Shown here piece by piece: positions 1 to 64,000 of a stretch of DNA of 64,000 nucleotides. Position 1 is the first letter of the stretch, and each line of letters opens with the position of its first letter. A program made the position numbers and the translations under genes. The DNA is from Lacinutrix sp. Hel_I_90 (GTDB lineage Bacteria > Bacteroidota > Bacteroidia > Flavobacteriales > Flavobacteriaceae), in assembly GCF_000934685.1 (NCBI RefSeq), contig NZ_JYNQ01000001.1, forward strand, positions 2,592,501 to 2,656,500, written 5' to 3'. Below the pieces are notes generated by a model. It was not told where the DNA came from, ran no database searches, and worked only from the letters and a program-made list of their open reading frames with translations.

Positions 1-1
1 T

Positions 2-661
2 GTCTTTGCACTAGATAAAGCGTATGATATTTTGGTCGTTGATGATAATTCACCAGACAAAACAGCAGAAAAGGTAAGCTTACTTCAGCAAGAGTACAAG
101 AATCGGTTATTTTTGGAAGTAAGGCAAGAAAAATTAGGCTTAGGTACCGCCTATATTCACGGCTTTAAATGGAGTTTAGAGCGGCATTATGACTTTATTT
201 TTGAAATGGATGCCGATTTCTCTCACAATCCAAAAGACTTAATCAGATTGTATGAGACTTGCCAAAAAGGAGGAGCAGATGTGAGTATAGGTTCTCGCTA
301 TGTTAAAGGGGTAAATGTCGTAAACTGGCCCTTAGGCCGTATCATATTGTCTTATGGTGCTTCTATTTATGTAAAGCTGATAACAGGGATGCGTATTCAG
401 GATGCGACAGCCGGTTTTGTATGTTACAAACGAAAAGTCCTAGAAGCAATAAACCTTGATAGTATAAAGTTTATAGGGTATGCGTTTCAAATTGAAATGA
501 AATTTAAAGCGCATTTAATGCATTTTAAAATAGTCGAAGTTCCTGTTATTTTTATCGACAGAATTAAAGGTAAATCTAAATTGAGCTCAAGTATCATCTC
601 TGAGGCCATTTTTGGTGTTATTACCATGAAAATAAAAAGTATATTTAACAAAGAACGCTAG
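2..661 (+). CDS. Polyprenol-phosphate mannosyltransferase-like GT2 (5' end cut off)
   Basis: This is a family 2 glycosyltransferase of the dolichol/polyprenol monophosphomannose synthase type, which moves a sugar from a nucleotide sugar to a lipid phosphate at the inner membrane. The frame is open to the window edge, so the N-terminus is missing. Visible motifs are VVDDNSPD (nucleotide binding) and EMDADFSHNP (DxD metal site), followed by a GSRY segment. No C-terminal membrane domain is present, as in the short soluble-type DPM1 enzymes. The stop is directly adjacent to the start of pyrC, which suggests cotranscription. The acceptor and sugar are inferred only from family resemblance. Confidence 0.85.
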   Translation, partial: VFALDKAYDILVVDDNSPDKTAEKVSLLQQEYKNRLFLEVRQEKLGLGTAYIHGFKWSLERHYDFIFEMDADFSHNPKDLIRLYETCQKGGADVSIGSRYVKGVNVVNWPLGRIILSYGASIYVKLITGMRIQDATAGFVCYKRKVLEAINLDSIKFIGYAFQIEMKFKAHLMHFKIVEVPVIFIDRIKGKSKLSSSIISEAIFGVITMKIKSIFNKER

Positions 662-2008
662 ATGAACAATAGAATAACACTTATAAAAAATGCGAAGATT
701 GTAAACGAGGGCACTATTTTTAATGGTGATATTTTAATTGAGGGCGAAAAAATTATTAAAATCGATACCTCAATTAGTGCGAAGTCAGCCGATGTTAACG
801 TGTTCGATGTAGAAGGTAAATATGTCTTACCTGGAGCAATAGACGATCAAGTACATTTTCGAGAACCAGGTTTAACGCATAAAGCCAATATTGAAACCGA
901 ATCTCGTGCAGCTATTGCTGGCGGGATTACTTCCTTTATTGAAATGCCAAACACAAACCCGCAGACCACAACCATAGAAAAACTAAATGATAAATTTGCC
1001 ATCGCCAAAGCCACCTCGTATGCGAATTACTCTTTTATGTTTGGTGGGACTAATGATAATTTAGACGAAATTTTAAAATTAGACCCAAAACAAGTGGCTG
1101 CTTTAAAATTGTTTTTAGGGTCTTCAACAGGAAATATGTTGGTTGATAATCCTGAAGTTTTAGAGAAAATATTTGCTAGTACTAAGTTATTAATCGCTGT
1201 TCATTGTGAAGATGAAGCCACGATTAGAAAAAACACAGCAATTTATAAAGAACGCTACGGTGATGACATTCCTTTAAATTTACATCCTATTATTCGGAGT
1301 GAAGAAGCCTGTTATATTTCCTCTTCAAAAGCTATAGAATTAGCAAAGAAAACAGGGGCACGTTTACACGTGTTTCATTTGTCTACAGGTAAAGAAACTA
1401 AATTGTTTAGCAATAAGATGCCTTTAAAAGACAAAAAAATAACGGCAGAGGTTTGCATTCATCATTTGTGGTTTAGCGATAAAGACTACGACGAAAAAGG
1501 CACGCTAATAAAATGGAATCCAGCGGTTAAAACCGAAAAAGATAGAGCACAATTGCTAGAAGCTTTACTGGATGATAGAATAGATGTTATCGCTACAGAT
1601 CATGCACCGCATACATTAGAAGAAAAACAAAATGTGTATACTAAAGCACCATCAGGCGGACCATTAGTGCAGCATGCTTTGCCTGCTTTATTGGAAATGC
1701 ATCACCAAGGAAAAATTTCTATTGAAAAAATAGTGGAAAAATTATGTCATAATCCAGCGATTTTGTTTGAAATAGAAAAAAGAGGCTATGTAAAGGAAGG
1801 CTATTATGCAGATTTAGTGGTTGTAGATTTAAATAATCCTTGGACCGTAAATAAAGATAATATTTTATACAAATGTGGCTGGTCTCCATTTGAAGGGACT
1901 ACTTTCAAATCAAGAATCTCACATACTTTTGTTAATGGTGGGTTAGCCTATAAAAACTTTAAGTTTTACGATAATAAATATGCAAAACAGTTAACATTCG
2001 ACAGATGA
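662..2008 (+). CDS. pyrC: Dihydroorotase
   Basis: Amidohydrolase of pyrimidine synthesis that closes carbamoyl-aspartate to dihydroorotate. The 448-residue length fits class I enzymes. Motifs include [10 protein letters not shown] at about residues 61-70, the ALKLFLGSS lysine region that would carry the carboxylated metal-bridging Lys, and ATDHAPHT near the C-terminal side. The usual first metal-binding HxH is QxH here (Gln63, His65). I recall this variant from other Bacteroidota enzymes, but it means activity is not proven by motif alone. It starts one base after the upstream stop, and its stop overlaps the next start (ATGA). Confidence 0.88.
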
Positions 2009-2499
2009 AAAAAAAGCTAATTATAGTTCTTTTAATGAGTTTGCTTTTGGTTGCTTGTTACGACGTAAAGAAACCTAAGAAACCCGCTAATTTAATCCCT
2101 AAAGATAAAATGGTGGCTGTTTTGGTAGATATGGCGATTATGTCTTCGGCTAAAGGGGTGAATAAAAAGAAATTAGAAATGAATGGTGTTGTTCCAGAGG
2201 ACTATATTTATGAAAGACACAATATAGACAGTACCATTTTTTCAGAAAGTAATGCTTACTATGCCTTCGATATTAAAACCTACGATGTTATTTATACAAA
2301 AGTAAAAGACAGTTTAACAGTTTTAAGAGACAAATACAAGGCTATTGAAACTAAAGAGAAAAAGGAAAAAGAAAAAGTAGATTCTGTTAAGCGGGCTAAA
2401 ATAGCCTCTGAAAAGAATTTAAAATATGAGCAAGGTAGCCCGACTAAAAAAGCAAAGCCTATTATAAACGGTCAGCTCAATCCCTTAAAATCTAATTAG
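2005..2499 (+). CDS. DUF4296 lipoprotein
   Basis: Small exported lipoprotein of 164 residues. It has a short hydrophobic signal ending in a lipobox (LLVAC at about residues 14-18), so it should be lipid-anchored to a membrane. The mature part contains the DUF4296 pattern ([16 protein letters not shown], then an NIDS and FSESNAYYA stretch), followed by a long Lys/Glu-rich charged tail. The function of the family is unknown. Its start overlaps the pyrC stop by four bases, so it is probably translationally coupled. Its 3' end overlaps the convergent epimerase gene by eight bases. Confidence 0.8.
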
Positions 2500-3505
2500 T
2501 TTTATCCTTTAAAAACAAAGATGCGGTTTCTCTTATGCTTTCATGAATGGATGCAAATTGGGTTTTTAAATGTGTTTTTAATTTAGAGCTGCTATACTCT
2601 GTCTTAGAAACTAAAGAATGGGCAAGTTGTTTGGTGAGTTTTCTGCGTTTTCCAAAAAGCTGGTATGTTAACCAATCGAGTCTCCAGCCCAGTTGTAATA
2701 GCCATATTTTAGCCTCTTTTTCTGGGGGTTGCGTGTTTAGAGCGTCTGCAATCGTTTTCATAAATTTCTTATAAGTCCAATTCTCGGCAACAAGTATAAA
2801 GCGTTCATTTATTAGCTTACTTTTCATCAGTTGCATCATGCTTTTTACCACATCATCAACAGCGACCAAAGCAATTGTTCCTGAGGTATAATACGTTGCG
2901 CCTTTGTAAATCGTTTTGAAAATTGAGCCGCTGCCATAGGCCCAGATTCCAGGACCTATAATCACACCGGGATTAACGATTACAGCATCTACACCCTCTT
3001 GAGTGCCACGCCACACTTCAAGCTCTGCTCCATATTTGGTAATGGCATATACGCTATTATCTGCTTCAGGGTTCCACTCGGTTTCTTCGGTAGCTATAAT
3101 TCCTAGTTTAGACGCGCCAATAGCTGCTATAGAACTTACATAACACAGTTTTTTTATATTTTCTGATATACATAAATTCACAATATTAGCAGTACCTTCA
3201 ATATTCGTTTTTTGAAGTCTATCAAATTTGTCAGGCTCAAAAGAAACAAAAGCGGCACAGTGATAAACATGGGTTATAGATTTGAAGGCTTCACTTAAAG
3301 AGGGTATGTCGTTCAAATCTGCTTTCACCCAATCGATAGCATTAAAAAGAGCATCAGCATCTTCAGTATAATAGGAAAAGATATGTTTTACATGTTCTAG
3401 TTTTTTTTCATTTCGGTATATCGCCCGAACGCTTTGTTTTTCATTTAACAACTTAAATAGTAAATGAGCACCTAGAAATCCTGTACCACCTGTAATTAAT
3501 ATCAT
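2492..3505 (-). CDS. NAD-dependent epimerase/dehydratase (extended SDR)
   Basis: Extended short-chain dehydrogenase of 337 residues. The N-terminal Rossmann motif TGGTGFLGAHL and the catalytic pair in SVYAITKYGAE (YxxxK) are intact. A VYHCAAFVSF segment, the usual NNAG-equivalent, is also present. Proteins of this type reduce or epimerise sugars, dihydroflavonol-like compounds or sterol-like compounds; the substrate cannot be read here. It is convergent with the DUF4296 gene and divergent from tyrS, so it is probably a single-gene unit. Confidence 0.8.
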   Translation of the reverse strand: MILITGGTGFLGAHLLFKLLNEKQSVRAIYRNEKKLEHVKHIFSYYTEDADALFNAIDWVKADLNDIPSLSEAFKSITHVYHCAAFVSFEPDKFDRLQKTNIEGTANIVNLCISENIKKLCYVSSIAAIGASKLGIIATEETEWNPEADNSVYAITKYGAELEVWRGTQEGVDAVIVNPGVIIGPGIWAYGSGSIFKTIYKGATYYTSGTIALVAVDDVVKSMMQLMKSKLINERFILVAENWTYKKFMKTIADALNTQPPEKEAKIWLLQLGWRLDWLTYQLFGKRRKLTKQLAHSLVSKTEYSSSKLKTHLKTQFASIHESIRETASLFLKDKTN

Positions 3506-3557
3506 GCGTCCAAGTTAAGAAATATTCAATATTGTATCTTAATTATACAGCTATTTT

Positions 3558-3565
3558 TATCTTTG
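3558..3565 (+). promoter_or_regulatory. Promoter -7 element of tyrS
   Basis: TATCTTTG matches the Bacteroidota -7 consensus TAnnTTTG and lies 28 bases before the tyrS start. A TTG lies upstream with somewhat long spacing (about 23 bases). Confidence 0.55.
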
Positions 3566-3593
3566 CGCATCTATACACAAAAGCAGAGAAAAA

Positions 3594-4889
3594 ATGGCAA
3601 ATACATTTGTAGAAGAATTACGTTGGAGAGGGATGTTGCATACTGAAATGCCTGGAACAGAAGCGCATTTAAACGAAGCAATGAGAAGTGCGTATGTTGG
3701 GTTTGATCCAACTGCAGATTCTTTACATATAGGAAACTTAGTGCCTATTATGCTCTTGGCACATTACCAACGTTGCGGTCACAAACCAGTAGCATTAGTG
3801 GGTGGTGCAACAGGTATGATTGGTGACCCTTCAGGGAAATCGTCAGAACGTAATTTACTAAATGAGGCGACTTTAAGACATAATCAGGAAGCTATAAAAA
3901 CACAGTTGGCGCACTTTTTAGACTTTAAAAGTGATGTAAAAAATGCAGCCGTTTTAGTGAACAACTACGACTGGATGAAGGACTTTTCGTTTTTAGAATT
4001 CATTCGTGATGTTGGAAAACATATCACGGTAAACTACATGATGGCAAAAGATTCTGTAAAAAACAGAATTTCTTCAGAGTCAACAGATGGCATGAGTTTT
4101 ACAGAGTTTACTTACCAGCTTGTTCAAGGTTATGATTTTTTACATTTATATAAAGAACACGACTGTACCTTACAAATGGGAGGCAGCGACCAATGGGGAA
4201 ATATAACAACAGGCACAGAACTTATTCGTCGTATCGACCAAGGTAAAGGGTATGCTATTACCTGTCCTTTAATTACTAAAAGTGATGGTTCTAAATTTGG
4301 TAAAAGTGAAGGTGGTAATGTCTGGTTAGATGCCAATAGAACATCACCATACAAGTTTTATCAATATTGGTTGAATTCTAGTGATGAAGATGCTGAGAAA
4401 TACATTAAGATCTTTACTTTTTTAACAGAGGAAGACATTAAAACTATTATAAAAGAGCATGCTGAAGCACCACATTTAAGAGTTTTACAAAAGCGGTTAG
4501 CCGAAGAGATTACAGTAATGGTTCATTCTAAAGACGATTTTAATAACGCCCAAAAAGCGTCTAACATTTTGTTTAGTAAAAACTTTAATGAAGAGATTAG
4601 AACACTGGATGAGAAACTCTTTTTAGATGTTTTTGAAGGGGTGTCACAAGCCGAGGTTTCTAAAGCAGATTTAGCCGAAGGATTAGATATGATAGCAGCA
4701 CTTGCCGATAAAACCAATTTTTTAGCCAGTAACTCTGAAGCAAGACGAGCATTGAAAGAGAATGCAGTGTCGGTAAATAAAGAGAAGGTAAAAGAAGATT
4801 ATAAAATTACTGCTACAGACTTAATTAACGATAAATATATTGTTTTGAATAAAGGCAAGAAGAATACTTATATTATTAAAGTAGTATAA
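3594..4889 (+). CDS. tyrS: Tyrosyl-tRNA synthetase
   Basis: Class I aminoacyl-tRNA synthetase that charges tRNA-Tyr in the cytoplasm. The 431-residue length is normal. The HIGH-type motif reads HIG at residues 45-47 in DSLHIGNL, and the KMSKS-type loop reads KFGKS near residue 232. The tyrosine-binding [10 protein letters not shown] stretch is complete. The C-terminal part contains an S4-like RNA-binding region. The start follows a good promoter. It is a single-gene unit with a palindromic repeat immediately downstream. Confidence 0.97.
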
Positions 4890-4910
4890 AAGAGTTGTAA
4901 ACATGCGATT

Positions 4911-4943
4911 AGACCTCACAGCATTGAGAAACCTGTGAGGTCT
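4911..4943. repeat. REP-like palindrome after tyrS
   Basis: Two perfect 11-base arms (AGACCTCACAG / CTGTGAGGTCT) surround an 11-base loop. It resembles three other palindromes near 15.5 and 16.7 kb that share a CCTG..AGG theme. There is only a short T stretch after it on the + strand, so it may also slow transcription leaving tyrS. Confidence 0.6.
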
Positions 4944-5012
4944 ATTGGTTTTTTAACTAGATCATCATATATTTATAGCAAAGGACTTCCAAAGTGGGGC
5001 ATCTGTAAAACA

Positions 5013-5046
5013 AGAAGCCCGCTTGCAAATCTGCAAACGGACTTCT
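5013..5046 (-). terminator. Intrinsic terminator of the YHS gene
   Basis: Arms of 15 bases (AGAAGCCCGCTTGCA / TGCAAACGGACTTCT) pair fully if two G-U pairs are allowed. On the minus strand a TTGTTTT tract follows, about 50 bases after the YHS gene stop. Confidence 0.7.
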
Positions 5047-5096
5047 AAAAATTAGTCAACCAACTAAAACTAATTTTTCTCTAACATAACACTTAA

Positions 5097-5543
5097 TCAA
5101 TCTTTTTTTCTAATCAATCTCCAATTTTGGTCGGCTTTTTGTTGCAAACCTTTCACATCTTCTTTTTTCCATAATTTTAAGGTGTTTATGCCCCAAGAAT
5201 TATAGAATAAATAGAGTTTTCCATCGCGTATTTCGAACGTTTCAGGATCTATTGAGACCTTTTTACCTTTTTCTGCTATGGCATAAGCACAATACCCGCC
5301 GTATTGTGGTAGGTATTGTTTTGGGTTTGTTTTGAATGCCTTTAAATGCTTTTGAGAGACAAACGCATAATTTACACCATCATGCATTGTGGTAAATTGT
5401 TTATTACCAGCTTCTGCTTTATTATCAAAATAGGAAACAACGTCATAACCTTCGGCAGCATACCCTTTTTTAGTATTGTAATCTGTTTGTGCCTGTACAG
5501 CGACTATTCCGAAGAAAATAAAAATATAAACGAATGGTTTCAT
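5097..5543 (-). CDS. Exported YHS-domain protein
   Basis: A 148-residue protein with a clear signal peptide (cleavage likely after VQAQ, about residue 19) and one YHS domain (EGYDVVSYFDN through PKQYLPQYGGYCAYA). YHS domains are small putative metal-binding modules, and exported single-domain versions are common in Flavobacteriia with no assigned role. It acts in the periplasm or outside the cell. It is transcribed alone, and a terminator follows. The same strand continues upstream with the LuxE-like gene after 58 bases. Confidence 0.8.
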   Translation of the reverse strand: MKPFVYIFIFFGIVAVQAQTDYNTKKGYAAEGYDVVSYFDNKAEAGNKQFTTMHDGVNYAFVSQKHLKAFKTNPKQYLPQYGGYCAYAIAEKGKKVSIDPETFEIRDGKLYLFYNSWGINTLKLWKKEDVKGLQQKADQNWRLIRKKD

Positions 5544-5601
5544 AACCAGTTTGTCGTTATAGATGAGAAAAGATTACGAATTTGGTTTTAAATATTAATT
5601 T

Positions 5602-6582
5602 TTAAAGCACCATTAAGTTACAACCACGAATATCACTGGTGTCGAAGCGTCCAATGATTTCAAAAGTACTTTCCGAAAGTACCCGCCCTAAATCCTGAGT
5701 AGCAATAAAAGAGCAGGAGTTAACATTTGCAAGATCAATAATATTTATACCGCCTGTTTTACCTTTAGCTTGAATGGTTAAAGCATCTTCAGTTTCTCGG
5801 GTTAAGATTTTCATCCAACGCGGGCATTCAAAAACACCCTGTCCTTTAGAATAGGCTTGACTAAGTAACTCGGTCATCCCATATTCACTGTGAATACTTT
5901 CAACACCAAAGCCCGTTTTAAGAATCTGGTGTAGTTCTTCTCTAATGAGTTCTTTACGCCTGCCCTTCATCCCGCCAGTTTCCATAATAATCGTGTTATT
6001 GAGGTTAAACGTGTGTGCTTCAACTAAGTTTAAAAGCGCAAAGGAGACACCAATTAGTAATACTTTTTTACCATCAGCATCTAATTTGTTGAGTGTTTTA
6101 CTTAAAGCATCAAGATTATCTAAGTAGAAACCGCTTTCTGGATGCTGTGATGTTTTTATCAAGGCATCAACCATGTATATTAAAGAAGAGCCATCACGCT
6201 CTAAATAGCTAGGCAATAAAGCAAGAACAACAGCGTCTTCAATAGCGCCATAAAAGTGGTTAAACGCTTTTTTGAAACTGTTTTCATAAATTTTTAAATT
6301 AGTGACATGATGTTTGCTTGTTTTAGCTCCTGTAGTGCCACTACTAGTAAAGGTTTGTTCAACGGCTTCTGAACTGCTTAAAATTTGATGGGACTTAAAA
6401 AACTGAATGGGTAAAAAGGGAATGTCTTCAATGTGTTTTACATCACTGGGATGCTTATATAACAAATCGCAAAAGGAACGATATACCAAATTATTTTCAA
6501 ACTGAAATTTAAAAACTTCTAAGGCTAAAGTGTTAAACTCAGCTTCAGTTTTTATATTAAAAATAGCTTTGGAATCCATCAT
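5602..6582 (-). CDS. LuxE-like acyl-protein synthetase / acyltransferase
   Basis: A 326-residue protein resembling the LuxE domain family of ATP-dependent fatty acyl-protein synthetases (adenylate-forming fold). Supporting features are PFLPIQFFKSHQI, the Ser/Thr/Gly-rich TSSGTTGAKTSKH loop that corresponds to an ATP phosphate-binding loop, and IHSEYGMTELLSQ, which is the usual adenylation motif. No lux genes are nearby, so bioluminescence is not implied. In this phylum such genes often sit alone and may activate a carboxylate for cell-surface chemistry. Two Met codons in tandem make the start uncertain by one codon. Confidence 0.78.
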   Translation of the reverse strand: MMDSKAIFNIKTEAEFNTLALEVFKFQFENNLVYRSFCDLLYKHPSDVKHIEDIPFLPIQFFKSHQILSSSEAVEQTFTSSGTTGAKTSKHHVTNLKIYENSFKKAFNHFYGAIEDAVVLALLPSYLERDGSSLIYMVDALIKTSQHPESGFYLDNLDALSKTLNKLDADGKKVLLIGVSFALLNLVEAHTFNLNNTIIMETGGMKGRRKELIREELHQILKTGFGVESIHSEYGMTELLSQAYSKGQGVFECPRWMKILTRETEDALTIQAKGKTGGINIIDLANVNSCSFIATQDLGRVLSESTFEIIGRFDTSDIRGCNLMVL

Positions 6583-6607
6583 TGTTTAGCAAAAGTAAAT
6601 AAAATAA

Positions 6608-6638
6608 AAAAGAGCGTTACCATTGGTAACGCTCTTTT
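6608..6638 (-). terminator. Intrinsic terminator of the T9SS protein gene
   Basis: Perfect 15-base arms (AAAAGAGCGTTACCA / TGGTAACGCTCTTTT) with a single-base loop in the literal alignment, and T/A tracts on both sides. It lies 22 bases after the stop of the minus-strand T9SS gene. Confidence 0.85.
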
Positions 6639-6659
6639 AAAAATTATAAATGGTTTGTA

Positions 6660-8975
6660 TTACTCTACTACTAATTTTTTAGTGGTAGACGCTCCATTTT
6701 GAGTTAATTTAATTAAATAAAGGCCTGTACTTAATTGAGACACATCTAAAGTGTCATTTGTTAATGCTTTAGAAATAACTCGTTTACCCAATACATTAAA
6801 TACGTTTACAGTAACAACATCGTTAGCAGTTGTTTTAATAGTTACCGTACCGTTAGAAACTGGATTAGGGTAGATAGAAAAGTTTGTGATATTAAATCCT
6901 TTGGTAGAAAGAGTTGTTCCATCATTCTTAGCTCCAGGAGAAAACAACACAGGGTTTGATGCAATGGTACTATGATCTACAAATACACCAGTGAAATCAG
7001 GGTTACGAGCAATAGATTGATTGTTTCCTGCAGCTCCATAAGTTTCAACAATTAAGTTTACACCATTATTATCTCTAATTGTAACAGTATCACCGCCATT
7101 ATTAAGGCCTAAGCCTGTAGTAGATGCTGTTTGAGCTATAAAATCAATTCCTGTTGGCGTTCCTCCACCAAAAACAGTAATAAAATTATTAGGAGGTAAA
7201 ATAGTTCCTGAAGGGAAAGTATGTCTGTCTGAAACAGCGTCTGCTATCACATAGTCACTTAGGTCAATAGCAACTGTACCAGAATTATAGATTTCAATAA
7301 ATTCATCGTCAGAAGTGTTTACAGTACCATCGCCATTAGCATCTCCGTTGGTAGCATCTGGATCTGCATGAATTTCGTTAATAATTAAAAATACAGGATC
7401 ACAATTTGCCGCAGGAACAGTTCCAGATAAGGATGTACCATCACAATCACCACCATTTAAAGTAATATTCCAAGAGTCACCTTCACCTAATCCGGTTAAT
7501 ATTATTGTTCCACCAACAGTTGTTGCAGGATCATCTCCACTTATGGTTGCTGTTGTTGTAGTTGTAACAGAAGTAATAGTATTATCACTACCTGTGTACG
7601 GGATATTAATTGTTACTTGGTCATTGTTATCTCCCTCTGTATTTGTCGCACAAACGTAAGATTCGGTTTGTAAAATTACATCACAAATAGCACAGTCTGA
7701 AGTTGGTCGCATTCCAAGTGAAGGGCAAGCGTTAAAAGCATTTAAGTTTACGTCAGACAACTCCCATCCAGAATAACCATCTACACCATCATCACTATAT
7801 TGCACGCCAATAAATACTTCTGTTCCTGTGGCAGTAGACAAATCTATGTTATAAGACCCTGCATCTGTTAAGGTTTGAGCAGTAGTCCATGATGTTGAAG
7901 AAGGACACCCTGTGTAAGCACTTGTATAATTAATATTTAAATCTGTTACACCAAAATTTTCAGCAGCATTAAGCGCTAAACTTAAATCTGTTACTCCTGT
8001 CATGTCTAAAGGTCCAAAAACCATCCAGGCATCGATAGCTTCTTGACAGCCACTACCACAAAAAGCATTTAGACTGTAAGTTCCCGAGTTTAAAGTCCAC
8101 TCATCTCCAGCTGTGTTAGGAGTAACGGTTACTATTTCGAAAGTTTCAGTCCCATTACTTAAATCAAAACAGGTGTTAGGAATAGGATCACATTCTGCTG
8201 GAGCAACAGTTCCATTAGAAGTAAAAGTGTCGCAGTCCCCACCGTTTAATACTATATCCCAAGCATCTCCTTCTGTTAGTCCAGTAACGGTAATTATACC
8301 ATTTGGTGTGGTAGAAGGATCGTCGCCTTGAACCGTACCTCCTGAACTTGTTGTTACAGATGTTATGCCAGCATCAAAACCAGTATAAGGTATATTAACT
8401 GTCACAGTATCGTTGTTGTCTCCAACAGTGTTAGATAAACATGAATATGAAGGTTGTCCTAGTACAACACCGCATGAAGTAGAAAAACCTGTCCATGTAA
8501 TATCGTCAATTATAACTTGAGTTGAAGTTGTGTTTACTAGTTCAATGGTTATATTTCCAGCAACGTTAATTCCAGTTACAGTAAAGGTTTGTTCTGTAAA
8601 ATTATCAAAAGGTGTTGACAGTCCACGAGACACGCCATTAACAAATAATTCAACTTGTCGGTTGCCACCTCCTGTAAAACCTTTGTAAAGTTTTACTGAA
8701 AAATCAGATATACCACCAGAAATAGAGCTAGATGTAATTTTACTTCCGTCTGAGACTCTTCTAAGCATTAATGCAGGTAAATTGATTCCAGAACCGTTTG
8801 CGTCCCCATTTGCATCTCTAGAGGCAACATATGTCCACGTTATTCCTGCGGCGCCAACGAAACTACCATTAGCATAACTCGTCGTAGCGTTAGAGTTTGC
8901 GAAATTCTCAGTGCCTTGAGCAGAAACTAAAGACAATGAAAAAATGGATAATAATAAAAAGTAAATTTTCTTCAT
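6660..8975 (-). CDS. Type IX-secreted multidomain surface protein with lamin-tail domain
   Basis: Secreted 771-residue protein. I place the start at 8975 (MKKIYFLLLSIFSLSLVSA, a typical signal peptide) rather than 31 codons upstream. Order of parts: an N-terminal beta-sandwich-like module common in secreted flavobacterial nucleases (residues 20-170), a repeat beginning CGVVLGQPSYSC, a middle MAM-like stretch, a second copy of the same repeat beginning CDVILQTESYVC, a lamin-tail domain (FLIINEIHADPDA, then EFIEIYNSG), and a C-terminal type A sorting tail (NFSIYPNPVSNG ... LVVE). The tail directs export across the outer membrane by T9SS. No catalytic motif is recognised, so adhesion or substrate binding is the best guess. 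Confidence 0.85.
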   Translation of the reverse strand: MKKIYFLLLSIFSLSLVSAQGTENFANSNATTSYANGSFVGAAGITWTYVASRDANGDANGSGINLPALMLRRVSDGSKITSSSISGGISDFSVKLYKGFTGGGNRQVELFVNGVSRGLSTPFDNFTEQTFTVTGINVAGNITIELVNTTSTQVIIDDITWTGFSTSCGVVLGQPSYSCLSNTVGDNNDTVTVNIPYTGFDAGITSVTTSSGGTVQGDDPSTTPNGIITVTGLTEGDAWDIVLNGGDCDTFTSNGTVAPAECDPIPNTCFDLSNGTETFEIVTVTPNTAGDEWTLNSGTYSLNAFCGSGCQEAIDAWMVFGPLDMTGVTDLSLALNAAENFGVTDLNINYTSAYTGCPSSTSWTTAQTLTDAGSYNIDLSTATGTEVFIGVQYSDDGVDGYSGWELSDVNLNAFNACPSLGMRPTSDCAICDVILQTESYVCATNTEGDNNDQVTINIPYTGSDNTITSVTTTTTATISGDDPATTVGGTIILTGLGEGDSWNITLNGGDCDGTSLSGTVPAANCDPVFLIINEIHADPDATNGDANGDGTVNTSDDEFIEIYNSGTVAIDLSDYVIADAVSDRHTFPSGTILPPNNFITVFGGGTPTGIDFIAQTASTTGLGLNNGGDTVTIRDNNGVNLIVETYGAAGNNQSIARNPDFTGVFVDHSTIASNPVLFSPGAKNDGTTLSTKGFNITNFSIYPNPVSNGTVTIKTTANDVVTVNVFNVLGKRVISKALTNDTLDVSQLSTGLYLIKLTQNGASTTKKLVVE

Positions 8976-9138
8976 AATTATAGATTTTAAATTAGACTGT
9001 AAAAATACTAATATTATACAAATGGAATCTCTTTTAATAGTTGTCTGGCTGGTTTTTAACGATAACATAACATCTTACCATTCATAATTTATCTATAGTT
9101 CATGATTTCCCTTTTGTAAGTTCCATTCGGGGCTTCAA

Positions 9139-9156
9139 TGTTAACATATTGTTATC
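9139..9156 (+). promoter_or_regulatory. Candidate response-regulator half-sites
   Basis: TGTTA occurs at 9139 and again at 9150, an 11-base spacing (one helical turn) typical of OmpR/PhoB-type tandem binding. It is 65-80 bases before the response regulator start and could serve autoregulation. This is inferred from spacing only. Confidence 0.3.
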
Positions 9157-9220
9157 AATACAGGTTCTTTTAGTTATTATGTTATTAGTTTTATCTTTAC
9201 CATAAAAAATCAGTCTTAAG

Positions 9221-9904
9221 ATGAACAAAAAAGACATTACCATTTTATTAGTAGATGACGAGCCAGATATACTAGAAATAGTGTCTTATAATTTGTCATC
9301 GGAAGGTTATAGAGTAATTACAGCAAGTAACGGCATAGAAGGCGTTAAAAAAGCGAAGAAAGAAAAACCCGAACTTATCATACTTGATGTTATGATGCCA
9401 GAAATGGATGGTATAGAAGCCTGTGAGCAAATTAGAAAAATTCCAGAGCTAAAAAATACCATTATCACTTTTTTAACCGCCAGAGGTGAAGATTATTCTC
9501 AGGTAGCTGGTTTTGATGCCGGTGCAGATGATTATATTACCAAGCCTATTAAACCAAAAGTTTTAGTAAGCAAAGTCAAAGCATTATTAAGACGCTTAAA
9601 AGCAGAAGATGCGGCTGTTGCAGAAGTTAGGATAGGAGACATAGTAATTAATAGAGAAGAGTATAAGGTTGTTTTAAAAGGCAAAGAATTAATATTGCCA
9701 AGAAAAGAGTTTGAACTGTTATCTTTATTGGCCTCAAAACCAGGAAAAGTATTTAAAAGAGGGGATATTTTGGATGCTGTTTGGGGTAACGAAGTAATTG
9801 TTGGAGGGCGGACTATAGATGTTCATATTAGGAAATTAAGAGAAAAAATTGGGGATCACTATTTAAAAACAACAAAAGGTGTTGGCTATAAGTTTGTAGA
9901 GTAA
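9221..9904 (+). CDS. OmpR/PhoB-family response regulator
   Basis: A 227-residue two-domain regulator. The receiver domain has the acidic pair in LVDDEPD, the phosphoacceptor Asp in LIILDVMMPEMDG (about residue 56) and the Lys of ITKPIKP. The C-terminal winged helix shows the family pattern (LPRKEFELLSLLASKPG ... DVHIRKLREKIG ... KGVGYKF). It binds DNA as a phosphorylated dimer. It overlaps the histidine kinase start by one base (TAATG), so the two form a pair. The closest flavobacterial relatives I recall are PhoP/PhoB-like, but phosphate control is not shown. Confidence 0.93.
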   Translation: MNKKDITILLVDDEPDILEIVSYNLSSEGYRVITASNGIEGVKKAKKEKPELIILDVMMPEMDGIEACEQIRKIPELKNTIITFLTARGEDYSQVAGFDAGADDYITKPIKPKVLVSKVKALLRRLKAEDAAVAEVRIGDIVINREEYKVVLKGKELILPRKEFELLSLLASKPGKVFKRGDILDAVWGNEVIVGGRTIDVHIRKLREKIGDHYLKTTKGVGYKFVE

Positions 9905-10941
9905 TGCAAATAAAAAAATCATATAAATTTGCTTTAAAAACCACGTTTTTAATTACACTATTATTGACGCTCATTTTGGGCGTTTTTTTAGCTGTTTTTT
10001 ATGAGGTAAAATGGTTGCCACTACTGGCTTTTGGAATACTCTGTTACCTTATCTCCTTTTTTGTCATTCAATATCGTGTTCAGAACTTTATCTATAAACG
10101 GGTTAAAAAAATATACGATGACTTGAAATTATTAGAGTCTACTTCTTTTAAGAAGGAACGAATTACTACAGATATGGCGACGCTAACACAGGAAATTGAT
10201 AAATATGCAAGAGATAAAAAAATAGAAATTGAAACGTTAAAGGTAAGAGAAGAGTATAGAAAAGAATTTTTAGGAAACGTTTCTCACGAATTAAAAACAC
10301 CATTATTTACCGTTCAGGGGTATTTAGAAACATTGATTGATGGTGCCGCGAAAGATAAAAAAATACGTGACAAATATCTAGACCGGGCCAATAAAGGGGT
10401 TGAAAGACTAATCTATATTGTTAAAGATTTAGATATGATTACAAGCTTAGAGGTGGGGAATTTAAGTATGGAGTTGGAGCGTTTTGATATTGTTGAACTA
10501 ATAGAAAATGTGTTTGATTTGTTTGAGATGAAAGCCCATAAAAAGCGAATTTCTTTAGCGTTTGATATTGATTATACGCAACCCATAATGGTGAAAGGCG
10601 ATAAGGATAAAATACAACAAGTATTAACAAACCTTATCGTAAATTCTATTAAATATGGGAGAGAAAAAGGAACAACAGAAGTAAGTATAGAAAACTTAAT
10701 CAAAAACAAAGTCATTGTTCGCATAACAGACAATGGAGAAGGTATAGAGAAGAAGAATATTCCAAGGTTATTTGAACGCTTCTTTCGGGTTGATAAAAGC
10801 GGATCAAGAAAAGAAGGCGGCTCTGGATTGGGTCTGGCTATTGTAAAGCATATTATAGAGGCGCACGACGAAAAAATATATATTGAAAGTGAATTTGGTG
10901 TGGGTAGTGAATTCTCATTCACTCTGGAAAAGGCGAAATAG
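9904..10941 (+). CDS. PhoR-like sensor histidine kinase
   Basis: Membrane histidine kinase of 345 residues, partner of the preceding regulator. Two adjacent transmembrane segments (about residues 12-33 and 36-54) have almost no periplasmic loop, so sensing may be in the membrane or the cytoplasm. Next come a coiled linker, the HisKA box NVSHELKTPLF with the phosphorylated His near residue 127, and an ATPase domain with the N box (LIVNSIKYG), G1 (DNGEGIE) and G2 (GSGLGLAIV). The 3' end overlaps the convergent glycosyltransferase gene by 27 bases. Confidence 0.92.
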   Translation: MQIKKSYKFALKTTFLITLLLTLILGVFLAVFYEVKWLPLLAFGILCYLISFFVIQYRVQNFIYKRVKKIYDDLKLLESTSFKKERITTDMATLTQEIDKYARDKKIEIETLKVREEYRKEFLGNVSHELKTPLFTVQGYLETLIDGAAKDKKIRDKYLDRANKGVERLIYIVKDLDMITSLEVGNLSMELERFDIVELIENVFDLFEMKAHKKRISLAFDIDYTQPIMVKGDKDKIQQVLTNLIVNSIKYGREKGTTEVSIENLIKNKVIVRITDNGEGIEKKNIPRLFERFFRVDKSGSRKEGGSGLGLAIVKHIIEAHDEKIYIESEFGVGSEFSFTLEKAK

Positions 10942-11970
10942 GGTGCTAAAATTTAAGGACACACTATTAATCTCTAATCCAGAATATTTTTTAACCTGCT
11001 CAAGCATTTCAATTTTAAAATCCACTTGATTACAAGTAGGGACCATTTTTAAATCCTCAAAACGTTTCGCGAGATATTCCTGTTCAAATTGTCCAGGCGT
11101 AGGGATGAAGAAGGCTTTTTTGCCAATTTTAGCTAAATCCATAACAGTTGTATAGCCCGATCGGGAGAGTACAACAGAGCTACTGTTTATCGCTTTTTCG
11201 AGTTGGTGACTTTGCATAAAATTATAATAACAAACTAATCCAACGCGAGTAATGGTTTGTTCTTTTTCCATAATGCCTTTAACAAAAAGCACTTTTCCGT
11301 TATAGGCTTTTAATTCATTTATTATTTTTTTTTCCAGAAGTGTACGCTGTGGTTCAGGGCCAGATAATAAAACCATTACATCATATTGGTTGTCTTGTTT
11401 TTGTTTTTTTAACCGACTTAATGGACCTAAATATTTTTTTACAATACGCGTGTTATCCTCATGACCTAATTTTCCGCTTAAATTAGGTTCAAACTCATGA
11501 TCTGGAATCCAACATTCATCAAATTTTTTTATTATGTTTTGATGAATTTTAGTACTAAACCAGGTTGTGTTACCGCTTAGCACATTTAATTGATGAGTTA
11601 TAAAAACACAGGGCACTTTTTTGCAGTACACGCCAAGTCTATTGTCTGAGATAATGCCATCAATTTTATAAGTATCAACTAAAAACTGTGTCGCTTTTTT
11701 TTCTGCAGTAATGGCCCTTAACAGTTTAGGAGACTCCTTAAAGAGTTTCCACCTAAATTGACTTGCTTTTGCAGAATACGTGACATTATATCCTGGTAGT
11801 TCATCAAAAACTAAATCTGGGAATTCTTTTTTTAGTAAAACTAAAGCAGCTCCATCACTGGCAATAACTGGTGTAAAGCCATGTCCTAAAAGTGCATGTA
11901 TTATCGGGATGCAACGCGTGGCATGGCCTAAACCCCAATTTAGTGGAGCAATTAGAATTCGTTTTTTCAA
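10915..11970 (-). CDS. GT-B fold glycosyltransferase (MurG/UGT-like)
   Basis: A 351-residue protein with the N-terminal GT-B signature NWGLGHATRCIPI and a C-terminal nucleotide-sugar half (MVLLSGPEPQR, then SRSGYTTVMDLAKIGKK and PTPGQFEQEYLA). This layout matches glycosyltransferase family 28-like proteins that transfer a sugar from a UDP or GDP donor. Donor, acceptor and pathway cannot be read, and no biosynthetic cluster is next to it. It is convergent with the sensor kinase and overlaps its end. Confidence 0.8.
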   Translation of the reverse strand: MKKRILIAPLNWGLGHATRCIPIIHALLGHGFTPVIASDGAALVLLKKEFPDLVFDELPGYNVTYSAKASQFRWKLFKESPKLLRAITAEKKATQFLVDTYKIDGIISDNRLGVYCKKVPCVFITHQLNVLSGNTTWFSTKIHQNIIKKFDECWIPDHEFEPNLSGKLGHEDNTRIVKKYLGPLSRLKKQKQDNQYDVMVLLSGPEPQRTLLEKKIINELKAYNGKVLFVKGIMEKEQTITRVGLVCYYNFMQSHQLEKAINSSSVVLSRSGYTTVMDLAKIGKKAFFIPTPGQFEQEYLAKRFEDLKMVPTCNQVDFKIEMLEQVKKYSGLEINSVSLNFSTLFRLFQSE

Positions 11971-12060
11971 AAGTTAGCATTTAAAGTCCTAATTTCAAAG
12001 GTAATCATAATTGCACTCTCGTATATTTCCTTAATTTTACCAAAAATTTAAATTAAAGTA

Positions 12061-12735
12061 GTGGGAAGTAAGAATAAGCTTAAGCGATTTAACGAAAATG
12101 ATACCTTCGAAAATGTATTTCAACCAAAAAGAAATGAATTAGTTGATGCACAATACAAGCTCAAAGGGAATTGGAATAAACACTATTTTAAAAATAGCAA
12201 TCCGTTAGTTCTGGAATTAGGATGTGGGAAAGGAGAGTACTCCGTAGAACTGGCTAAAAAATATCCTAATAAAAACTTTATTGGTATTGATATAAAAGGC
12301 GCGCGATTTTGGAGAGGCGCAAAAACGGCTATCGAAGAAAACATTTCAAATGTTGCTTTTTTGCGAACACAAATTGAACTCGTAGATCATGCTTTTGCAG
12401 AGAATGAGGTTGATGAAATATGGATCACCTTTCCTGACCCACAAATAAAATATAAGCGTACCAAACACAGAATGACAAATTCTGAGTTTTTAAAACGGTA
12501 TAAAACCATTCTAAAACCAGAGGGTATAATGAACCTAAAAACAGACAGTGAATTTATGCACGGTTACACACTAGGCTTGTTACATGGTGAAGGTCATGAA
12601 GTCTTATACGCGAACCATAACGTCTACAAACAAGAGGGGTCTCCAGAAGAGGTTACCAGTATTCAAACCCATTACGAAAGCATCTATTTAGAACAAAACA
12701 AACCAATTACGTATATTAGATTTAAAATCAAGTAA
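12061..12735 (+). CDS. trmB: tRNA (guanine-N7)-methyltransferase
   Basis: SAM-dependent enzyme making m7G46 in tRNA variable loops. It is 224 residues long with the SAM motif LELGCGKGEYSVE, the GIDIKGARFWRGAK segment, and the TrmB-specific TFPDPQIKYKRTKHRM region. It uses a GTG start at 12061; the GSKNKLKRF N-terminus is what I expect for flavobacterial TrmB and no closer ATG exists. The LysE-family gene starts two bases after its stop, suggesting one transcript. Confidence 0.93.
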   Translation: MGSKNKLKRFNENDTFENVFQPKRNELVDAQYKLKGNWNKHYFKNSNPLVLELGCGKGEYSVELAKKYPNKNFIGIDIKGARFWRGAKTAIEENISNVAFLRTQIELVDHAFAENEVDEIWITFPDPQIKYKRTKHRMTNSEFLKRYKTILKPEGIMNLKTDSEFMHGYTLGLLHGEGHEVLYANHNVYKQEGSPEEVTSIQTHYESIYLEQNKPITYIRFKIK

Positions 12736-12737
12736 TA

Positions 12738-13367
12738 GTGGAAATTACAATCACCTTTGGACTCGGATTAGTGATAGCATTACTTGGTGTTATTCCTCCA
12801 GGCTTATTAAACATGACTGCAGTAAAAGTTAGCATAAAAGATGGTTATGTTAGGGCGCTTATGTTTTCTGTTGGTGTATGTACTATAGTCGTCGTTCAAA
12901 CTTTAATAGCCCTGCTATTTGCTAGTTATTTAACAAATCATCCAGATATTACAGATATTCTTCAGCGTGTCGCTTTTGTTATTTTTGTTTTATTGACTAT
13001 TTATTTTTTAGTACTAGCAAACAAGCAAACAACGCAGGATCTAGACCCTATCGTGAAGAGTAAGCGGGGGCTTTTTTTTCAAGGGATGCTTTTGTCGAGT
13101 TTAAATGTGTTTCCAATTCCATATCAAGCCTATATGGGAACAACTTTAGCGACAGCCGGTTTATTGGTCTTAAATAAAACGAGTATTTTTTCTTATGTGG
13201 CAGGAGCAGCAACAGGTACTTTTGTTATGCTCTATATTTATATTTTCTTTTTTAAACGCATAAAGAATAAAAAGCTTAGATCTCAAAAAAACATCAATTA
13301 TAGTATTGGAATAATTACGGGAATCATTGCTGTTTTTACCTTAATCAATATTATAAAAGAATGGTAG
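12738..13367 (+). CDS. LysE-family translocator
   Basis: A 209-residue inner-membrane protein with about six hydrophobic segments. The N-terminal GVIPPGLLNMTAVK region fits the LysE/RhtB family of amino-acid exporters. It starts with GTG two bases after the trmB stop. The substrate is unknown; relatives export lysine, homoserine or threonine. Sequence near the C-terminus (YIYIFFFKRIKNKK) shows a membrane segment with a positive cytoplasmic edge. Confidence 0.78.
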   Translation: MEITITFGLGLVIALLGVIPPGLLNMTAVKVSIKDGYVRALMFSVGVCTIVVVQTLIALLFASYLTNHPDITDILQRVAFVIFVLLTIYFLVLANKQTTQDLDPIVKSKRGLFFQGMLLSSLNVFPIPYQAYMGTTLATAGLLVLNKTSIFSYVAGAATGTFVMLYIYIFFFKRIKNKKLRSQKNINYSIGIITGIIAVFTLINIIKEW

Positions 13368-13457
13368 TAGGAGTCATTATTGCTCAAGGATTTAAAATTA
13401 AATTTTGAAAAGTAAGACGACACCAACTGGCAAATAGAATACAGTAAGAGTGATCAA

Positions 13458-13787
13458 ATGAAAGCAGAAACCCTCAATTTCTTCGAAAAAGTTTATGCAG
13501 TAGCTAAACAAATACCTTTTGGGAAAGTCACAAGTTATGGTGCCATAGGAAACTACCTTGGAGCGCCAAGAAGTGCAAGAATGGTAGGCTATGCCATGAA
13601 CGGGTCTCACGGTAAAGATATTCCTGCACATCGGGTAGTGAATAGAAAAGGCTTGCTAACCGGGAAGCATCATTTTGAGGGTACAAATTTAATGCAACAG
13701 CTTTTGGAGAGTGAAGGTATCGTTATCATTGATAATCAAATTCAGGATTTGGAATCGGTCTATTGGGATCCGGCAAAAGCGCTATAA
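13458..13787 (+). CDS. Alkyltransferase-like protein (MGMT family, no active Cys)
   Basis: A 109-residue stand-alone MGMT C-terminal domain. The helix-turn-helix region (FGKVTSYGAIGNYLGAP) and the Arg finger region (SARMVGYAMNG) are present. The alkyl-acceptor motif that would read PCHRV in O6-methylguanine transferases reads PAHRV here, so it should bind and flip damaged guanine without repairing it, as ATL proteins do to recruit other repair. It lies between the LysE gene and the mrp leader and may have its own promoter. Confidence 0.85.
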   Translation: MKAETLNFFEKVYAVAKQIPFGKVTSYGAIGNYLGAPRSARMVGYAMNGSHGKDIPAHRVVNRKGLLTGKHHFEGTNLMQQLLESEGIVIIDNQIQDLESVYWDPAKAL

Positions 13788-13851
13788 ATTTTGCAAATAG
13801 TTGCATAAAAAAACTTAAAACTACGCACTTCATTCTTCAAGGTTTATGTAG

Positions 13852-13859
13852 TATATTTG
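13852..13859 (+). promoter_or_regulatory. Promoter -7 element for the mrp transcript
   Basis: TATATTTG fits TAnnTTTG exactly. Transcription would start near 13866, leaving a leader of about 140 bases before mrp. No good TTG is seen at -33. Confidence 0.55.
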
Positions 13860-13865
13860 CACTTT

Positions 13866-14009
13866 AGAATAAATCTAAATTAGTAAGCTGCCTCTTTTTA
13901 ATGCGAAGCGTATTAAAAGGCGGTAATTGAACTAATGGCCTTGAATAAATAGGGCGCTCTGAAACTGATTTAATAATTTAAAGGATATTCCTTTTTTTAA
14001 GGAAAGTTT
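13866..14009 (+). promoter_or_regulatory. Structured 5' leader of mrp with possible attenuator
   Basis: A long hairpin (13890-13921, arms GCC..TTTTTAAT / ATTAAAAGGC around a GAAGC loop) is followed by unpaired sequence. Next comes a small hairpin at 13980-13994 (AAAGGA / TCCTTT) with a T run, right before the start codon. The same CCTT can instead pair with AAGG at 13999-14002, giving two exclusive folds. This could be a riboswitch or attenuator, but I do not recognise a known class. Confidence 0.4.
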
Positions 14010-15146
14010 ATGAAATTTACAAAGCAAGACATATTAAAAGCACTCGAAACAATAACAGTACCTGGCGAAGGACGAAATATGGTTGAAAGTGGTGCTGTTA
14101 AAAACGTAGTCACTTTTGCAGATGAGGTAATTGTTGATATTACGATTACGAATCCGGCATTGCAGGCACGTAAAAAAACAGAAGTTGAAATACTTCAAGT
14201 CATTCACGAAAAAGTATATAATAAAGCGCAGGTAAAAGTTAATATGACTGTTAATGCGCCGGCAAAAACTGAAACGAACCAGATAAAGGGTAAAAACATA
14301 CCTGGCATACAGAATATTGTAGCAGTTGCTTCAGGAAAAGGCGGTGTGGGTAAATCTACAGTCACCGCAAACTTAGCTGTTACTTTGGCTAAAATGGGTT
14401 TTAAAGTTGGGGTTCTTGATGCCGATATTTACGGGCCGTCTATGCCAATTATGTTCGATGTGGAAATGGAAAAACCACTATCTGTGACAGTCGATGGAAA
14501 ATCTAAAATGAAACCTGTTGAAAATTACGGCGTTAAAATACTCTCTATTGGTTTCTTTACAAAACCAGATCAAGCCGTTGTTTGGCGAGGTCCAATGGCA
14601 TCAAAAGCACTAAATCAAATGATTTTTGATGCGGCTTGGGGAACACTCGATTTCTTGTTAATTGATTTGCCTCCTGGAACAGGAGATATTCACCTGAGTA
14701 TTATGCAAGCCTTACCAATTACTGGCGCTGTTGTCGTAAGCACACCGCAAAATGTAGCTTTAGCTGATGCTAAAAAAGGCGTTTCTATGTTTCAACAAGA
14801 AAGTATTAACGTTCCCGTTTTAGGAATTATAGAGAACATGGCTTACTTTACACCAGAAGAATTACCAGATAATAAATATTATATCTTCGGAAAAGAAGGT
14901 GCTAAGCATTTAGCTGAAGATTTAAATGTGCCGCTTTTAGGAGAAATACCCTTAGTACAAAGCATTCGTGAGGCAGGGGATATTGGTCGACCTGCAGCGA
15001 TGCAAACCGGAACACCTTTGGAGAAAGCCTTTGAGAAACTGACACAAAATATAGTGCAAGAAGTGGTAAACCGTAACACTGACTTACCGCCTACAGAGGC
15101 AATAAAAATTACAACAATGGCTGGTTGTTCAGCCGTTAAAAAATAA
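14010..15146 (+). CDS. Mrp/NBP35-family Fe-S cluster carrier ATPase
   Basis: A 378-residue ApbC/Mrp-type protein that binds and hands over iron-sulfur clusters in the cytoplasm using ATP. It has an N-terminal MIP18/DUF59 domain (residues 1-80) and a deviant P-loop SGKGGVGKSTVTANL near residue 110. The switch region DADIYGPSMP and LIDLPPGTGDIHL follow. The C-terminus carries a single conserved-looking Cys (MAGCSAV). It starts after a structured leader and is followed three bases later by nfu, forming an Fe-S assembly pair. Confidence 0.92.
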   Translation: MKFTKQDILKALETITVPGEGRNMVESGAVKNVVTFADEVIVDITITNPALQARKKTEVEILQVIHEKVYNKAQVKVNMTVNAPAKTETNQIKGKNIPGIQNIVAVASGKGGVGKSTVTANLAVTLAKMGFKVGVLDADIYGPSMPIMFDVEMEKPLSVTVDGKSKMKPVENYGVKILSIGFFTKPDQAVVWRGPMASKALNQMIFDAAWGTLDFLLIDLPPGTGDIHLSIMQALPITGAVVVSTPQNVALADAKKGVSMFQQESINVPVLGIIENMAYFTPEELPDNKYYIFGKEGAKHLAEDLNVPLLGEIPLVQSIREAGDIGRPAAMQTGTPLEKAFEKLTQNIVQEVVNRNTDLPPTEAIKITTMAGCSAVKK

Positions 15147-15149
15147 GAG

Positions 15150-15392
15150 ATGACAACAGAAGAACTAAGACTAAATGTAGAAAAAGCGCTCGATGAAATT
15201 CGTCCGTTTTTACAAAGTGATGGTGGAGACATCTCATTATTGTCTATTGAAGATGATAAATTGGTGAGAGTGCAGTTAGAAGGGGCTTGTGTTGGTTGTA
15301 GTGTTAACCAGATGACCTTAAAATCTGGTGTTGAAATGACGATTAAAAAGTACGCGCCTCAAATAGAGCAAGTTATAAACATTGAAAATTAG
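15150..15392 (+). CDS. NifU C-terminal-domain Fe-S scaffold (Nfu)
   Basis: An 80-residue stand-alone Nfu domain that holds a transient [4Fe-4S] cluster between two subunits and passes it to target enzymes. The CVGC motif (Cys47, Cys50) and the surrounding LQSDGGDISLL and LKSGVEMTIK segments are intact. Its start is three bases after mrp, so the two are almost certainly cotranscribed and act in sequence. Confidence 0.92.
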   Translation: MTTEELRLNVEKALDEIRPFLQSDGGDISLLSIEDDKLVRVQLEGACVGCSVNQMTLKSGVEMTIKKYAPQIEQVINIEN

Positions 15393-15397
15393 AACTA

Positions 15398-15472
15398 GGG
15401 CGTGACCTAAAGGTCAGGCTCTCGGCAGTCGCTCTCTTCGAGGAGCTCCAACAAAGCCTCCATCCTTCACGC
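15398..15472 (+). repeat. Structured 75-base intergenic element
   Basis: A cloverleaf-like fold can be drawn: closing stem GCGTG (15400-15404) with CACGC (15468-15472), hairpin GACC-TAAA-GGTC (15404-15415), stem AGGCT (15416-15420) with AGCCT (15455-15459), and inner hairpin GCTC/GAGC (15431-15446). GC content is much higher than the neighbours. From memory it resembles GGGCGT...-type dispersed repeats of other Flavobacteriia genomes. It could be a transposable RNA-like element or a terminator. Confidence 0.55.
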
Positions 15473-15490
15473 AAATAAAAACATAAAGAC

Positions 15491-15521
15491 AACCTGCAGG
15501 GTTTTTAAAACCTTGTAGGTT
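15491..15521. repeat. REP-like palindrome
   Basis: Fourteen-base arms (AACCTGCAGGGTTT / AAACCTTGTAGGTT) pair with two G-U pairs and a three-base loop. It belongs to the same theme as the palindromes at 4911, 16671 and 16741. Confidence 0.6.
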
Positions 15522-15541
15522 TTAAAGTGAAATTTAAAACC

Positions 15542-15582
15542 AAAGCAGTTATCAATTACCCCGAGGTTTAGAAACTGCTTTT
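15542..15582 (+). promoter_or_regulatory. Leader hairpin before ferredoxin reductase
   Basis: Perfect nine-base arms AAAGCAGTT / AACTGCTTT enclose a 22-base loop and end 11 bases before the start codon. It could influence translation initiation; no ligand class is recognised. Confidence 0.35.
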
Positions 15583-15593
15583 ACAGGAACAAG

Positions 15594-16661
15594 ATGATTA
15601 CAACAGATATACTAATTATTGGAGCCGGCCCAACAGGCTTATTTACAGTATTTGAAGCTGGTTTATTAAAATTAAAATGCCATTTAATTGACGCTTTGCC
15701 GCAGCCTGGCGGACAATGCTCAGAAATTTACCCTAAAAAACCCATTTATGACATTCCAGCGTATCCTGAAATTCTAGCGGGGGATCTCACCGAAAGACTT
15801 TTAGAACAATGTAAACAGTTTGAACCTGGTTTTACCTTAGGAGAACGTGCAGAAACGATTGAAAAACAAGAGGATGGAAGTTTCATTGTAACCACTAATA
15901 AAGGAACCAAACATCAAGCGCCAGTAGTTGCAATTGCGGGCGGACTTGGAAGTTTTGAACCAAGAAAACCTTTAATTCATAACATTAAGGATTTTGAAGA
16001 TAAAGGGGTCGAATATATTATTAAAGACCCTGAAATTTATAGGAATAAAAAAGTGGTTATCGCTGGTGGCGGTGACTCGGCATTAGATTGGAGTATTTTC
16101 TTAAGTGATGTTGCCAAACAAGTCACCTTAATTCACAGACGAAATGAATTTCGAGGCCATTTAGATTCTGTAGATAAAGTGCAAGAATTAAAAAATGCGG
16201 GTAAAATTAAGTTGATAACTCCAGCTGAAGTCATGGGGATTGTAGGTGATTATGAGCTAAAAGCAGTGGTGGTTAAAGAGTCAGATGACATTCACATAGA
16301 AAAGGAATACGAGTTAGAATGTGACCATTTTATTCCATTATTTGGCCTATCTCCAAAACTGGGTCCAATAGCAAATTGGGGATTAGAGATTGAGAAAAAT
16401 GCCATTAAAGTGGATAATAGTTTAGATTATCAAACCAATATTCCAGGTATTTTTGCGATTGGAGACGTCAACACCTATCCTGGAAAGCTAAAATTAATTC
16501 TTTGTGGCTTTCATGAAGCGACATTAATGTGCCAGTCGGCTTATCAAATTATAAACCCAGGAAAACGCTATGTTATGAAATATACAACAGTCTCTGGTGT
16601 TGATGGTTTTGATGGGACAAGAAAAGAAGCGCCAAAAGCGGTGGTAAAAAAAATAGAATAA
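15594..16661 (+). CDS. Ferredoxin--NADP(+) reductase, thioredoxin-reductase-like
   Basis: A 355-residue FAD/NAD(P)H flavoenzyme. The N-terminal FAD motif IIGAGPTGLF (residues 7-16) and the second dinucleotide motif VIAGGGDSALDW are present. The GIFAIGDVNTYPGK block near the C-terminus closes the FAD site. It lacks the CxxC redox pair of thioredoxin reductase, which fits the FNR subgroup moving electrons between NADPH and ferredoxin. The gene for a [2Fe-2S] ferredoxin lies 125 bases downstream, a likely partner. Palindromic repeats lie on both sides. Confidence 0.88.
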   Translation: MITTDILIIGAGPTGLFTVFEAGLLKLKCHLIDALPQPGGQCSEIYPKKPIYDIPAYPEILAGDLTERLLEQCKQFEPGFTLGERAETIEKQEDGSFIVTTNKGTKHQAPVVAIAGGLGSFEPRKPLIHNIKDFEDKGVEYIIKDPEIYRNKKVVIAGGGDSALDWSIFLSDVAKQVTLIHRRNEFRGHLDSVDKVQELKNAGKIKLITPAEVMGIVGDYELKAVVVKESDDIHIEKEYELECDHFIPLFGLSPKLGPIANWGLEIEKNAIKVDNSLDYQTNIPGIFAIGDVNTYPGKLKLILCGFHEATLMCQSAYQIINPGKRYVMKYTTVSGVDGFDGTRKEAPKAVVKKIE

Positions 16662-16670
16662 ATTTAGGCT

Positions 16671-16701
16671 ATCCCGCAAGATTATAAAATCTCGCAGGGA
16701 T
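16671..16701. repeat. REP-like palindrome
   Basis: Arms ATCCCGCAAGATT / AATCTCGCAGGGAT pair with one bulge. It lies between the ferredoxin reductase and ferredoxin genes. Confidence 0.55.
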
Positions 16702-16740
16702 CAAAATAAGAAAAAGACGTAATTTGTACTTTGATTTAAT

Positions 16741-16769
16741 ACCTACATGGTTTTAGAAACCTTGCAGGT
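16741..16769. repeat. REP-like palindrome
   Basis: Arms ACCTACATGGTT / AACCTTGCAGGT pair with two mismatches, ending 17 bases before the ferredoxin start. It is the fourth member of the set. Confidence 0.5.
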
Positions 16770-16786
16770 CAAAAAACAGATGCCAT

Positions 16787-17119
16787 TTGGAACAGGACAT
16801 AAACATAACAATTACAGACAGACAAGGCACTATTCATAAAATTCTGGCACCAACAGATATGGCCATGAATTTAATGGAAGTGGTACGCTCCTATGAGCTT
16901 GCTGAAGAAGGGACTATCGGTGTTTGCGGCGGCATGGCGATGTGCGCCTCTTGTCAATGTTACGTAACAAGTACTACGGAGTTGCCAGAAATGCAAGACG
17001 ATGAAGAAGCCATGCTTTCAGAGGCTTTTCATGTTAAAGAGAATTCCCGTTTAGGTTGCCAGATACAAATGACTCCAGAAATGGAAGGTTTAGAGGTGGA
17101 GTTGGCACCAGAGTCTTAA
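16787..17119 (+). CDS. [2Fe-2S] ferredoxin (adrenodoxin type)
   Basis: A 110-residue soluble electron carrier. The cluster ligands fit C-x5-C-x2-C plus a distal Cys (Cys47, Cys53, Cys56, Cys91) in GVCGGMAMCASC and RLGCQ. It uses a TTG start: the frame upstream closes without any ATG, and the MEQDI N-terminus is what I expect in relatives. It probably receives electrons from the reductase encoded just upstream. A terminator follows 52 bases after the stop. Confidence 0.9.
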   Translation: MEQDINITITDRQGTIHKILAPTDMAMNLMEVVRSYELAEEGTIGVCGGMAMCASCQCYVTSTTELPEMQDDEEAMLSEAFHVKENSRLGCQIQMTPEMEGLEVELAPES

Positions 17120-17170
17120 TAAAATTATCTTTTTCACAGTATTAAAGATACTGGCTAATAGCAGAAATAA

Positions 17171-17203
17171 AAAAAGCACTTCAACCCTGAAGTGCTTTTT
17201 TTT
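17171..17203. terminator. Bidirectional intrinsic terminator
   Basis: Perfect 13-base arms (AAAAAGCACTTCA / TGAAGTGCTTTTT) with loop ACCC and T runs on both strands. It serves ferredoxin (+) and the convergent acyl-CoA dehydrogenase (-). Confidence 0.92.
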
Positions 17204-17260
17204 AATTTTAAAGTTATAATTAAATATGCTAGAATAAGTTTTCAAATGTCGCTTAGTGAC

Positions 17261-18439
17261 TTATTTGAAGGCGTTAAGTCCAGTCACATCTAAACCTGTA
17301 ATTAATAAGTGAATGTCATGAGTTCCTTCATAGGTCACGACACTTTCAAGGTTCATCATGTGTCTCATAATAGAATATTCGCCGCTAATACCCATACCGC
17401 CAAGCATTTGTCTGGCGTCACGAGCAATGGTAAGTGCCATATCCACGTTATTGCGTTTTGCCATAGAAATCTGTGCTGAGGTTGCAGTGCCATTTTCACG
17501 CATGACTCCTAAACGCCAAGCTAAAAGCTGTGCTTTTGTGATTTCGGTAATCATTTCGGCTAATTTCTTTTGTTGTAATTGAAACTGTCCAATGGGTTTT
17601 CCAAATTGCATGCGCTCTTTGCTATATCTTAAAGCCGTATCGTAACAATCCATTGCTGCTCCTATTGCTCCCCAAGCGATACCAAATCGGGCAGAATCTA
17701 AACAGCCTAGTGGCGCACCTAAACCAGATTTGTTAGGTAATAAGTTTTCCTTAGGCACTTTTACATTGTCAAAAATAAGTTCGCCAGTAGCACTAGCACG
17801 AAGGGACCATTTGTTATGTGTCTCTGGTGTAGTAAAGCCTTCCATACCGCGTTCTACAATTAAACCATGAATACGTCCTTCTTCATTTTTAGCCCAAACA
17901 ACAGCTACATTGCAAAAGGGCGAATTTGAAATCCACATTTTTGCACCATTCAAAAGGTAATGGTCTCCCATATCTTTAAAATTGGTAACCATGCCTGCAG
18001 GATTAGACCCATGATCTGGCTCCGTTAAACCAAAACTACCAATCCATTCACCACTGGCTAATTTGGGTAAGTATTTATGGCGTTGTGCTTCGTTTCCATA
18101 TTTCCATATCGGATACATAACTAAAGACGATTGGACCGAAGCTGTACTACGAACACCAGAATCACCACGCTCAATTTCCTGCATGATTAAGCCATAAGAA
18201 ATTTGGTCTAAACCAGCACCGCCATATTCCTCTGGAATATAAGGTCCAAAGGCACCAATTTCTGCTAAGCCTTTAATTATTTGTTTAGGAAATTCTGCTT
18301 TTTGTGCAGCTTCTTCTATAATGGGCGACACGTCACGCTTTACCCATTCTCTGGCTGCATTACGCACTAATTTATGTTCTTCGGTTAAAAGTTCGTCTAG
18401 ATTATAATAATCTGGTGCTTCAAATAAATCTGGTTTCAT
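17261..18439 (-). CDS. Acyl-CoA dehydrogenase, glutaryl-CoA dehydrogenase-like
   Basis: A 392-residue FAD enzyme. The catalytic Glu lies in YEGTHDIH (about residue 371), as in glutaryl-CoA dehydrogenase. The Arg and Ser residues in GVRSTASVQSSL match the glutarate-carboxylate-binding site of that subgroup. FAD-binding segments GLTEPDHGSNP and WISNSPF are intact. It likely oxidises and decarboxylates glutaryl-CoA to crotonyl-CoA in lysine or tryptophan breakdown, with ETF as electron acceptor. Flanking genes do not confirm the pathway. Confidence 0.88.
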   Translation of the reverse strand: MKPDLFEAPDYYNLDELLTEEHKLVRNAAREWVKRDVSPIIEEAAQKAEFPKQIIKGLAEIGAFGPYIPEEYGGAGLDQISYGLIMQEIERGDSGVRSTASVQSSLVMYPIWKYGNEAQRHKYLPKLASGEWIGSFGLTEPDHGSNPAGMVTNFKDMGDHYLLNGAKMWISNSPFCNVAVVWAKNEEGRIHGLIVERGMEGFTTPETHNKWSLRASATGELIFDNVKVPKENLLPNKSGLGAPLGCLDSARFGIAWGAIGAAMDCYDTALRYSKERMQFGKPIGQFQLQQKKLAEMITEITKAQLLAWRLGVMRENGTATSAQISMAKRNNVDMALTIARDARQMLGGMGISGEYSIMRHMMNLESVVTYEGTHDIHLLITGLDVTGLNAFK

Positions 18440-18633
18440 GTATTGCTCTTTATTATTTTTTTAATGGCCACATCTCGCATCCATTTAATGACTAAATTTC
18501 AATTATGGATGGTTGATCTATCCGTATTCTGCCTTCGAATTTGAGAAATCCTCAAAATAGAAGACCTTATTTTATAAGTGTCACAAAAATAACGAAAACT
18601 AAAGCATTGCCCAATTTTTAAACTGAAATAAGT

Positions 18634-19371
18634 TTACATTTTCACATAAAAGTCTTTCGTCAAATTAATGTAGTCCTCTGTGTAGTTGTGTCTTGTGGTT
18701 TCAATAATAAGTTCTGTAGTGTTTATAACGTTCTTGTCGTCCGAACGGGCAGGTTCGCAGAAAGACATTTCTAGTAATGAACGCTTTATTTCAGAATTTA
18801 TAGTGCCTCTAACACGCGTGCGTTTATCTACTTTTAGATTTAGAGCGGAAGCCAAGGCTATAAATTGGTCTTCTTCTTTAAAGGGAATAATGGTACAAAA
18901 GACACCATCTTTCATTAATAATTTTGAAACACTCTCAATAAGATGTTCGAAAGGCATGGCCTCTTGAAAACGCGCTAAGTCGCGTTGGGTGTTTTCGGTT
19001 TTATAATCTTCAGAATAGAATGGTGGATTGCAGACAATTAAGTCATACTGATCATCAATTTCTTCTGTAAATTCAGCTAAATCGGCATGATAACAAAATA
19101 ATCTGTCACCCCATGGAGACCCTTCAAAATTATCGACGCATTGTTCATAAGCCATAGCATCAATTTCTAAAGCATCAAGAACTTCAGCACTACTGCGTTG
19201 CGCAAGCATCAAAGATAAAACACCAGTACCAGAACCAATATCTAAAATGGCAAAAGGTTGTTTTTCAATGCTAGCCCAAGCGCCAAGTAAAACGCCATCG
19301 GTACCTATTTTCATGGCACATTGGTCTTGGTTAACCTCGAACTGTTTGAATTTAAATGTTTGATTACTCAT
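18634..19371 (-). CDS. trmN6: tRNA1(Val) A37 N6-methyltransferase
   Basis: A 245-residue SAM methyltransferase of the TrmN6/YfiC group that methylates A37 of tRNA-Val. The N-terminus FKFKQFEVNQDQCAMKIGTDG is the group signature up to the SAM motif LDIGSGTGVLSL. The catalytic NPPF motif lies in LIVCNPPFYSEDYK. It is on the same strand as rimM and rpsP upstream, so the run is translation-related. Spacing to rimM is 84 bases. Confidence 0.87.
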   Translation of the reverse strand: MSNQTFKFKQFEVNQDQCAMKIGTDGVLLGAWASIEKQPFAILDIGSGTGVLSLMLAQRSSAEVLDALEIDAMAYEQCVDNFEGSPWGDRLFCYHADLAEFTEEIDDQYDLIVCNPPFYSEDYKTENTQRDLARFQEAMPFEHLIESVSKLLMKDGVFCTIIPFKEEDQFIALASALNLKVDKRTRVRGTINSEIKRSLLEMSFCEPARSDDKNVINTTELIIETTRHNYTEDYINLTKDFYVKM

Positions 19372-19455
19372 GTGTTGTCTTTCCTATGGAGCCAGAAATT
19401 CAGTTTAAGTTAGAAATTGTTTTTAGAGCCTCTACCGTTACACCAATGATAAGCC

Positions 19456-19986
19456 TTATTCTTCTAAATATAAATCTATAAGGCCTTCAGGCGTATCAAC
19501 AAAAATGGTCTTATTTTTTTTATCTACTTTCGAAATAAACGCGTCATTCATTGGTATTAAAATTTGAACACCATCTCTATCAATTTCAAAAAGAGATTGA
19601 GCGGTAGTGTCATTTACCCCTGTAATAATGCCAACAGAGCCAAAATTTTTGTCTTCAACTTTATAACCGATTATTTCATGAAAGTAAAACTTGTCGTCTT
19701 CTAATTCTGGTAAAAAAGATAAAGGCAAATAACAGTCGCTCTTAATCAAAGCATCAGCATCAGCTTCGGTTTCAACATCTTCAAACTTTACACGAAGTAA
19801 TTCACTTTTGTGTAATTGAGAACTTTCCAAGAAAAAGGGAATAAGATTGCCACGCAAATCGATAAAAATAGAGTCCAGATTTTCGTACAAATCTGGTTCG
19901 TCTGTATCTAACTTAATTAAAAGTTCACCTTTAAAACTGTATTTTTTTACAATTTTACCTAAAAAAAAGCATTCTTCTTTAGTCAT
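19456..19986 (-). CDS. rimM: Ribosome maturation factor RimM
   Basis: A 176-residue protein that binds ribosomal protein S19 and assists 30S head assembly. The N-terminal RimM beta barrel (FFLGKIVKKYSFKGELLIK) and the PRC-barrel half (YFHEIIGYKVEDKNFG) are both clear. It follows rpsP on the same strand, an arrangement conserved in many bacteria. A terminator hairpin lies between the two, so rimM expression needs read-through or its own promoter. Confidence 0.93.
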   Translation of the reverse strand: MTKEECFFLGKIVKKYSFKGELLIKLDTDEPDLYENLDSIFIDLRGNLIPFFLESSQLHKSELLRVKFEDVETEADADALIKSDCYLPLSFLPELEDDKFYFHEIIGYKVEDKNFGSVGIITGVNDTTAQSLFEIDRDGVQILIPMNDAFISKVDKKNKTIFVDTPEGLIDLYLEE

Positions 19987-20115
19987 CGGAAAAAATTATT
20001 TTGTGGTTTCCGTGAAAACGGAAATCTCATTAATATTTAAATGTAGATCACATTCTTTAACCGAATGTTTTCAATTATGTATTTTGTTTTATTAGTAGAA
20101 TACTATTTAACATAA

Positions 20116-20148
20116 AAAAACTCCGATAACGTGTTATCGGAGTTTAAA
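20116..20148 (-). terminator. Intrinsic terminator after rpsP
   Basis: Perfect 13-base arms (AAACTCCGATAAC / GTTATCGGAGTTT) with a two-base literal gap. It is followed on the minus strand by a T run, 20 bases after the rpsP stop. Confidence 0.88.
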
Positions 20149-20167
20149 AGTATAAAAAATTAATTTT

Positions 20168-20683
20168 CTATTCTTCTTCGTTTGTCGCTGCTGCTTCAGC
20201 CGGAGCTTCATCTGCAACTGCTTCTTCTTCAACAACTGGTGCGGCTGCTGCAATTCTTGCTTCATTTGCTGCTTTTTCAGCTTCAAATGCTTTAGCTTTA
20301 GCTTCCGCTTCTGCTTTAGTTAAGCCTTCTTTTTTAGCGTCTACCTTTCCAGTTTTTTCCTCTAACCAAGTTGCGAATTTCTTCTCAGCTTGCTCTTCAG
20401 TTAAAGCCCCTTTACGAACACCACCAGCAAGGTGATTTTTCAATAAAGCGCCTTTGTAAGATAATAATGCTTTGGCAGTATCAGTTGGTTGTGCACCATT
20501 CTGTAGCCATTTTACTGCGCCATCAACATCTAATTCGATTGTTGCTGGGTTAGTATTTGGATTGTAAGCACCTAATTTTTCTAGGTATTTACCATCTCTT
20601 GTCGCGCGAGCATCAGCTGCTACGATCCAGTAATAAGGTTTTCCTTTTTTACCGTGTCTTTGTAATCTTATTTTTACAGGCAT
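20168..20683 (-). CDS. rpsP: 30S ribosomal protein S16
   Basis: Ribosomal protein S16, 171 residues. I place the start at 20683 (MPVKIRLQRHGKKGKP), the family N-terminus, 19 codons inside the longest open frame. The conserved core covers about the first 80 residues. The rest is a long Lys/Ala/Glu-rich tail ending in a Glu run; this extension is frequent in Bacteroidota S16 and absent from the E. coli protein. A strong promoter precedes it and a terminator follows. Confidence 0.96.
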   Translation of the reverse strand: MPVKIRLQRHGKKGKPYYWIVAADARATRDGKYLEKLGAYNPNTNPATIELDVDGAVKWLQNGAQPTDTAKALLSYKGALLKNHLAGGVRKGALTEEQAEKKFATWLEEKTGKVDAKKEGLTKAEAEAKAKAFEAEKAANEARIAAAAPVVEEEAVADEAPAEAAATNEEE

Positions 20684-20729
20684 AAAAATTAATTTGTGAG
20701 GTACGCGACCTCTATTATTAATAAGTCTG

Positions 20730-20758
20730 CAAAGATACAATATTTATTTAAATAACAA
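20730..20758 (-). promoter_or_regulatory. rpsP promoter
   Basis: On the minus strand TATCTTTG (20737-20730) follows a TTG at a spacing of 18 bases, close to the Bacteroidota consensus of 19. The predicted start gives a leader of about 40 bases. Confidence 0.7.
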
Positions 20759-20826
20759 GTTTTTAGTTCGAATCTATCGCATTGCGCATTTTTGTTTTAT
20801 TTTTGAATCTTAGTAGCACCTGTATT

Positions 20827-21291
20827 ATGAAAAAAATTATTGTTTTAATACTTACCTTTTTTGCGCTTTTAGGGTGTAGTGACGATGTGGCATTTAACAG
20901 CCCTTCTTTTCAAGCAAAAAAAGATAGAAATTTATGGGAAGCGGTAACTTTTACTGCAAGTATTGATGCTGGTGGCGCACTTACTATTATTGGGTCTAAT
21001 AATTTAGAGACAGTAACCTTAGTTGTAAATAATACAGAATTAGGAATTCATGATATTTTGGAAACAACTTCATCTGGAGCATTATTGGATATTAATGACC
21101 TTGAATTTTCAACTAATAATATGCCAGATCCAAGTGTTCAATTGTATCCTGCAGATGGAATAATCGAATTAAAAGATGTCAATACCGAAGCAGGTTATGT
21201 TTCAGGGGCTTTTAGTTTTTATGCATTCAATAGCTATGGCTTAACGGCTGTTACTTTTAACGAAGGCATATTTTTTAAAGTACCATTATAA
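20827..21291 (+). CDS. DUF6252-like lipoprotein
   Basis: A 154-residue exported lipoprotein. I place the start at 20827, where MKKIIVLILTFFALLGCSDD gives a lipobox (LLGC, Cys17); the longer frame upstream has no signal sequence. The mature domain (WEAVTFTASIDAGGALTIIG ... GAFSFYAFNSYG) fits DUF6252, a beta-sandwich-like family of unknown function common in Flavobacteriia. It is divergent from rpsP and appears to be a single gene. Confidence 0.75.
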   Translation: MKKIIVLILTFFALLGCSDDVAFNSPSFQAKKDRNLWEAVTFTASIDAGGALTIIGSNNLETVTLVVNNTELGIHDILETTSSGALLDINDLEFSTNNMPDPSVQLYPADGIIELKDVNTEAGYVSGAFSFYAFNSYGLTAVTFNEGIFFKVPL

Positions 21292-21655
21292 AGTGCTCCA
21301 ATTATAAGTAGCAAATCTCCTCACTTTAATTTGGTTCTGCACATGCACAATAGTTAGGAATAGGGTTAAAGCTTATAGCGATTAATCTATGAGCCGCTGC
21401 TTATTTGGTGCGTTTTAATGCGCCTAAGCGTTATTCATTACTCACAACTTATAGATTATAACTCCCGCTATAGATGCTTTGGCATTGGGTTTACTCCTTG
21501 TTTTTTGTTAAATACTCTTAAACTGGAAGAAAACACTCACAAAGTGTGTTAAATCACTTGACATGGCCTCTCATTTCTATTATATTGAAGGTGTTGATGT
21601 GAAACAATACGCATCATAAAAAAAAGTATTGAAATTTAAAAATGAAAAGGATATT
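21292..21655. other. Intergenic stretch, no gene seen
   Basis: The 364 bases between the DUF6252 and PA2169 genes have no credible ORF. One short hairpin (GGTGCG/TGCGCC near 21417-21434) is visible. The last part probably holds the promoter of the next gene, but I could not place it. Confidence 0.5.
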
Positions 21656-22105
21656 ATGAAGTACACAGAAGAAATTTCAAACAAATTAAACAAATTATTA
21701 ATTAAAAATTATGACGCTGAAAAGGGCTATATTGATGCTTATAAAAACGTAGAAAGTAATGATTTGAAAATGTTTTTTAAAAGAAGAGCTTCCGAGAGAA
21801 GTGATTTTGCAAAAGAACTGAGAACAGAAATCTTACAATACGGGGAGATTCCAGAAGATTCTGGTTCTTTTAAAGGGACCATGCATAGGAATTGGATGAA
21901 CTTGAAAGCGACTTTTACCTCAAACGATGATGAAGCCATTTTAGAGGAAGCTATTAGAGGTGAGGAAGCAAGTCTTGAAGAATATAACGACTTGTTAACC
22001 GAGAAGAATTTGCCACCAACTATAGATAGTTTGATTGCGAAGCACAGAAACGCAATACAGGCCTCAATTAACACTGAGAAAGCTAAATTAGAGCTAGTGT
22101 CATAA
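21656..22105 (+). CDS. PA2169-family four-helix-bundle protein (DUF2383)
   Basis: A 149-residue, almost all-helical protein with ferritin-like spacing of Glu and charged residues (NKLLIKNYDAEKGYIDAYKN, then DEAILEEAIRGEEASLEEYN). It fits the PA2169/DUF2383 family, often linked to stress; no catalytic role is established. I choose ATG 21656, which has an AGGA six bases upstream, over a TTG nine codons earlier. A terminator follows. Confidence 0.75.
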   Translation: MKYTEEISNKLNKLLIKNYDAEKGYIDAYKNVESNDLKMFFKRRASERSDFAKELRTEILQYGEIPEDSGSFKGTMHRNWMNLKATFTSNDDEAILEEAIRGEEASLEEYNDLLTEKNLPPTIDSLIAKHRNAIQASINTEKAKLELVS

Positions 22106-22126
22106 TACTAAAATTGTTATGAAAAG

Positions 22127-22161
22127 AAAGAAAGTCAATGTTTTACATTGACTTTCTTTTT
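22127..22161 (+). terminator. Intrinsic terminator after the PA2169-family gene
   Basis: Perfect 14-base arms (AAAGAAAGTCAATG / CATTGACTTTCTTT) with loop TTTTA and trailing T residues. Confidence 0.88.
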
Positions 22162-22272
22162 GTTTACAACTGTTTATAACTTTAGCTTTTACAAGGCGTC
22201 AATTTTTCCTATTTTTATGAGCTGCGTTTGATATTTATAAACGACTGAAAAACAATACTCTAAACACAAAGA

Positions 22273-25200
22273 ATGTACTTAATTTTCGATACAGAAACTA
22301 CAGGTTTGCCAAAACGCTGGGATGCGCCAATTACCGATACCGATAATTGGCCTAGATGTATTCAAATCGCATGGCAATTACATGATGCGATGGGTAACTG
22401 TATCGAAAGTCAGGATTATTTGGTTAAACCAGAGGGGTTTAATATACCTTATGATGCTGAAAAAATTCATGGTATTTCTACCGGATTAGCTCAGGAACAG
22501 GGGATAGCACTAGCCGAAGTTTTAGAGAAGTTTAATATTGCTTTAAGCAAAACAAAATTTGTCGTTGGACAAAATGTTAAGTTTGACCTAAACATTATGG
22601 GGGCTGAGTTTGTGCGTGAAGACATCGCAAATCAACTTCAGGAGTTACCCGTTTTAGATACCTGTACTGAGCATACCGCAGCATTGTGCCAAATAACGGG
22701 TGGTCGTTACGGGAAGTTTAAACTGCCGACATTAACCGAGTTGCATCAGTATTTATTCAATCAGCCATTCGCTGAAGCACACAATGCAACTGCTGATGTT
22801 GAAGCAACGACACGTTGTTTTTTAGAGCTCATTCGAAGAAAAGAATTCACCAAAGAACAATTAGACGTTCAGCCAGATTATTTCGAGAATTTTTCTGAAG
22901 CCAATCCGCAGCCCATAAAACTAATCGGCTTAAAGCACATCAATCTCAAACAGGAAAGTGCTAGAATTAATGCCAGATTGCAAAAAGCTGAAGCAACTGA
23001 TATTTCTTCCGAAGAAATAAAAGAAAACATAAAGGAATTACAGGAGGTAGATTTTGTGCATTTGCATAACCACTCCCAATTTTCTGTATTACAATCCACA
23101 ATGAGTGTTGCAGCTATTGTAGAGGTTGCTGCCGAAAACAATATGCCTGCGGTTGCGTTAACCGATCATGCTAATATGATGGGGGCTTTCCACTTTGTGA
23201 ACGCTGTAAATAAGCATAACAGTGGTGTTAAAGCAAAGATTGAAGCGGCAGAAGCTGAAGGAAAAACAACAACTGCAAAAATGATTAAGCCAATCATTGG
23301 TTGTGAGTTTTTTGTTTGTGAAGACCATTTAGATAAAACCAGAAAGGATAATGGTTACCAGATTGTTTTAATTGCAAAAAATAAAAAGGGCTACCATAAT
23401 TTGGCAAAATTATCTTCACATGCCTTTGTTAATGGCTTTTACTATTTACCGAGAATTGATAAAAAACTAATCCAGGAGTATAAAGCCGATTTAATTTGTT
23501 TAACAGGAAACTTATATGGGGAAGTGCCCAGTAAAGTTTTAAATGTTGGTGAAAATCAAGCGGAAGAAGCCTTGCTTTGGTGGAAAGAACAATTTCAAGA
23601 GGATCTGTATATTGAATTAATGCGTCACAATCAGGAAGACGAAAACCGTGTTAATCCAACGCTTATTAAATTTTCTGAAAGGCATAATATTAAGCTGGTT
23701 GCAACAAACAATACCTATTACGCTAAAAAAGAAGATGCCAACGCGCATGATATTTTATTATGTGTAAAGGATGGTGAAAAGCAGGCAACACCTATAGGAA
23801 GAGGGCGCGGTTATCGTTACGGTATGCCAAACCAAGAGTACTATTTCAAATCGGCAGCGGCCATGAAAAACATCTTTAAAGATGTGCCGGAAGCGATTAG
23901 TAATGTACAAGAAGTGGTCGATAAAATTGAAGGATTTCAACTCGCACGAGATGTCTTATTGCCAGCCTTTGATATTCCTCAAGAATTTATAAATAAAGAA
24001 GATGAAAACGGTGGCGGTAAAAGAGGAGAGAATGCCTATTTACGACATTTAACTTTTGAAGGTGCAAAGAAACGCTATGGAGAAGTACTCAGTGACGAGG
24101 TTACAGAGCGTTTGGATTTTGAACTAAGTGTTATTGAAAACACGGGCTATCCTGGTTATTTTTTAATTGTAGAAGATTTTATTCGTGAAGCACGAAATAT
24201 GGACGTTTCGGTTGGGCCAGGACGGGGTTCGGCTGCAGGATCAGTGGTAGCCTATTGCTTATGGATTACCAATATAGATCCCTTAAAGTATAACTTACTT
24301 TTTGAGCGTTTTTTAAATCCGGATCGTGTAAGCATGCCAGATATTGATATCGATTTTGATGATGAAGGGCGAAGTCGCGTTATGGATTATGTGATTGAAA
24401 AATACGGAAGTAATCAGGTTGCGCAAATTATTACTTACGGTACGATGGCAGCAAAGTCATCCATTCGAGATACAGCTCGTGTTTTAGACTTACCATTATT
24501 TGATGCCGATAGGATAGCCAAGTTAATCCCAACGATGTCTAAGTTGAGTAAGATCTTTGGTTTAAGTGAAAAAGAATTAGCGTCTAAATTTAGAGCTGAA
24601 GATTTAGAAAAAGTCAACGAATTGTTGAACATTTCTGAAGGTGAAGATCTCCAAGCCGAAACCGTTAACCTGGCAAGGATTTTAGAGGGATCGGTGAGAA
24701 ACACTGGTATTCATGCGTGTGGTGTGATTATTACGCCAGACGATATTACGAAGTTCGTACCGGTATCTACGGCGAAGGATTCTGATTTATATGTTACACA
24801 ATTTGATAATTCGGTAGTAGAAGATGCAGGCTTGCTGAAAATGGATTTCTTGGGTTTAAAAACGTTAACGCTAATTAAAGACACCGTAAAAATTGTAAAA
24901 GCCAAGCATGATATCCTATTAGATCCAGATAGTTTTCCGCTTGATGATGAAAAGACTTATGCGCTTTTCCAAAGAGGAGAAACCGTTGGGGTGTTTCAAT
25001 ATGAATCACCTGGAATGCAAAAGCATTTAAAAGATTTAAAGCCTACAGTTTTTGACGATTTAATTGCTATGAATGCACTCTATCGTCCCGGGCCAATGGA
25101 ATACATTCCGAGTTTCGTTCGCCGGAAACATGGGGATGAAGATATTGAGTACGATTTACCTGCCATGGAAGAATACCTGCAGGAGACTTATGGTATTACG

Positions 25201-26661
25201 GTTTATCAAGAGCAAGTGATGTTACTCTCACAAAAGCTTGCAGATTTCACCAAAGGTGAAGCCGATGTGTTGCGTAAAGCCATGGGGAAAAAGCAGATTG
25301 CGGTACTCGATAAAATGAAACCAAAATTTATCGAGCAAGCGAGTGCCAAAGGTCATGATGCTAAGAAATTAGAAAAAATCTGGAAAGATTGGGAAGCTTT
25401 TGCGAGTTATGCGTTTAATAAATCACACTCTACTTGTTATGCGTGGATCGCCTATCAAACAGCGTATTTAAAAGCACATTATCCAGCCGAATATATGGCT
25501 TCTGTGCTGTCAAATAATATGAATGACATCAAGCAGGTAACTTTCTTTATGGAGGAATGTAAGCGTATGAAGCTACCTGTTCTTGGTCCGGATGTTAATG
25601 AATCCTACTACAAGTTTTCTGTAAATAAAGACAATGCGGTTCGTTTTGGTATGGGAGCCATTAAAGGTGTTGGTCATGGTGCAGTAATGACTATTGTTGA
25701 AAACCGAAAAAAAGACGGGCACTACAAATCCATTTTCGATTTGGCTAAACGTATTGATTTGCGTGCCGCTAACAAAAAAGCCTTTGAAAATTTAGCCTTG
25801 GCGGGAGGTTTTGATTGTTTTGAAGATACACATAGAGCGCAGTATTTTCAAAAAGAAGGGGGTGATTCCACGTTTTTAGAAAAGGCTATAAAGTATGGGG
25901 CAAAACACCAGGAGAATGAAAACTCATCACAGGTAAGTTTGTTTGGTGCTGCCAGCGATATTCAAATTGCAGAGCCTTTAGTGCCGCCTTGTGAGACTTG
26001 GGGAACGATGGAAAAGCTGGCTCAAGAACGCGAAGTGGTTGGCGTTTATATTTCTGGGCATCCATTAGACGATTTTAGAACAGAAATGAAGAGTTTCTGT
26101 ACTGGAACCATCGCTTATTTTAATGATTTATATCCTCACGTTAATAAAGAAATAACTTTTGGAGGGGTGGTGACCGATGTGCAACACCGTGTGAGTAAAC
26201 AAGGTAAAGGTTGGGCCTTATTTACTGTTGAAGATTATACCGATACCTTTGAATTTCACATTTTTGGTGAGGAGTATTTAAAGCACCGTCACTTTTTAAT
26301 GAAGAATAATTTTGTGCATGTTAAAACCTTTGTTAGAGAAGGCTGGGTCAACAGGGATACTGGTAAAAAGAGTGATCCGCGATTGCAATTTAATAGTTTT
26401 CAATTATTGCATGATGTGATGGATAAGTATGTGCGAAAACTTTCAATACAATTGAATATCAAAGAATTGGAATCTGATAAAATTCGAGGTTTAAAAGACT
26501 TAATTGCGATGCATCCGGGAAGCCATTTACTCGATTTTGTGGTTTATGATAACCGTGAGCAAATTAAACTTGAAATGTCAAGCCGAAGACAAAAGATTAA
26601 AGTAAGTCAGGAATTACTAGGAGAGTTGGAGGAACAACAGGTTTATTATAAGTTGAATTAA
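22273..26661 (+). CDS. dnaE: DNA polymerase III alpha subunit with fused exonuclease
   Basis: Replicative DNA polymerase of 1462 residues. It begins with a DEDDh 3'-5' exonuclease domain (FDTETTG at residues 5-11, about 180 residues). Next are a PHP domain (VHLHNHSQFSVL near residue 262), the C-family polymerase core with PDIDIDFDDEGR near residue 697 (metal-binding Asp residues), a helix-hairpin region and a C-terminal OB fold (near ITFGGVVTDVQ). The fusion puts proofreading and synthesis in one chain, unlike E. coli where DnaQ is separate. I recall this layout as usual in Flavobacteriia. It appears to be the only replication gene here. Confidence 0.96.
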   Translation: MYLIFDTETTGLPKRWDAPITDTDNWPRCIQIAWQLHDAMGNCIESQDYLVKPEGFNIPYDAEKIHGISTGLAQEQGIALAEVLEKFNIALSKTKFVVGQNVKFDLNIMGAEFVREDIANQLQELPVLDTCTEHTAALCQITGGRYGKFKLPTLTELHQYLFNQPFAEAHNATADVEATTRCFLELIRRKEFTKEQLDVQPDYFENFSEANPQPIKLIGLKHINLKQESARINARLQKAEATDISSEEIKENIKELQEVDFVHLHNHSQFSVLQSTMSVAAIVEVAAENNMPAVALTDHANMMGAFHFVNAVNKHNSGVKAKIEAAEAEGKTTTAKMIKPIIGCEFFVCEDHLDKTRKDNGYQIVLIAKNKKGYHNLAKLSSHAFVNGFYYLPRIDKKLIQEYKADLICLTGNLYGEVPSKVLNVGENQAEEALLWWKEQFQEDLYIELMRHNQEDENRVNPTLIKFSERHNIKLVATNNTYYAKKEDANAHDILLCVKDGEKQATPIGRGRGYRYGMPNQEYYFKSAAAMKNIFKDVPEAISNVQEVVDKIEGFQLARDVLLPAFDIPQEFINKEDENGGGKRGENAYLRHLTFEGAKKRYGEVLSDEVTERLDFELSVIENTGYPGYFLIVEDFIREARNMDVSVGPGRGSAAGSVVAYCLWITNIDPLKYNLLFERFLNPDRVSMPDIDIDFDDEGRSRVMDYVIEKYGSNQVAQIITYGTMAAKSSIRDTARVLDLPLFDADRIAKLIPTMSKLSKIFGLSEKELASKFRAEDLEKVNELLNISEGEDLQAETVNLARILEGSVRNTGIHACGVIITPDDITKFVPVSTAKDSDLYVTQFDNSVVEDAGLLKMDFLGLKTLTLIKDTVKIVKAKHDILLDPDSFPLDDEKTYALFQRGETVGVFQYESPGMQKHLKDLKPTVFDDLIAMNALYRPGPMEYIPSFVRRKHGDEDIEYDLPAMEEYLQETYGITVYQEQVMLLSQKLADFTKGEADVLRKAMGKKQIAVLDKMKPKFIEQASAKGHDAKKLEKIWKDWEAFASYAFNKSHSTCYAWIAYQTAYLKAHYPAEYMASVLSNNMNDIKQVTFFMEECKRMKLPVLGPDVNESYYKFSVNKDNAVRFGMGAIKGVGHGAVMTIVENRKKDGHYKSIFDLAKRIDLRAANKKAFENLALAGGFDCFEDTHRAQYFQKEGGDSTFLEKAIKYGAKHQENENSSQVSLFGAASDIQIAEPLVPPCETWGTMEKLAQEREVVGVYISGHPLDDFRTEMKSFCTGTIAYFNDLYPHVNKEITFGGVVTDVQHRVSKQGKGWALFTVEDYTDTFEFHIFGEEYLKHRHFLMKNNFVHVKTFVREGWVNRDTGKKSDPRLQFNSFQLLHDVMDKYVRKLSIQLNIKELESDKIRGLKDLIAMHPGSHLLDFVVYDNREQIKLEMSSRRQKIKVSQELLGELEEQQVYYKLN

Positions 26662-26665
26662 TAAG

Positions 26666-26683
26666 TTCCTACGAAGGCAGGAA
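26666..26683. repeat. Short REP-like palindrome after dnaE
   Basis: TTCCTAC and GCAGGAA form an imperfect inverted repeat around a GAAG loop. Similar TTCCTGC..GCAGGAA elements are, from memory, dispersed in Flavobacteriia genomes. Confidence 0.4.
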
Positions 26684-26693
26684 TCTTAGCAAA

Positions 26694-26840
26694 CTAACTA
26701 CATTTTATAAGTGAATTGAAGATAAAGTCTTCACCCTTATAACATCCTTTAAATTTAGTTAAAGTGCTTTTTTTATCATTAAAAGCAAAAAGAGAATGAG
26801 GAAGGTCTGGTTCTTGGCCATATAAATGAAAATAAGTCAT
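26694..26840 (-). CDS. Possible small gene or gene remnant, 48 codons
   Basis: An open frame of 48 codons begins MTYFHLYGQEPDLPHSLFAF and ends in NSLIKCS. Its composition looks protein-like (varied residues, no low-complexity run), and the frame stays open upstream of the ATG. It lies in the only gap between dnaE and trxA and runs against both. I do not recognise a family. It may be a decayed fragment of a longer gene or a chance ORF. Confidence 0.25.
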   Translation of the reverse strand: MTYFHLYGQEPDLPHSLFAFNDKKSTLTKFKGCYKGEDFIFNSLIKCS

Positions 26841-26948
26841 GCCAATACTGCCATAAGTTAAACAAATAATAAGTTTGCAAGCTTTGGCAAAATTTTTGAG
26901 TAATTTTGTATCTTAACAGTGAATAAAACACAATTAAAGAATAATATT

Positions 26949-27266
26949 ATGGCATTAGAAATCACAGACGCAAATTTTGAAGAAACAGTATTAAAAAGCG
27001 ATAAGCCAGTGATGGTAGACTTTTGGGCAGCTTGGTGTGGACCTTGTAGAATGGTTGGGCCAATCATTGACCAAATTAGTGAAGAGTATGATGGTAAAGC
27101 CATTGTTGGAAAATTAGATGTAGATGCAAACCAAGAATTTGCAGCGAAATACGGGGTGAGAAATATCCCTACTGTGTTAGTGTTTCAAAACGGAGAAGTT
27201 GTTGGCAGACAAGTAGGAGTAGCACCTAAGAACGCATATTCAGAAGCGATTGACGCTTTATTATAG
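26949..27266 (+). CDS. trxA: Thioredoxin
   Basis: A 105-residue cytoplasmic thiol-disulfide reductase. The active site is WCGPC (Cys30, Cys33), and the cis-Pro loop NIPTVLVFQNG is intact. I place the start at 26949 (MALEITDANFEE); the longer frame adds ten residues without support. It lies downstream of dnaE and is followed by a terminator and the ClpP gene. Confidence 0.95.
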   Translation: MALEITDANFEETVLKSDKPVMVDFWAAWCGPCRMVGPIIDQISEEYDGKAIVGKLDVDANQEFAAKYGVRNIPTVLVFQNGEVVGRQVGVAPKNAYSEAIDALL

Positions 27267-27297
27267 AAATTAGAAATATATTTCATAAAGAATTGAT

Positions 27298-27333
27298 AAA
27301 GGTTTGCTTTTATGGTAAACCTTTATTTATTTT
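27298..27333 (+). terminator. Intrinsic terminator after trxA
   Basis: Arms AAAGGTTT / AAACCTTT with an 11-base loop, then ATTTATTTTA. The stem is short, so termination may be partial. Confidence 0.6.
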
Positions 27334-27346
27334 AGTAAAAAAGTAA

Positions 27347-27898
27347 ATGATAATGAGTAAAACAACAAAAGCGCAAGACGCAATAGATAGTAAGTTATTA
27401 GACGAAAGAAAGGTATTTCTTTGGGGAATGGTAGAAGACAAGAGTGCAAAACATGTTATTGACAGGTTGCTCTATTTAGATAGTCTAGAAACTAAAGATA
27501 TTACCTTGTATATTAATAGTCCTGGGGGTTATGTTACTGCAGGGTTCGCTATTTACGATACCATTAAGTCCTTAAAAAGTGATGTGTCTACCGTTTGTAC
27601 AGGTTTGGCAGCCTCTATGGGATCTATACTTTTATCTGTAGGAACTAAAGGAAAACGTTTTATTCAACCACATGCACGTGTCATGATTCATCAGCCAAGC
27701 GGGGGTGCACGTGGACAAGCCAGTGATATTGAAATTACGGCTCAGGAAATTATAAAAACTAAAGAATTAAGTGCAAAAATACTAGCCGAAAACTGTGGGC
27801 AAGATTACGATAAAGTAATGAAAGATTTTAACCGTGACCATTGGATGGGAGCAGATGAATCTAAAGCCTATGGTATTGTAGATGGTGTTTTAGAATAA
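27347..27898 (+). CDS. ClpP-family serine protease subunit
   Basis: A 183-residue ClpP-type protease. Catalytic Ser is in GLAASMGSILL, His in RVMIHQPSGG, and Asp in the NRDHWMGADES region, so the triad is complete. The N-terminus is short, lacking the propeptide of E. coli ClpP. There is no clpX or tig next to it, so I read it as an additional ClpP paralogue whose ATPase partner is unknown. Two Met codons (27347 and 27353) could start it. Its stop is directly followed by the DUF58 start. Confidence 0.87.
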   Translation: MIMSKTTKAQDAIDSKLLDERKVFLWGMVEDKSAKHVIDRLLYLDSLETKDITLYINSPGGYVTAGFAIYDTIKSLKSDVSTVCTGLAASMGSILLSVGTKGKRFIQPHARVMIHQPSGGARGQASDIEITAQEIIKTKELSAKILAENCGQDYDKVMKDFNRDHWMGADESKAYGIVDGVLE

Positions 27899-28828
27899 AT
27901 GAATTTACAAGACGAACTTAATAAAGCTGGCGGATTTAAAAACCTCGAGCACTTGGCAAAACAAGTGGTTGAGGGTTTTATTTCTGGCATGCACAAGAGT
28001 CCGTTTCATGGGTTTTCAGCAGAATTTGCAGAACATAAAATTTACAATCAAGGGGAGAGCACACGTCACATAGATTGGAAACTCTTTGCAAAAACAGATA
28101 AACTGTATACCAAACGTTATGATGACGAAACCAACTTACGCTGTCATATTATTTTAGACAATAGTAGCTCGATGCACTATCCTGAAATGAGTAATTTCGC
28201 GATAGACCATTTAAATAAGATTGGCTTTTCTGCCTTGGCTGCTGCTGCTTTAATGCATATTTTAAAAAAGCAACGTGATGCTGTTGGATTAAGTATCTAT
28301 AGTGACGCTTACGATTTTTATGCTTCAGAAAAAGGTAGCGAACGACACCATCAAATGTTGTTAGCGCAATTAAGCAATGCCGTTTTAGAGACCCCCAAGC
28401 ATAAACAAACGGAAACTTATGCCTATTTGCATCAAATAGCAGAAAAAATTCATAGGCGCTCATTGATTTTTGTGTTTACCGATATGTTTCAAACGAGTAC
28501 CGATGAGGTTAAGTTGTTTGAAGCCTTAAGGCATTTAAAGCACAATAAGCATGAGGTAGTATTGTTTCATGTTTTTGATCGCTCTAAGGAGCTTAGTTTT
28601 GATTTTAAAAATACCCCAAAACGGTTTGTAGATGTCGAAACGGGAGAGCATATTAACTTATATAGCGATCAAGTTAAAGATAATTACGAAAAATTGGTTG
28701 GAAATTATTTTGATGAATTGCGTGTAAAGTGTGGTCAAAACCGAATCAAATACGTTGAGGCTGACATTAATACCAATTTTGATGCCATTTTAACAAGTTA
28801 CATGTTGGAGCGGCAAAAATTTATTTAG
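27899..28828 (+). CDS. DUF58 protein
   Basis: A 309-residue cytoplasmic protein of the DUF58 family. The signature GEYS-like stretch here reads GESTRHIDWKLFAKTDKLYTKRYDDE, followed by a VWA-like fold with DNSSSMHYP (MIDAS-type DxSxS). Relatives usually sit beside MoxR AAA ATPases and act in cell envelope or stress functions. No MoxR gene is here; instead it begins immediately after the ClpP stop, which suggests cotranscription with that protease. Confidence 0.85.
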   Translation: MNLQDELNKAGGFKNLEHLAKQVVEGFISGMHKSPFHGFSAEFAEHKIYNQGESTRHIDWKLFAKTDKLYTKRYDDETNLRCHIILDNSSSMHYPEMSNFAIDHLNKIGFSALAAAALMHILKKQRDAVGLSIYSDAYDFYASEKGSERHHQMLLAQLSNAVLETPKHKQTETYAYLHQIAEKIHRRSLIFVFTDMFQTSTDEVKLFEALRHLKHNKHEVVLFHVFDRSKELSFDFKNTPKRFVDVETGEHINLYSDQVKDNYEKLVGNYFDELRVKCGQNRIKYVEADINTNFDAILTSYMLERQKFI

Positions 28829-28860
28829 TCATTTTTTTATAAAAAAACCTTGAAAAAGGT

Positions 28861-28890
28861 TTGTCATATTAAAATAGGGGTGTATATTTG
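28861..28890 (+). promoter_or_regulatory. tRNA-Asp promoter
   Basis: TTG at 28861, exactly 19 bases, then TATATTTG at 28883-28890. This is a textbook Bacteroidota promoter placed 17 bases before the tRNA. Confidence 0.85.
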
Positions 28891-28907
28891 CCCTCGCAAT
28901 ATGCAAC

Positions 28908-28981
28908 GGTCTGGTAGTTCAGTTGGTTAGAATGTCGCCCTGTCACGGCGAAGGTCGCGGGTTCGAGTCCCGTCCAGACCG
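28908..28981 (+). tRNA. tRNA-Asp (GTC)
   Basis: A complete cloverleaf: acceptor arms GGTCTGG / CCAGACC with discriminator G, anticodon loop CTGTCAC (anticodon GTC) closed by TCGCC/GGCGA, and a T arm with GGTTCGAGTCC. CCA is not encoded. The last 14 bases form part of the attachment site of the island to the right, and the gene stays intact after integration. Confidence 0.97.
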
Positions 28982-28985
28982 CAAA
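28968..28985 (+). repeat. attL core (18-bp direct repeat)
   Basis: TCCCGTCCAGACCGCAAA spans the T-arm/acceptor end of tRNA-Asp and three bases beyond. It is repeated exactly at 39139-39156. Confidence 0.88.
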
Positions 28986-28991
28986 TTGTTT

Positions 28992-29021
28992 AAAGCCTTA
29001 AAGAAATTTAAGGCTTTTTTT
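28992..29021 (+). terminator. Terminator at the island left end
   Basis: Arms AAAGCCTTAAA / TTTAAGGCTTT with a GAAA loop and a T run. It now terminates the tRNA-Asp transcript but is brought in by the island. Confidence 0.85.
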
Positions 29022-29132
29022 ATGCCTAAAAGTTAGATTTATTAGGTGCTTCGCTTGTTAATCTCTTATAAATATTGATTTGTTTGAAAAACCTTATTTC
29101 GTCACCTTTAGTCATAGTTCGACAAAATATAA

Positions 29133-29150
29133 ACCCCTTATAGAACCCCT
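29133..29150 (+). promoter_or_regulatory. Candidate integrase arm sites, left
   Basis: ACCCCT at 29133-29138 and 29145-29150, 12 bases apart start to start. The same motif pair with the same spacing occurs near the right end. Confidence 0.45.
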
Positions 29151-29344
29151 CTATTTTATTTTCTTGTTTACTCCCTAAAAAAGAGTGTAGATTACTTAGG
29201 TTTTTTCTATTCTTTAAATTTTAACATTTTTTGAAAGACTTATTATTATTGACTTTCTCATTGATTTTACAAAAAGGACATAGAACTTAGCTACAAAAAT
29301 TTTCCTACTGGATATTATATAGTAGAACGTAAAAACTTAATATT

Positions 29345-30490
29345 ATGAAATTAAATTACAATGTAAGGATAGTTATTAGAAAGGATAAAATAAGAAATGA
29401 CAACACTTGTCCTTTGTATTTAAAAATAACCTTAAATGGCAAGCCTTTAGTAAAGCTGTCTATGGGAGAAAGTATTAACAAAGAACATTGGGATAGTAAA
29501 CACCAAAAAGCTATTGGTAAGGGTTATGGAACATTTAACGCCCATTTAAATCGCTCTGTTTTAGAAATAGAGGATTTAATTAGCGATAAGAAAGCAAGAG
29601 GTAAAGCAGTTTCTCGTGATGAAATTGTAAGTCTGTTTAAAAAAGAAGATACCGAATGTTATTACAAGTATTTCGATGAGGTTTTCTGTAAAAATAAGTT
29701 TACCGAAATCTCCCAGTACACTAAAGAAAGTTATCTATTGTTAAGAAAGCGATTAAAAGAATTTAAGCCTAATTTAAGGTTAAGTGATATAGATTTAAAG
29801 CTAATACAAGATTTTAATTATTTTCTACTAGTTGATAAAAAGACTGGAAAAGGTGGGGTTTGGAATAGACATAAGAATTTTAGAACGACTTTAAAATTAG
29901 CCTATGATTTAAAACTAATTGATGACTATCCATACAGAAATTTTAAATTAGATAAACCAAAATCTAAAAATGAGGCTTTAACAAAACAAGAATTAAACGC
30001 TATTGTGGATTTAGATGTTAGCTTTAATAAGAGATTAGATGAAACTAAAGATAAATTTTTGTTTGCTTGTTATACAGGTTTACGGTTTGGAGATGTAATG
30101 AATTTAAAATGGGGAGATATTAAAAATGGCGTAATGCAAATAATACAAGAGAAAACTAAAAACCCTGTTCAGATACCGCTAAATAAAGAAGCAAAAAGAA
30201 TTATTGCTAAAAATGTTAAGATGAAACGAGAGCGAAATACTGTTTTTAAAGTGGTTAGCAATCAGAAAACTAATTATATACTTAAAGATATAGCTGATTT
30301 GGCAGAAGTCGATAAAAATGTGTCCTTTCATCTTGCTCGACATACGTTTGGAACGATATTAGGAAAAGACCAAAACGCTTTTACTATAATGAAATTAATG
30401 GGACATAAAAAGATTAGTACATCAGCTATCTATGTAAATACTGATGTAAATACGTTAAAAGAAACTATGCAAATGGTTAGTTTTAGATAA
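29345..30490 (+). CDS. Tyrosine recombinase/integrase
   Basis: A 381-residue site-specific integrase of the Bacteroidota type. The N-terminal arm-binding domain (residues 1-90), a SAM-like core-binding domain (about 105-205) and the catalytic domain follow in order. Catalytic residues are visible: Arg in TGLRFGD, Lys in EKTKNP, HxxR in HLARHTFG, His in MGHKK, and the nucleophile Tyr in SAIYVN. It should recombine the tRNA-Asp 3' end with the element attachment site. It sits 360 bases inside the left attachment site and points into the island. Confidence 0.95.
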   Translation: MKLNYNVRIVIRKDKIRNDNTCPLYLKITLNGKPLVKLSMGESINKEHWDSKHQKAIGKGYGTFNAHLNRSVLEIEDLISDKKARGKAVSRDEIVSLFKKEDTECYYKYFDEVFCKNKFTEISQYTKESYLLLRKRLKEFKPNLRLSDIDLKLIQDFNYFLLVDKKTGKGGVWNRHKNFRTTLKLAYDLKLIDDYPYRNFKLDKPKSKNEALTKQELNAIVDLDVSFNKRLDETKDKFLFACYTGLRFGDVMNLKWGDIKNGVMQIIQEKTKNPVQIPLNKEAKRIIAKNVKMKRERNTVFKVVSNQKTNYILKDIADLAEVDKNVSFHLARHTFGTILGKDQNAFTIMKLMGHKKISTSAIYVNTDVNTLKETMQMVSFR

Positions 30491-30626
30491 TTTTAGAAAC
30501 TGATACTTAAAATTTGTAAATTGGCGACATGAAATAAAAAAAGAAGAAAATACATATAAGTTAGCGTTAGCTATTCACTGATAGAGAAAACTGGAAATTT
30601 ATCATATGCAGGAAGAATAGATTAAT

Positions 30627-30741
30627 GCTCACGCTATGGCGTGGGCTTAGTTTGTTTGCATATGGGTATTCCAGTACCTCTCTATCGATAAGCTACAGTT
30701 CCACGCTTATTTTTTTATTGTTAACACTCTTTTCGGAACTG
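30627..30741 (+). promoter_or_regulatory. Structured leader before the TonB-C protein
   Basis: A GC-rich hairpin (GCTCACGC-TATG-GCGTGGGC, 30627-30646) is followed by a longer pairing CAGTTCC (30696) with GGAACTG (30735). It contrasts with the AT-rich surroundings. It may be a transcribed regulatory structure or a repeat remnant. Confidence 0.35.
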
Positions 30742-30762
30742 ATAGAGTTTATAAAACTAACA

Positions 30763-31923
30763 ATGAAAAAACACCTTATTTTAATACTGTTATCTACAGT
30801 ATTTTTTGTTCAAAAAAGTAATTCTCAAGTAAATAATTTAACCGAATTTCTTGATTTATCTGAACTTCCAGAATTTGTTTTAACAAAATACTTAGAGGTA
30901 AATTGGGAATTACATCAACCTACAGAAACTATAGAAAATGGAAGAGCTATTTCTACTCATACTTTTACTTACAACTACAATCAGAAAAAACAAGTTTTAA
31001 AACGAGTTATTAATATGGATTTAAATACTGCTTATAAAATAAGAAGTACAACTTTTATCTCCGATGATTTATCTTTTTTAGACCGAATTGAAAAGAGTTT
31101 GTCAGCTAAAGAATTTTTTGAGGTTGGTAATGAAGACGGAAAAAAGCTATATGAAGATGGAAATAGAATGTTGTTTATTGAAAGAGATTTTCATAAAAAA
31201 GCTATAGGGCTGTATAAAATTACAGTTATGTATAAGGATGATTTTATTCTTTACGCTGAAAAAAGTAATAATAGTAAATCTGAAAGCACTATAAAAAGCG
31301 ATAATATTCGTGTAAATCAAAAGTGGAATATTAAAGGAATAGAAGAAGATGACTTAGGGACTTTTAATTTGAAAGTTTATGAAAATTGGGATTGTTATAT
31401 TGAGTTATACATAAAAGGAAAACTTTACAAATCCAGTAAGTGTGATAGTGAGAATGAAACAGCTCTTTTAGTGAGTAAAACAGATACTTTGAGCATTGAA
31501 TATTCTACACCAGAATTGGTAGACGCAAATATCGATATATTAGGGAATGATGTAAGTTTTGACTATATGACAACAGATGAAGAAATTATTGAGCCTGCAA
31601 AAGATAAAATAGTTGAAAATGTTATAGAAAATAATAAAATAAGTGTTGGTTCAGGTGGAGGTAGATTAATGAATGAAAAAAGCGTTAGAGAAATAGTTTA
31701 TAAGCCAAAGGATAATGGTAACCGTTGTGGTGAAAAAGGTAAAATTGTATTATCAGTCTTGATAAATAATGAGGGTAATTATGAAGGTGCTAAAATTACG
31801 AAAGGTACTACAACTACAAATCCCTGTCTAACTCAGCATTCGTTAAGCCTAGCTAAAAAATACAAATGGAAAAAAAATACGACAAATAACTCATCATCAA
31901 CTGTTTTAATATTTGAGTATTAA
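30763..31923 (+). CDS. Exported protein with TonB C-terminal-like domain
   Basis: A 386-residue protein. I set the start at 30763, where MKKHLILILLSTVFFVQKS begins a signal peptide; the longer frame runs through the structured leader. The middle is unrecognised. The last 100 residues (GKIVLSVLINNEGNYEGAKI ... SLAKKYKWKKN) fit the TonB C-terminal fold found in many flavobacterial exported proteins outside true TonB systems. It is island cargo; its role in the element is unknown and may concern the host envelope. Confidence 0.65.
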   Translation: MKKHLILILLSTVFFVQKSNSQVNNLTEFLDLSELPEFVLTKYLEVNWELHQPTETIENGRAISTHTFTYNYNQKKQVLKRVINMDLNTAYKIRSTTFISDDLSFLDRIEKSLSAKEFFEVGNEDGKKLYEDGNRMLFIERDFHKKAIGLYKITVMYKDDFILYAEKSNNSKSESTIKSDNIRVNQKWNIKGIEEDDLGTFNLKVYENWDCYIELYIKGKLYKSSKCDSENETALLVSKTDTLSIEYSTPELVDANIDILGNDVSFDYMTTDEEIIEPAKDKIVENVIENNKISVGSGGGRLMNEKSVREIVYKPKDNGNRCGEKGKIVLSVLINNEGNYEGAKITKGTTTTNPCLTQHSLSLAKKYKWKKNTTNNSSSTVLIFEY

Positions 31924-32068
31924 TTTTTTTATTTTTTAAAAATTCACTTAATATTATTTAGATTGAATATAAACTGCCTCTAAATCAAAAAAAATAATCT
32001 TTTGAAAATTTGTTTTTAATTGTACAATGAGCTTGTTTTGAGATAATTAATTAAATAATTATTAAGTT

Positions 32069-32647
32069 ATGAACTTTACTTATCCAGAATTTAGCGAAGC
32101 TTTTAAGCTACTTTATACATTTTCAAATCTTAGTTGGGAAGACACCCCTTGTCCTGTGTTTAAAAGAAAAGAAGGCGGCAAATTTTACACATCAAAATTT
32201 ATTAGAGGTATTGAGTTGGTTCTTGTAGAAAAAGAGTTTAAAGGCTATGTAGGGGTCAGTTTAGAAATATTAGATTTATTAAAAAATAAAAAAATTAATT
32301 CTAAATATATTAAGGCGGATTTTATTAGTAAAATAGGTAATAAAACTTGTGATTTTGATAATAAAACGATTACTTCCATTGACGAATTTTATCCCACTTG
32401 TTATGGGGATTTACATTCAGGACTTCATTACAGTCCTTTTCAAAATTCATTTAAAAACAAGATTTATTACTTGGATACTTTTTTACCTTGGGATAATAAT
32501 TATGAATTAAAATTAGGATTTTATCAATCTGAGGATTTAAATATCAAAAATGCACAAGAAAAGAAAGTTTATAAAATTCTTAAAAGAGAATATGAAAAAT
32601 TATGGAAAGAAGATTTTCATCAAGCGAGTAAATATTTGAACGTATAG
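32069..32647 (+). CDS. Hypothetical protein, 192 aa
   Basis: No family is recognised. The protein is soluble-looking with mixed alpha/beta composition, aromatic-rich (YPEFSEAFKLLYTFSNLSW, then YSPFQNSF), no signal peptide and no membrane segment. It stands alone between the TonB-C protein and the ABC-3C operon, with 145 bases before and 174 bases after. As cargo ahead of a conflict operon it could be an accessory or an independent gene. Confidence 0.6.
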   Translation: MNFTYPEFSEAFKLLYTFSNLSWEDTPCPVFKRKEGGKFYTSKFIRGIELVLVEKEFKGYVGVSLEILDLLKNKKINSKYIKADFISKIGNKTCDFDNKTITSIDEFYPTCYGDLHSGLHYSPFQNSFKNKIYYLDTFLPWDNNYELKLGFYQSEDLNIKNAQEKKVYKILKREYEKLWKEDFHQASKYLNV

Positions 32648-32821
32648 AAACGCATTGATTTAATTGTTTTTCTTTGATTTAAGATGAGTTTGGAGTTAAG
32701 TTATATTTTCTCCAAGCTCATTTTTGTTTATGGTAAGATAATCTTTAAACAGTTTTAAATAAAAATCTTTAGTTTAACATATTGATAATTTGTAAATTCA
32801 AAGTTTAATTATTACTGTAAA

Positions 32822-33775
32822 ATGGCAAGAGACTTTGATTATTTATTAAAGAAGCACGGTCGAGAGGGTTCAAGACAGGTTTTTGAAGATTCTTGTGCAA
32901 AAGCGTTTTCAAAAGAATTTGAAGATGCTTATCCTATAGAATGTAATCCTGGAGATGAAGGTATTGATGTTTTCGTTGGTGATTTTTCAGATGAAATAGT
33001 TGTTTACCAATGTAAATGTTTTTTCTATGAGATTGGAGATAGTCAAATTAATCAAATTAATGCTTCTTTTAAAAAAGCAATTGAATCTAAAAAATACAAA
33101 CTAAAAAAGTGGTTTTTATGTGTGCCTAAAAGTTTAACAATTGATGAGGCTAAATGGTGGAGTAATTGGAAAAAAAGAAAGGAAAAAAAATTTAAGGTAG
33201 AGGTAGGTTTAATGGATAGCGTTAAACTTTTAAACCTCATAAAAAAGCATGATTTACATTTAGAATTATTTGATGAGGAAGAGCTGATAATGCTTAATCA
33301 AATATTAGAAGAATTAGCGAGTAAAAAGCAAAGTTTAAAAGAGATTTTTGATATTCCTATTGAAATGGATTTTTCTGATAAACTATTTACTTTAAAGCTT
33401 AAATCAGCTAAGATTAATGAACATTTAGATGTTTTTAATAAGCAGTTTTTTAATGCTGAAATTTTGACAAAAGAAGTTGAAAGTCGAAATATTGAAAATG
33501 AACTAAAAGAATTAAAAAGTTTAAAATCAGTATTAAATGAAGTTTGGCTAACCCAGTATATGTTGTATGATGATGTATTTGATGGCAATAGGCTTTTAGC
33601 TATGGTGAACAAAAGAATTGAAGATTTAAATGGTACTGACACTCTAAAAACCAATCTTGAAGTTAGTTCTTCTGAAAAAAAAGGAATTCTACATCAGCTT
33701 GCTGATGAATGTACAATTGGTTGGGTGAGGAATTATAAAAATAGACTAATTGAATTTTTAGAAGAAAACAAATGA
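32822..33775 (+). CDS. PD-(D/E)XK nuclease-like effector of a putative ABC-3C system
   Basis: A 317-residue protein with an N-terminal restriction-endonuclease-like fold. The expected residues are visible: Glu22 (VFEDSCAKAF), Asp49 (GDEGIDVFVG) and Gln63-x-Lys65 (VYQCKCF), which fits the PD-(D/E)XK core with a QxK variant. The helical C-terminal half ends with ILHQLADECTIGWVRNYKN, resembling the C-terminal module that ties variable effectors to ABC-3C machinery. The stop overlaps the next start (ATGA). I infer nucleic-acid cleavage as the toxic output; activity is not shown. Confidence 0.72.
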   Translation: MARDFDYLLKKHGREGSRQVFEDSCAKAFSKEFEDAYPIECNPGDEGIDVFVGDFSDEIVVYQCKCFFYEIGDSQINQINASFKKAIESKKYKLKKWFLCVPKSLTIDEAKWWSNWKKRKEKKFKVEVGLMDSVKLLNLIKKHDLHLELFDEEELIMLNQILEELASKKQSLKEIFDIPIEMDFSDKLFTLKLKSAKINEHLDVFNKQFFNAEILTKEVESRNIENELKELKSLKSVLNEVWLTQYMLYDDVFDGNRLLAMVNKRIEDLNGTDTLKTNLEVSSSEKKGILHQLADECTIGWVRNYKNRLIEFLEENK

Positions 33776-34245
33776 TAGCTATTGGAGAAAAATATGAGCT
33801 TGTAATAAGTTCAATGAGAGTTTTGACCTTACTTGAAGCTTTTAAAAAAAACAAAACATATCAAATGACATTTGATAAAATCATCTTGTTCGATTTTTAT
33901 ATGAAGTTTCCCCAAACTATGATAAGAGAGGGGGATGATATGTCAAATTTTGATTTTGAAGAGTTATATTCTTTTTTTCACGCTCATCCTGATAGAGATA
34001 ATTACCATAGAATATTAAATTTTATTTTATCTAAAAATCTTGTTTCTAAGGAGATTTTAAATTCTTCTTTTATTTACAAAATAAGTGATAGTGGAATTGA
34101 TGTTGTTAATGATATACAAAACCCATTTTCTCTTAGAATGAGAGCTAATGCACTACTAATTAAAAAGAATATTTCTAAAATGAGTGAAACAAAAATAAAA
34201 GAAGAAATTAATTCTAAAAGTCTAAATAACATACATCTTTTATGA
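33772..34245 (+). CDS. ABC-3C middle-component-like protein
   Basis: A 157-residue protein resembling the small winged-helix middle component (MC2-like) of ABC-three-component systems: MRVLTLLEAFKKNK, DKIILFDFYMKFP, an HAHPDRDNYHRILNFILSKN stretch and YKISDSGIDVVNDI. It likely bridges the effector and the ATPase. Both ends overlap neighbours by four bases (ATGA), which implies coupled translation and a fixed stoichiometry. Confidence 0.7.
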   Translation: MIAIGEKYELVISSMRVLTLLEAFKKNKTYQMTFDKIILFDFYMKFPQTMIREGDDMSNFDFEELYSFFHAHPDRDNYHRILNFILSKNLVSKEILNSSFIYKISDSGIDVVNDIQNPFSLRMRANALLIKKNISKMSETKIKEEINSKSLNNIHLL

Positions 34246-36155
34246 GGTTAAGGTTAAATAAATTATTATTGATTGGCGACGATAAGCACTACGAGGTTAA
34301 GTTTAAAAACGGTTTAAACTTTATTACTGGTCCAATATCTACAGGAAAATCTACAATTCTTGAACTAATTGATTATTGTCTTGGAAAAAAACGCCATAAA
34401 AATTATGAAGAGGTTAGATTAAAATGTAAATATGTTGCTTTAGACCTTTATCTAAATAATCAGAGATTTTTAATTGAACGACCACTATTTTCTTTTGACT
34501 TACCAGTTAAGATTTATAATTGGAATGAAGAAAGTAATAGTTTTGAGGATGACTTCGATTTCTTTATTGTTACAATGCCTAAGGAAGAAAACTCATTAGC
34601 AAGGTTTTTACAGGACAAACTTGAAATACCTGAAATGAAACTATCAGGGCAAACATTTAGTTTTAGAGATTTATTTAAGTACTCCTATGTTTCGCAAACT
34701 AACATTGATAGTGAAAATATATTGGATGAGAAAAATTATGTTAAAGCTTTTAAAAGGAAGCCAACCTTAGAAATTATACTTAATTCTTTAAATCAACTAC
34801 TTAATGAATTAAAAAATGATAAAAAGGAACAATCACAATTAATTAATGAATTGTTAGATAGAAAAGAAGCTATTGTTAAGTTTCTTAGAGATGTAGAATT
34901 ATTTTCTACAAAATCTCAAAATGAAGATAGAAAAGCGGCATTAATAATAAAAAGGACTGAGCATTTATCTGAATTGATTGAAGTAAAAAACAATGGAAAA
35001 CTTAAAAATGACAACACAAAATCTTTAGAGTTTCAATTATTTAAATTAAGGGATAGAATTGAAAGCCTTAGTGAAGAAGAAAATGAGATTAGGAAATATA
35101 TAACTAAACTTAATTTGTTGTTAAATCAGTATTCTAATGAGATTATTAAATTGGATTATTTAATATTATCTAATGGAAAATTACAAAGTATAGAATTTTC
35201 TTCATGCCCTTCATGCAGTAGTGAAATAGATAAAAAAGCGCATAATAATTGTGATTTATGCGGAAATATTCTAACTGAATACAATGAAGAAGAAGAAAAA
35301 GCTATAAAATTAGAAAGGAAAAGATTAAATATGAGGCTGAATTCCCTTAAAGATTTCATTGAAGAACAAAATGAATTACTCTATGACAAGAGTAAGCTAA
35401 AAGAAAAAAGGAAAAGAGAAATTTACGAGATTGAGGATAAAATTAACACTATACAGAAACAATATATTAGCCCTTTTATTGAGAAAATAGAGTTGTTAAA
35501 CAGAAGTATTGGAGAATTAGATAAAAAGATTGAAAACTTGGAGTTAAGTACTAATGTTCAAGAAGAATTAACCACCTTGTCTGATAATATACAGAAAAAT
35601 GAGAATAAGCTTAATGATATTCGTGTGCAAATTTCTGATATAGAAAATGATAGCACTGATTTTTCAAATATCGTTAATAGATTAAGTAAAAGGTTTAGTA
35701 ACATCTTGAAAAATTTTGAATTCCCAAAATTGAATAATGCTTATATAAGTGAGAAAAACTATTTGCCATATGTAAGAGGTACAAAGTACGATGAAATAGG
35801 AAGTTTAGGTGCTGTTACTTTAGTGAATATTGCGTACTTTTTATCTATTTTGGAATTAAGTTTAGAACTAAAAAAGTCGTATCACCCAAAGCTTTTGCTA
35901 CTTGATACAGTTGGTAAAAACCTTGGAACACGAGAGGTTGAGGATGGAGATGATGAATTTAGAGATACTAAAATATTCAAATCTGTATTTAAATACTTAG
36001 TAGAGTTTTCTGAAAAATATAAAGATCAAATGCAGCTATTTGTTATAAATAATGACTATACAGAAGATGTAAAAGAATCAGATATAGTTATTCAATTCGA
36101 CGGAGATGGTACAAGAGGTTATAAGTATGGTTTGATAGATGATGTAATTTCTTAG
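34242..36155 (+). CDS. SMC/Rad50-like ATPase of a putative ABC-3C system (DUF3732-like)
   Basis: A 637-residue ABC-type ATPase. Walker A is GPISTGKST (residues 30-38), the signature-like helix is GSLGAVTLVN near residue 521, and Walker B is PKLLLLDTVG near 549. Long coiled coils surround a central zinc-hook-like pair CPSC (about 322) and CDLC (about 338). This matches the DUF3732/ABC-3C ATPases and resembles Rad50 with a zinc ribbon instead of a CxxC hook. It probably senses DNA or nucleoprotein and controls the nuclease partner. Confidence 0.8.
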   Translation: MRLRLNKLLLIGDDKHYEVKFKNGLNFITGPISTGKSTILELIDYCLGKKRHKNYEEVRLKCKYVALDLYLNNQRFLIERPLFSFDLPVKIYNWNEESNSFEDDFDFFIVTMPKEENSLARFLQDKLEIPEMKLSGQTFSFRDLFKYSYVSQTNIDSENILDEKNYVKAFKRKPTLEIILNSLNQLLNELKNDKKEQSQLINELLDRKEAIVKFLRDVELFSTKSQNEDRKAALIIKRTEHLSELIEVKNNGKLKNDNTKSLEFQLFKLRDRIESLSEEENEIRKYITKLNLLLNQYSNEIIKLDYLILSNGKLQSIEFSSCPSCSSEIDKKAHNNCDLCGNILTEYNEEEEKAIKLERKRLNMRLNSLKDFIEEQNELLYDKSKLKEKRKREIYEIEDKINTIQKQYISPFIEKIELLNRSIGELDKKIENLELSTNVQEELTTLSDNIQKNENKLNDIRVQISDIENDSTDFSNIVNRLSKRFSNILKNFEFPKLNNAYISEKNYLPYVRGTKYDEIGSLGAVTLVNIAYFLSILELSLELKKSYHPKLLLLDTVGKNLGTREVEDGDDEFRDTKIFKSVFKYLVEFSEKYKDQMQLFVINNDYTEDVKESDIVIQFDGDGTRGYKYGLIDDVIS

Positions 36156-36161
36156 TTAATT

Positions 36162-37187
36162 TTGGGTCAATATAAAAAACATCATTATGTACCTCGATTT
36201 TATCTCAAAAGATTTTCATTTGAGGAGAAAGGTCTACACATAGGTGTATTTAACCATCAAAATGATGTTTTTGTAAGGCGAGCACCTATAAAGCATCAAG
36301 CTGCTAAAAATTATCTATATGGTAAAGATGATGAGGTGGAATTATATCTATCTAAACTTGAAAGCAAAATTTCTAAACTATTTCATTTTTGGACTAATGA
36401 GAAAATTCTCGTCCCACCTAATGAAAATACAAATGCTGATAAGTTGTTAAAGAGGTTTATACTTTATCAGTATTTTAGAACTCCAAGAGCTGGAGATTTA
36501 TTAAATATAACAATAAATGATACTTTTAGAGTTATAGCCAAGAAATATTACCCAAAAATATGGGAAAAAATAAAAGAAAGTAAATTAGTCAATTCTGATC
36601 CAGTTTTGACTGCATTATTACATTCTTCTGATAAGGAACATTTATTAGGATTTCTTTCTTGTAAGTTTTTAGTTAACCTCTCATATTTACCATTCATAAC
36701 ATCTGATGCACCAGTAATATTTTACAATCAATTCAAGGAAAAAACTAATCAGTACAATGGAGCTACTGCTTTAGTGTCGAAAGGACTTCAAATATTTTAT
36801 CCTATACATCCTAGACTAATGATTTGTTACTATGATACCAAAGAGTATAATTATGGAAAAAGTGATAATAACAATTGTATCTCAACTGATTCTGTTGAAG
36901 ATGTGCATCAGTTGAATTCTTTACAATACTTAAATAGTAGTTCTCAGGTTTTTTTTAATCAATTTATTGAAGAAGATTACATAAATTTAATGTTAAAGGA
37001 ATTTAAGAAACAAAAGAATGATTATAAGGTCATTAATAAGTTATTCAAAACTATGGATAGTAGAGAGTTTCTATATAACAGTTTTGAAAATTACAAGATT
37101 GATTTGAGTTTAACATTCACGGAAATAATACAAAAAAGTAATATTAATAATGATAGTTTTGAGGTTAGAGACAATTCCTTTTTATAA
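36162..37187 (+). CDS. DUF4238 protein
   Basis: A 341-residue protein with the family N-terminus KKHHYVPRFYLKRFS. Inner conserved segments (SYLPFITSDAPVIFYN, then QIFYPIHPRLMICYY) fit DUF4238. The family function is unknown, but it recurs in bacterial accessory regions. It starts with TTG six bases after the ATPase stop and no better start exists. The tight spacing suggests it is the fourth gene of the conflict operon; a terminator follows. Confidence 0.75.
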   Translation: MGQYKKHHYVPRFYLKRFSFEEKGLHIGVFNHQNDVFVRRAPIKHQAAKNYLYGKDDEVELYLSKLESKISKLFHFWTNEKILVPPNENTNADKLLKRFILYQYFRTPRAGDLLNITINDTFRVIAKKYYPKIWEKIKESKLVNSDPVLTALLHSSDKEHLLGFLSCKFLVNLSYLPFITSDAPVIFYNQFKEKTNQYNGATALVSKGLQIFYPIHPRLMICYYDTKEYNYGKSDNNNCISTDSVEDVHQLNSLQYLNSSSQVFFNQFIEEDYINLMLKEFKKQKNDYKVINKLFKTMDSREFLYNSFENYKIDLSLTFTEIIQKSNINNDSFEVRDNSFL

Positions 37188-37216
37188 TTAAATTTTAATC
37201 AAATCTTAAATAATTC

Positions 37217-37240
37217 ACAACCATAATAGGTTGTTTTTTT
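37217..37240 (+). terminator. Terminator of the conflict operon
   Basis: Arms ACAACC / GGTTGT with a six-base loop and a run of seven T. The short stem is compensated by the T run. Confidence 0.7.
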
Positions 37241-37276
37241 ATGCTTAAAAGTGAAAGTTTAACAAAATATTAACAC

Positions 37277-37330
37277 GTTCTTGCGAACAAAAAAGACGTT
37301 TGGAGGTATTAGTATAGTATGGAATATTCC
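37277..37330 (+). promoter_or_regulatory. Palindromes before the excisionase-like gene
   Basis: GTTC-TTGC-GAAC (37277-37288) and the perfect ten-base palindrome GGAATATTCC (37321-37330) precede the small DNA-binding gene. They are plausible operator sites for an element-encoded regulator. Confidence 0.35.
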
Positions 37331-37353
37331 TATTAATTTAATACTTACTTATT

Positions 37354-37605
37354 ATGAAAAGAGATGTTGAAATACACAAGCTAAAAGTTTATACGATTAA
37401 GAAATTAAAATCTTTACAAAAACTCATTGAAGAAAATAACAATAAAAAAGACTGGCTTACAGTAAACGAAGTTGTTAAAGACTTTAATATTAGTCGTAAA
37501 ACATTTGATAGGTTAAGAGAAAAAGGTTTAAAAGTTTCTCAACCAAAAAGGAATGGAAAAATCCTTGTAGAAAGAAATGAATTAGTAAGCTTTTTAAATG
37601 GATAA
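37354..37605 (+). CDS. Excisionase-like helix-turn-helix protein
   Basis: An 83-residue basic protein. Residues 1-30 are helical, and residues 35-83 form a MerR/excisionase-type winged helix (WLTVNEVVKDFNISRKTFDR, ending NELVSFLNG). Such proteins direct excision or act as replication/partition regulators of Bacteroidota elements. Its stop is two bases before the Rep-like start, so the pair is one transcript. Confidence 0.78.
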   Translation: MKRDVEIHKLKVYTIKKLKSLQKLIEENNNKKDWLTVNEVVKDFNISRKTFDRLREKGLKVSQPKRNGKILVERNELVSFLNG

Positions 37606-37607
37606 TT

Positions 37608-38597
37608 ATGATAGATAAAATAAAATTCTTATTAAGAAACTACCCTGTTAATGAAGAAATGCGTAATTCTTATAGGAAATTTGGAAAGTCAAGATTTAAC
37701 CCAGAAATTAATGTATTGGTTAAATATTTGACAAGAGAGGAAAACTTATGCAAGAAAAACAAAAAACATTCTTTAAAGTTGACATTAGCTTATGATACAA
37801 AACACGGAAATCATAAATTATATATAGAGGGCAGTATTAGAAAATGGTATTACGGAAAATATAATATCAGAGATTTTAATTACAAAGATTTTTGCCAATG
37901 TATTAGTCTTTTGAGTAAAAGATTAGAAATAGAAGAAAATATTTTATGGAATGCAGAGATAACAAAATTAGAAACAGGTGTAACAATTAGGTTTACAAAA
38001 GAGTTTGAGGGTATTGCACTTTGTGTGTCTCGATATAAGAACTTTAAAAAGAATACTTATGAAGACAAAGGTGTAAAGTTTAAAGGGAAAAATTATCATG
38101 TAATTTTTTATGATAAAATTAGGGAGATTTACAACGATAAAGACAAGTTGGAACGGTCTTACGATAAAATAACAAAAAACAATTTTTTGTTTAGATATGA
38201 GATACAAGGTCATAAAGTAAGCGGCATGAAGATGTTTAAAAATAAAGTAGATACTCTATTAAAGGTAAAAAACAACTGGAAGTACTTAGGAGACAATTTG
38301 ATTATGACACTTGACAAAGTCGAATTTATAGATGTTATATCGCCAGAAGCTTATATAAATCTTAGAGGTGGTGCAATTACTGAAATGTCAGAATTTTTAA
38401 TATACAAAGGAATAAAAGCTATTGGTATAGAAAAAACACGATTATTGATAGAAACTTTAAACCCTAAAAAAAGGACTAAGTGTAGAAAAAAATATAATGG
38501 TATTTATGAAAAACACTTAATAGAAGATAGGCAAAATTATGAGGACATATTTCGTCAAAAACTATTAGAAAAATTATTTTTCGTTTGCAGGAAATAG
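37608..38597 (+). CDS. Replication-initiation-like protein (phage gpII / plasmid Rep style)
   Basis: A 329-residue protein. The segments KLYIEGSIRKWYYGKYNIRDF, AEITKLETGVTI and YHVIFYDKIREI follow the pattern of rolling-circle-type initiators of filamentous phages and small plasmids (gpII-like). A catalytic Tyr cannot be assigned with confidence. Placed right after the excisionase-like gene, it suggests that the excised element can replicate as a circle. The assignment rests on motif memory and could be wrong. Confidence 0.5.
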   Translation: MIDKIKFLLRNYPVNEEMRNSYRKFGKSRFNPEINVLVKYLTREENLCKKNKKHSLKLTLAYDTKHGNHKLYIEGSIRKWYYGKYNIRDFNYKDFCQCISLLSKRLEIEENILWNAEITKLETGVTIRFTKEFEGIALCVSRYKNFKKNTYEDKGVKFKGKNYHVIFYDKIREIYNDKDKLERSYDKITKNNFLFRYEIQGHKVSGMKMFKNKVDTLLKVKNNWKYLGDNLIMTLDKVEFIDVISPEAYINLRGGAITEMSEFLIYKGIKAIGIEKTRLLIETLNPKKRTKCRKKYNGIYEKHLIEDRQNYEDIFRQKLLEKLFFVCRK

Positions 38598-38994
38598 CTA
38601 GTTATATAATAAGAGTAATCTAAACCCTAAATAAAGGTATCACATATAATAATATAAATGAATTAACAAGTAAACATAAATATTGGACATATAACTATTA
38701 TGAAAATGACAAGTAGATAAATGTAATAACATATAGGAGTATTTAATATAAGTTATATGAATGTTGACCTTATAAGCTAATAGATGAGTTAAAGATAAAG
38801 AAGAGTAATATTTTTTTAGCCAGCGACGAAAAGTAATAAGTAGAAAATGAAAGTTGAATCGTTAATGGCTTAAAAACTGATTTTAGTGTTTGTTTTTTGA
38901 ACTTAAATCATAATAAAGTAAAAGTGTTCTTATGAAAGATAATCGTTAAAATTTAGTCCTTTAAAATGAGTGAAACTAAATTTATATTTTTTGC
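38598..38994. other. AT-rich non-coding right part of the island
   Basis: About 400 bases without credible ORF, strongly AT-rich. This would be a natural place for an origin used by the adjacent Rep-like protein, but no iteron or nick site is evident to me. Confidence 0.4.
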
Positions 38995-39024
38995 TTGTTT
39001 AATTAAAAATTGATTGTATATTTG
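38995..39024 (+). promoter_or_regulatory. Consensus promoter pointing out of the island
   Basis: TTG at 38995, exactly 19 bases, then TATATTTG at 39017-39024. The next terminator is at 39163, so it would give a transcript of about 160 bases crossing attR. A perfect hairpin TTTTTACAG/CTGTAAAAA (39044-39070) lies in that transcript. Confidence 0.65.
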
Positions 39025-39057
39025 CTTCCGCTTAAAGAAATAATTTTTACAGAAAGC

Positions 39058-39075
39058 ACCCCTGTAAAAACCCCT
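39058..39075 (+). promoter_or_regulatory. Candidate integrase arm sites, right
   Basis: ACCCCT at 39058-39063 and 39070-39075, 12 bases apart start to start, matching the left pair in sequence, spacing and orientation. Confidence 0.45.
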
Positions 39076-39138
39076 TTAATACTTGTAGCTTTTGAAATTA
39101 TGTATAAGATATAGGGCGGAATATTAAGACTGATGTCT

Positions 39139-39156
39139 TCCCGTCCAGACCGCAAA
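39139..39156 (+). repeat. attR core (18-bp direct repeat)
   Basis: An exact copy of TCCCGTCCAGACCGCAAA from the tRNA-Asp 3' end, with no tRNA body beside it. It marks the right boundary of the island. Confidence 0.88.
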
Positions 39157-39162
39157 ATTGCT

Positions 39163-39192
39163 AAAAGCTTCAACTCTGTTGAAGCTTTTTTT
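39163..39192 (+). terminator. Displaced original tRNA-Asp terminator
   Basis: Arms AAAAGCTTCAAC / GTTGAAGCTTTT with loop TCT and a T run, seven bases after attR. Before integration it would have followed tRNA-Asp. Confidence 0.88.
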
Positions 39193-39569
39193 GGCAATAA
39201 AATTTAGTTGTGTTGTTTTGATGGATGTAGTAGTCCATCAAACTGGTAGAGAGCTAGTTAAATAGCTTAAACCGATGGAAAGCTTTCCTTTTTTCTTCCG
39301 TTTTTCGGACAAGAAAATTGGGATGCTTTTTTGTTTTACATCCTTTTTATCTGCCAATAATTGGGAGCCAGTCTAAAAACACAGGATACGTGTAGTTTGC
39401 TGATTTTTTCAATTACTTGATAATCATTAAGATATATTAGATTATCTTATTATATTGCATGGTCAGCGATTTGTCTTTAAGCACTGGTAATTGCGCGGAA
39501 TTCTCGTTTCATTTCTGCCAAAATCTACGTTTTCGAGTGCTAAAACAAACATTTTGTGAGGTATTTCGT
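39193..39569. other. Non-coding stretch between island and peptide array
   Basis: No credible ORF. Three small inverted repeats are seen: TTTGATGGA/TCCATCAAA (39217-39242), the palindrome GGAAAGCTTTCC followed by six T (39277-39294), and TCCG/CGGA (39297-39309). They may be terminator-like or part of an untranslated RNA; I cannot decide. Confidence 0.4.
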
Positions 39570-39577
39570 TAACTTTG
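39570..39577 (+). promoter_or_regulatory. Promoter -7 element before the peptide array
   Basis: TAACTTTG fits TAnnTTTG. It lies 36 bases before the decayed copy and 265 bases before the first intact peptide gene. Confidence 0.45.
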
Positions 39578-39612
39578 TATTAAATTAATAGTAATCCATA
39601 AAAATAATAATT

Positions 39613-39738
39613 ATGAAACCCCTCAAACTTAAATTAGCAGCAATTTGAAAAATTGCGTCATAAACGACAGTATTACCTTCTTGAGAACTGAGTTTATCAC
39701 AACCCCAAATCATGACTTTTCTAAGTAACAAGTTTTAA
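39613..39738 (+). pseudogene. Decayed copy of the exported peptide gene
   Basis: Reading from ATG gives MKPLKLKLAAI, stop, KIAS, stop, TTVLPS, stop. It aligns without gaps over the first 23 codons to MKTLKITAVALFSIG...TAVLPS of the intact copies, with three in-frame stops. Further on, AATCATGA-TTTTCTAAG still matches AATCATGAGATTTCTAAG of the intact genes but in a shifted frame. It is a degenerate older member of the array. Confidence 0.65.
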
Positions 39739-39841
39739 ACCCTACGATAAACTTTGGATAGCTAAGCGTTAGGTTGAAGCATACAAAAACAATAAATTAC
39801 AATTACTAAAAATTAATAGCAACAATTTAAAACACACCCTT

Positions 39842-40021
39842 ATGAAAACCCTTAAAATTACAGCAGTAGCACTTTTTTCAATTGGATTATTAACAGCAGT
39901 ATTACCATCGGATAGTATAGAGCCGACAGTGGAATCTTCGAATCATGAGATTTCTAAGCCAGCTATTGATTTAACGGCCATGATTGAAATTACAAATGGT
40001 AAGAGACCGAGTGGTGCTTAA
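39842..40021 (+). CDS. Exported 59-residue peptide, copy 1
   Basis: The protein starts MKTLKITAVALFSIGLLTAV, a clear signal-peptide-like N-terminus (one charged end, 15-residue hydrophobic core). An acidic mature part of about 35 residues follows, ending ITNGKRPSGA. A dibasic Lys-Arg lies five residues before the end, a possible processing point that would release a short peptide. No Cys is present, so it is not a lipoprotein or disulfide peptide. No family is recognised. It belongs to a tandem array just ahead of a TPR sensor kinase, which suggests a signal or ligand role. Confidence 0.75.
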   Translation: MKTLKITAVALFSIGLLTAVLPSDSIEPTVESSNHEISKPAIDLTAMIEITNGKRPSGA

Positions 40022-40119
40022 AAAGTAACCACGCAATGATGTTTTACAAGCATGTCGCTGTTTGTGAAATGATCAATATTCTTATTAAAATTAATAGCAA
40101 CAATTTAAAACACACCCTT

Positions 40120-40299
40120 ATGAAAACCCTTAAAATTACAGCAATAGCCCTTTTTTCAATCGGATTATTAACAGCAGTATTACCATCAGATAGTATAGAA
40201 CCGACAGTGGAATCTTCGAATCATGAGATTTCTAAGCCAGCTATTGATTTAACGGCCATGATTGAAATTACAAATGGTAAGAGACCGAGTGGTGCTTAA
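40120..40299 (+). CDS. Exported 59-residue peptide, copy 2
   Basis: Identical to copy 1 except Val9 to Ile. The frame is open 28 codons upstream (to 40036) through the spacer, but every copy has the same ATG followed by the signal peptide, and copy 1 lacks that extension, so 40120 is the start. The C-terminal ITNGKRPSGA is unchanged. Confidence 0.75.
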   Translation: MKTLKITAIALFSIGLLTAVLPSDSIEPTVESSNHEISKPAIDLTAMIEITNGKRPSGA

Positions 40300-40397
40300 A
40301 AAGTAACCACGCAATGATGGTTTACAAGCATGTCGCCGTTTGTGAAATGATCAATATTCTTATTAAAATTAATAGCAACAATTTAAAACACACCCTT

Positions 40398-40577
40398 ATG
40401 AAAACCCTTAAAATTACAGCAGTAGCCCTTTTTTCAATCGGATTATTAACAGCAGTATTACCATCAGATAGTATAGAGCCGACAGTGGAATCTTCGAATC
40501 ATGAGATTTCTAAGCCAGCTATTGATTTAACGGCCATGATTGAAATTACAAATGGTAAGAGACCGAGTGGTGCTTAA
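40398..40577 (+). CDS. Exported 59-residue peptide, copy 3
   Basis: The protein is identical to copy 1. DNA differences from copy 1 are silent (for example in the codons for Leu11, Ile14 and Ser23), so protein sequence is kept while DNA drifts slightly or copies are homogenised. The start is chosen as for copy 2. Confidence 0.75.
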   Translation: MKTLKITAVALFSIGLLTAVLPSDSIEPTVESSNHEISKPAIDLTAMIEITNGKRPSGA

Positions 40578-40675
40578 AAAGTAACCACGCAATGATGGTT
40601 TACAAGCATGTCGCCGTTTGTGAAATGATCAATATTCTTATTAAAATTAATAGCAACAATTTAAAACACACCCTT

Positions 40676-40855
40676 ATGAAAACCCTTAAAATTACAGCAG
40701 TAGCCCTTTTTTCAATCGGATTATTAACAGCAGTATTACCATCAGATAGTATAGAACCGACAGTGGAATCTATGAATCATGAGATTTCTAAGCCAGCTAT
40801 TGATTTAACGGCCATGATTGAAATTACAAATGGTAAGAGACCGAGTGGTGCTTAA
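40676..40855 (+). CDS. Exported 59-residue peptide, copy 4
   Basis: Identical to copy 1 except Ser33 to Met (ESMNHE in place of ESSNHE). It is the last array member; 104 bases and no terminator hairpin separate it from the sensor kinase start, so read-through into the kinase is possible. Confidence 0.75.
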   Translation: MKTLKITAVALFSIGLLTAVLPSDSIEPTVESMNHEISKPAIDLTAMIEITNGKRPSGA

Positions 40856-40928
40856 AAAGAAATATCTTAATTTTACCCTATAAGCACCTCTGAATTTGTA
40901 AAATAATTTCTGGATAGAATATTTATTA

Positions 40929-40936
40929 TAAATTTG
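40929..40936 (+). promoter_or_regulatory. Promoter -7 element of the TPR sensor kinase
   Basis: TAAATTTG fits TAnnTTTG and lies 23 bases before the TTG start. No TTG is seen at the ideal -33 distance. Confidence 0.4.
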
Positions 40937-40959
40937 ATTTAAATAAATTAGAATAGACA

Positions 40960-42975
40960 TTGTACAAACATTTTATTGTTTTATTTTTTTTCTCTATTAC
41001 TTCTGTTTTTTGTCAAAATAGAAATGATACAAAACTACTTGACTCTATTTATAAGCTAAGAAACCTATCTAAGGTTGATAAGTTTGAAATAAACAAGAGA
41101 ATTGATTATGCGAAAAATGCAATTGAATTATCAAAAAAAACTGGATATGATTCTACATTATTAGGTAGTAAGAGAGCATTATCATCTCTATACCTTGAAA
41201 GTGGGGAAATGTATGAGTTAAAAGAGATCAGTCTTGAGAATTTTGAATTAGCGAAAGCTTTAAAAGATTCTTTAGTTATGGCTAATGCAGATTATATATT
41301 GGGTTATGCATACGAGGAAGAGGTAAAGTATGATAGCGCTTATTATCACTATTTTAGAGCGGCTAAAGTTTATAAAAAGCTAAATAATAACACAAAGTCG
41401 GGTGAAGTAATCTTGAATATGGCAAATATTCAAAATATAGAAAGAGATTATATAGGTAGTGAAATTAATGCCATTGAAGCTAAAAAACTAATTGAACAGC
41501 TTCCAGAAACCAACTATAACCTGGATACTTTGTGGTTAATACATAATCTGTTGGGTGTTGTTTCTGGAAAGCTTAAATTGTATGATAAGGCTTTAGAGTA
41601 TCACGCTCTGGCGTATAAGTTTGCTAGTAAAATGACAAACGGTTATTATTATAAAATTACAACTTCTAGTAATATAGCATCAATCTATAGAAAGAAAGCA
41701 CAGTATAATGTAGCTGTCGATAAATATAACGAGATACTAGAAAATAAAAATCTTATTACTTATGATTCTGCATCATATGCTAGCACTATTTCCAATATCG
41801 CTTATGCTAAATTCTTAAGCGGTATTAAAAACAGGGTTGAGATAGAGAAACCATATAGAGAGGCTATGCATATAGCTAAAGATATAAATAATAACGTAAT
41901 TGAAATATATACATATCTCTATTTAAGCAAATATTTTGAGGCTATTAAGCAAAGCGATTCAGCTAAAAAATATATTAATAAAGCTTACGATATAGCTAAG
42001 GCTACTAAAACTAATGATGTATTATTAGAAAGTTTAATTTTAAAGGCCTCTTTAGCTAAAGATTCGTCACAGCAGTTTCTAATGGAGCACATAAAACTTA
42101 GCGATAGTTTGGTTTTGGCAGAACGTTCCATTCGTAATAAATTTGCTAGAATAGATTACGAGACAGAAGCGTTTAAACAGCAAAAAGAGATCGTCTCAAG
42201 GCAAAACATCTTATTAATTATTGCCTCCTCAATATTAGCGATTACCTTACTTTTGTTATACGTCATTAAAACAAGACGTGAGAAAATAAAAGAATTACAA
42301 TTAGCACAGCAACAACAACAGGCAAACGAAGAAATTTACAACCTCATGCTCTCGCAACAGGATAAAATGGATGAGGCCAGAGCGGTTGAAAAAAAGCGAA
42401 TTTCTCAGGACATTCACGACGGTATTTTAGGGCGATTGTTTGGCGTGCGACTCAATTTAGATAATTTAAACTTCATAAAAACAGATGATGGGATTACTAG
42501 GCGTAGTAATTATATTAATGAACTTAAAGAGATTGAATTTGATATTCGTAAAGTATCGCACGACTTAAATACAGATTTTGTCACTAATTCTAGCTTCTCT
42601 GGAATTATTAAAACATTGGTAGAAAACCAGTGCGACGCTTACGGTCTAGAATATGCCATTTCCATTGCAAATTCTATTAATTGGGAACTGGTTTCTAATA
42701 AAACAAAAGTGCACATCTATAGAATTACGCAGGAGTCACTGCAAAACATTTATAAACATGCCGAGGCAAGTTTAGTTTCTATAACAATTGATGAAGATAA
42801 TAATTCATTATCTTTAGCTATTAGTGATGATGGGAAGGGCTTCGAAAGTGATAAAATTAAAGACGGTATTGGCCTAAAAAACATCAAATCTAGAGTACAA
42901 GAAATTAACGCTAAATTCAATATAAAAACAACTAAAAACGAAGGAACCACCGTTGAAATAGAAATACCTATATAA
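40960..42975 (+). CDS. TPR-sensor histidine kinase (HisKA_3 type)
   Basis: A 671-residue membrane kinase. A signal or anchor segment (residues 1-18), about 380 residues of tetratricopeptide-like helical repeats predicted to lie in the periplasm, one transmembrane helix (NILLIIASSILAITLLLLYV, about 414-433), a coiled coil, then the HisKA_3 box EKKRISQDIHDGILGRLFG (His near 483) and an ATPase domain ending DDGKGFESDKIKDGIGLKNI. It uses a TTG start; no ATG precedes the signal sequence. The TPR domain could bind the exported peptides encoded just upstream. It pairs with the regulator 25 bases downstream. Confidence 0.88.
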   Translation: MYKHFIVLFFFSITSVFCQNRNDTKLLDSIYKLRNLSKVDKFEINKRIDYAKNAIELSKKTGYDSTLLGSKRALSSLYLESGEMYELKEISLENFELAKALKDSLVMANADYILGYAYEEEVKYDSAYYHYFRAAKVYKKLNNNTKSGEVILNMANIQNIERDYIGSEINAIEAKKLIEQLPETNYNLDTLWLIHNLLGVVSGKLKLYDKALEYHALAYKFASKMTNGYYYKITTSSNIASIYRKKAQYNVAVDKYNEILENKNLITYDSASYASTISNIAYAKFLSGIKNRVEIEKPYREAMHIAKDINNNVIEIYTYLYLSKYFEAIKQSDSAKKYINKAYDIAKATKTNDVLLESLILKASLAKDSSQQFLMEHIKLSDSLVLAERSIRNKFARIDYETEAFKQQKEIVSRQNILLIIASSILAITLLLLYVIKTRREKIKELQLAQQQQQANEEIYNLMLSQQDKMDEARAVEKKRISQDIHDGILGRLFGVRLNLDNLNFIKTDDGITRRSNYINELKEIEFDIRKVSHDLNTDFVTNSSFSGIIKTLVENQCDAYGLEYAISIANSINWELVSNKTKVHIYRITQESLQNIYKHAEASLVSITIDEDNNSLSLAISDDGKGFESDKIKDGIGLKNIKSRVQEINAKFNIKTTKNEGTTVEIEIPI

Positions 42976-43000
42976 TAAGCCCTTATAAATCCCTCACAAC

Positions 43001-43681
43001 ATGGAGCAAAGAACCATTAGAATTTTAATGACCGACGATCATCCAATGATTATAGAAGGTTATCAAAACACCTTACTTGCCACTAAAAAAGAGTCTCAAA
43101 ACCTTATTATTGATGTTGCATCAAATGCAGACGAATCTATTAAAGCCATTAAATACTCTATAGATACTAAAAAGCCATACGATATTTACTTTTTTGATGT
43201 TAGCATTCCAGCCTCTAGTGATGGTCGCTATCAATCAGGAATTGATTTAGCAGCGTATGTAAATGACCGTTCACCGCAATCTAAAGTGATTATTCTGACG
43301 ATGTTTGAGGAAGCGTACAGAATTACTAAAATTTTAAACGAAATTAATCCAGAAGGCTTTTTAATAAAAAGTGATTTAACAGCAAGCGAACTGTCGAGTG
43401 CTTTTCAGCGGGTATTAAACCATGAAGTTTTTTATAGTAGCACTGTAAACACAACAATTAGAAAAATGCAGCCCTACAAAATTGATATTGATAGTATCAA
43501 TCATGAAATTTTATACCTTATTTCTACGGGTATTAAAACAAAAGATATTGCTAAGCACGTAAATATGTCTTTAAGTGCTGTCGAAAAACGAAAAAAGCAG
43601 CTTAAAATTATTTTTGCTGTCGATGATGGAAAAGATGAAACCTTAATGGAAGAAGCAAAAAGTAAAGGATTTATTAGCTAG
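43001..43681 (+). CDS. NarL/LuxR-family response regulator
   Basis: A 226-residue regulator and the likely partner of the TPR kinase. The receiver domain has the acidic DDH (residues 12-14), phosphoacceptor Asp66 in YFFDVSIP and the Lys of FLIKSDL. The LuxR-type helix-turn-helix covers about residues 165-205 (LISTGIKTKDIAKHVNMSLS). Receiver insertion around SSDGRYQSGID is slightly longer than usual. Candidate targets are the peptide array and the palindrome-controlled unit immediately downstream. Confidence 0.9.
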   Translation: MEQRTIRILMTDDHPMIIEGYQNTLLATKKESQNLIIDVASNADESIKAIKYSIDTKKPYDIYFFDVSIPASSDGRYQSGIDLAAYVNDRSPQSKVIILTMFEEAYRITKILNEINPEGFLIKSDLTASELSSAFQRVLNHEVFYSSTVNTTIRKMQPYKIDIDSINHEILYLISTGIKTKDIAKHVNMSLSAVEKRKKQLKIIFAVDDGKDETLMEEAKSKGFIS

Positions 43682-43767
43682 ATTGGCATAAAAAATAGTC
43701 GAAATGTTAAAGTTTTAATTATTTCTGTTTTTTTTATTGGTAGAAAAGCCTTGTCTTTATTAATATC

Positions 43768-43812
43768 TACGGTTTTTTCCGTAAAACACTTACGGTTTTT
43801 TCCGTAAAGCAC
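43768..43812 (+). promoter_or_regulatory. Tandem palindromic operator-like sites
   Basis: Two copies of TACGG-TTTTTT-CCGTAAA lie 23 bases apart (43768 and 43791). The second gives a perfect palindrome TTACGG/CCGTAA centred about 43 bases before the predicted transcription start. Spacing near two helical turns suggests a regulator that binds one face of the DNA. Confidence 0.5.
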
Positions 43813-43826
43813 TATATTTCGTTTAG

Positions 43827-43834
43827 TATATTTG
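43827..43834 (+). promoter_or_regulatory. Promoter -7 element of the candidate sRNA
   Basis: TATATTTG fits TAnnTTTG exactly. No TTG is present at -33, where the upstream palindrome lies instead, so an activator may replace that contact. Confidence 0.6.
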
Positions 43835-43840
43835 AAGTAT

Positions 43841-43941
43841 CAACAATCATTAGCTAAATTCAAATTAGGATTTAGTTGGTAATAGCACATTTACACTAAC
43901 CTTATGGTTTTCGCTCGAAATCCATAAGGTTTCTTCTTTTT
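43841..43941 (+). ncRNA. Candidate small RNA, about 100 nt
   Basis: The unit runs from the predicted start to a strong terminator (14-base arms CCTTATGGTTTTCG / CGAAATCCATAAGG with one mismatch, 43900-43929, then a T-rich tract). It contains no start codon or ORF. It is placed just after the response regulator and under tandem palindromes. It could also be the leader of a gene that has been lost. Confidence 0.45.
43900..43941 (+). terminator. Intrinsic terminator
   Basis: A long hairpin with a two-base loop (CT), followed by TTTCTTCTTTTT. It ends the candidate sRNA and any read-through from the response regulator. Confidence 0.85.
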
Positions 43942-44237
43942 AGAATAAATCAGTTCAGGCCAGAGCTTAGCAATACTGCCAAAAGTAGCAGGTAATAATT
44001 CCAATGGAAACAGTGGATTGTATTAAAGCTTCTCATATTAATACCAAAAGAAGCGTCTAATGGTAATTTTAGCGTTGTTATGTAATTTATTTAAACGCCT
44101 TTACTTCTGGTGTGATAACTCAATGATATTGCTTCTAAGAGGTTAACATACTGGAATTAAAAGTAATATGCTCTGCGAAATTTACGCCGCTAAATTCAAT
44201 CAATATGGTGAGTACGCTAAAAAAAAGCGACATTTTT
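43942..44237. other. Intergenic stretch, no gene seen
   Basis: About 300 bases with no credible ORF or RNA gene. An inverted repeat GCTTCT/AGAAGC near 44030-44060 is the only structure noted. Confidence 0.4.
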
Positions 44238-44279
44238 AAACTATAAAATTAGTTTGAACTAAAATTTTAGTTATATTTG
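44238..44279 (+). promoter_or_regulatory. Tandem BlaI-type operators over the blaI-like promoter
   Basis: AAACTA-N6-TAGTTT (44238-44255) is followed by the perfect 16-base palindrome AACTAAAATTTTAGTT (44257-44272), which abuts the -7 element TATATTTG (44272-44279). ACTA..TAGT dyads are the kind of site bound by BlaI/MecI repressors, so autorepression is likely. Confidence 0.65.
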
Positions 44280-44323
44280 AATTTAGTAATGTGGCTAAAA
44301 GCTCAAATTTTAAATATAATCGT

Positions 44324-44683
44324 ATGAAACAATTGACAAAGGCAGAAGAGGACATCATGCACGTATTGTGGCAATTGGACGCGGCTAATGTGAAACAAAT
44401 AATAGAGCAGCTTCCAGAACCTAAACCAGCCTATAATACGGTATCAACTATTGTTAGAATTTTGGAAAGTAAAGGTTTTGTAGACTATAAAAAACAAGGT
44501 AAGGGTCATATTTATTTCCCATTGTTAAAAAAAGAAGTCTATAGTAATCAATCTATTAATAAGTTAGTAGATAATTATTTTCAAGGGTCTTTTAAAAGTA
44601 TGGTCTCATTTTTTATGAAAAAGAATGACATTAGTTTAAACGAGATGGAGTCCATTTTAAAAGATATTAATAAAAAAGAATAG
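44324..44683 (+). CDS. BlaI/MecI/CopY-family repressor
   Basis: A 119-residue winged-helix repressor. The start is set at 44324 (MKQLTKAEEDIMHVLWQLD), the family N-terminus, instead of a GTG 11 codons upstream. The recognition helix lies in KPAYNTVSTIVRILESKG, and the dimerisation helices are near the C-terminus. It is followed two bases after the stop by the M56 peptidase gene, which should cleave it in response to a signal. Tandem palindromes overlap its promoter. Confidence 0.92.
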   Translation: MKQLTKAEEDIMHVLWQLDAANVKQIIEQLPEPKPAYNTVSTIVRILESKGFVDYKKQGKGHIYFPLLKKEVYSNQSINKLVDNYFQGSFKSMVSFFMKKNDISLNEMESILKDINKKE

Positions 44684-44685
44684 TT

Positions 44686-46491
44686 ATGATACATTATATC
44701 CTTCAAACTTTAGCGTTTCAGTTATTATTTCTGTGCATTTTTGATCTTTTTCTTAAAAAAGAAACTTTTTTTAATTATAATAGAGCGTATTTACTAATAT
44801 CCGCCCTATTATCCCTAGCGCTTCCATTTATAAAAATTAATAGTTTTAAGGAGGTTGTGCCACAACAATATATATTTACTTTGCCTGAAGTTTTTATTGG
44901 AAATACCAAAGAAACGGCTTCAGCAATGACTCAAGCAGCTGAAGCGGCGAATACCTGGTCATGGTCTTGGAATCACCTCATTTACGTAGGCTGTGTAGCA
45001 GCCTTATTGCTTTTTCTTTTTAAATTGTGTAAAATCATAGTACTGTTTTACAAAAGCCCAAAGCATAGGCATGAAAACATATCCATTGTAGTGCTTAAAA
45101 ATAGTAATTCAGCATTTTCTTTTTTTAACTTTATTTTTCTAGGAGATAAGATTGCTGCAGCAGAAAAACAGGCTATTATCGCACATGAACAAGTACATGT
45201 GATTCAAAGACATAGCTTGGATTTATTGTTTTTTGAACTGCTCCGAATTCTTTTCTGGTTCAACCCGCTTATCTATTTTTACCAAAAACGAATATCTATT
45301 GTGCATGAATTTATTGCAGATGCCGAAGCCATTAAATACCATAATAAAAAATCATATTACGAGAATCTACTCGCTCAAGTTTTTGATACCAAAACGGTAT
45401 CCTTCATCAATCCATTTTTTAAAGAATCATTAATCAAAAAACGAATCATTATGTTAAGTAAAAACAAATCAAAACAAATCCATTTATTAAAGTATGCCTT
45501 ATTAATCCCTTTAATCACGGGGATGCTGATATACACGTCTTGTGATTCACAACTATCAGAGAGTGATATAAACGAATCGAAAGTTGCGACTTCTGATCTT
45601 ACTGAAGAAGCTTTATTACAAAAGTATGTACAAGAGGTAATGGATATTGACGCAAAAGTGGGAGGCCTTTCTGGCCCTGATAAAATTGCTCATTACTCAG
45701 AATTTCAAGAAACGGAAGATTATATTCAAAAACGAGACAAATACATTCGTAATAAAGCGCAAAGGATAGTTAGATGTAATGACATGATCAAAAGAAACTT
45801 TGAGGGGGAAGATAAGAAAGAACAAAAAAAGAAGTTTAAAGAAGATGTACTTGGTAACATTACAAATGAAAGTTATCAGGATTATTTAGAAGCGAAGAAA
45901 AAACCAGAAGCCATTAAAAACTGGGAAAACTGGTCGAAAAGTTTTCAACTTAGAAAACATGTTGCTGATTTAGATAATATAACTGCTGAAGAGCAGAAAA
46001 TTATTGACAGTCTTACAAGTCTATTACATACTGACGAGTACTACAATACGTTAATCATTTCCGACGGTTTTAGGCATAATAAAACAGAAGTAAAACAAGA
46101 AAATGAGACCTCGGCTTTAAATTTTGATGATGCCATCTCTTTTGCGGTGGTTGAAAATGTGCCAGCATACTTAGAATGTGAAGGCCTTTCAAGTAACGAA
46201 GAAAAGAAGGACTGCTTTAGTAAGTCTGTAAATAAATTTGTTGCCACAAACTTTGATAGCACTTCAGGTAAAAAAACGGGGTTAGTAGGTGAACAGAGAA
46301 TAAGTGCCTTCTTTACTATAACAGCCACCGGTGAAATAGCAAATATTAAAGTAAGAGCACCGCATCCGTCATTAGAAAGAGAAGCATACCGGGTTATAAG
46401 AGCTTTGCCAAAGCCTAATCCAGGAACAAAAGACGGCAAACCAGTAAACGTGACTTTCTTTTTACCAATAAATTTCAACATTGAAGAATAA
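44686..46491 (+). CDS. BlaR1-like M56 metallopeptidase with TonB-C tail
   Basis: A 601-residue membrane peptidase. There are about four transmembrane helices in the first 280 residues. The gluzincin motif is HEQVH (about 167-171) with a downstream Glu in the HEFIADAEA helix. After a final membrane helix (LLKYALLIPLITGMLIYTSC) comes a periplasmic region of 300 residues ending in a TonB C-terminal-like domain (ISAFFTITATGEIANIKV). No penicillin-binding sensor domain and no beta-lactamase gene are present, so the signal is probably an envelope cue. It overlaps the next gene by 11 bases. Confidence 0.88.
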   Translation: MIHYILQTLAFQLLFLCIFDLFLKKETFFNYNRAYLLISALLSLALPFIKINSFKEVVPQQYIFTLPEVFIGNTKETASAMTQAAEAANTWSWSWNHLIYVGCVAALLLFLFKLCKIIVLFYKSPKHRHENISIVVLKNSNSAFSFFNFIFLGDKIAAAEKQAIIAHEQVHVIQRHSLDLLFFELLRILFWFNPLIYFYQKRISIVHEFIADAEAIKYHNKKSYYENLLAQVFDTKTVSFINPFFKESLIKKRIIMLSKNKSKQIHLLKYALLIPLITGMLIYTSCDSQLSESDINESKVATSDLTEEALLQKYVQEVMDIDAKVGGLSGPDKIAHYSEFQETEDYIQKRDKYIRNKAQRIVRCNDMIKRNFEGEDKKEQKKKFKEDVLGNITNESYQDYLEAKKKPEAIKNWENWSKSFQLRKHVADLDNITAEEQKIIDSLTSLLHTDEYYNTLIISDGFRHNKTEVKQENETSALNFDDAISFAVVENVPAYLECEGLSSNEEKKDCFSKSVNKFVATNFDSTSGKKTGLVGEQRISAFFTITATGEIANIKVRAPHPSLEREAYRVIRALPKPNPGTKDGKPVNVTFFLPINFNIEE

Positions 46492-47629
46492 ATTTCTAGT
46501 ACTAGTACTTGTAATAATTTTTAAAGCCGAAGCACAGTCTTCGGTTTTAACTATTGGAGACAGTTTGCTAGCGTATGGTAATTATGCCAAAGCGATTACC
46601 ATTTTACAAACACACAGCAACCAAAACGAAGTCTACTATAAATTAGCAAAAGCCTATCATGCCATAGGTCATTACGACGCGGCTTTAACTCATTACGATA
46701 AAGCGCTTGATAGTGATCAGGATAATAGGCTTTTAGCCTATGATTACGGGAAATTATTAGGCAAAACGAAGCAATATAGAAAGGCTTCAAAACTGTTTAG
46801 AGTATTAGTAAATGCAGACTCTTTAAATTCAAATTATCATTACGAGCTTGGTGTAAATTTGGATGCTATAGATGAGGAACAAGCGGCTCAAGAGCATTTT
46901 GAAAAGGCTTTTATAATAGATTCTACCCATCAAAAAGCGATTTACAGATTGGCGAGATTCCAACTTAAAAAAGGGCAGCATGAAGCGGTCATTCGTCTGG
47001 TGGATGTTGGTCTTAAATCCTATCCAAGGAATACCTTATTAATCAGTTTGAAAGCACAAAGTTTTTACAATAGCATGTATTTTAATCAAGCCATTGTTTG
47101 GTTCGAAAAGCTCATTGCATTAGGAGAAAGGAGTTCCTTTATTTATGAAAAATTGAGTGTTGCCTATGCTAGGGAGCTAGAATACGAAAAAGCAATTTCT
47201 AATTTAGAAGAAGTGCTTAAATTAGAGCCTAAGAACGCCTCTAATGTATACAAATTGGGTGATCTCTATTTTAAAGCGGAAGATTACGTAAATGCAGAAA
47301 AATATATAAAATATGCCTTAGAACTTCAAGACACGCCTTTAGATAAAGAATATAACAGATTAGCAAGTATTTATAACTACTTAAAGAGGCCAGAGGAAGC
47401 TGTTGCCTATTATAAAAAAGCATTGAAGGAAAATCCTGAAAATGAAAACACACGGTTTTCTTTAGTGATAACTAAGGACAGTTATTACAAAGATATAGAA
47501 GCGAGAATTAAATTATATGAAGCGTATCTTAAAACGGATCCAGGTAGCCAGTATACAAAATGGGCAGAAGATGCTCTTACCCGTTTAAAAACTGAAAAAT
47601 TCATGTCTGACGAAGGCGATAAAAAGTGA
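46481..47629 (+). CDS. Exported TPR protein
   Basis: A 382-residue protein with a signal peptide (KNKFLVLVLVIIFKAEAQS) followed by about nine tetratricopeptide repeats (for example YYKLAKAYHAIGHYDAALTHY and YKLGDLYFKAEDYVNAEKY). It uses a TTG start inside the end of the M56 gene; no ATG near the signal sequence fits. TPR scaffolds bind other proteins, so it likely works in the periplasm with the M56 system. The next gene starts within its stop. Confidence 0.82.
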   Translation: MKNKFLVLVLVIIFKAEAQSSVLTIGDSLLAYGNYAKAITILQTHSNQNEVYYKLAKAYHAIGHYDAALTHYDKALDSDQDNRLLAYDYGKLLGKTKQYRKASKLFRVLVNADSLNSNYHYELGVNLDAIDEEQAAQEHFEKAFIIDSTHQKAIYRLARFQLKKGQHEAVIRLVDVGLKSYPRNTLLISLKAQSFYNSMYFNQAIVWFEKLIALGERSSFIYEKLSVAYARELEYEKAISNLEEVLKLEPKNASNVYKLGDLYFKAEDYVNAEKYIKYALELQDTPLDKEYNRLASIYNYLKRPEEAVAYYKKALKENPENENTRFSLVITKDSYYKDIEARIKLYEAYLKTDPGSQYTKWAEDALTRLKTEKFMSDEGDKK

Positions 47630-47664
47630 ATAAAATATTGTACTTTTCAGCATCTAATTACCCT

Positions 47665-48141
47665 ATGCGAAACGTATTACTTGTCATATTGCTAACAACG
47701 CTCACATCGTGTGAGTATTTTAATGCTAAAAAAATAGCTTCAGAAACTATTTTAGAAGAAGAGCTTAAGACGTTTAATTGGAATGCTATCGATATCTATC
47801 CCGTGTTTGAAACCTGTGATGCAGAAGCCTCAAAGGAGCTATTGAAAACCTGTTTCGAAACGACCTTGTCTAATCATATTTCTAATGCGTTGGCGCAAGA
47901 AACAATTGTTGTACACGAAGACCTAAACGATACTATTAATCTAGAGTTCTTAATTTCTGATAAGGGCGTCCTGCGACTTAAAAACATTTCAGCAAACGAT
48001 AAAACAAAAGAAGCAATTCCTAATATAGAAACTATTTTGACTCATAGTTTAAGCAATTTGCCTGCGTTATTACCAGCCATTAAACGTGATCAACCTGTAA
48101 AATCTGCATTCACCCTACCAATTGTTATCGAGGTTAATTGA
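47665..48141 (+). CDS. Hypothetical lipoprotein of the blaI-like operon
   Basis: A protein of 158 residues if started at 47665, where MRNVLLVILLTTLTSCEYF gives a lipobox (LTSC). A GTG at 47626 overlapping the previous stop would add 13 residues before the signal. The mature part contains FETCDAEASKELLKTCFETTL, which echoes the Cys-containing segment of the M56 protein (LECEGLSSNEEKKDCFSKSV), followed by a TonB-C-like fold. Function unknown; probably a partner in the same envelope response. Confidence 0.65.
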   Translation: MRNVLLVILLTTLTSCEYFNAKKIASETILEEELKTFNWNAIDIYPVFETCDAEASKELLKTCFETTLSNHISNALAQETIVVHEDLNDTINLEFLISDKGVLRLKNISANDKTKEAIPNIETILTHSLSNLPALLPAIKRDQPVKSAFTLPIVIEVN

Positions 48142-48302
48142 GGCTAAAGTGAGTAGTTGGCGTGGTTTTATAAAACGATTCTTTTTCACCTGTCTTCTGC
48201 AGATTTAATACGACCTACCACTCTTTTGTTGATATGATATCATCTTTCTTAGAACTTTTAAGAGTTAATTTAAACACTGAGTGTTTTACAAAACACAAGC
48301 GT

Positions 48303-49184
48303 TTACAAGTTAAATTTATAACCAACGGCGAAATCTACAGGAAAATTCCCTTGATTATCAATAAACACAGCAACAAGCGAATCGTAAACGAAGGATAAAT
48401 AACCATTACCAAGTTTAATATCTGCTCCTAAACCAAAGATTAAAGGTGTATCGAAAGCGGAACTAGAAACCGCTTCTGTTTGAATGATTACTGGTTCGCC
48501 TTCAGCAGAAGTAATAGAGGCAACTGTTACCTTAGATAATGTAAACGTGGCAAATTTTGTTTGTCCGTATAGATTAAAACCTGCTGTGTTAACAAATCTA
48601 TAGCGATAACCTAAAGCAATTTGCGTAGCAGAGTACTTAAAGGCATCACTTTCTGTACCATACTTTACACTTAAAAAACCAGCATGCCTTGAAGACATAT
48701 TATCAGATGCCATTTCTAATTCCGAACCAAAGAAAGGAACGGTTTCATTATTAGGGTTCTCAACAAAGGGGTTGTTAGTGAGGCCGCCAAAAACACCTAA
48801 ACGCAGTTTAAGTTTGCTTCTAGAATCTGAAATGATATAATTGGAATCTTCCTGAGCATTATAGTTGTTAATAAACTGTTTCAAGCTGTAGGTCGTTAAC
48901 TTTACTTGAGACGCATCGGTATTGGTCAAGCGACTTAATGTCGTTTGATAATCATTCTGAAATTTATTGTCACTACCCTTGGTGTTCTTTAGCTCAATAA
49001 TAGAGTCATCAGCGTTTTTAATGAAGTAGCGATAAGTACCATCAAATGTATTCCAAAGTAAATCTAATGTACCTTCAACTTCCGTTTTTAATGCAAGCGT
49101 TTCGTTATTAACGGTGTAGGTTTGTTGGGCAAATGCAAAACTGCTAGAGGCCATGCAAATTAAAATAAGAACTAATTTTTTCAT
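48303..49184 (-). CDS. Predicted outer-membrane beta-barrel protein
   Basis: A 293-residue protein with a signal peptide (KKLVLILICMASSSFAFAQ) and alternating hydrophobic/polar strands in the C-terminal 180 residues, ending PVDFAVGYKFNL with a terminal aromatic-x-Leu typical of outer-membrane proteins. No porin family is recognised. It is a single-gene unit facing the blaI-like operon and lies 54 bases after the start-less end of the glycosyltransferase gene on the same strand. Confidence 0.7.
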   Translation of the reverse strand: MKKLVLILICMASSSFAFAQQTYTVNNETLALKTEVEGTLDLLWNTFDGTYRYFIKNADDSIIELKNTKGSDNKFQNDYQTTLSRLTNTDASQVKLTTYSLKQFINNYNAQEDSNYIISDSRSKLKLRLGVFGGLTNNPFVENPNNETVPFFGSELEMASDNMSSRHAGFLSVKYGTESDAFKYSATQIALGYRYRFVNTAGFNLYGQTKFATFTLSKVTVASITSAEGEPVIIQTEAVSSSAFDTPLIFGLGADIKLGNGYLSFVYDSLVAVFIDNQGNFPVDFAVGYKFNL

Positions 49185-49238
49185 TATAACCTAGATTTGG
49201 ATTGATTGTAAATGTAAAAATTTTAGCCGAATAATGAA

Positions 49239-50399
49239 CTATTTCTTAAAACGTCTTTCTTTCCACTTATAGCTCGTAAACAATGAACTCATAGCAATAT
49301 AGACACTAAAAAAGGGGTAAATTAAAGCCGAAACTGGAAATGAAGCGAGATAGCGGGTCTGACTAAAAAACGCACTGGTTTTATATAATAACAGAAAATC
49401 TGCTGTTATTTTTAAAAGAAAAATAAGTAAAAAAGTAGGCCAATTGCCTACTGTTATCACTGCTAAAATCAAGCTAATAATTAGTGAAGCATTCATAAAC
49501 AAAACAATCAAGCCCGTTAATTTGCCAAAGGCAGACTGGTAGTTTGATGTTTTTGCTGCCCAACGTTTACGTTGTGATACAAGACTTTTCCAATTTGGTT
49601 GTGGCTTTGTGAGTATAATTGCAGATTCAGATTTTAAATAATGCACACTGTTCTTGTCTGCTTTTAAAGCCTTTTCCATTAAAAAAATATCATCACCACT
49701 GGCAATATTGGTATTGCCATCAAAACCCTTTAACGCTTTAAAAAGCGATTTGTGATACGCCAAATTCGCACCATTACATAAAAAGGGCCTCTGCATGCCA
49801 AACCCACCAATAGTCGCGCCAATGAGACTTAAAAAATCCAGTAATTGAAAGCGTTTTAAAAAAGAAGTCATTGTATTGTAGCTAACCGGAGCAACAATCA
49901 TTTTAGGCTCATGTTCCTGAATGAAGGCATCAAAATCGGAGAGCCAATAGTTTGGTATAATACAATCGGCATCTGTGGTAACGATCCAGTCGTGTTTAGC
50001 AATGGAAATGGCCGAGGTGATGGCGTCCTTTTTAGGCGCGTTTGAGGTTCTGTTGTTTTGAATAATTGTGATGTCGGTTTGAGTGATTCCAACGGTATTC
50101 TGTTGTGAAACCTCGGAAGCATTGAGAAGGTTTTCTATAATGGCAACCGAATCATCTTCAGACTCATCGTTAATTAAAATCACTTCATACTGCGCTTTAT
50201 CGTAACGAAGCGATAAAATAGAAGCTAATAAGGCTTCTAAGTTTTCAGCTTCATTTCTAAACGGAATAACCACAGAGAATGTTGTTTTTTGCTTGGTGCC
50301 TTTCCGCTTAAACGTTTTTACTTTACTAAAACCATAAACAAAGCTTAGGATCAAAACAAAGTATAAGACGGTTATGACAATAAAAGTTAAATTCAACAT
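49239..50399 (-). CDS. Membrane family 2 glycosyltransferase
   Basis: A 386-residue GT2 enzyme with an N-terminal membrane helix, the catalytic domain (VVIPFRNEAENLEALL, TTDADCIIP, GDDIFLMEKAL, QRKRWAAK) and three C-terminal membrane helices. The QxxRW motif places it with processive or lipid-linked transferases such as cellulose- or hyaluronan-synthase-like proteins. The start overlaps the end of the flippase-like gene by seven bases, so they probably make and move a lipid-linked glycan together. Confidence 0.85.
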   Translation of the reverse strand: MLNLTFIVITVLYFVLILSFVYGFSKVKTFKRKGTKQKTTFSVVIPFRNEAENLEALLASILSLRYDKAQYEVILINDESEDDSVAIIENLLNASEVSQQNTVGITQTDITIIQNNRTSNAPKKDAITSAISIAKHDWIVTTDADCIIPNYWLSDFDAFIQEHEPKMIVAPVSYNTMTSFLKRFQLLDFLSLIGATIGGFGMQRPFLCNGANLAYHKSLFKALKGFDGNTNIASGDDIFLMEKALKADKNSVHYLKSESAIILTKPQPNWKSLVSQRKRWAAKTSNYQSAFGKLTGLIVLFMNASLIISLILAVITVGNWPTFLLIFLLKITADFLLLYKTSAFFSQTRYLASFPVSALIYPFFSVYIAMSSLFTSYKWKERRFKK

Positions 50400-51367
50400 G
50401 GATCGTCCTGTTTTGGTAAGTTAAAACGAAGCACATAATAGCTGCCAAATAAACTTGGAATCACAAAATTTAGTAACCACATCAAGGTAATTACACAGAG
50501 TACAGTGAATTCATTAACGCCAGTAAAAGAAAACAAATAAACAGCGACACTACCTTTTATTACGACATCTAATAAAAATAGGGAGGGTATTACTGAAGCT
50601 AATAAATAGAGTGTGGTAACAATAATCATCGCGTCGTAATAGGCTAATGGCACCCCAAAAAGGGTCAATAAAAAATAAAACTGAAACGAGAATACTGCAT
50701 AACGGATAAAGGAAAATAAAACCCCTAAAACTTTGAGCTTTAAGCTCAGATTTTTCAGGAAAACTTTAATTTTTTCAATAGGAAACCCTTTTATTTTATA
50801 ACGGATTTTTTTGAGTCCGAAAACAAATAGGAAAGAAATAACAAGACAAATAATGATAAGTCTTAAGGCTTTAAGATAGTCAATGTTTAGAGCGTATTTA
50901 GAAGTGAATAACCAAAACCCAATACAGCCCAAAAGCACTGTTATTCCCATTTGCATGACATTACTAATTAAGTTTAATAGTAATACTTTCTTACGATATG
51001 GCTTGGCGTAATAGATTGCTTTTGCACCGTATTCACCTATACGGTTTGGTGTAAAAAGTGATGCCGTTAGTGCTCCTAAGTTTTGCTGGAGTGCTTCAAA
51101 AAAAGTGATCGTTTTAACAGAAGAGACTAAGGTTTTCCATTTTAGAATTTCAAAAAACCAGTTTATTAGGGTTAAAACTAGTAAAAACAGACTGTTTTTA
51201 ATTGAAAAAACCCGATTGTTATTTAAAAACTGAATAAAATCATTAAAATCAAGTGTGCCATTATTTACTAATTTGTGGTAGATAAAATAAAAGGCAACAA
51301 CAACTAGACTTAATTTAATAAGTACAAAAAAGAATTGTTTAGTTTTGTAGGATACAGCGTTGTACAA
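50393..51367 (-). CDS. Flippase-like membrane protein (LPG synthase TM domain, UPF0104)
   Basis: A 324-residue integral membrane protein with about seven hydrophobic helices. Segments TPNRIGEYGAKAIYY and ASVIPSLFLLDVVIKGS match the lysylphosphatidylglycerol-synthase transmembrane family (AglD/MprF membrane part). Such proteins are thought to flip lipids. It precedes the glycosyltransferase and overlaps it, supporting a joint role in envelope lipid or glycolipid metabolism. The substrate is unknown. Confidence 0.82.
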   Translation of the reverse strand: MYNAVSYKTKQFFFVLIKLSLVVVAFYFIYHKLVNNGTLDFNDFIQFLNNNRVFSIKNSLFLLVLTLINWFFEILKWKTLVSSVKTITFFEALQQNLGALTASLFTPNRIGEYGAKAIYYAKPYRKKVLLLNLISNVMQMGITVLLGCIGFWLFTSKYALNIDYLKALRLIIICLVISFLFVFGLKKIRYKIKGFPIEKIKVFLKNLSLKLKVLGVLFSFIRYAVFSFQFYFLLTLFGVPLAYYDAMIIVTTLYLLASVIPSLFLLDVVIKGSVAVYLFSFTGVNEFTVLCVITLMWLLNFVIPSLFGSYYVLRFNLPKQDDPC

Positions 51368-51411
51368 GTATTAGGTTTTTTTACAACGCAAATTAAACCA
51401 AATATTAGATA

Positions 51412-52041
51412 ATGAAAGCCTTAATTAAATATCTTACTTTTTTTAGCCTATTATTCTTTGTTGTGAATCAAAGTAATGCTCAAAGTGAACAGAGTAAATG
51501 GAAAGCACTATTTGCTGTTGGTGTAAATGGACCGGCACAAGACGGATTAGTAGAACCTTTCGTTGCCAATACCATCAATTTCCCAACCATTTCTTTAGGC
51601 GTGCAACTCATGCTGAAAAGGAAGTTAGGGGTTAAACTTGATTTTGGATATAACCGTTTTTCTAGTGCAGATAATTCGCCAGAATTTAAAATCAACTACA
51701 CCCGCATTAACGCACAATTGGTTTACGATAGCACGTCAGATTTTACGTTTTTACCAATGGGAATGGGCTTGGTTTTTCATGCAGGTCCTGGGTATTCCAG
51801 TATTAAGCCCTTAGGGTTTTATAAAGAGAATAAAACGGCTTTTTTAAATGTTATGGGTGGAGTAGAATTGCATAAAACGCTATCTAGAACGGTGTCTGTA
51901 TTTTTTGACGGCTCTTATATTTTAGGTTTTGGAAAAGCATTTGATCCCATATCAGAGGGTTTTGGATCATTTAATGGTAATTTATTTACAGCGACTGTTG
52001 GTGTGTCGGTTTCGTTAAGTGGATGCGCATATTGTAACTAA
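51412..52041 (+). CDS. Outer-membrane beta-barrel protein (porin-like)
   Basis: A 209-residue protein with a signal peptide (IKYLTFFSLLFFVVNQSNAQ) and eight to ten predicted beta strands (for example LGVQLMLKRKLGVKLDFGYN and VSVFFDGSYILGFG). It resembles the flavobacterial outer-membrane beta-barrel family with no assigned function. It is divergent from the flippase-like gene (44 bases) and is directly followed by ruvC with no spacer. Confidence 0.75.
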   Translation: MKALIKYLTFFSLLFFVVNQSNAQSEQSKWKALFAVGVNGPAQDGLVEPFVANTINFPTISLGVQLMLKRKLGVKLDFGYNRFSSADNSPEFKINYTRINAQLVYDSTSDFTFLPMGMGLVFHAGPGYSSIKPLGFYKENKTAFLNVMGGVELHKTLSRTVSVFFDGSYILGFGKAFDPISEGFGSFNGNLFTATVGVSVSLSGCAYCN

Positions 52042-52596
52042 ATGACAGAGGACAAAATTATTTTAGGTATTGATCCTGGTACGACGATTATGGGTTTCGG
52101 TCTCATAAAAGTGGTAAAGAAAAAGATGCATTTTCTGCAGCTTAATGAACTCGATCTAAAAAAATATGACGACCATTATTTAAAGTTAAAGCTCATTTTT
52201 GAGCGGACTATAGAATTGATAGATACGCATCACCCTGATGAAATCGCTATAGAAGCACCGTTTTTTGGAAAGAACGTACAGAGCATGCTCAAATTAGGGC
52301 GCGCGCAAGGCGTGGCTATGGCTGCAGGATTATCACGTGAAATCCCAATTACGGAGTATGCGCCTAAAAAAATAAAAATGGCTATTACAGGCAATGGTAA
52401 TGCTAGCAAAGAGCAAGTGGCGAAGATGTTACAAAGCATGCTAGGCTTAAAAACATTACCAAAAAACTTAGATTCTATGGATGGTTTGGCTGCTGCCGTT
52501 TGTCATTTTTATAACCAAGGTCGTGTGGAGGTTGGTAAAAATTATACGGGTTGGAGTGCTTTTGTAAAGCAGAATGAGAAGCGGGTGAAGAAGTAG
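52042..52596 (+). CDS. ruvC: Holliday junction resolvase RuvC
   Basis: A 184-residue endonuclease that cuts four-way junctions during recombination. Acidic catalytic residues are visible: Asp11 in GIDPGTT, Glu in IEAPFFGKN, and the C-terminal DSMDGLAAAVCH pair. Length and motif order are typical. ATG follows the preceding stop immediately. There is no ruvA or ruvB neighbour. Confidence 0.95.
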   Translation: MTEDKIILGIDPGTTIMGFGLIKVVKKKMHFLQLNELDLKKYDDHYLKLKLIFERTIELIDTHHPDEIAIEAPFFGKNVQSMLKLGRAQGVAMAAGLSREIPITEYAPKKIKMAITGNGNASKEQVAKMLQSMLGLKTLPKNLDSMDGLAAAVCHFYNQGRVEVGKNYTGWSAFVKQNEKRVKK

Positions 52597-52736
52597 GTAG
52601 TTTTAGTCACAGTCCTTCTCAGTCGCAACCTTTGGTTAATTCATAAAAAATAGATATAAAATGTGTTTTAAAACGAGTCTTATTCTTAAAATTGATAGTA
52701 TGTATTGCATACTGCCACCAAAAACTGAATACTAAT

Positions 52737-53927
52737 TTGAGCGGCATCTACATCCACATACCATTCTGCAAACAAGCCTGTCACTACTGTGACTTTCATT
52801 TTTCTACGTCTTTAAAAAAGAAAGAAGAGCTAATTGGGGCCTTAATTTTAGAAATTGAATTACGAAAAAAGGAGTTTGAAAATATTACTGTAGAAACCAT
52901 TTACTTTGGAGGTGGTACACCAAGTCTTTTATCTGCCAAAGAGTTAAAACAGATCATAGATGCTGTTTACAAAAATTATAAAGTTTCAAATAATCCAGAA
53001 ATCACTTTAGAGGCGAATCCAGACGATTTAATCCAGGCAAATGAGAAGGGAGCATTGCGTGCTCCCGAAACCTCTGGAGACAGACAATCGAATTCAGTTT
53101 TTAAATCTTACAAGGCGATAGGAATCAATCGCTTATCTATTGGTATTCAATCTTTCTTTGAAAAAGACTTAAAACTCATGAATCGTGCGCACAATGCAAA
53201 CGAAGCAAAGGCCTGTTTAGAAGCGGCAACCAAGTATTTTGATAATATTTCAGTCGATTTAATCTATGGGATTCCTGGCACATCAACCAAAGAATGGGAA
53301 GAGAATATTGCTATCGCTTTAGGTTTTGGAGTCAATCATATTTCTAGTTATGCACTTACTGTAGAACCCAAAACAGCTTTAGCTGCTTTTATAGCAAAAG
53401 GAATAATTGATGCTGTAGATGATGACTTAGCAGAACAACAATTTCATATTTTGATTGATACCTTGGTAGCGCATAATTTTGTGCATTATGAGCTTTCAAA
53501 TTTTGGAAAAGAAGGTTATTTTAGCAGAAATAATTCTGCCTATTGGCAAGGTAAACCTTATATAGGTATTGGTCCTTCAGCGCATTCTTTTGATGGGAAA
53601 CAGCGCGGTTGGAATGTGCGGAATAATTCAAAATATATAAAGGCAATTGAGACTAATGAGTTACCCTTGGAAATTGAAAAATTAACAAAAACCGATCAAT
53701 ACAATGAGTATGTTATGACCGGTTTACGAACGGTATGGGGTGTTTCGATAGAGAAAGTAAGAACAGAATTTGGAGCGACCTTTGAAAACTATATTTTAGA
53801 ACACTCTCAAAAGTACATAAAGGAACAATTGTTGTATATTGAAGATGGAACGTTATTAGTCACTAAAAAAGGAAAGTTTCTGAGCGATGGCATCGCTTCA
53901 GATTTATTTAAAATTAATATAGCTTGA
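52737..53927 (+). CDS. hemW: Radical SAM heme chaperone HemW (with insertion)
   Basis: A 396-residue radical SAM protein that inserts heme into respiratory enzymes. It is HemW rather than coproporphyrinogen oxidase because the cluster motif is C-x3-C-x2-C (Cys11, Cys15, Cys18) without HemN's extra Cys. The start is TTG 52737 (MSGIYIHIPFCKQAC), the family N-terminus. Between EANPDDL and INRLSIG it holds about 19 extra residues (ALRAPETSGDRQSN and flanks) encoded over a perfect palindrome, an apparent in-frame insertion. The stop overlaps the cyclase start. Confidence 0.88.
   Translation: MSGIYIHIPFCKQACHYCDFHFSTSLKKKEELIGALILEIELRKKEFENITVETIYFGGGTPSLLSAKELKQIIDAVYKNYKVSNNPEITLEANPDDLIQANEKGALRAPETSGDRQSNSVFKSYKAIGINRLSIGIQSFFEKDLKLMNRAHNANEAKACLEAATKYFDNISVDLIYGIPGTSTKEWEENIAIALGFGVNHISSYALTVEPKTALAAFIAKGIIDAVDDDLAEQQFHILIDTLVAHNFVHYELSNFGKEGYFSRNNSAYWQGKPYIGIGPSAHSFDGKQRGWNVRNNSKYIKAIETNELPLEIEKLTKTDQYNEYVMTGLRTVWGVSIEKVRTEFGATFENYILEHSQKYIKEQLLYIEDGTLLVTKKGKFLSDGIASDLFKINIA
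53048..53066. repeat. Palindromic insertion inside hemW
   Basis: GGGAGCA-TTGCG-TGCTCCC is a perfect seven-base inverted repeat inside coding sequence. It coincides with the residues absent from related HemW proteins. Confidence 0.6.
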
Positions 53928-54670
53928 TTACAGTAATACAATTTGACAACAAAAAACACAAAATCGATTTTTCTAAACCTTTAGATATTTCAATGCCACT
54001 TCGTGCATCAAAATCGAACACCAATGCATGGTACATAGAGGAGCCAAAAATAGAACCCGTAGTCTTGGGTAAATGGATTGCAAGCGTAGATAAAGGAGCT
54101 TCGGTAAACTTTAATACCATTGTTTTTAATCCTCATGCGCACGGCACGCACACAGAGTGTGTGGGGCATATTACAGAAAAAGCTTATAGTATTAATAAAA
54201 GCTTAAAGCGTTTTATGTTTACTGCCGAGGTGATAAGTGTCGCGCCTGAATTTATTGGTGAAGACCAGGTGATTTCTAAAAAACAAATTCAATTTTTATT
54301 AAAACGAAAAACACCAGAAGCTTTAGTTATTAGAAGCATGCCTAATACAAAAGAAAAGAAATCAAGACAGTATTCTAATACGAATTGGCCGTATTTAACC
54401 GAAGAAGCCGCTATTTTCATCCGCGAGAAAGGCATTCAGCATTTACTTATAGATTTACCAAGTGTTGATAAAGAAAAAGATAAGGGACAACTGTTAGCAC
54501 ACAATGCTTTTTGGGATGTTAAAGGTAAAATACGAACCGAAGCGACGATAACAGAATTTATTTATGTGCCTAATAAAGTGAAAGATGGCAGTTATATTTT
54601 GAACTTGCAAATTGCGCCATTCGAAAATGATGCCACCCCTAGCAAACCTATTTTATATAAGATAGAGTAA
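53924..54670 (+). CDS. Cyclase-family metal hydrolase (kynurenine formamidase-like)
   Basis: A 248-residue protein with the metal-binding NPHAHGTHTECVGH motif (HxGTHxD/E type) near residue 70, as in arylformamidases and polyketide cyclases. A LIDLPSVDKEKDKG segment and HNAFWD further match the fold. It uses a TTG start that overlaps the hemW stop (TTGA). The substrate is uncertain; kynurenine formamidase is only one option, since no kynurenine genes are nearby. Confidence 0.78.
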   Translation: MITVIQFDNKKHKIDFSKPLDISMPLRASKSNTNAWYIEEPKIEPVVLGKWIASVDKGASVNFNTIVFNPHAHGTHTECVGHITEKAYSINKSLKRFMFTAEVISVAPEFIGEDQVISKKQIQFLLKRKTPEALVIRSMPNTKEKKSRQYSNTNWPYLTEEAAIFIREKGIQHLLIDLPSVDKEKDKGQLLAHNAFWDVKGKIRTEATITEFIYVPNKVKDGSYILNLQIAPFENDATPSKPILYKIE

Positions 54671-55011
54671 TGAAAAATACGTTGCGAATTGAAGAACTCT
54701 TACAGTTTATATTAGGGATTTACTTTTTTAGTGTTTTAGATTATCAATGGTGGTGGTTTTTAGTTCTAATTTTGCTGCCAGATATTGGGATGATAGGCTA
54801 TATTATAAATTCAAAAATTGGAGCAGTTACCTATAATTTCATGCACAATAAAGCGGTTGCTATAGTGTTTTGGCTTATAGGTATTTACATAGATATAGGC
54901 GTCGTTGAGTTGATTGGGATCATTTTGTTTACGCATGCTGCTATGGATAGAATGTTTGGCTTTGGGTTAAAATATGCTGATAGTTTTTACAATACGCATT
55001 TAGAGCAGTAA
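54670..55011 (+). CDS. DUF4260 membrane protein
   Basis: A 113-residue protein with three or four membrane helices (LLQFILGIYFFSVL, WWWFLVLILLPDIGMIGYII, VAIVFWLIGIYIDIGVVELI). LPDIGMIGY and THAAMDRMFGFGLKY are signatures of DUF4260, which is unassigned. The start overlaps the cyclase stop by one base (TAATG). Confidence 0.8.
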   Translation: MKNTLRIEELLQFILGIYFFSVLDYQWWWFLVLILLPDIGMIGYIINSKIGAVTYNFMHNKAVAIVFWLIGIYIDIGVVELIGIILFTHAAMDRMFGFGLKYADSFYNTHLEQ

Positions 55012-55025
55012 AGAAAAAAAGAATA

Positions 55026-55640
55026 ATGGATATTATATTTGCAATCATTTTTGGGATTATAGCTTCTTTGGGAGTGACCACTTATGTAAAACATATTGAG
55101 ACTAAAAAATTAGCACAATCGCAATCTGTTATTCTATTAGACAAGATTAAAAAAGTCTGCAAGTTTATTACTGTTGAAGGTGATTTTGCTGAAATCTATC
55201 ACTATGAAAACGTCAAAGAACGTTTTTTAAAATTAGTATCAAGCCGAAAGCGCGCCTTAGTTATTATCGATGCAAAAGCTTACGTGGGTTTCGATTTAGC
55301 AAAAATTGATATGACTGCTAATGCCATTACAAAAACAGTTGTTTTAAATCATTTTCCAAAACCTGAAATATTGTCTATTGAAACAAATCTTAAATATTAC
55401 GATAAAAAAGATGGCCTGTTTAATAAGTTTGAAGCGCACGATTTAACGGCATTACACAATGAAGCTAAATCACATATTAGAGAAAAAGTGCCAGCAAGTG
55501 GCTTGTTTCTAATTGCTCAAAAAGAAGCTTTAGAATCTGTACTACTTATAGAAGGCATTGTGCAAACGATTGGCTGGAAATTAGACTACACCGCATTAAA
55601 AATAGAAGAAAGTGAAATAAATAAATTATCAAATGAGTAG
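55026..55640 (+). CDS. DUF4230 protein
   Basis: A 204-residue protein with an N-terminal membrane anchor (IIFAIIFGIIASLGVTTYV) and a DUF4230 domain (KFITVEGDFAEIYHY, RKRALVIIDAKAYVGFDL). The bulk should face the periplasm. Family function is unknown. It is 14 bases after the DUF4260 gene and ends the run starting with hemW. Confidence 0.8.
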   Translation: MDIIFAIIFGIIASLGVTTYVKHIETKKLAQSQSVILLDKIKKVCKFITVEGDFAEIYHYENVKERFLKLVSSRKRALVIIDAKAYVGFDLAKIDMTANAITKTVVLNHFPKPEILSIETNLKYYDKKDGLFNKFEAHDLTALHNEAKSHIREKVPASGLFLIAQKEALESVLLIEGIVQTIGWKLDYTALKIEESEINKLSNE

Positions 55641-55767
55641 CTTTAAGCAAAATATAAGCGTTTCAGCGATTAATTTGTGTGCTTTCTTATTTGTTTTTTA
55701 AATTTAAGTCTCCCTAGATAGAACGCGTTAGAATTGTTATTTGATTGAATCAAAAAAAGTACGGAGC

Positions 55768-55905
55768 ATGAATATCATAGTAAATTACCTCAATGAAGTT
55801 CTTGAAAGTCTGGATATTCCAGTCATAAGTAAAGAAAACACTTTAAAACAAAGACGACATAAGTCAAACAATAAAAACGAAAATCAACTAAACGAAAAAG
55901 ATTAG
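55768..55905 (+). CDS. Possible small gene, 45 codons
   Basis: An ORF of 45 codons begins MNIIVNYLNEVLESLDIPVI and has a Lys/Asn-rich basic tail. A GGAG lies six bases before the ATG, unusual for this genome and a point in favour of translation. No family is recognised. It lies alone between the DUF4230 and MmcQ genes. Confidence 0.4.
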   Translation: MNIIVNYLNEVLESLDIPVISKENTLKQRRHKSNNKNENQLNEKD

Positions 55906-55925
55906 TTTTCTCAATGTCATCCCCT

Positions 55926-56288
55926 ATGAATATTGAAGAACTTCGTGATTACTGTTTAAGCAAACCACATACTACAGAAGATTTTCCGTTTGATCAAAAT
56001 ACGCTAGTATTTAAAGTTGCAGGGAAAATGTTTGCTTTAGTGCCATTAGACCAATGGGAAAAAGGTTTGGCTTCAGTAAATTTAAAAGCTAATCCTGAGT
56101 ATGCCTTAGAACTTAGAGGAGCGTACGAAAGTATTCAACCCGGTTTTCACATGAATAAAAACCATTGGAATTCTATCTATATTTACCTAGGAGAACTACC
56201 ACCCACATTTATTAGAGCACTCATTGACCATTCTTATGCTATGGTTGTTGAGAGTATGACTAAAAAGCTACGTAACACTTTAAGGTAA
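55926..56288 (+). CDS. MmcQ/YjbR-family protein
   Basis: A 120-residue protein (start at 55926, MNIEELRDYCLSKPHTTEDF; four more codons are possible upstream). The CyaY-like fold signatures FPFDQNTLVFKVAGKMFALV and NKNHWNSIYI are intact. The family binds DNA in some reports, but its role is open. Single gene. Confidence 0.8.
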   Translation: MNIEELRDYCLSKPHTTEDFPFDQNTLVFKVAGKMFALVPLDQWEKGLASVNLKANPEYALELRGAYESIQPGFHMNKNHWNSIYIYLGELPPTFIRALIDHSYAMVVESMTKKLRNTLR

Positions 56289-56344
56289 TCTTGCATAAGC
56301 TTATAATTAAATGTAATATTGCAGCAGACTAAAAAGCAACTATT

Positions 56345-56923
56345 ATGAGCCTATTACAAATGCTAGAAGACAGAAGTAATGCTGCCTGCGAGTTATGCAC
56401 CTCTACTACAGACATAAGACAATATAACATTCCACCAGCTTTAACCGAAACGGTTGACAACAGCCTGTTGGTTTGTGCGAACTGTCATGATCAAATTGAA
56501 GGAAATACTGAAATGGATGCTAACCACTGGAGGTGTCTTAACGATAGCATGTGGAGTGAGCACGTAGCGGTACAAATTATGGCTTGGCGTATGCTACAAA
56601 GATTGCGTGGTGAAGGTTGGCCTAAAGATTTATTAGACATGATGTATTTAGAGGATGAAGCATTAGCTTTAGCAAGAGCAACGGGAGAACATAAAGATGA
56701 ATCTGAAAAAATCATACATAGAGATGTAAATGGTGTTATTTTAGAAAACGGAGATTCTGTGGTGTTAGTAAAAGATTTAAAGGTAAAAGGGTCTAGTATG
56801 GTCGCAAAGCAAGGAACTCCAGTTAGGAACATACGTTTAGATCGTGAAAATGCGACCTATATTGAAGGTAAAGTAGGACCAACGCAAATCGTAATTATTA
56901 CCGAGTATGTTAAAAAGTTATAA
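56345..56923 (+). CDS. PhnA/YjdM-type zinc-ribbon protein
   Basis: A 192-residue protein. The N-terminal half has zinc-ribbon Cys pairs (CELC near residue 16 and CANC near 44), and the C-terminal half is a PhnA SH3-like domain (NGDSVVLVKDLKVKGSSMVAK). Although named for phosphonate use, the family's biochemical role is not established and no phn genes are near. A strong terminator follows. Confidence 0.82.
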   Translation: MSLLQMLEDRSNAACELCTSTTDIRQYNIPPALTETVDNSLLVCANCHDQIEGNTEMDANHWRCLNDSMWSEHVAVQIMAWRMLQRLRGEGWPKDLLDMMYLEDEALALARATGEHKDESEKIIHRDVNGVILENGDSVVLVKDLKVKGSSMVAKQGTPVRNIRLDRENATYIEGKVGPTQIVIITEYVKKL

Positions 56924-56950
56924 TAGCTAAGAAACAAATTATAAAAATAC

Positions 56951-56990
56951 AAAAAGCCTTAATTAGTATATTAATTAAGGCTTTTTCTTT
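56951..56990. terminator. Bidirectional intrinsic terminator
   Basis: Perfect 15-base arms (AAAAAGCCTTAATTA / TAATTAAGGCTTTTT). It serves the PhnA-like gene and the convergent esterase gene. Confidence 0.9.
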
Positions 56991-57015
56991 GTAAGATAAA
57001 TTTTAAAAATAGGGT

Positions 57016-58179
57016 TTAGTTTGTTTTTAAAATTTTATAGATCGTATTTTCTATCATTAAAAAATATAAACCCCCAGGTAGATAAGAGATATCAATGGTT
57101 TGATTATTAGAGGTAATTTTTCCAATGTTGAGTAAATGACCTGGTAAGGATATAATTTTGTAATCTAAATGAGTTGTGAAATTCTTATTTGATATTACCA
57201 ATTCTGAAACAGCCGGATTAGGATAAATTTTAATGTTGGATCTTTCAAATGTTTCATTTGACAAAGCATTTATCTCACCATTAATATCATATCTGGAAAA
57301 GAAATTCCATATTTCCTGAGACGCATTAATATCTTGATTTGCTGGGGCAAAACTATTGCCTGGCCAAGTATGACCTCCTCCAATAACTTTAAAGTGTTCC
57401 ACGGTTACATTATTATCGCCATTAGCGTATACAATATGTTCTACTGTTGAACCATCGGTAGTATTTGTGTCTGGTAAGCTCGTTACTGATGGAGTGACAT
57501 CAGTATTATTATATTCGGACCAATAGGTTAAAACATCTGGAATTGCAGTAGCAAAATTACTTCCATTATAATTCACAGTACCATCTGATGTGCCATGAAT
57601 TTCTAATACTGGAGTAGGGTGCGATGGACTACAAGTGCTTACAGTGCCCAAGGTCATTGAGCCAGTAACAGAAGCTATCGCTGCAATACGTTCGCTTAAT
57701 TCACAAGCCAGTCGGTAACTCATAAAGCCGCCGTTAGACATGCCAGCACTATAAATCCGGTCTTGATTTATAGTATACTGAGTCGCAAGGTCATCTAATA
57801 ATGCATTAATAAAGCCAACATCGTCAACAGTACTTGTTCCCCAACCAACATTAAAATGCGTGTTTCCTGCACCATCTACCGTTCCTTGTGGTACGACTAG
57901 TAAAAACCCATCCAGATCTGCCATTGGTCGGAAGTCACCATAGTTTATTTGAACTTCAGCACTAGACGTATAGCCGTGGAAATTAAATACTAATGGTGCA
58001 GGAATTGTTGGGTTGTAAGCTTGAGGCACATAAAGGATATAACTCCTCTGTATGCCACCGTGCATCAAAGTACCGTTGATGGTTTGTTGAGCATTTATAT
58101 GTTTTGAAAATAAAAGAATAAAAAGAAGCAATAGAAATTGGCAGCTAAAGCGTGTTGAGGGTTTGTTTTTATGGATCAT
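57016..58179 (-). CDS. T9SS-exported PHB-depolymerase-like esterase
   Basis: A 387-residue secreted alpha/beta hydrolase. It has a signal peptide (cleavage after KHINAQ), the LpqC/PHB-depolymerase-like core with nucleophile Ser in YSAGMSNGGFMSY, catalytic His in GGGHTWPG, and a C-terminal type A sorting tail starting KIYPNPAVSEL. Relatives include feruloyl esterases and short-chain PHB depolymerases, so it may act on plant or algal polysaccharide esters or polyesters outside the cell. Confidence 0.87.
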   Translation of the reverse strand: MIHKNKPSTRFSCQFLLLLFILLFSKHINAQQTINGTLMHGGIQRSYILYVPQAYNPTIPAPLVFNFHGYTSSAEVQINYGDFRPMADLDGFLLVVPQGTVDGAGNTHFNVGWGTSTVDDVGFINALLDDLATQYTINQDRIYSAGMSNGGFMSYRLACELSERIAAIASVTGSMTLGTVSTCSPSHPTPVLEIHGTSDGTVNYNGSNFATAIPDVLTYWSEYNNTDVTPSVTSLPDTNTTDGSTVEHIVYANGDNNVTVEHFKVIGGGHTWPGNSFAPANQDINASQEIWNFFSRYDINGEINALSNETFERSNIKIYPNPAVSELVISNKNFTTHLDYKIISLPGHLLNIGKITSNNQTIDISYLPGGLYFLMIENTIYKILKTN

Positions 58180-58263
58180 TACTTAATACGTTAAATTTTC
58201 ATCTAAAGTAAAACTTATTTTTATAAAAAAAATTGGGACGACTACATAACTGTGATATTTAAT

Positions 58264-59106
58264 TTATAATCGTTTCCTATAGTCCGAAGGACTTATCGAT
58301 TTAATAGCTTTAAACTGTCGGTTAAAATTAGATAAGTTGTTAAAACCGGACTGATAAGCAATATCACAAATTATTAATTCACTAGAAGCACGCATTAATT
58401 TACAAGCTTGTTCAATACGGAGTTCATTTAAAAACCGAACATAGGTTTTGTTCGTTCTTTTTTTAAAGTATTTACAAAAGGCATTTTTGGTCATATTGGC
58501 AACATCAGCTATTTGGTTCAGCATAATTTCGTTCTCAAAATTAGACAGGGTATACTCAAAGACTTGGGCTAAGCGCTTCCCTTCGATATCAGTATATTTT
58601 TTATCATAAACAAAAGAGGAGAGACTCTTGTAGTTTCCTTTAGACGCTGTTTTCAACAATTCTAAAAAAATAATAAATTGTGATAATTTTGAAGCCGTTT
58701 TCAACTGAAAAAAATAGTCCTGCATTGCGTTTTGATGAGCGGTCATTTTAAACCCGTTTATTGAGCGTTTAAAAAACACCTTTAACTCATTAAGTGCTTC
58801 TAATTCAAAAAAGTCTTTACCAAAGGAGGTTTTAGTAAAGAATAACGTTAGCATATGTGAGTGTTCGCTAGCTTGCCTGTCACTTTTAAAAACATGAGGT
58901 AAATGACTGCCTATAACTAAAACATCACCAGTCTTATAATCATTTACGGTATCGCCCACAATTAAGGTGCCTTCGCCTTCAACAATATAACTGAGTTGTA
59001 TGTCTTCATGCTGGTGAAGTTTGTCGTAAAAGGCAAGGTCGTAATCTTCTTGAAAGACTAAAGCGTTTTGTTCGGGTTTTGGTATTTTAAAGGGAAATAC
59101 TTTCAT
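58264..59106 (-). CDS. AraC-family regulator of the hydroxyproline operon
   Basis: A 280-residue regulator. The N-terminal cupin (HEDIQLSYIVEGEGTLIVGD) should bind a small ligand, and two C-terminal helix-turn-helix motifs (NQIADVANMTKNAFCKYFK and ICDIAYQSGFNNLSNFNRQF) bind DNA. It is divergent from the catabolic operon, with 144 bases between them. I infer induction by hydroxyproline or a derivative. Confidence 0.88.
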   Translation of the reverse strand: MKVFPFKIPKPEQNALVFQEDYDLAFYDKLHQHEDIQLSYIVEGEGTLIVGDTVNDYKTGDVLVIGSHLPHVFKSDRQASEHSHMLTLFFTKTSFGKDFFELEALNELKVFFKRSINGFKMTAHQNAMQDYFFQLKTASKLSQFIIFLELLKTASKGNYKSLSSFVYDKKYTDIEGKRLAQVFEYTLSNFENEIMLNQIADVANMTKNAFCKYFKKRTNKTYVRFLNELRIEQACKLMRASSELIICDIAYQSGFNNLSNFNRQFKAIKSISPSDYRKRL

Positions 59107-59250
59107 AATTATAGCCTAAAGTAACGCAAATAATATTCATAATATGTATACTAAGCTTTAAATAGGATAATATAGTATCAAATTAAGATAAAAAAGCATC
59201 ATTTATACCATCTGTAGTGAGGTAAATTTACTTTATAAAAAAATAGAATT

Positions 59251-60165
59251 ATGAGTTTAGAATGGAAAGGTGTCATGCCAGCAGTTACAACAAAATTTAC
59301 GACGGAAGACACTTTAGATATAGACCTCTTTAAAGTAAATATACAAGCACAATTAGATGAAGGTGTTCATGGTTTGGTTTTAGGGGGCAGTTTAGGAGAA
59401 GCAAGTACTTTATCAGAAACCGAAAAGCGCGTTTTAACAAAAGAAACCGTGGCTATGGTAAAAGGTAAAGTACCAGTGCTAATGAATATTGCTGAGCAAA
59501 CCACGAAAGGGGCTATTTTAGCGGCACAATATGCAGAGGAAGATGGGGCAAACGGTCTAATGATGTTGCCGCCCATGCGCTATAAATCATGCGATAGAGA
59601 AACCGTAGCATATTTTAAAACAGTTGCTAATAGTACGACATTGCCAATTATGATTTACAACAACCCTGTAGATTATAAAATTGAAGTCAACCTAGATATG
59701 TTTGAAGAATTAATGGCCTGTAAAAATATAGAGGCCGTAAAAGAATCGACCCGCGACATTACTAATGTGACGCGCATTAAAAATCGTTTTGGGGATCGCT
59801 TGAAAATTATGACAGGTGTAGATACGATTGCGCTAGAAAGTTTAATCATGGGAGCAGATGGATGGATTGCTGGTTTGGTGTGTGCATTTCCTGCAGAAAC
59901 CGTAGCTATTTATGAGTTGCAAAGGGTAGGACGCATAAAAGAAGCCATAGCCATTTTTAGATGGTTTTTACCATTGTTGGAGTTAGATATAAACCCTAAA
60001 TTAGTTCAGAACATTAAATTAGCTGAGGTCTATACAAAAATTGGATCAGAACAAGTGCGTGAACCGCGATTACCCTTGTATGGTGAAGAACGGCAGCAGG
60101 TGATAAACATCATAGAAAATGCCCTGAAGCTCAGACCGACATTGCCAGAGTATAAGAATTTATAA
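59251..60165 (+). CDS. DapA-family lyase, probable 1-pyrroline-4-hydroxy-2-carboxylate deaminase
   Basis: A 304-residue class I aldolase-fold enzyme. The Schiff-base Lys is in EAVKESTRD (about residue 164) and the Tyr in MIYNNPVD (about 135). GGSLGEASTLS is the substrate carboxylate loop. Context makes it the deaminase that turns pyrroline-4-hydroxy-2-carboxylate into 2-oxoglutarate semialdehyde and ammonia. On sequence alone, dihydrodipicolinate synthase or another aldolase is possible. It is the first gene of the operon. Confidence 0.83.
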   Translation: MSLEWKGVMPAVTTKFTTEDTLDIDLFKVNIQAQLDEGVHGLVLGGSLGEASTLSETEKRVLTKETVAMVKGKVPVLMNIAEQTTKGAILAAQYAEEDGANGLMMLPPMRYKSCDRETVAYFKTVANSTTLPIMIYNNPVDYKIEVNLDMFEELMACKNIEAVKESTRDITNVTRIKNRFGDRLKIMTGVDTIALESLIMGADGWIAGLVCAFPAETVAIYELQRVGRIKEAIAIFRWFLPLLELDINPKLVQNIKLAEVYTKIGSEQVREPRLPLYGEERQQVINIIENALKLRPTLPEYKNL

Positions 60166-60210
60166 ACTTAACTAAGAATTTGCCTCCTTTGGAGGTGTTA
60201 AATAAGTCAC

Positions 60211-61797
60211 ATGATAACAGGAAAAAACTACATTGGAAACCAGCTTTCAGCAAAGGGAAGTACTACCTATAAAACATTTAATCCGCAATTAAATATTGAG
60301 AATGAGACTGTTTTCATAGAAGCCACATCAGAAGAAATTAAGGAAGCTGTTCAGCTGGCATCAGAAGCTTTTATTGCTTTTAGAAATGTCTCTGGAGTAA
60401 AAAAGGCGGCGTTTTTAAATGCGATAGCAGATGAGATTTTGGTGTTGGGAGAGGCGCTTATTAAAACCTATTGTAAAGAGTCTGGTCTCCCAGAAGGTCG
60501 CGCAATTGGGGAAAGAGGGCGAACAGTGGGGCAACTTCAAAGTTTTGCAAAACTACTATTAGAGGGGTCTTGGGTTGAAGCGACTATAGACACTGCTCAG
60601 CCAAATAGAGAACCACAACCAAAACCAGACCTACGTAAATTATTAGTACCCCTTGGTCCGGTTGTTGTTTTTGGAGCGAGTAACTTCCCCTTAGCATTCT
60701 CAACGGCTGGTGGTGATACTGCCGCTGCATTAGCCGCTGGATGTCCGGTAATCGTGAAGTCGCACCCTATGCATTCAGGTACAGGAGAATTAGTAGCTTC
60801 AGCAATACTACAAGCCGCTAAAAAGACGGGGATGCCAAACGGCGTATTTTCCAATTTAAACAGCAGTGGTATCGAAGTGGGGTCACAGTTAGTAAAACAT
60901 CCAGGGGTAAAGGCCGTTGGTTTTACAGGAAGTATTAAAGGGGGGCGCGCGTTGTATGATTTAGCAGCAAAACGAGAGGAACCCATTCCAGTCTTTGCAG
61001 AAATGGGGAGCATAAATCCAGTAGTGATTCTACCCGAAGCTTTAAAAAACAGAGGTAAAGCACTTGCTAAAACTTATGCGGGTTCAATTACAGTAGGTAC
61101 GGGACAGTTTTGTACGAATCCAGGACTGCTGTTAGCAATTAAATCTGAAGCGCTAAGCAGTTTTATTCAAGAGCTTTCCAATGAAATTGTAAAGGTAGAG
61201 CCCTCATGCATGTTGCATCCCAATATTGTTGAAGCTTATGAGAATAAAAAAGAAAAAGCAGTAGCGCAAAGCGGAATTACCGTTACTGCAGCCTATACTA
61301 CTAAAGTAAACGCTAACTATGCAAGACAAACAATTACAACAGTTGAAGGTCAAACTTTTTTAGAAAACCAAAGCTTACATCAAGAGGTTTTTGGGCCTTA
61401 TTCTATAGTGGTACAATGTGCAAACGCAAAACAACTGGAACGCATTATTTCAAAATTAGAAGGACAACTAACAGCTACTGTAATTGCAGATAATCAAGAG
61501 GCTTCAACATATCCTGAAGTCATCGCAGCACTACAAAATAGAGTCGGGCGCTTGATTTTTAATGGAGTGCCAACAGGGGTTGAGGTTTGCGCGGCTATGA
61601 CTCACGGCGGACCTTACCCAGCATCAACCGACAGTCGTTTTACGGCAATCGGGATTCATTCCATAAAACGCTGGGTACGCCCGTTTAGTTATCAAGACTG
61701 GCCAAACGCCTTGCTTCCAGAGGCACTTAAAAATGAAAACCCGCTTAGTATTAATAGAGTAATAGATGGGCAGCAAACCAGAGATCAAATAAAATGA
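60211..61797 (+). CDS. 2-Oxoglutarate semialdehyde dehydrogenase (NADP-type ALDH)
   Basis: A 528-residue aldehyde dehydrogenase. Catalytic Cys is in GQFCTNPGL, the general-base Glu in VFAEMGSINP, and the cofactor loop in GFTGSIKGGRAL. The long form and NFPLAFSTAGGDTA region match 2-oxoglutarate semialdehyde (2,5-dioxovalerate) dehydrogenases. It would convert the semialdehyde to 2-oxoglutarate for the TCA cycle. Its stop overlaps the epimerase start (ATGA). Confidence 0.85.
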   Translation: MITGKNYIGNQLSAKGSTTYKTFNPQLNIENETVFIEATSEEIKEAVQLASEAFIAFRNVSGVKKAAFLNAIADEILVLGEALIKTYCKESGLPEGRAIGERGRTVGQLQSFAKLLLEGSWVEATIDTAQPNREPQPKPDLRKLLVPLGPVVVFGASNFPLAFSTAGGDTAAALAAGCPVIVKSHPMHSGTGELVASAILQAAKKTGMPNGVFSNLNSSGIEVGSQLVKHPGVKAVGFTGSIKGGRALYDLAAKREEPIPVFAEMGSINPVVILPEALKNRGKALAKTYAGSITVGTGQFCTNPGLLLAIKSEALSSFIQELSNEIVKVEPSCMLHPNIVEAYENKKEKAVAQSGITVTAAYTTKVNANYARQTITTVEGQTFLENQSLHQEVFGPYSIVVQCANAKQLERIISKLEGQLTATVIADNQEASTYPEVIAALQNRVGRLIFNGVPTGVEVCAAMTHGGPYPASTDSRFTAIGIHSIKRWVRPFSYQDWPNALLPEALKNENPLSINRVIDGQQTRDQIK

Positions 61798-62801
61798 AAC
61801 ACACTTTTGTTTGCATAGACGCACATACTTGTGGCAACCCTGTAAGAGTAATTAAAACAGGTGGTCCAAATTTGGTTGGAAATTCTATGAGTGAAAAACG
61901 GCAGCACTTTTTAAGAGAATACGATTGGATTCGAAAAGGCTTAATGTTTGAACCTCGAGGCCATGATATGATGAGTGGAAGCATTTTGTATCCACCACAC
62001 GATCCAGAAAATGATTTTGCCATCTTATTTATTGAAACTTCAGGTTGTTTGCCTATGTGCGGTCATGGAACCATTGGAACCATTACCATTGCTATAGAGG
62101 AAGGATTAATTAAACCTAAAACGCCAGGAGAAATTAAAATGGAAGCACCTGCAGGCTTGGTACATATTGAATACCAGCAAACGGGAAATAAAGTAGATTG
62201 GGTGAAGTTCACTAATGTTAGAAGTTATTTAGCTGCAGAAGGTTTAACGGTCGATTGCCCAACATTAGGAACGCTTACTTTTGATGTTGCTTATGGAGGT
62301 AACTATTATGCAATAGTAGACCCACAAACTAATTTTTCTGGAGTACATGACTTTTCTGCTGGACAAATTGTTCACTATTCACAAGTGCTTAGGCAACGTA
62401 TTAACGAGAAATATCCTAATGCATTCGTGCATCCTGACAATGAAACCATTCGTGATGTCACACATCTATTGTGGACGGGGAACCCTATAGATCCAACATC
62501 TTCAGGGAGAAATGCTGTATTTTATGGCGATAAAGCAATAGACAGAAGTCCGTGTGGAACAGGAACCTCTGCGCGTTTGGCACAATTATTTGCTAAAGGA
62601 AAATTGAAAATTGGCGAAGACTTTATACATGAGAGTTTTATTGGGAGTAAATTTACAGGACGCGTTGAGGAAGTGGTTATGATAAAAGATAAAGTAGCGA
62701 TTGTGCCTAGTATTAAAGGTTGGGCTAAAATTTATGGTCACAATACAATAACAATCGATCCTAAGGATGACCCTTACGCTTTTGGCTTTCAGGTCATTTG
62801 A
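61794..62801 (+). CDS. 4-Hydroxyproline 2-epimerase (proline racemase family)
   Basis: A 335-residue cofactor-independent epimerase. Both catalytic Cys residues are present: one in PMCGHGTIG (about residue 88) and one in SPCGTGTSA (about 253), so it should be an epimerase and not the dehydratase variant with Thr. It converts trans-4-hydroxy-L-proline to cis-4-hydroxy-D-proline. It is coupled to the preceding gene by a four-base overlap. Confidence 0.9.
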   Translation: MKHTFVCIDAHTCGNPVRVIKTGGPNLVGNSMSEKRQHFLREYDWIRKGLMFEPRGHDMMSGSILYPPHDPENDFAILFIETSGCLPMCGHGTIGTITIAIEEGLIKPKTPGEIKMEAPAGLVHIEYQQTGNKVDWVKFTNVRSYLAAEGLTVDCPTLGTLTFDVAYGGNYYAIVDPQTNFSGVHDFSAGQIVHYSQVLRQRINEKYPNAFVHPDNETIRDVTHLLWTGNPIDPTSSGRNAVFYGDKAIDRSPCGTGTSARLAQLFAKGKLKIGEDFIHESFIGSKFTGRVEEVVMIKDKVAIVPSIKGWAKIYGHNTITIDPKDDPYAFGFQVI

Positions 62802-62837
62802 TTGCGAATCTTTTAAAATTAAATAATTCTAAAAAGA

Positions 62838-64000
62838 ATGAGTAAGACTGTTGTAATAATAGGAGGTGGGATTATAGGGGTATGCACCGCGTATTATCTT
62901 AAAAAAGCGGGACATCACGTGACGATTATCGATAAATCGAATCGCCCTGAAGGGGCTTCTTATGTGAATGCGGGTTACATTACACCGAGTCATTTTATTT
63001 CTTTGGCAGCACCTGGTATAATTACAAAAGGCATCAAATGGATGTTTGATGCGTCTAGTCCGTTCTACGTAAAACCGCGTTTGGATTCCGATTTTCTAAA
63101 ATGGAGTTGGGCCTTCAAAAAAGCCGCAACAGCGAAAAAAGTAGAGCAAGCCATTCCGGTAATAAAGGATATTAATTTATTGAGCAGGCATTTATATGAA
63201 ACCTTAAAAGCGTCAAATGATTTTGATTTTCACTACCAAAGGAAAGGGCTGCTTATGTGTTATAAAACAGATCGCGCAGGTGAAGCGGAATGGCGTATTG
63301 GTAAACGCGGTATAGAAGAAGGCTTAGGCGTAAAACATTTATCTCAGGAAGACGTAAACCTAATGGAACCCCTTGCAAATTTAGATATAAAAGGCGCTGT
63401 TTACTACGACTCAGATGCTCACATGACACCAAATAGTTTCATGTTAGAAATGACAAAATATCTAAAGGCTATAGGAGTTACTTTTTTTAATGATGAAACC
63501 GTAAAAGATATTGTGTTTTCTAATGGCGTTATTACTAAGGTCATTACTAATAAACAAGAACTAACTGCAGATGAAGTTGTTTTAGCGGCAGGTACTTGGA
63601 GTCCGTTATTAACCAAAAAATTAGGATTAAAAATACCAATTCAAGCGGGAAAAGGCTATAGTATTAATACAGAAAACGTAACAAACATTACTATTCCAGC
63701 TATTTTATGTGAAGCAAAAGTTGCTGTAACACCAATGGATGGCTTCACGCGTTTTGCTGGCACCATGGAAATTGGTGGTATTAATAACACTATAAATCCT
63801 TTACGGGTAGCAGCGATTGCCAATGCTAGTGCATCGTATTACAAAGGCTTAATTATTTCAAATGAAGACAAAGCGAAAGCCAATGTAGGTTTAAGACCCT
63901 GTTCACCAGACGGATTGCCATACATTGGTAAATCTTCAAAATGTAAAAACCTGACGGTGGCTACCGGGCATGCCATGATGGGTTGGAGTTTAGGACCAGC
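62838..64000 (+). CDS. D-amino-acid dehydrogenase-like flavoenzyme (3' end cut off)
   Basis: DadA-family FAD enzyme, open at the window end after about 387 codons. The N-terminal FAD motif is VIIGGGIIGVCTAYYL, and later motifs are LAAGTWSPLL and LRPCSPDGLPYIG. Context makes it the cis-4-hydroxy-D-proline dehydrogenase that yields pyrroline-4-hydroxy-2-carboxylate and passes electrons to the respiratory chain. It starts 36 bases after the epimerase. Confidence 0.87.
   Translation, partial: MSKTVVIIGGGIIGVCTAYYLKKAGHHVTIIDKSNRPEGASYVNAGYITPSHFISLAAPGIITKGIKWMFDASSPFYVKPRLDSDFLKWSWAFKKAATAKKVEQAIPVIKDINLLSRHLYETLKASNDFDFHYQRKGLLMCYKTDRAGEAEWRIGKRGIEEGLGVKHLSQEDVNLMEPLANLDIKGAVYYDSDAHMTPNSFMLEMTKYLKAIGVTFFNDETVKDIVFSNGVITKVITNKQELTADEVVLAAGTWSPLLTKKLGLKIPIQAGKGYSINTENVTNITIPAILCEAKVAVTPMDGFTRFAGTMEIGGINNTINPLRVAAIANASASYYKGLIISNEDKAKANVGLRPCSPDGLPYIGKSSKCKNLTVATGHAMMGWSLGP

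Follow-up and report, generated by a model that had tools for sequence, protein, structure and literature searches.

A candidate peptide-receptor two-component module of Bacteroidota: tandem genes for exported-type peptides beside a TPR sensor kinase

The peptide array, its kinase and their promoter-like boxes

The window, a stretch of 64,000 nucleotides from Lacinutrix sp. Hel_I_90, carries four direct repeats at positions 39809-40942 with a period of 278 bp, each holding one 59-codon open reading frame (ORF) for a peptide that is probably exported, given its signal-like N-terminus (Table 1). In a 300-nt comparison with copy 1, identity is 98% for copies 2 and 3 and 84% for copy 4; six codons vary among the four copies, and two of these six alter the amino acid. 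Copies 2-4 appear as 87 residues in the ORF listing because of an upstream in-frame ATG, and the inner start is the one conserved in relatives. We confirm the original prediction of four tandem 59-residue peptide genes with a signal-like start, followed by a TPR kinase and its regulator. The start that it placed at 39613 belongs to a broken fifth copy (ATG, 11 codons, then a stop). Pfam and NCBIfam profiles returned no convincing family for the peptides.

Table 1. Features of the peptide-kinase locus, numbered from the first letter of the window
Feature	Position	Strand	Remarks
TAnnTTTG box	39570..39577	+	only one within 39300-39841; likely promoter of whole array
Decayed fifth peptide gene copy	39611..39680	+	69-73% identity to the four copies; frame broken
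Peptide gene copy 1	39842..40021	+	59 aa, signal-like N-terminus, C-terminus KRPSGA
Peptide gene copy 2	40120..40299	+	ORF and repeat comparison
Peptide gene copy 3	40398..40577	+	ORF and repeat comparison
Peptide gene copy 4	40676..40855	+	ORF and repeat comparison
TAAATTTG box (TAnnTTTG type)	40929..40936	+	promoter-like; likely the kinase's own promoter
TPR sensor histidine kinase	40960..42975	+	671 aa, TTG start, HATPase_c, HisKA_3 match below cut-off
Response regulator	43001..43681	+	receiver domain, weak HTH match, NarL/RcsB-like C-terminal part

The kinase has a signal-like N-terminus, TPRs that are predicted to be periplasmic and, as judged by eye, one transmembrane segment before HisKA_3. 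Catalytic residues of the kinase (H486, N596) and the regulator (D66, K123) are invariant in eight aligned sequences, including those of the window. A TPR superhelix is predicted for two close relatives of the kinase, and the top 50 Foldseek matches for the sensor contain LGN-partner complexes, Rap-Phr (6t46) and Rap (4gyo); these models predict for the sensor a fold like that of TPR proteins that bind peptides, such as Rap. In two fused models, pLDDT climbs past 50 for about six residues in the C-terminal part of the peptide, with disorder on either side, a rise that may reflect conservation, not docking. Viral contigs scanned for the kinase contained no relative.

TAnnTTTG boxes, which we take to be of the Bacteroidota -7 type, recur at comparable positions elsewhere. 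Across 48 relatives, 28 of 34 such boxes sit 201-280 nt 5' of the first peptide ATG. Of 71 related kinases, 55 have a box within the preceding 120 nt, in most cases between -28 and -34; shuffling would give 8.2. The original prediction had noted that array and kinase share a strand with no terminator between them. Both statements hold, as no terminator was found in the array-to-kinase interval of the window, but the single transcript that they implied cannot be assumed because the kinase has a promoter-like box of its own, as do those 55 relatives.

Peptide genes have a leader of ~200 nt with repeated CCCTC/CCCTAA blocks, which is conserved in relatives. CCCT falls in predicted hairpin loops in 55 of 134 cases (shuffle expectation 36.6), and synonymous change is reduced at the 5' end of the peptide gene. 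All three features would suit an mRNA that is itself the main functional product, a peptide-encoding regulatory RNA with C-rich loops, in the manner of RNAIII with its hld gene. We regard this as very improbable: RNAalifold on 20 leaders gave zero consensus pairs, Rfam had no match over the leader (one scan returned tRNAs only), the leader is poorly preserved in the window, and a peptide dN/dS of about 0.25, a ratio lowered by choosing pairs for pN below 0.25, indicates purifying selection on the protein.

Conservation of the peptide-kinase pairing

Among loci chosen by their kinase, a small secreted-looking ORF lies just upstream of 66 of 71 kinases versus 8 of 441 other genes there, one of the eight being itself a second TPR kinase; secretion was judged from hydrophobicity with a home-made rule in place of SignalP. 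The 71 are the countable members of 79 loci drawn from the best 80 of 123 confirmed ones, so that the sample leans to near relatives. Five kinases were misses: one locus (L113) holds a lipoprotein-like ORF, another (L063) has its peptide 1.06 kb upstream, and three (L107, L109, L114) have no small secreted ORF upstream of the kinase. L038, a stretch of the same record as L063, contains 772 N. A same-family regulator follows 68 of the 71 kinases.

A second set of loci was also chosen by kinase and may have species in common with the first. In it, such an ORF preceded 33 of 40 kinases with the window-type TPR versus 4 of 49 kinases without that TPR type. Two of its seven misses (L129, L134) hold a peptide that the rule overlooked, three (L153, L154, L168) have small ORFs of uncertain type, and two (L163, L167) have none. 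The tandem kinases of three further loci (L269-L271) likewise have no small secreted ORF before them. As a control, FimS-like kinases from other Bacteroidota had one in 1 of 24 cases, with less than 60 nt of upstream sequence for two of the 24 (L309, L311). Given this count and the 4 of 49 above, we reject the pairing as a general habit of TPR kinases.

The same association emerges when loci are chosen by the peptide. A search of 299 Flavobacteriaceae genomes gave 62 confident homologous matches, 59 of which lie directly before a kinase, at a distance of 107-1308 bp and in 39 of 41 genomes, with the other three at contig ends. Among weaker matches listed down to 7.1e-5, 25 of 46 adjoin a kinase by the tables; of the other 21, all 11 that were inspected precede a kinase, and the remaining 10 fall in open frames of 186-742 aa. 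One match weaker still (L288) was inspected and also lies before a kinase. Homologous peptides are thus not found mostly away from TPR kinases, the pattern that the original prediction had named as speaking against it, and for the matches inspected we reject the idea of orphan peptides elsewhere.

The unit is kept while its neighbours vary: a DUF58 gene lies upstream in 6 of 9 loci of one set and a LacI-like gene in several of another. In the first of these sets a DUF456-like gene also lies downstream in 6 of the 9 stretches, and the type-I locus often occupies one conserved place. This would suit unrelated genes that are neighbours by chance and held together by conserved synteny. We give this explanation almost no credence, as the pairing recurs in other surroundings with unlike peptides and is found twice in the window's own genome.

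Multiplication, conserved ends and co-divergence of the peptides

Relatives multiply the peptide in two ways, with arrays of 2-7 gene copies or with 2-6 repeats in a single precursor. Arrays of 4-7 copies occur in 7 of the 79 loci, most of which have a single copy; three of these seven are the same records as in a 9-locus set, where arrays of 2 to 5 were seen as well. Peptides of the lipoprotein type also form arrays, of five genes at one locus (L272) and three at another (L273). Of 38 precursors, 8 have exact internal repeats (weak in three of these), against an expectation of 0.32 from shuffling. The C-terminus is conserved, typically as P-x-[N/Q]-G, which is exact in 30 of 50 relatives; the window peptide ends in P-S-G-A. 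The Lys-Arg pair near this end had been put forward as a likely cut or release site. It lies within the last 12 residues in only 6 of the 50 relatives, and we reject it as a processing site.

Many of the relatives have lipoprotein-like signals, often with acidic residues following the cysteine; by a loose rule for lipoprotein-like cysteines, this type accounts for 20 of 36 precursors of one set. From their sequence, lipoprotein-type peptides suggest membrane-held ligands and fit a diffusible pheromone less well. They would also suit a small protein that serves the kinase as an envelope-held accessory or gauge of export, lipoprotein traffic or envelope damage, acting within one cell with no pheromone involved; RcsF and CpxP play such roles for other kinases. 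In most of the 79 loci the peptide gene is single, which agrees with a gauge, as does the kinase's own promoter-like box. It would be odd for a gauge to be repeated within its precursor, to be encoded in arrays, or to conserve its C-terminal end while the rest of the chain is very variable, and we consider this explanation rather unlikely.

Peptide and sensor diverge together. Mature-peptide distance is correlated with TPR distance at a partial r of 0.40, which was reached by 0 of 2000 permutations, versus 0.24 with the kinase domain. For the signal part the order is reversed (0.18 with the TPR, 0.54 with the kinase domain), and the last 16 residues alone give a partial r of 0.20 (reached by 1 of 2000 permutations). 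Shared fast evolution can account for part of this co-divergence. Its specificity for the TPR domain bears on a further explanation, namely that the kinase senses something else and that the peptide (a bacteriocin, or a surface or matrix peptide) is the output of the system. With their promoter-like boxes and long, conserved leader, the peptide genes could be targets of the regulator. That the co-divergence is specifically with the TPR domain argues against an output, as does the fact that immunity, export or modifying genes were not recognised by eye in two locus sets, and we hold this explanation to be quite improbable.

The peptide as candidate ligand, and comparison with known systems

We propose that the secreted peptide is likely to be the cognate ligand of the neighbouring TPR kinase, the two forming a peptide-receptor two-component module. 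The part of the original prediction that cast the peptides as kinase ligands thus survives the test of adjacency and gains indirect support from co-divergence, multiplication and the Rap/LGN-like sensor fold, while release at Lys-Arg falls away. Judging by sequence type, each small gene would yield a propeptide exported through its N-terminal signal. The exported part, chiefly its free C-terminal segment, may bind the groove of the TPR superhelix outside the inner membrane, and binding would alter autophosphorylation and, through the response regulator, transcription, as the intact catalytic residues would allow. Arrays or repeats within precursors would raise the amount of ligand, and the joint change of ligand and sensor domain would keep the pairs specific.

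We lean towards the peptide acting as a secreted, self-made signal. Many relatives keep the pairing with ever-changing peptides, and the module therefore probably represents an undescribed family by which bacteria sense peptides of their own making. In its broadest form, the proposal is that Bacteroidota have a widespread and so far undescribed two-component family for peptide pheromones, in which secreted or lipid-anchored, multiplied propeptides have their free C-terminus read by a periplasmic TPR kinase in co-diversifying, species-specific pairs, some genomes holding more than one; for this we judge the chances to be about even. Full-text searches of an open-access library turned up no description of such peptide signalling in Bacteroidota. 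The question can be put to a direct test, since the candidate ligand is a short peptide that costs little to make and is encoded beside the kinase.

In Gram-positive bacteria, AgrC, ComD and BlpH are membrane histidine kinases that sense a secreted peptide encoded beside them. Kinases of that type sense through multi-pass domains and are served by dedicated processing exporters, whereas the window kinase has a TPR sensor; no exporter or protease was recognised in the window locus or the 9-locus set. Candidate RiPP clusters of Bacteroidales, as far as parts of one account describe them, have precursors encoded close to TPR-like genes (BGC2, 9) or to a pair of histidine kinase and regulator (BGC5); pheromone binding by TPR domains is mentioned there too (PMC10352776). 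Those clusters are defined by modifying enzymes, double-glycine leaders and peptidase transporters, none of which was recognised in the window locus; specifically, a scan of the window genes at 34-38 and 40-47 kb gave no RiPP modifying enzyme or transporter, relatives being judged by eye.

FimS-FimR of Porphyromonas gingivalis shares with the present pair a histidine kinase, a cognate regulator and a TPR sensor domain, which in the window kinase is predicted from sequence to be periplasmic; FimS is described, in part of one source, as a periplasmic TPR sensor kinase with an unknown signal (PMC11053733). The window kinase matches the FimS model NF053520 over residues 114-450 with 59 bits, well short of the curated 600-bit cut-off, and FimS-like kinases, none over that cut-off, occur in 17 of 148 sampled genomes. 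FimS is the TPR sensor kinase of Bacteroidota that has been studied. From sequence, our analysis offers candidate ligands for a type of kinase present in 169 of the 299 sampled Flavobacteriaceae genomes.

The RRNPPA systems of Firmicutes (Rap-Phr, NprR, PlcR-PapR, AimR-AimP, Rgg-SHP) are described, in parts of two accounts, as usually having their active portion at the propeptide C-terminus, with multi-peptide propeptides and several propeptide genes also occurring (PMC9765709, PMC10075063). Their receptors are cytoplasmic proteins of 250-500 aa that bind peptide re-imported by Opp, whereas here the TPR domain is predicted to lie outside the inner membrane as part of a 671-aa kinase of Bacteroidota. 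The likeness is that in those systems a small exported propeptide is encoded directly beside its TPR receptor, as the peptide genes of the window lie beside the TPR kinase, and that the window-type sensor is predicted from structural models to match Rap.

Pairing of the peptide genes with one kinase clade

On its plus strand the window carries, in order, a broken peptide-gene copy, four tandem near-identical copies of 59 codons each, a TPR sensor histidine kinase, and a response regulator, in agreement with the original prediction of four genes for a 59-residue peptide directly before a kinase and its regulator on one strand. Comparison of the four copies identifies 6 variable codons, 2 of which alter the protein. 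The promoter-like TAnnTTTG box (Bacteroidota -7 type) occurs only three times in 39300-41100 (see table), and from these positions we infer that the array forms a single transcript and that the kinase has a promoter of its own. The box lies within 120 nt upstream of 55/71 related kinases, mostly at -28 to -34, against 8.2 expected from shuffling. Longest-frame reading gives 63 of these 71 kinases a TTG or GTG start, a feature that perhaps keeps receptor levels low.

Promoter-like boxes, kinase start, and island features in the window
Feature	Position	Strand	Remark
Island, 10.2 kb	28968-39156		
Integrase-like gene	29345-30490		in island; assigned by eye
Genes matching Lamassu LmuA, LmuC, LmuB	32822-36155		in island
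TAnnTTTG box	39570	+	ahead of array
TAnnTTTG box	40929	+	31 nt ahead of kinase start
Kinase start codon, TTG	40960	+	
TAnnTTTG box	41079		within kinase gene

The island separates the peptide array from the DUF58/tRNA-Asp end of the conserved locus, and its two flanks share an 18-bp repeat matching the 3' end of the tRNA. Related loci (L056, L058, L069, L070, L076, L091, and others) have a conserved leader of ~200 nt, located 200-270 nt ahead of the peptide ATG. After the promoter box it contains a hairpin (CCTTxATAAG...CTTATxAAGG, loop CCCCTAAA), followed by repeated ATCCATT and CCCTC blocks; AACCCTAAA stands before and CCCTAAAAATTAC within the first codons, where synonymous change is lower. 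The leader matched no Rfam family and yielded no consensus pairs by RNAalifold.

A profile of eight TPR domains gave 79 loci (from the best 80 of 123 confirmed), with records mostly labelled as Flavobacteriaceae, including Lacinutrix, Olleya, Bizionia, Psychroserpens, Winogradskyella, Gelidibacter, and Flavobacterium. Under a simple rule, a secreted-type small ORF lies at most 600 bp upstream of 66 of the 71 countable kinases versus 8/441 other genes, one of these 8 being itself a second TPR kinase; a same-family regulator follows within 1.5 kb in 68/71. A kinase-profile search of 247 Bacteroidota genomes supplied a second set, in which such an ORF precedes 33/40 kinases with this TPR type versus 4/49 without it. 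Homologous peptides lying mostly away from TPR kinases would speak against a ligand role; instead, when a profile of 50 peptides was searched against 299 Flavobacteriaceae genomes, 59 of 62 confident matches (41 genomes) preceded a kinase by 107-1308 bp, with the remaining 3 at contig ends. An upstream secreted-type small ORF as a trait of TPR kinases generally is rejected, as FimS-like kinases of other Bacteroidota have one in 1/24 cases (2 of the 24 lacking usable upstream sequence). Judged from these sequence counts on both sides and from the FimS-like control, the peptide-kinase association is strong and particular to this kinase clade.

Kinases of the clade without such a peptide, which count against the ligand reading, occur at loci L107, L109, and L114 in the first set and L163 and L167 in the second. 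Loci L269, L270, and L271 hold 2-5 TPR kinase genes head to tail with no small peptide gene between them, and in L270 and L271 a 193-aa lipoprotein-like gene precedes the set instead of a peptide. A second pair in the genome that carries the window (L149, G000:C1:2439000-2445500) consists of a paralogous TPR kinase and, 85 bp upstream of it, a lipoprotein-like peptide gene.

Peptide types and their multiplication

Type I peptides, the window's class, strongly keep an MK[T/S]LKIT start and hydrophobic stretch. Their middle varies, and their C-termini, mostly basic, end predominantly in P-x-[N/Q]-G; the window's P-S-G-A is a variant. Among 50 peptides, proline stands at -4 in 38, glycine at -1 in 35, and the exact motif in 30. 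Release at a Lys-Arg near the C-terminus, as proposed originally, is not borne out, this pair falling within the last 12 residues of only 6/50. In a second type the MKxLKIT start is combined with a lipobox-like cysteine and an acidic middle; 11 loci fetched from unresolved weak matches all (11/11) place it before a kinase. Flavobacterium-like peptides, so named by likeness to those of L115 and L117, end in [K/R]-x-D.

Flavobacterium-like precursors can contain 2-5 exact repeats of a 13-16-residue unit, and another precursor carries a 13-residue unit six times. Exact internal repeats of at least 5 residues occur in 8/38 precursors (shuffling expectation 0.32); 3 of these 8 are weak, one being a run of prolines and the others a six-residue repeat present twice in each of two close relatives. 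Type I gene arrays have 2 to 7 copies and the separate lipoprotein-type arrays 5 in L272 and 3 in L273; copy numbers are probably undercounted, because arrays sit at contig ends or beside N runs in draft assemblies (L035, L037, L038). The main rival reading makes the small protein an envelope gauge. A signal would be expected to gain copies by either route, a structural part less so. Counting against a ligand, 20/36 precursors in one set are lipoprotein-like under a loose rule, so that release or contact would be needed, and the C-terminal motif differs between peptide groups.

Co-divergence and structure predictions

Peptide-gene dN/dS is ~0.25 over 37 close pairs, a value lowered by the choice of pairs. 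Across 48 loci, mature-part distances correlate with TPR-domain distances (r 0.57; partial r 0.40 with the kinase domain controlled for; 0/2000 permutations) and less with kinase-domain distances (partial 0.24). The last 16 residues alone correlate more weakly with the TPR domain (partial r 0.20; 1/2000 permutations). Shared fast evolution may account for part of this co-divergence; the signal part shows the opposite pattern (partial 0.18 with the TPR domain, 0.54 with the kinase domain), which argues that it does not account for all.

In two fused models (L042 and L043), each one contiguous stretch from peptide through TPR domain, a TPR superhelix is predicted with high confidence (block means mostly >90). 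Between disordered flanks, pLDDT exceeds 50 for ~6 C-terminal peptide residues (E-K-K-P-T-N in L042, K-R-V-P-T-E in L043), no more than a hint of docking in the TPR domain. Foldseek neighbours of the first model include LGN-partner complexes and Rap proteins, both Phr-bound and free.

A candidate module and known systems

Of the readings considered, a ligand-receptor module with a self-made peptide fits best. The peptide has a signal-like start, and catalytic residues are intact in kinase and regulator. We propose that the small-gene product would be exported, that its free C-terminus would be bound by the TPR domain, and that binding would control the response regulator. Full-text searches of an open-access library, which covers few subscription papers and no bioRxiv preprints, found no description of such a system, which is possibly the first peptide-pheromone family of Bacteroidota.

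PMC10352776 reports candidate RiPP clusters in Bacteroidales, some with a kinase pair and others with TPR-like genes; those clusters have modifying enzymes, of a kind not seen in the loci here. The logic is that of Gram-positive peptide two-component systems; the sensor differs. FimS, the periplasmic TPR sensor kinase of Porphyromonas gingivalis, has the same receptor architecture as the window kinase; no signal is known for it, and FimS-like kinases generally lack the peptide. The RRNPPA group of Firmicutes peptide-TPR receptors (Rap-Phr etc.) has in common peptide-receptor adjacency and the TPR fold, here predicted, and differs in receptor location, receptor size, and phylum; for its peptides, both gene copies and multi-peptide precursors are discussed in PMC9765709.
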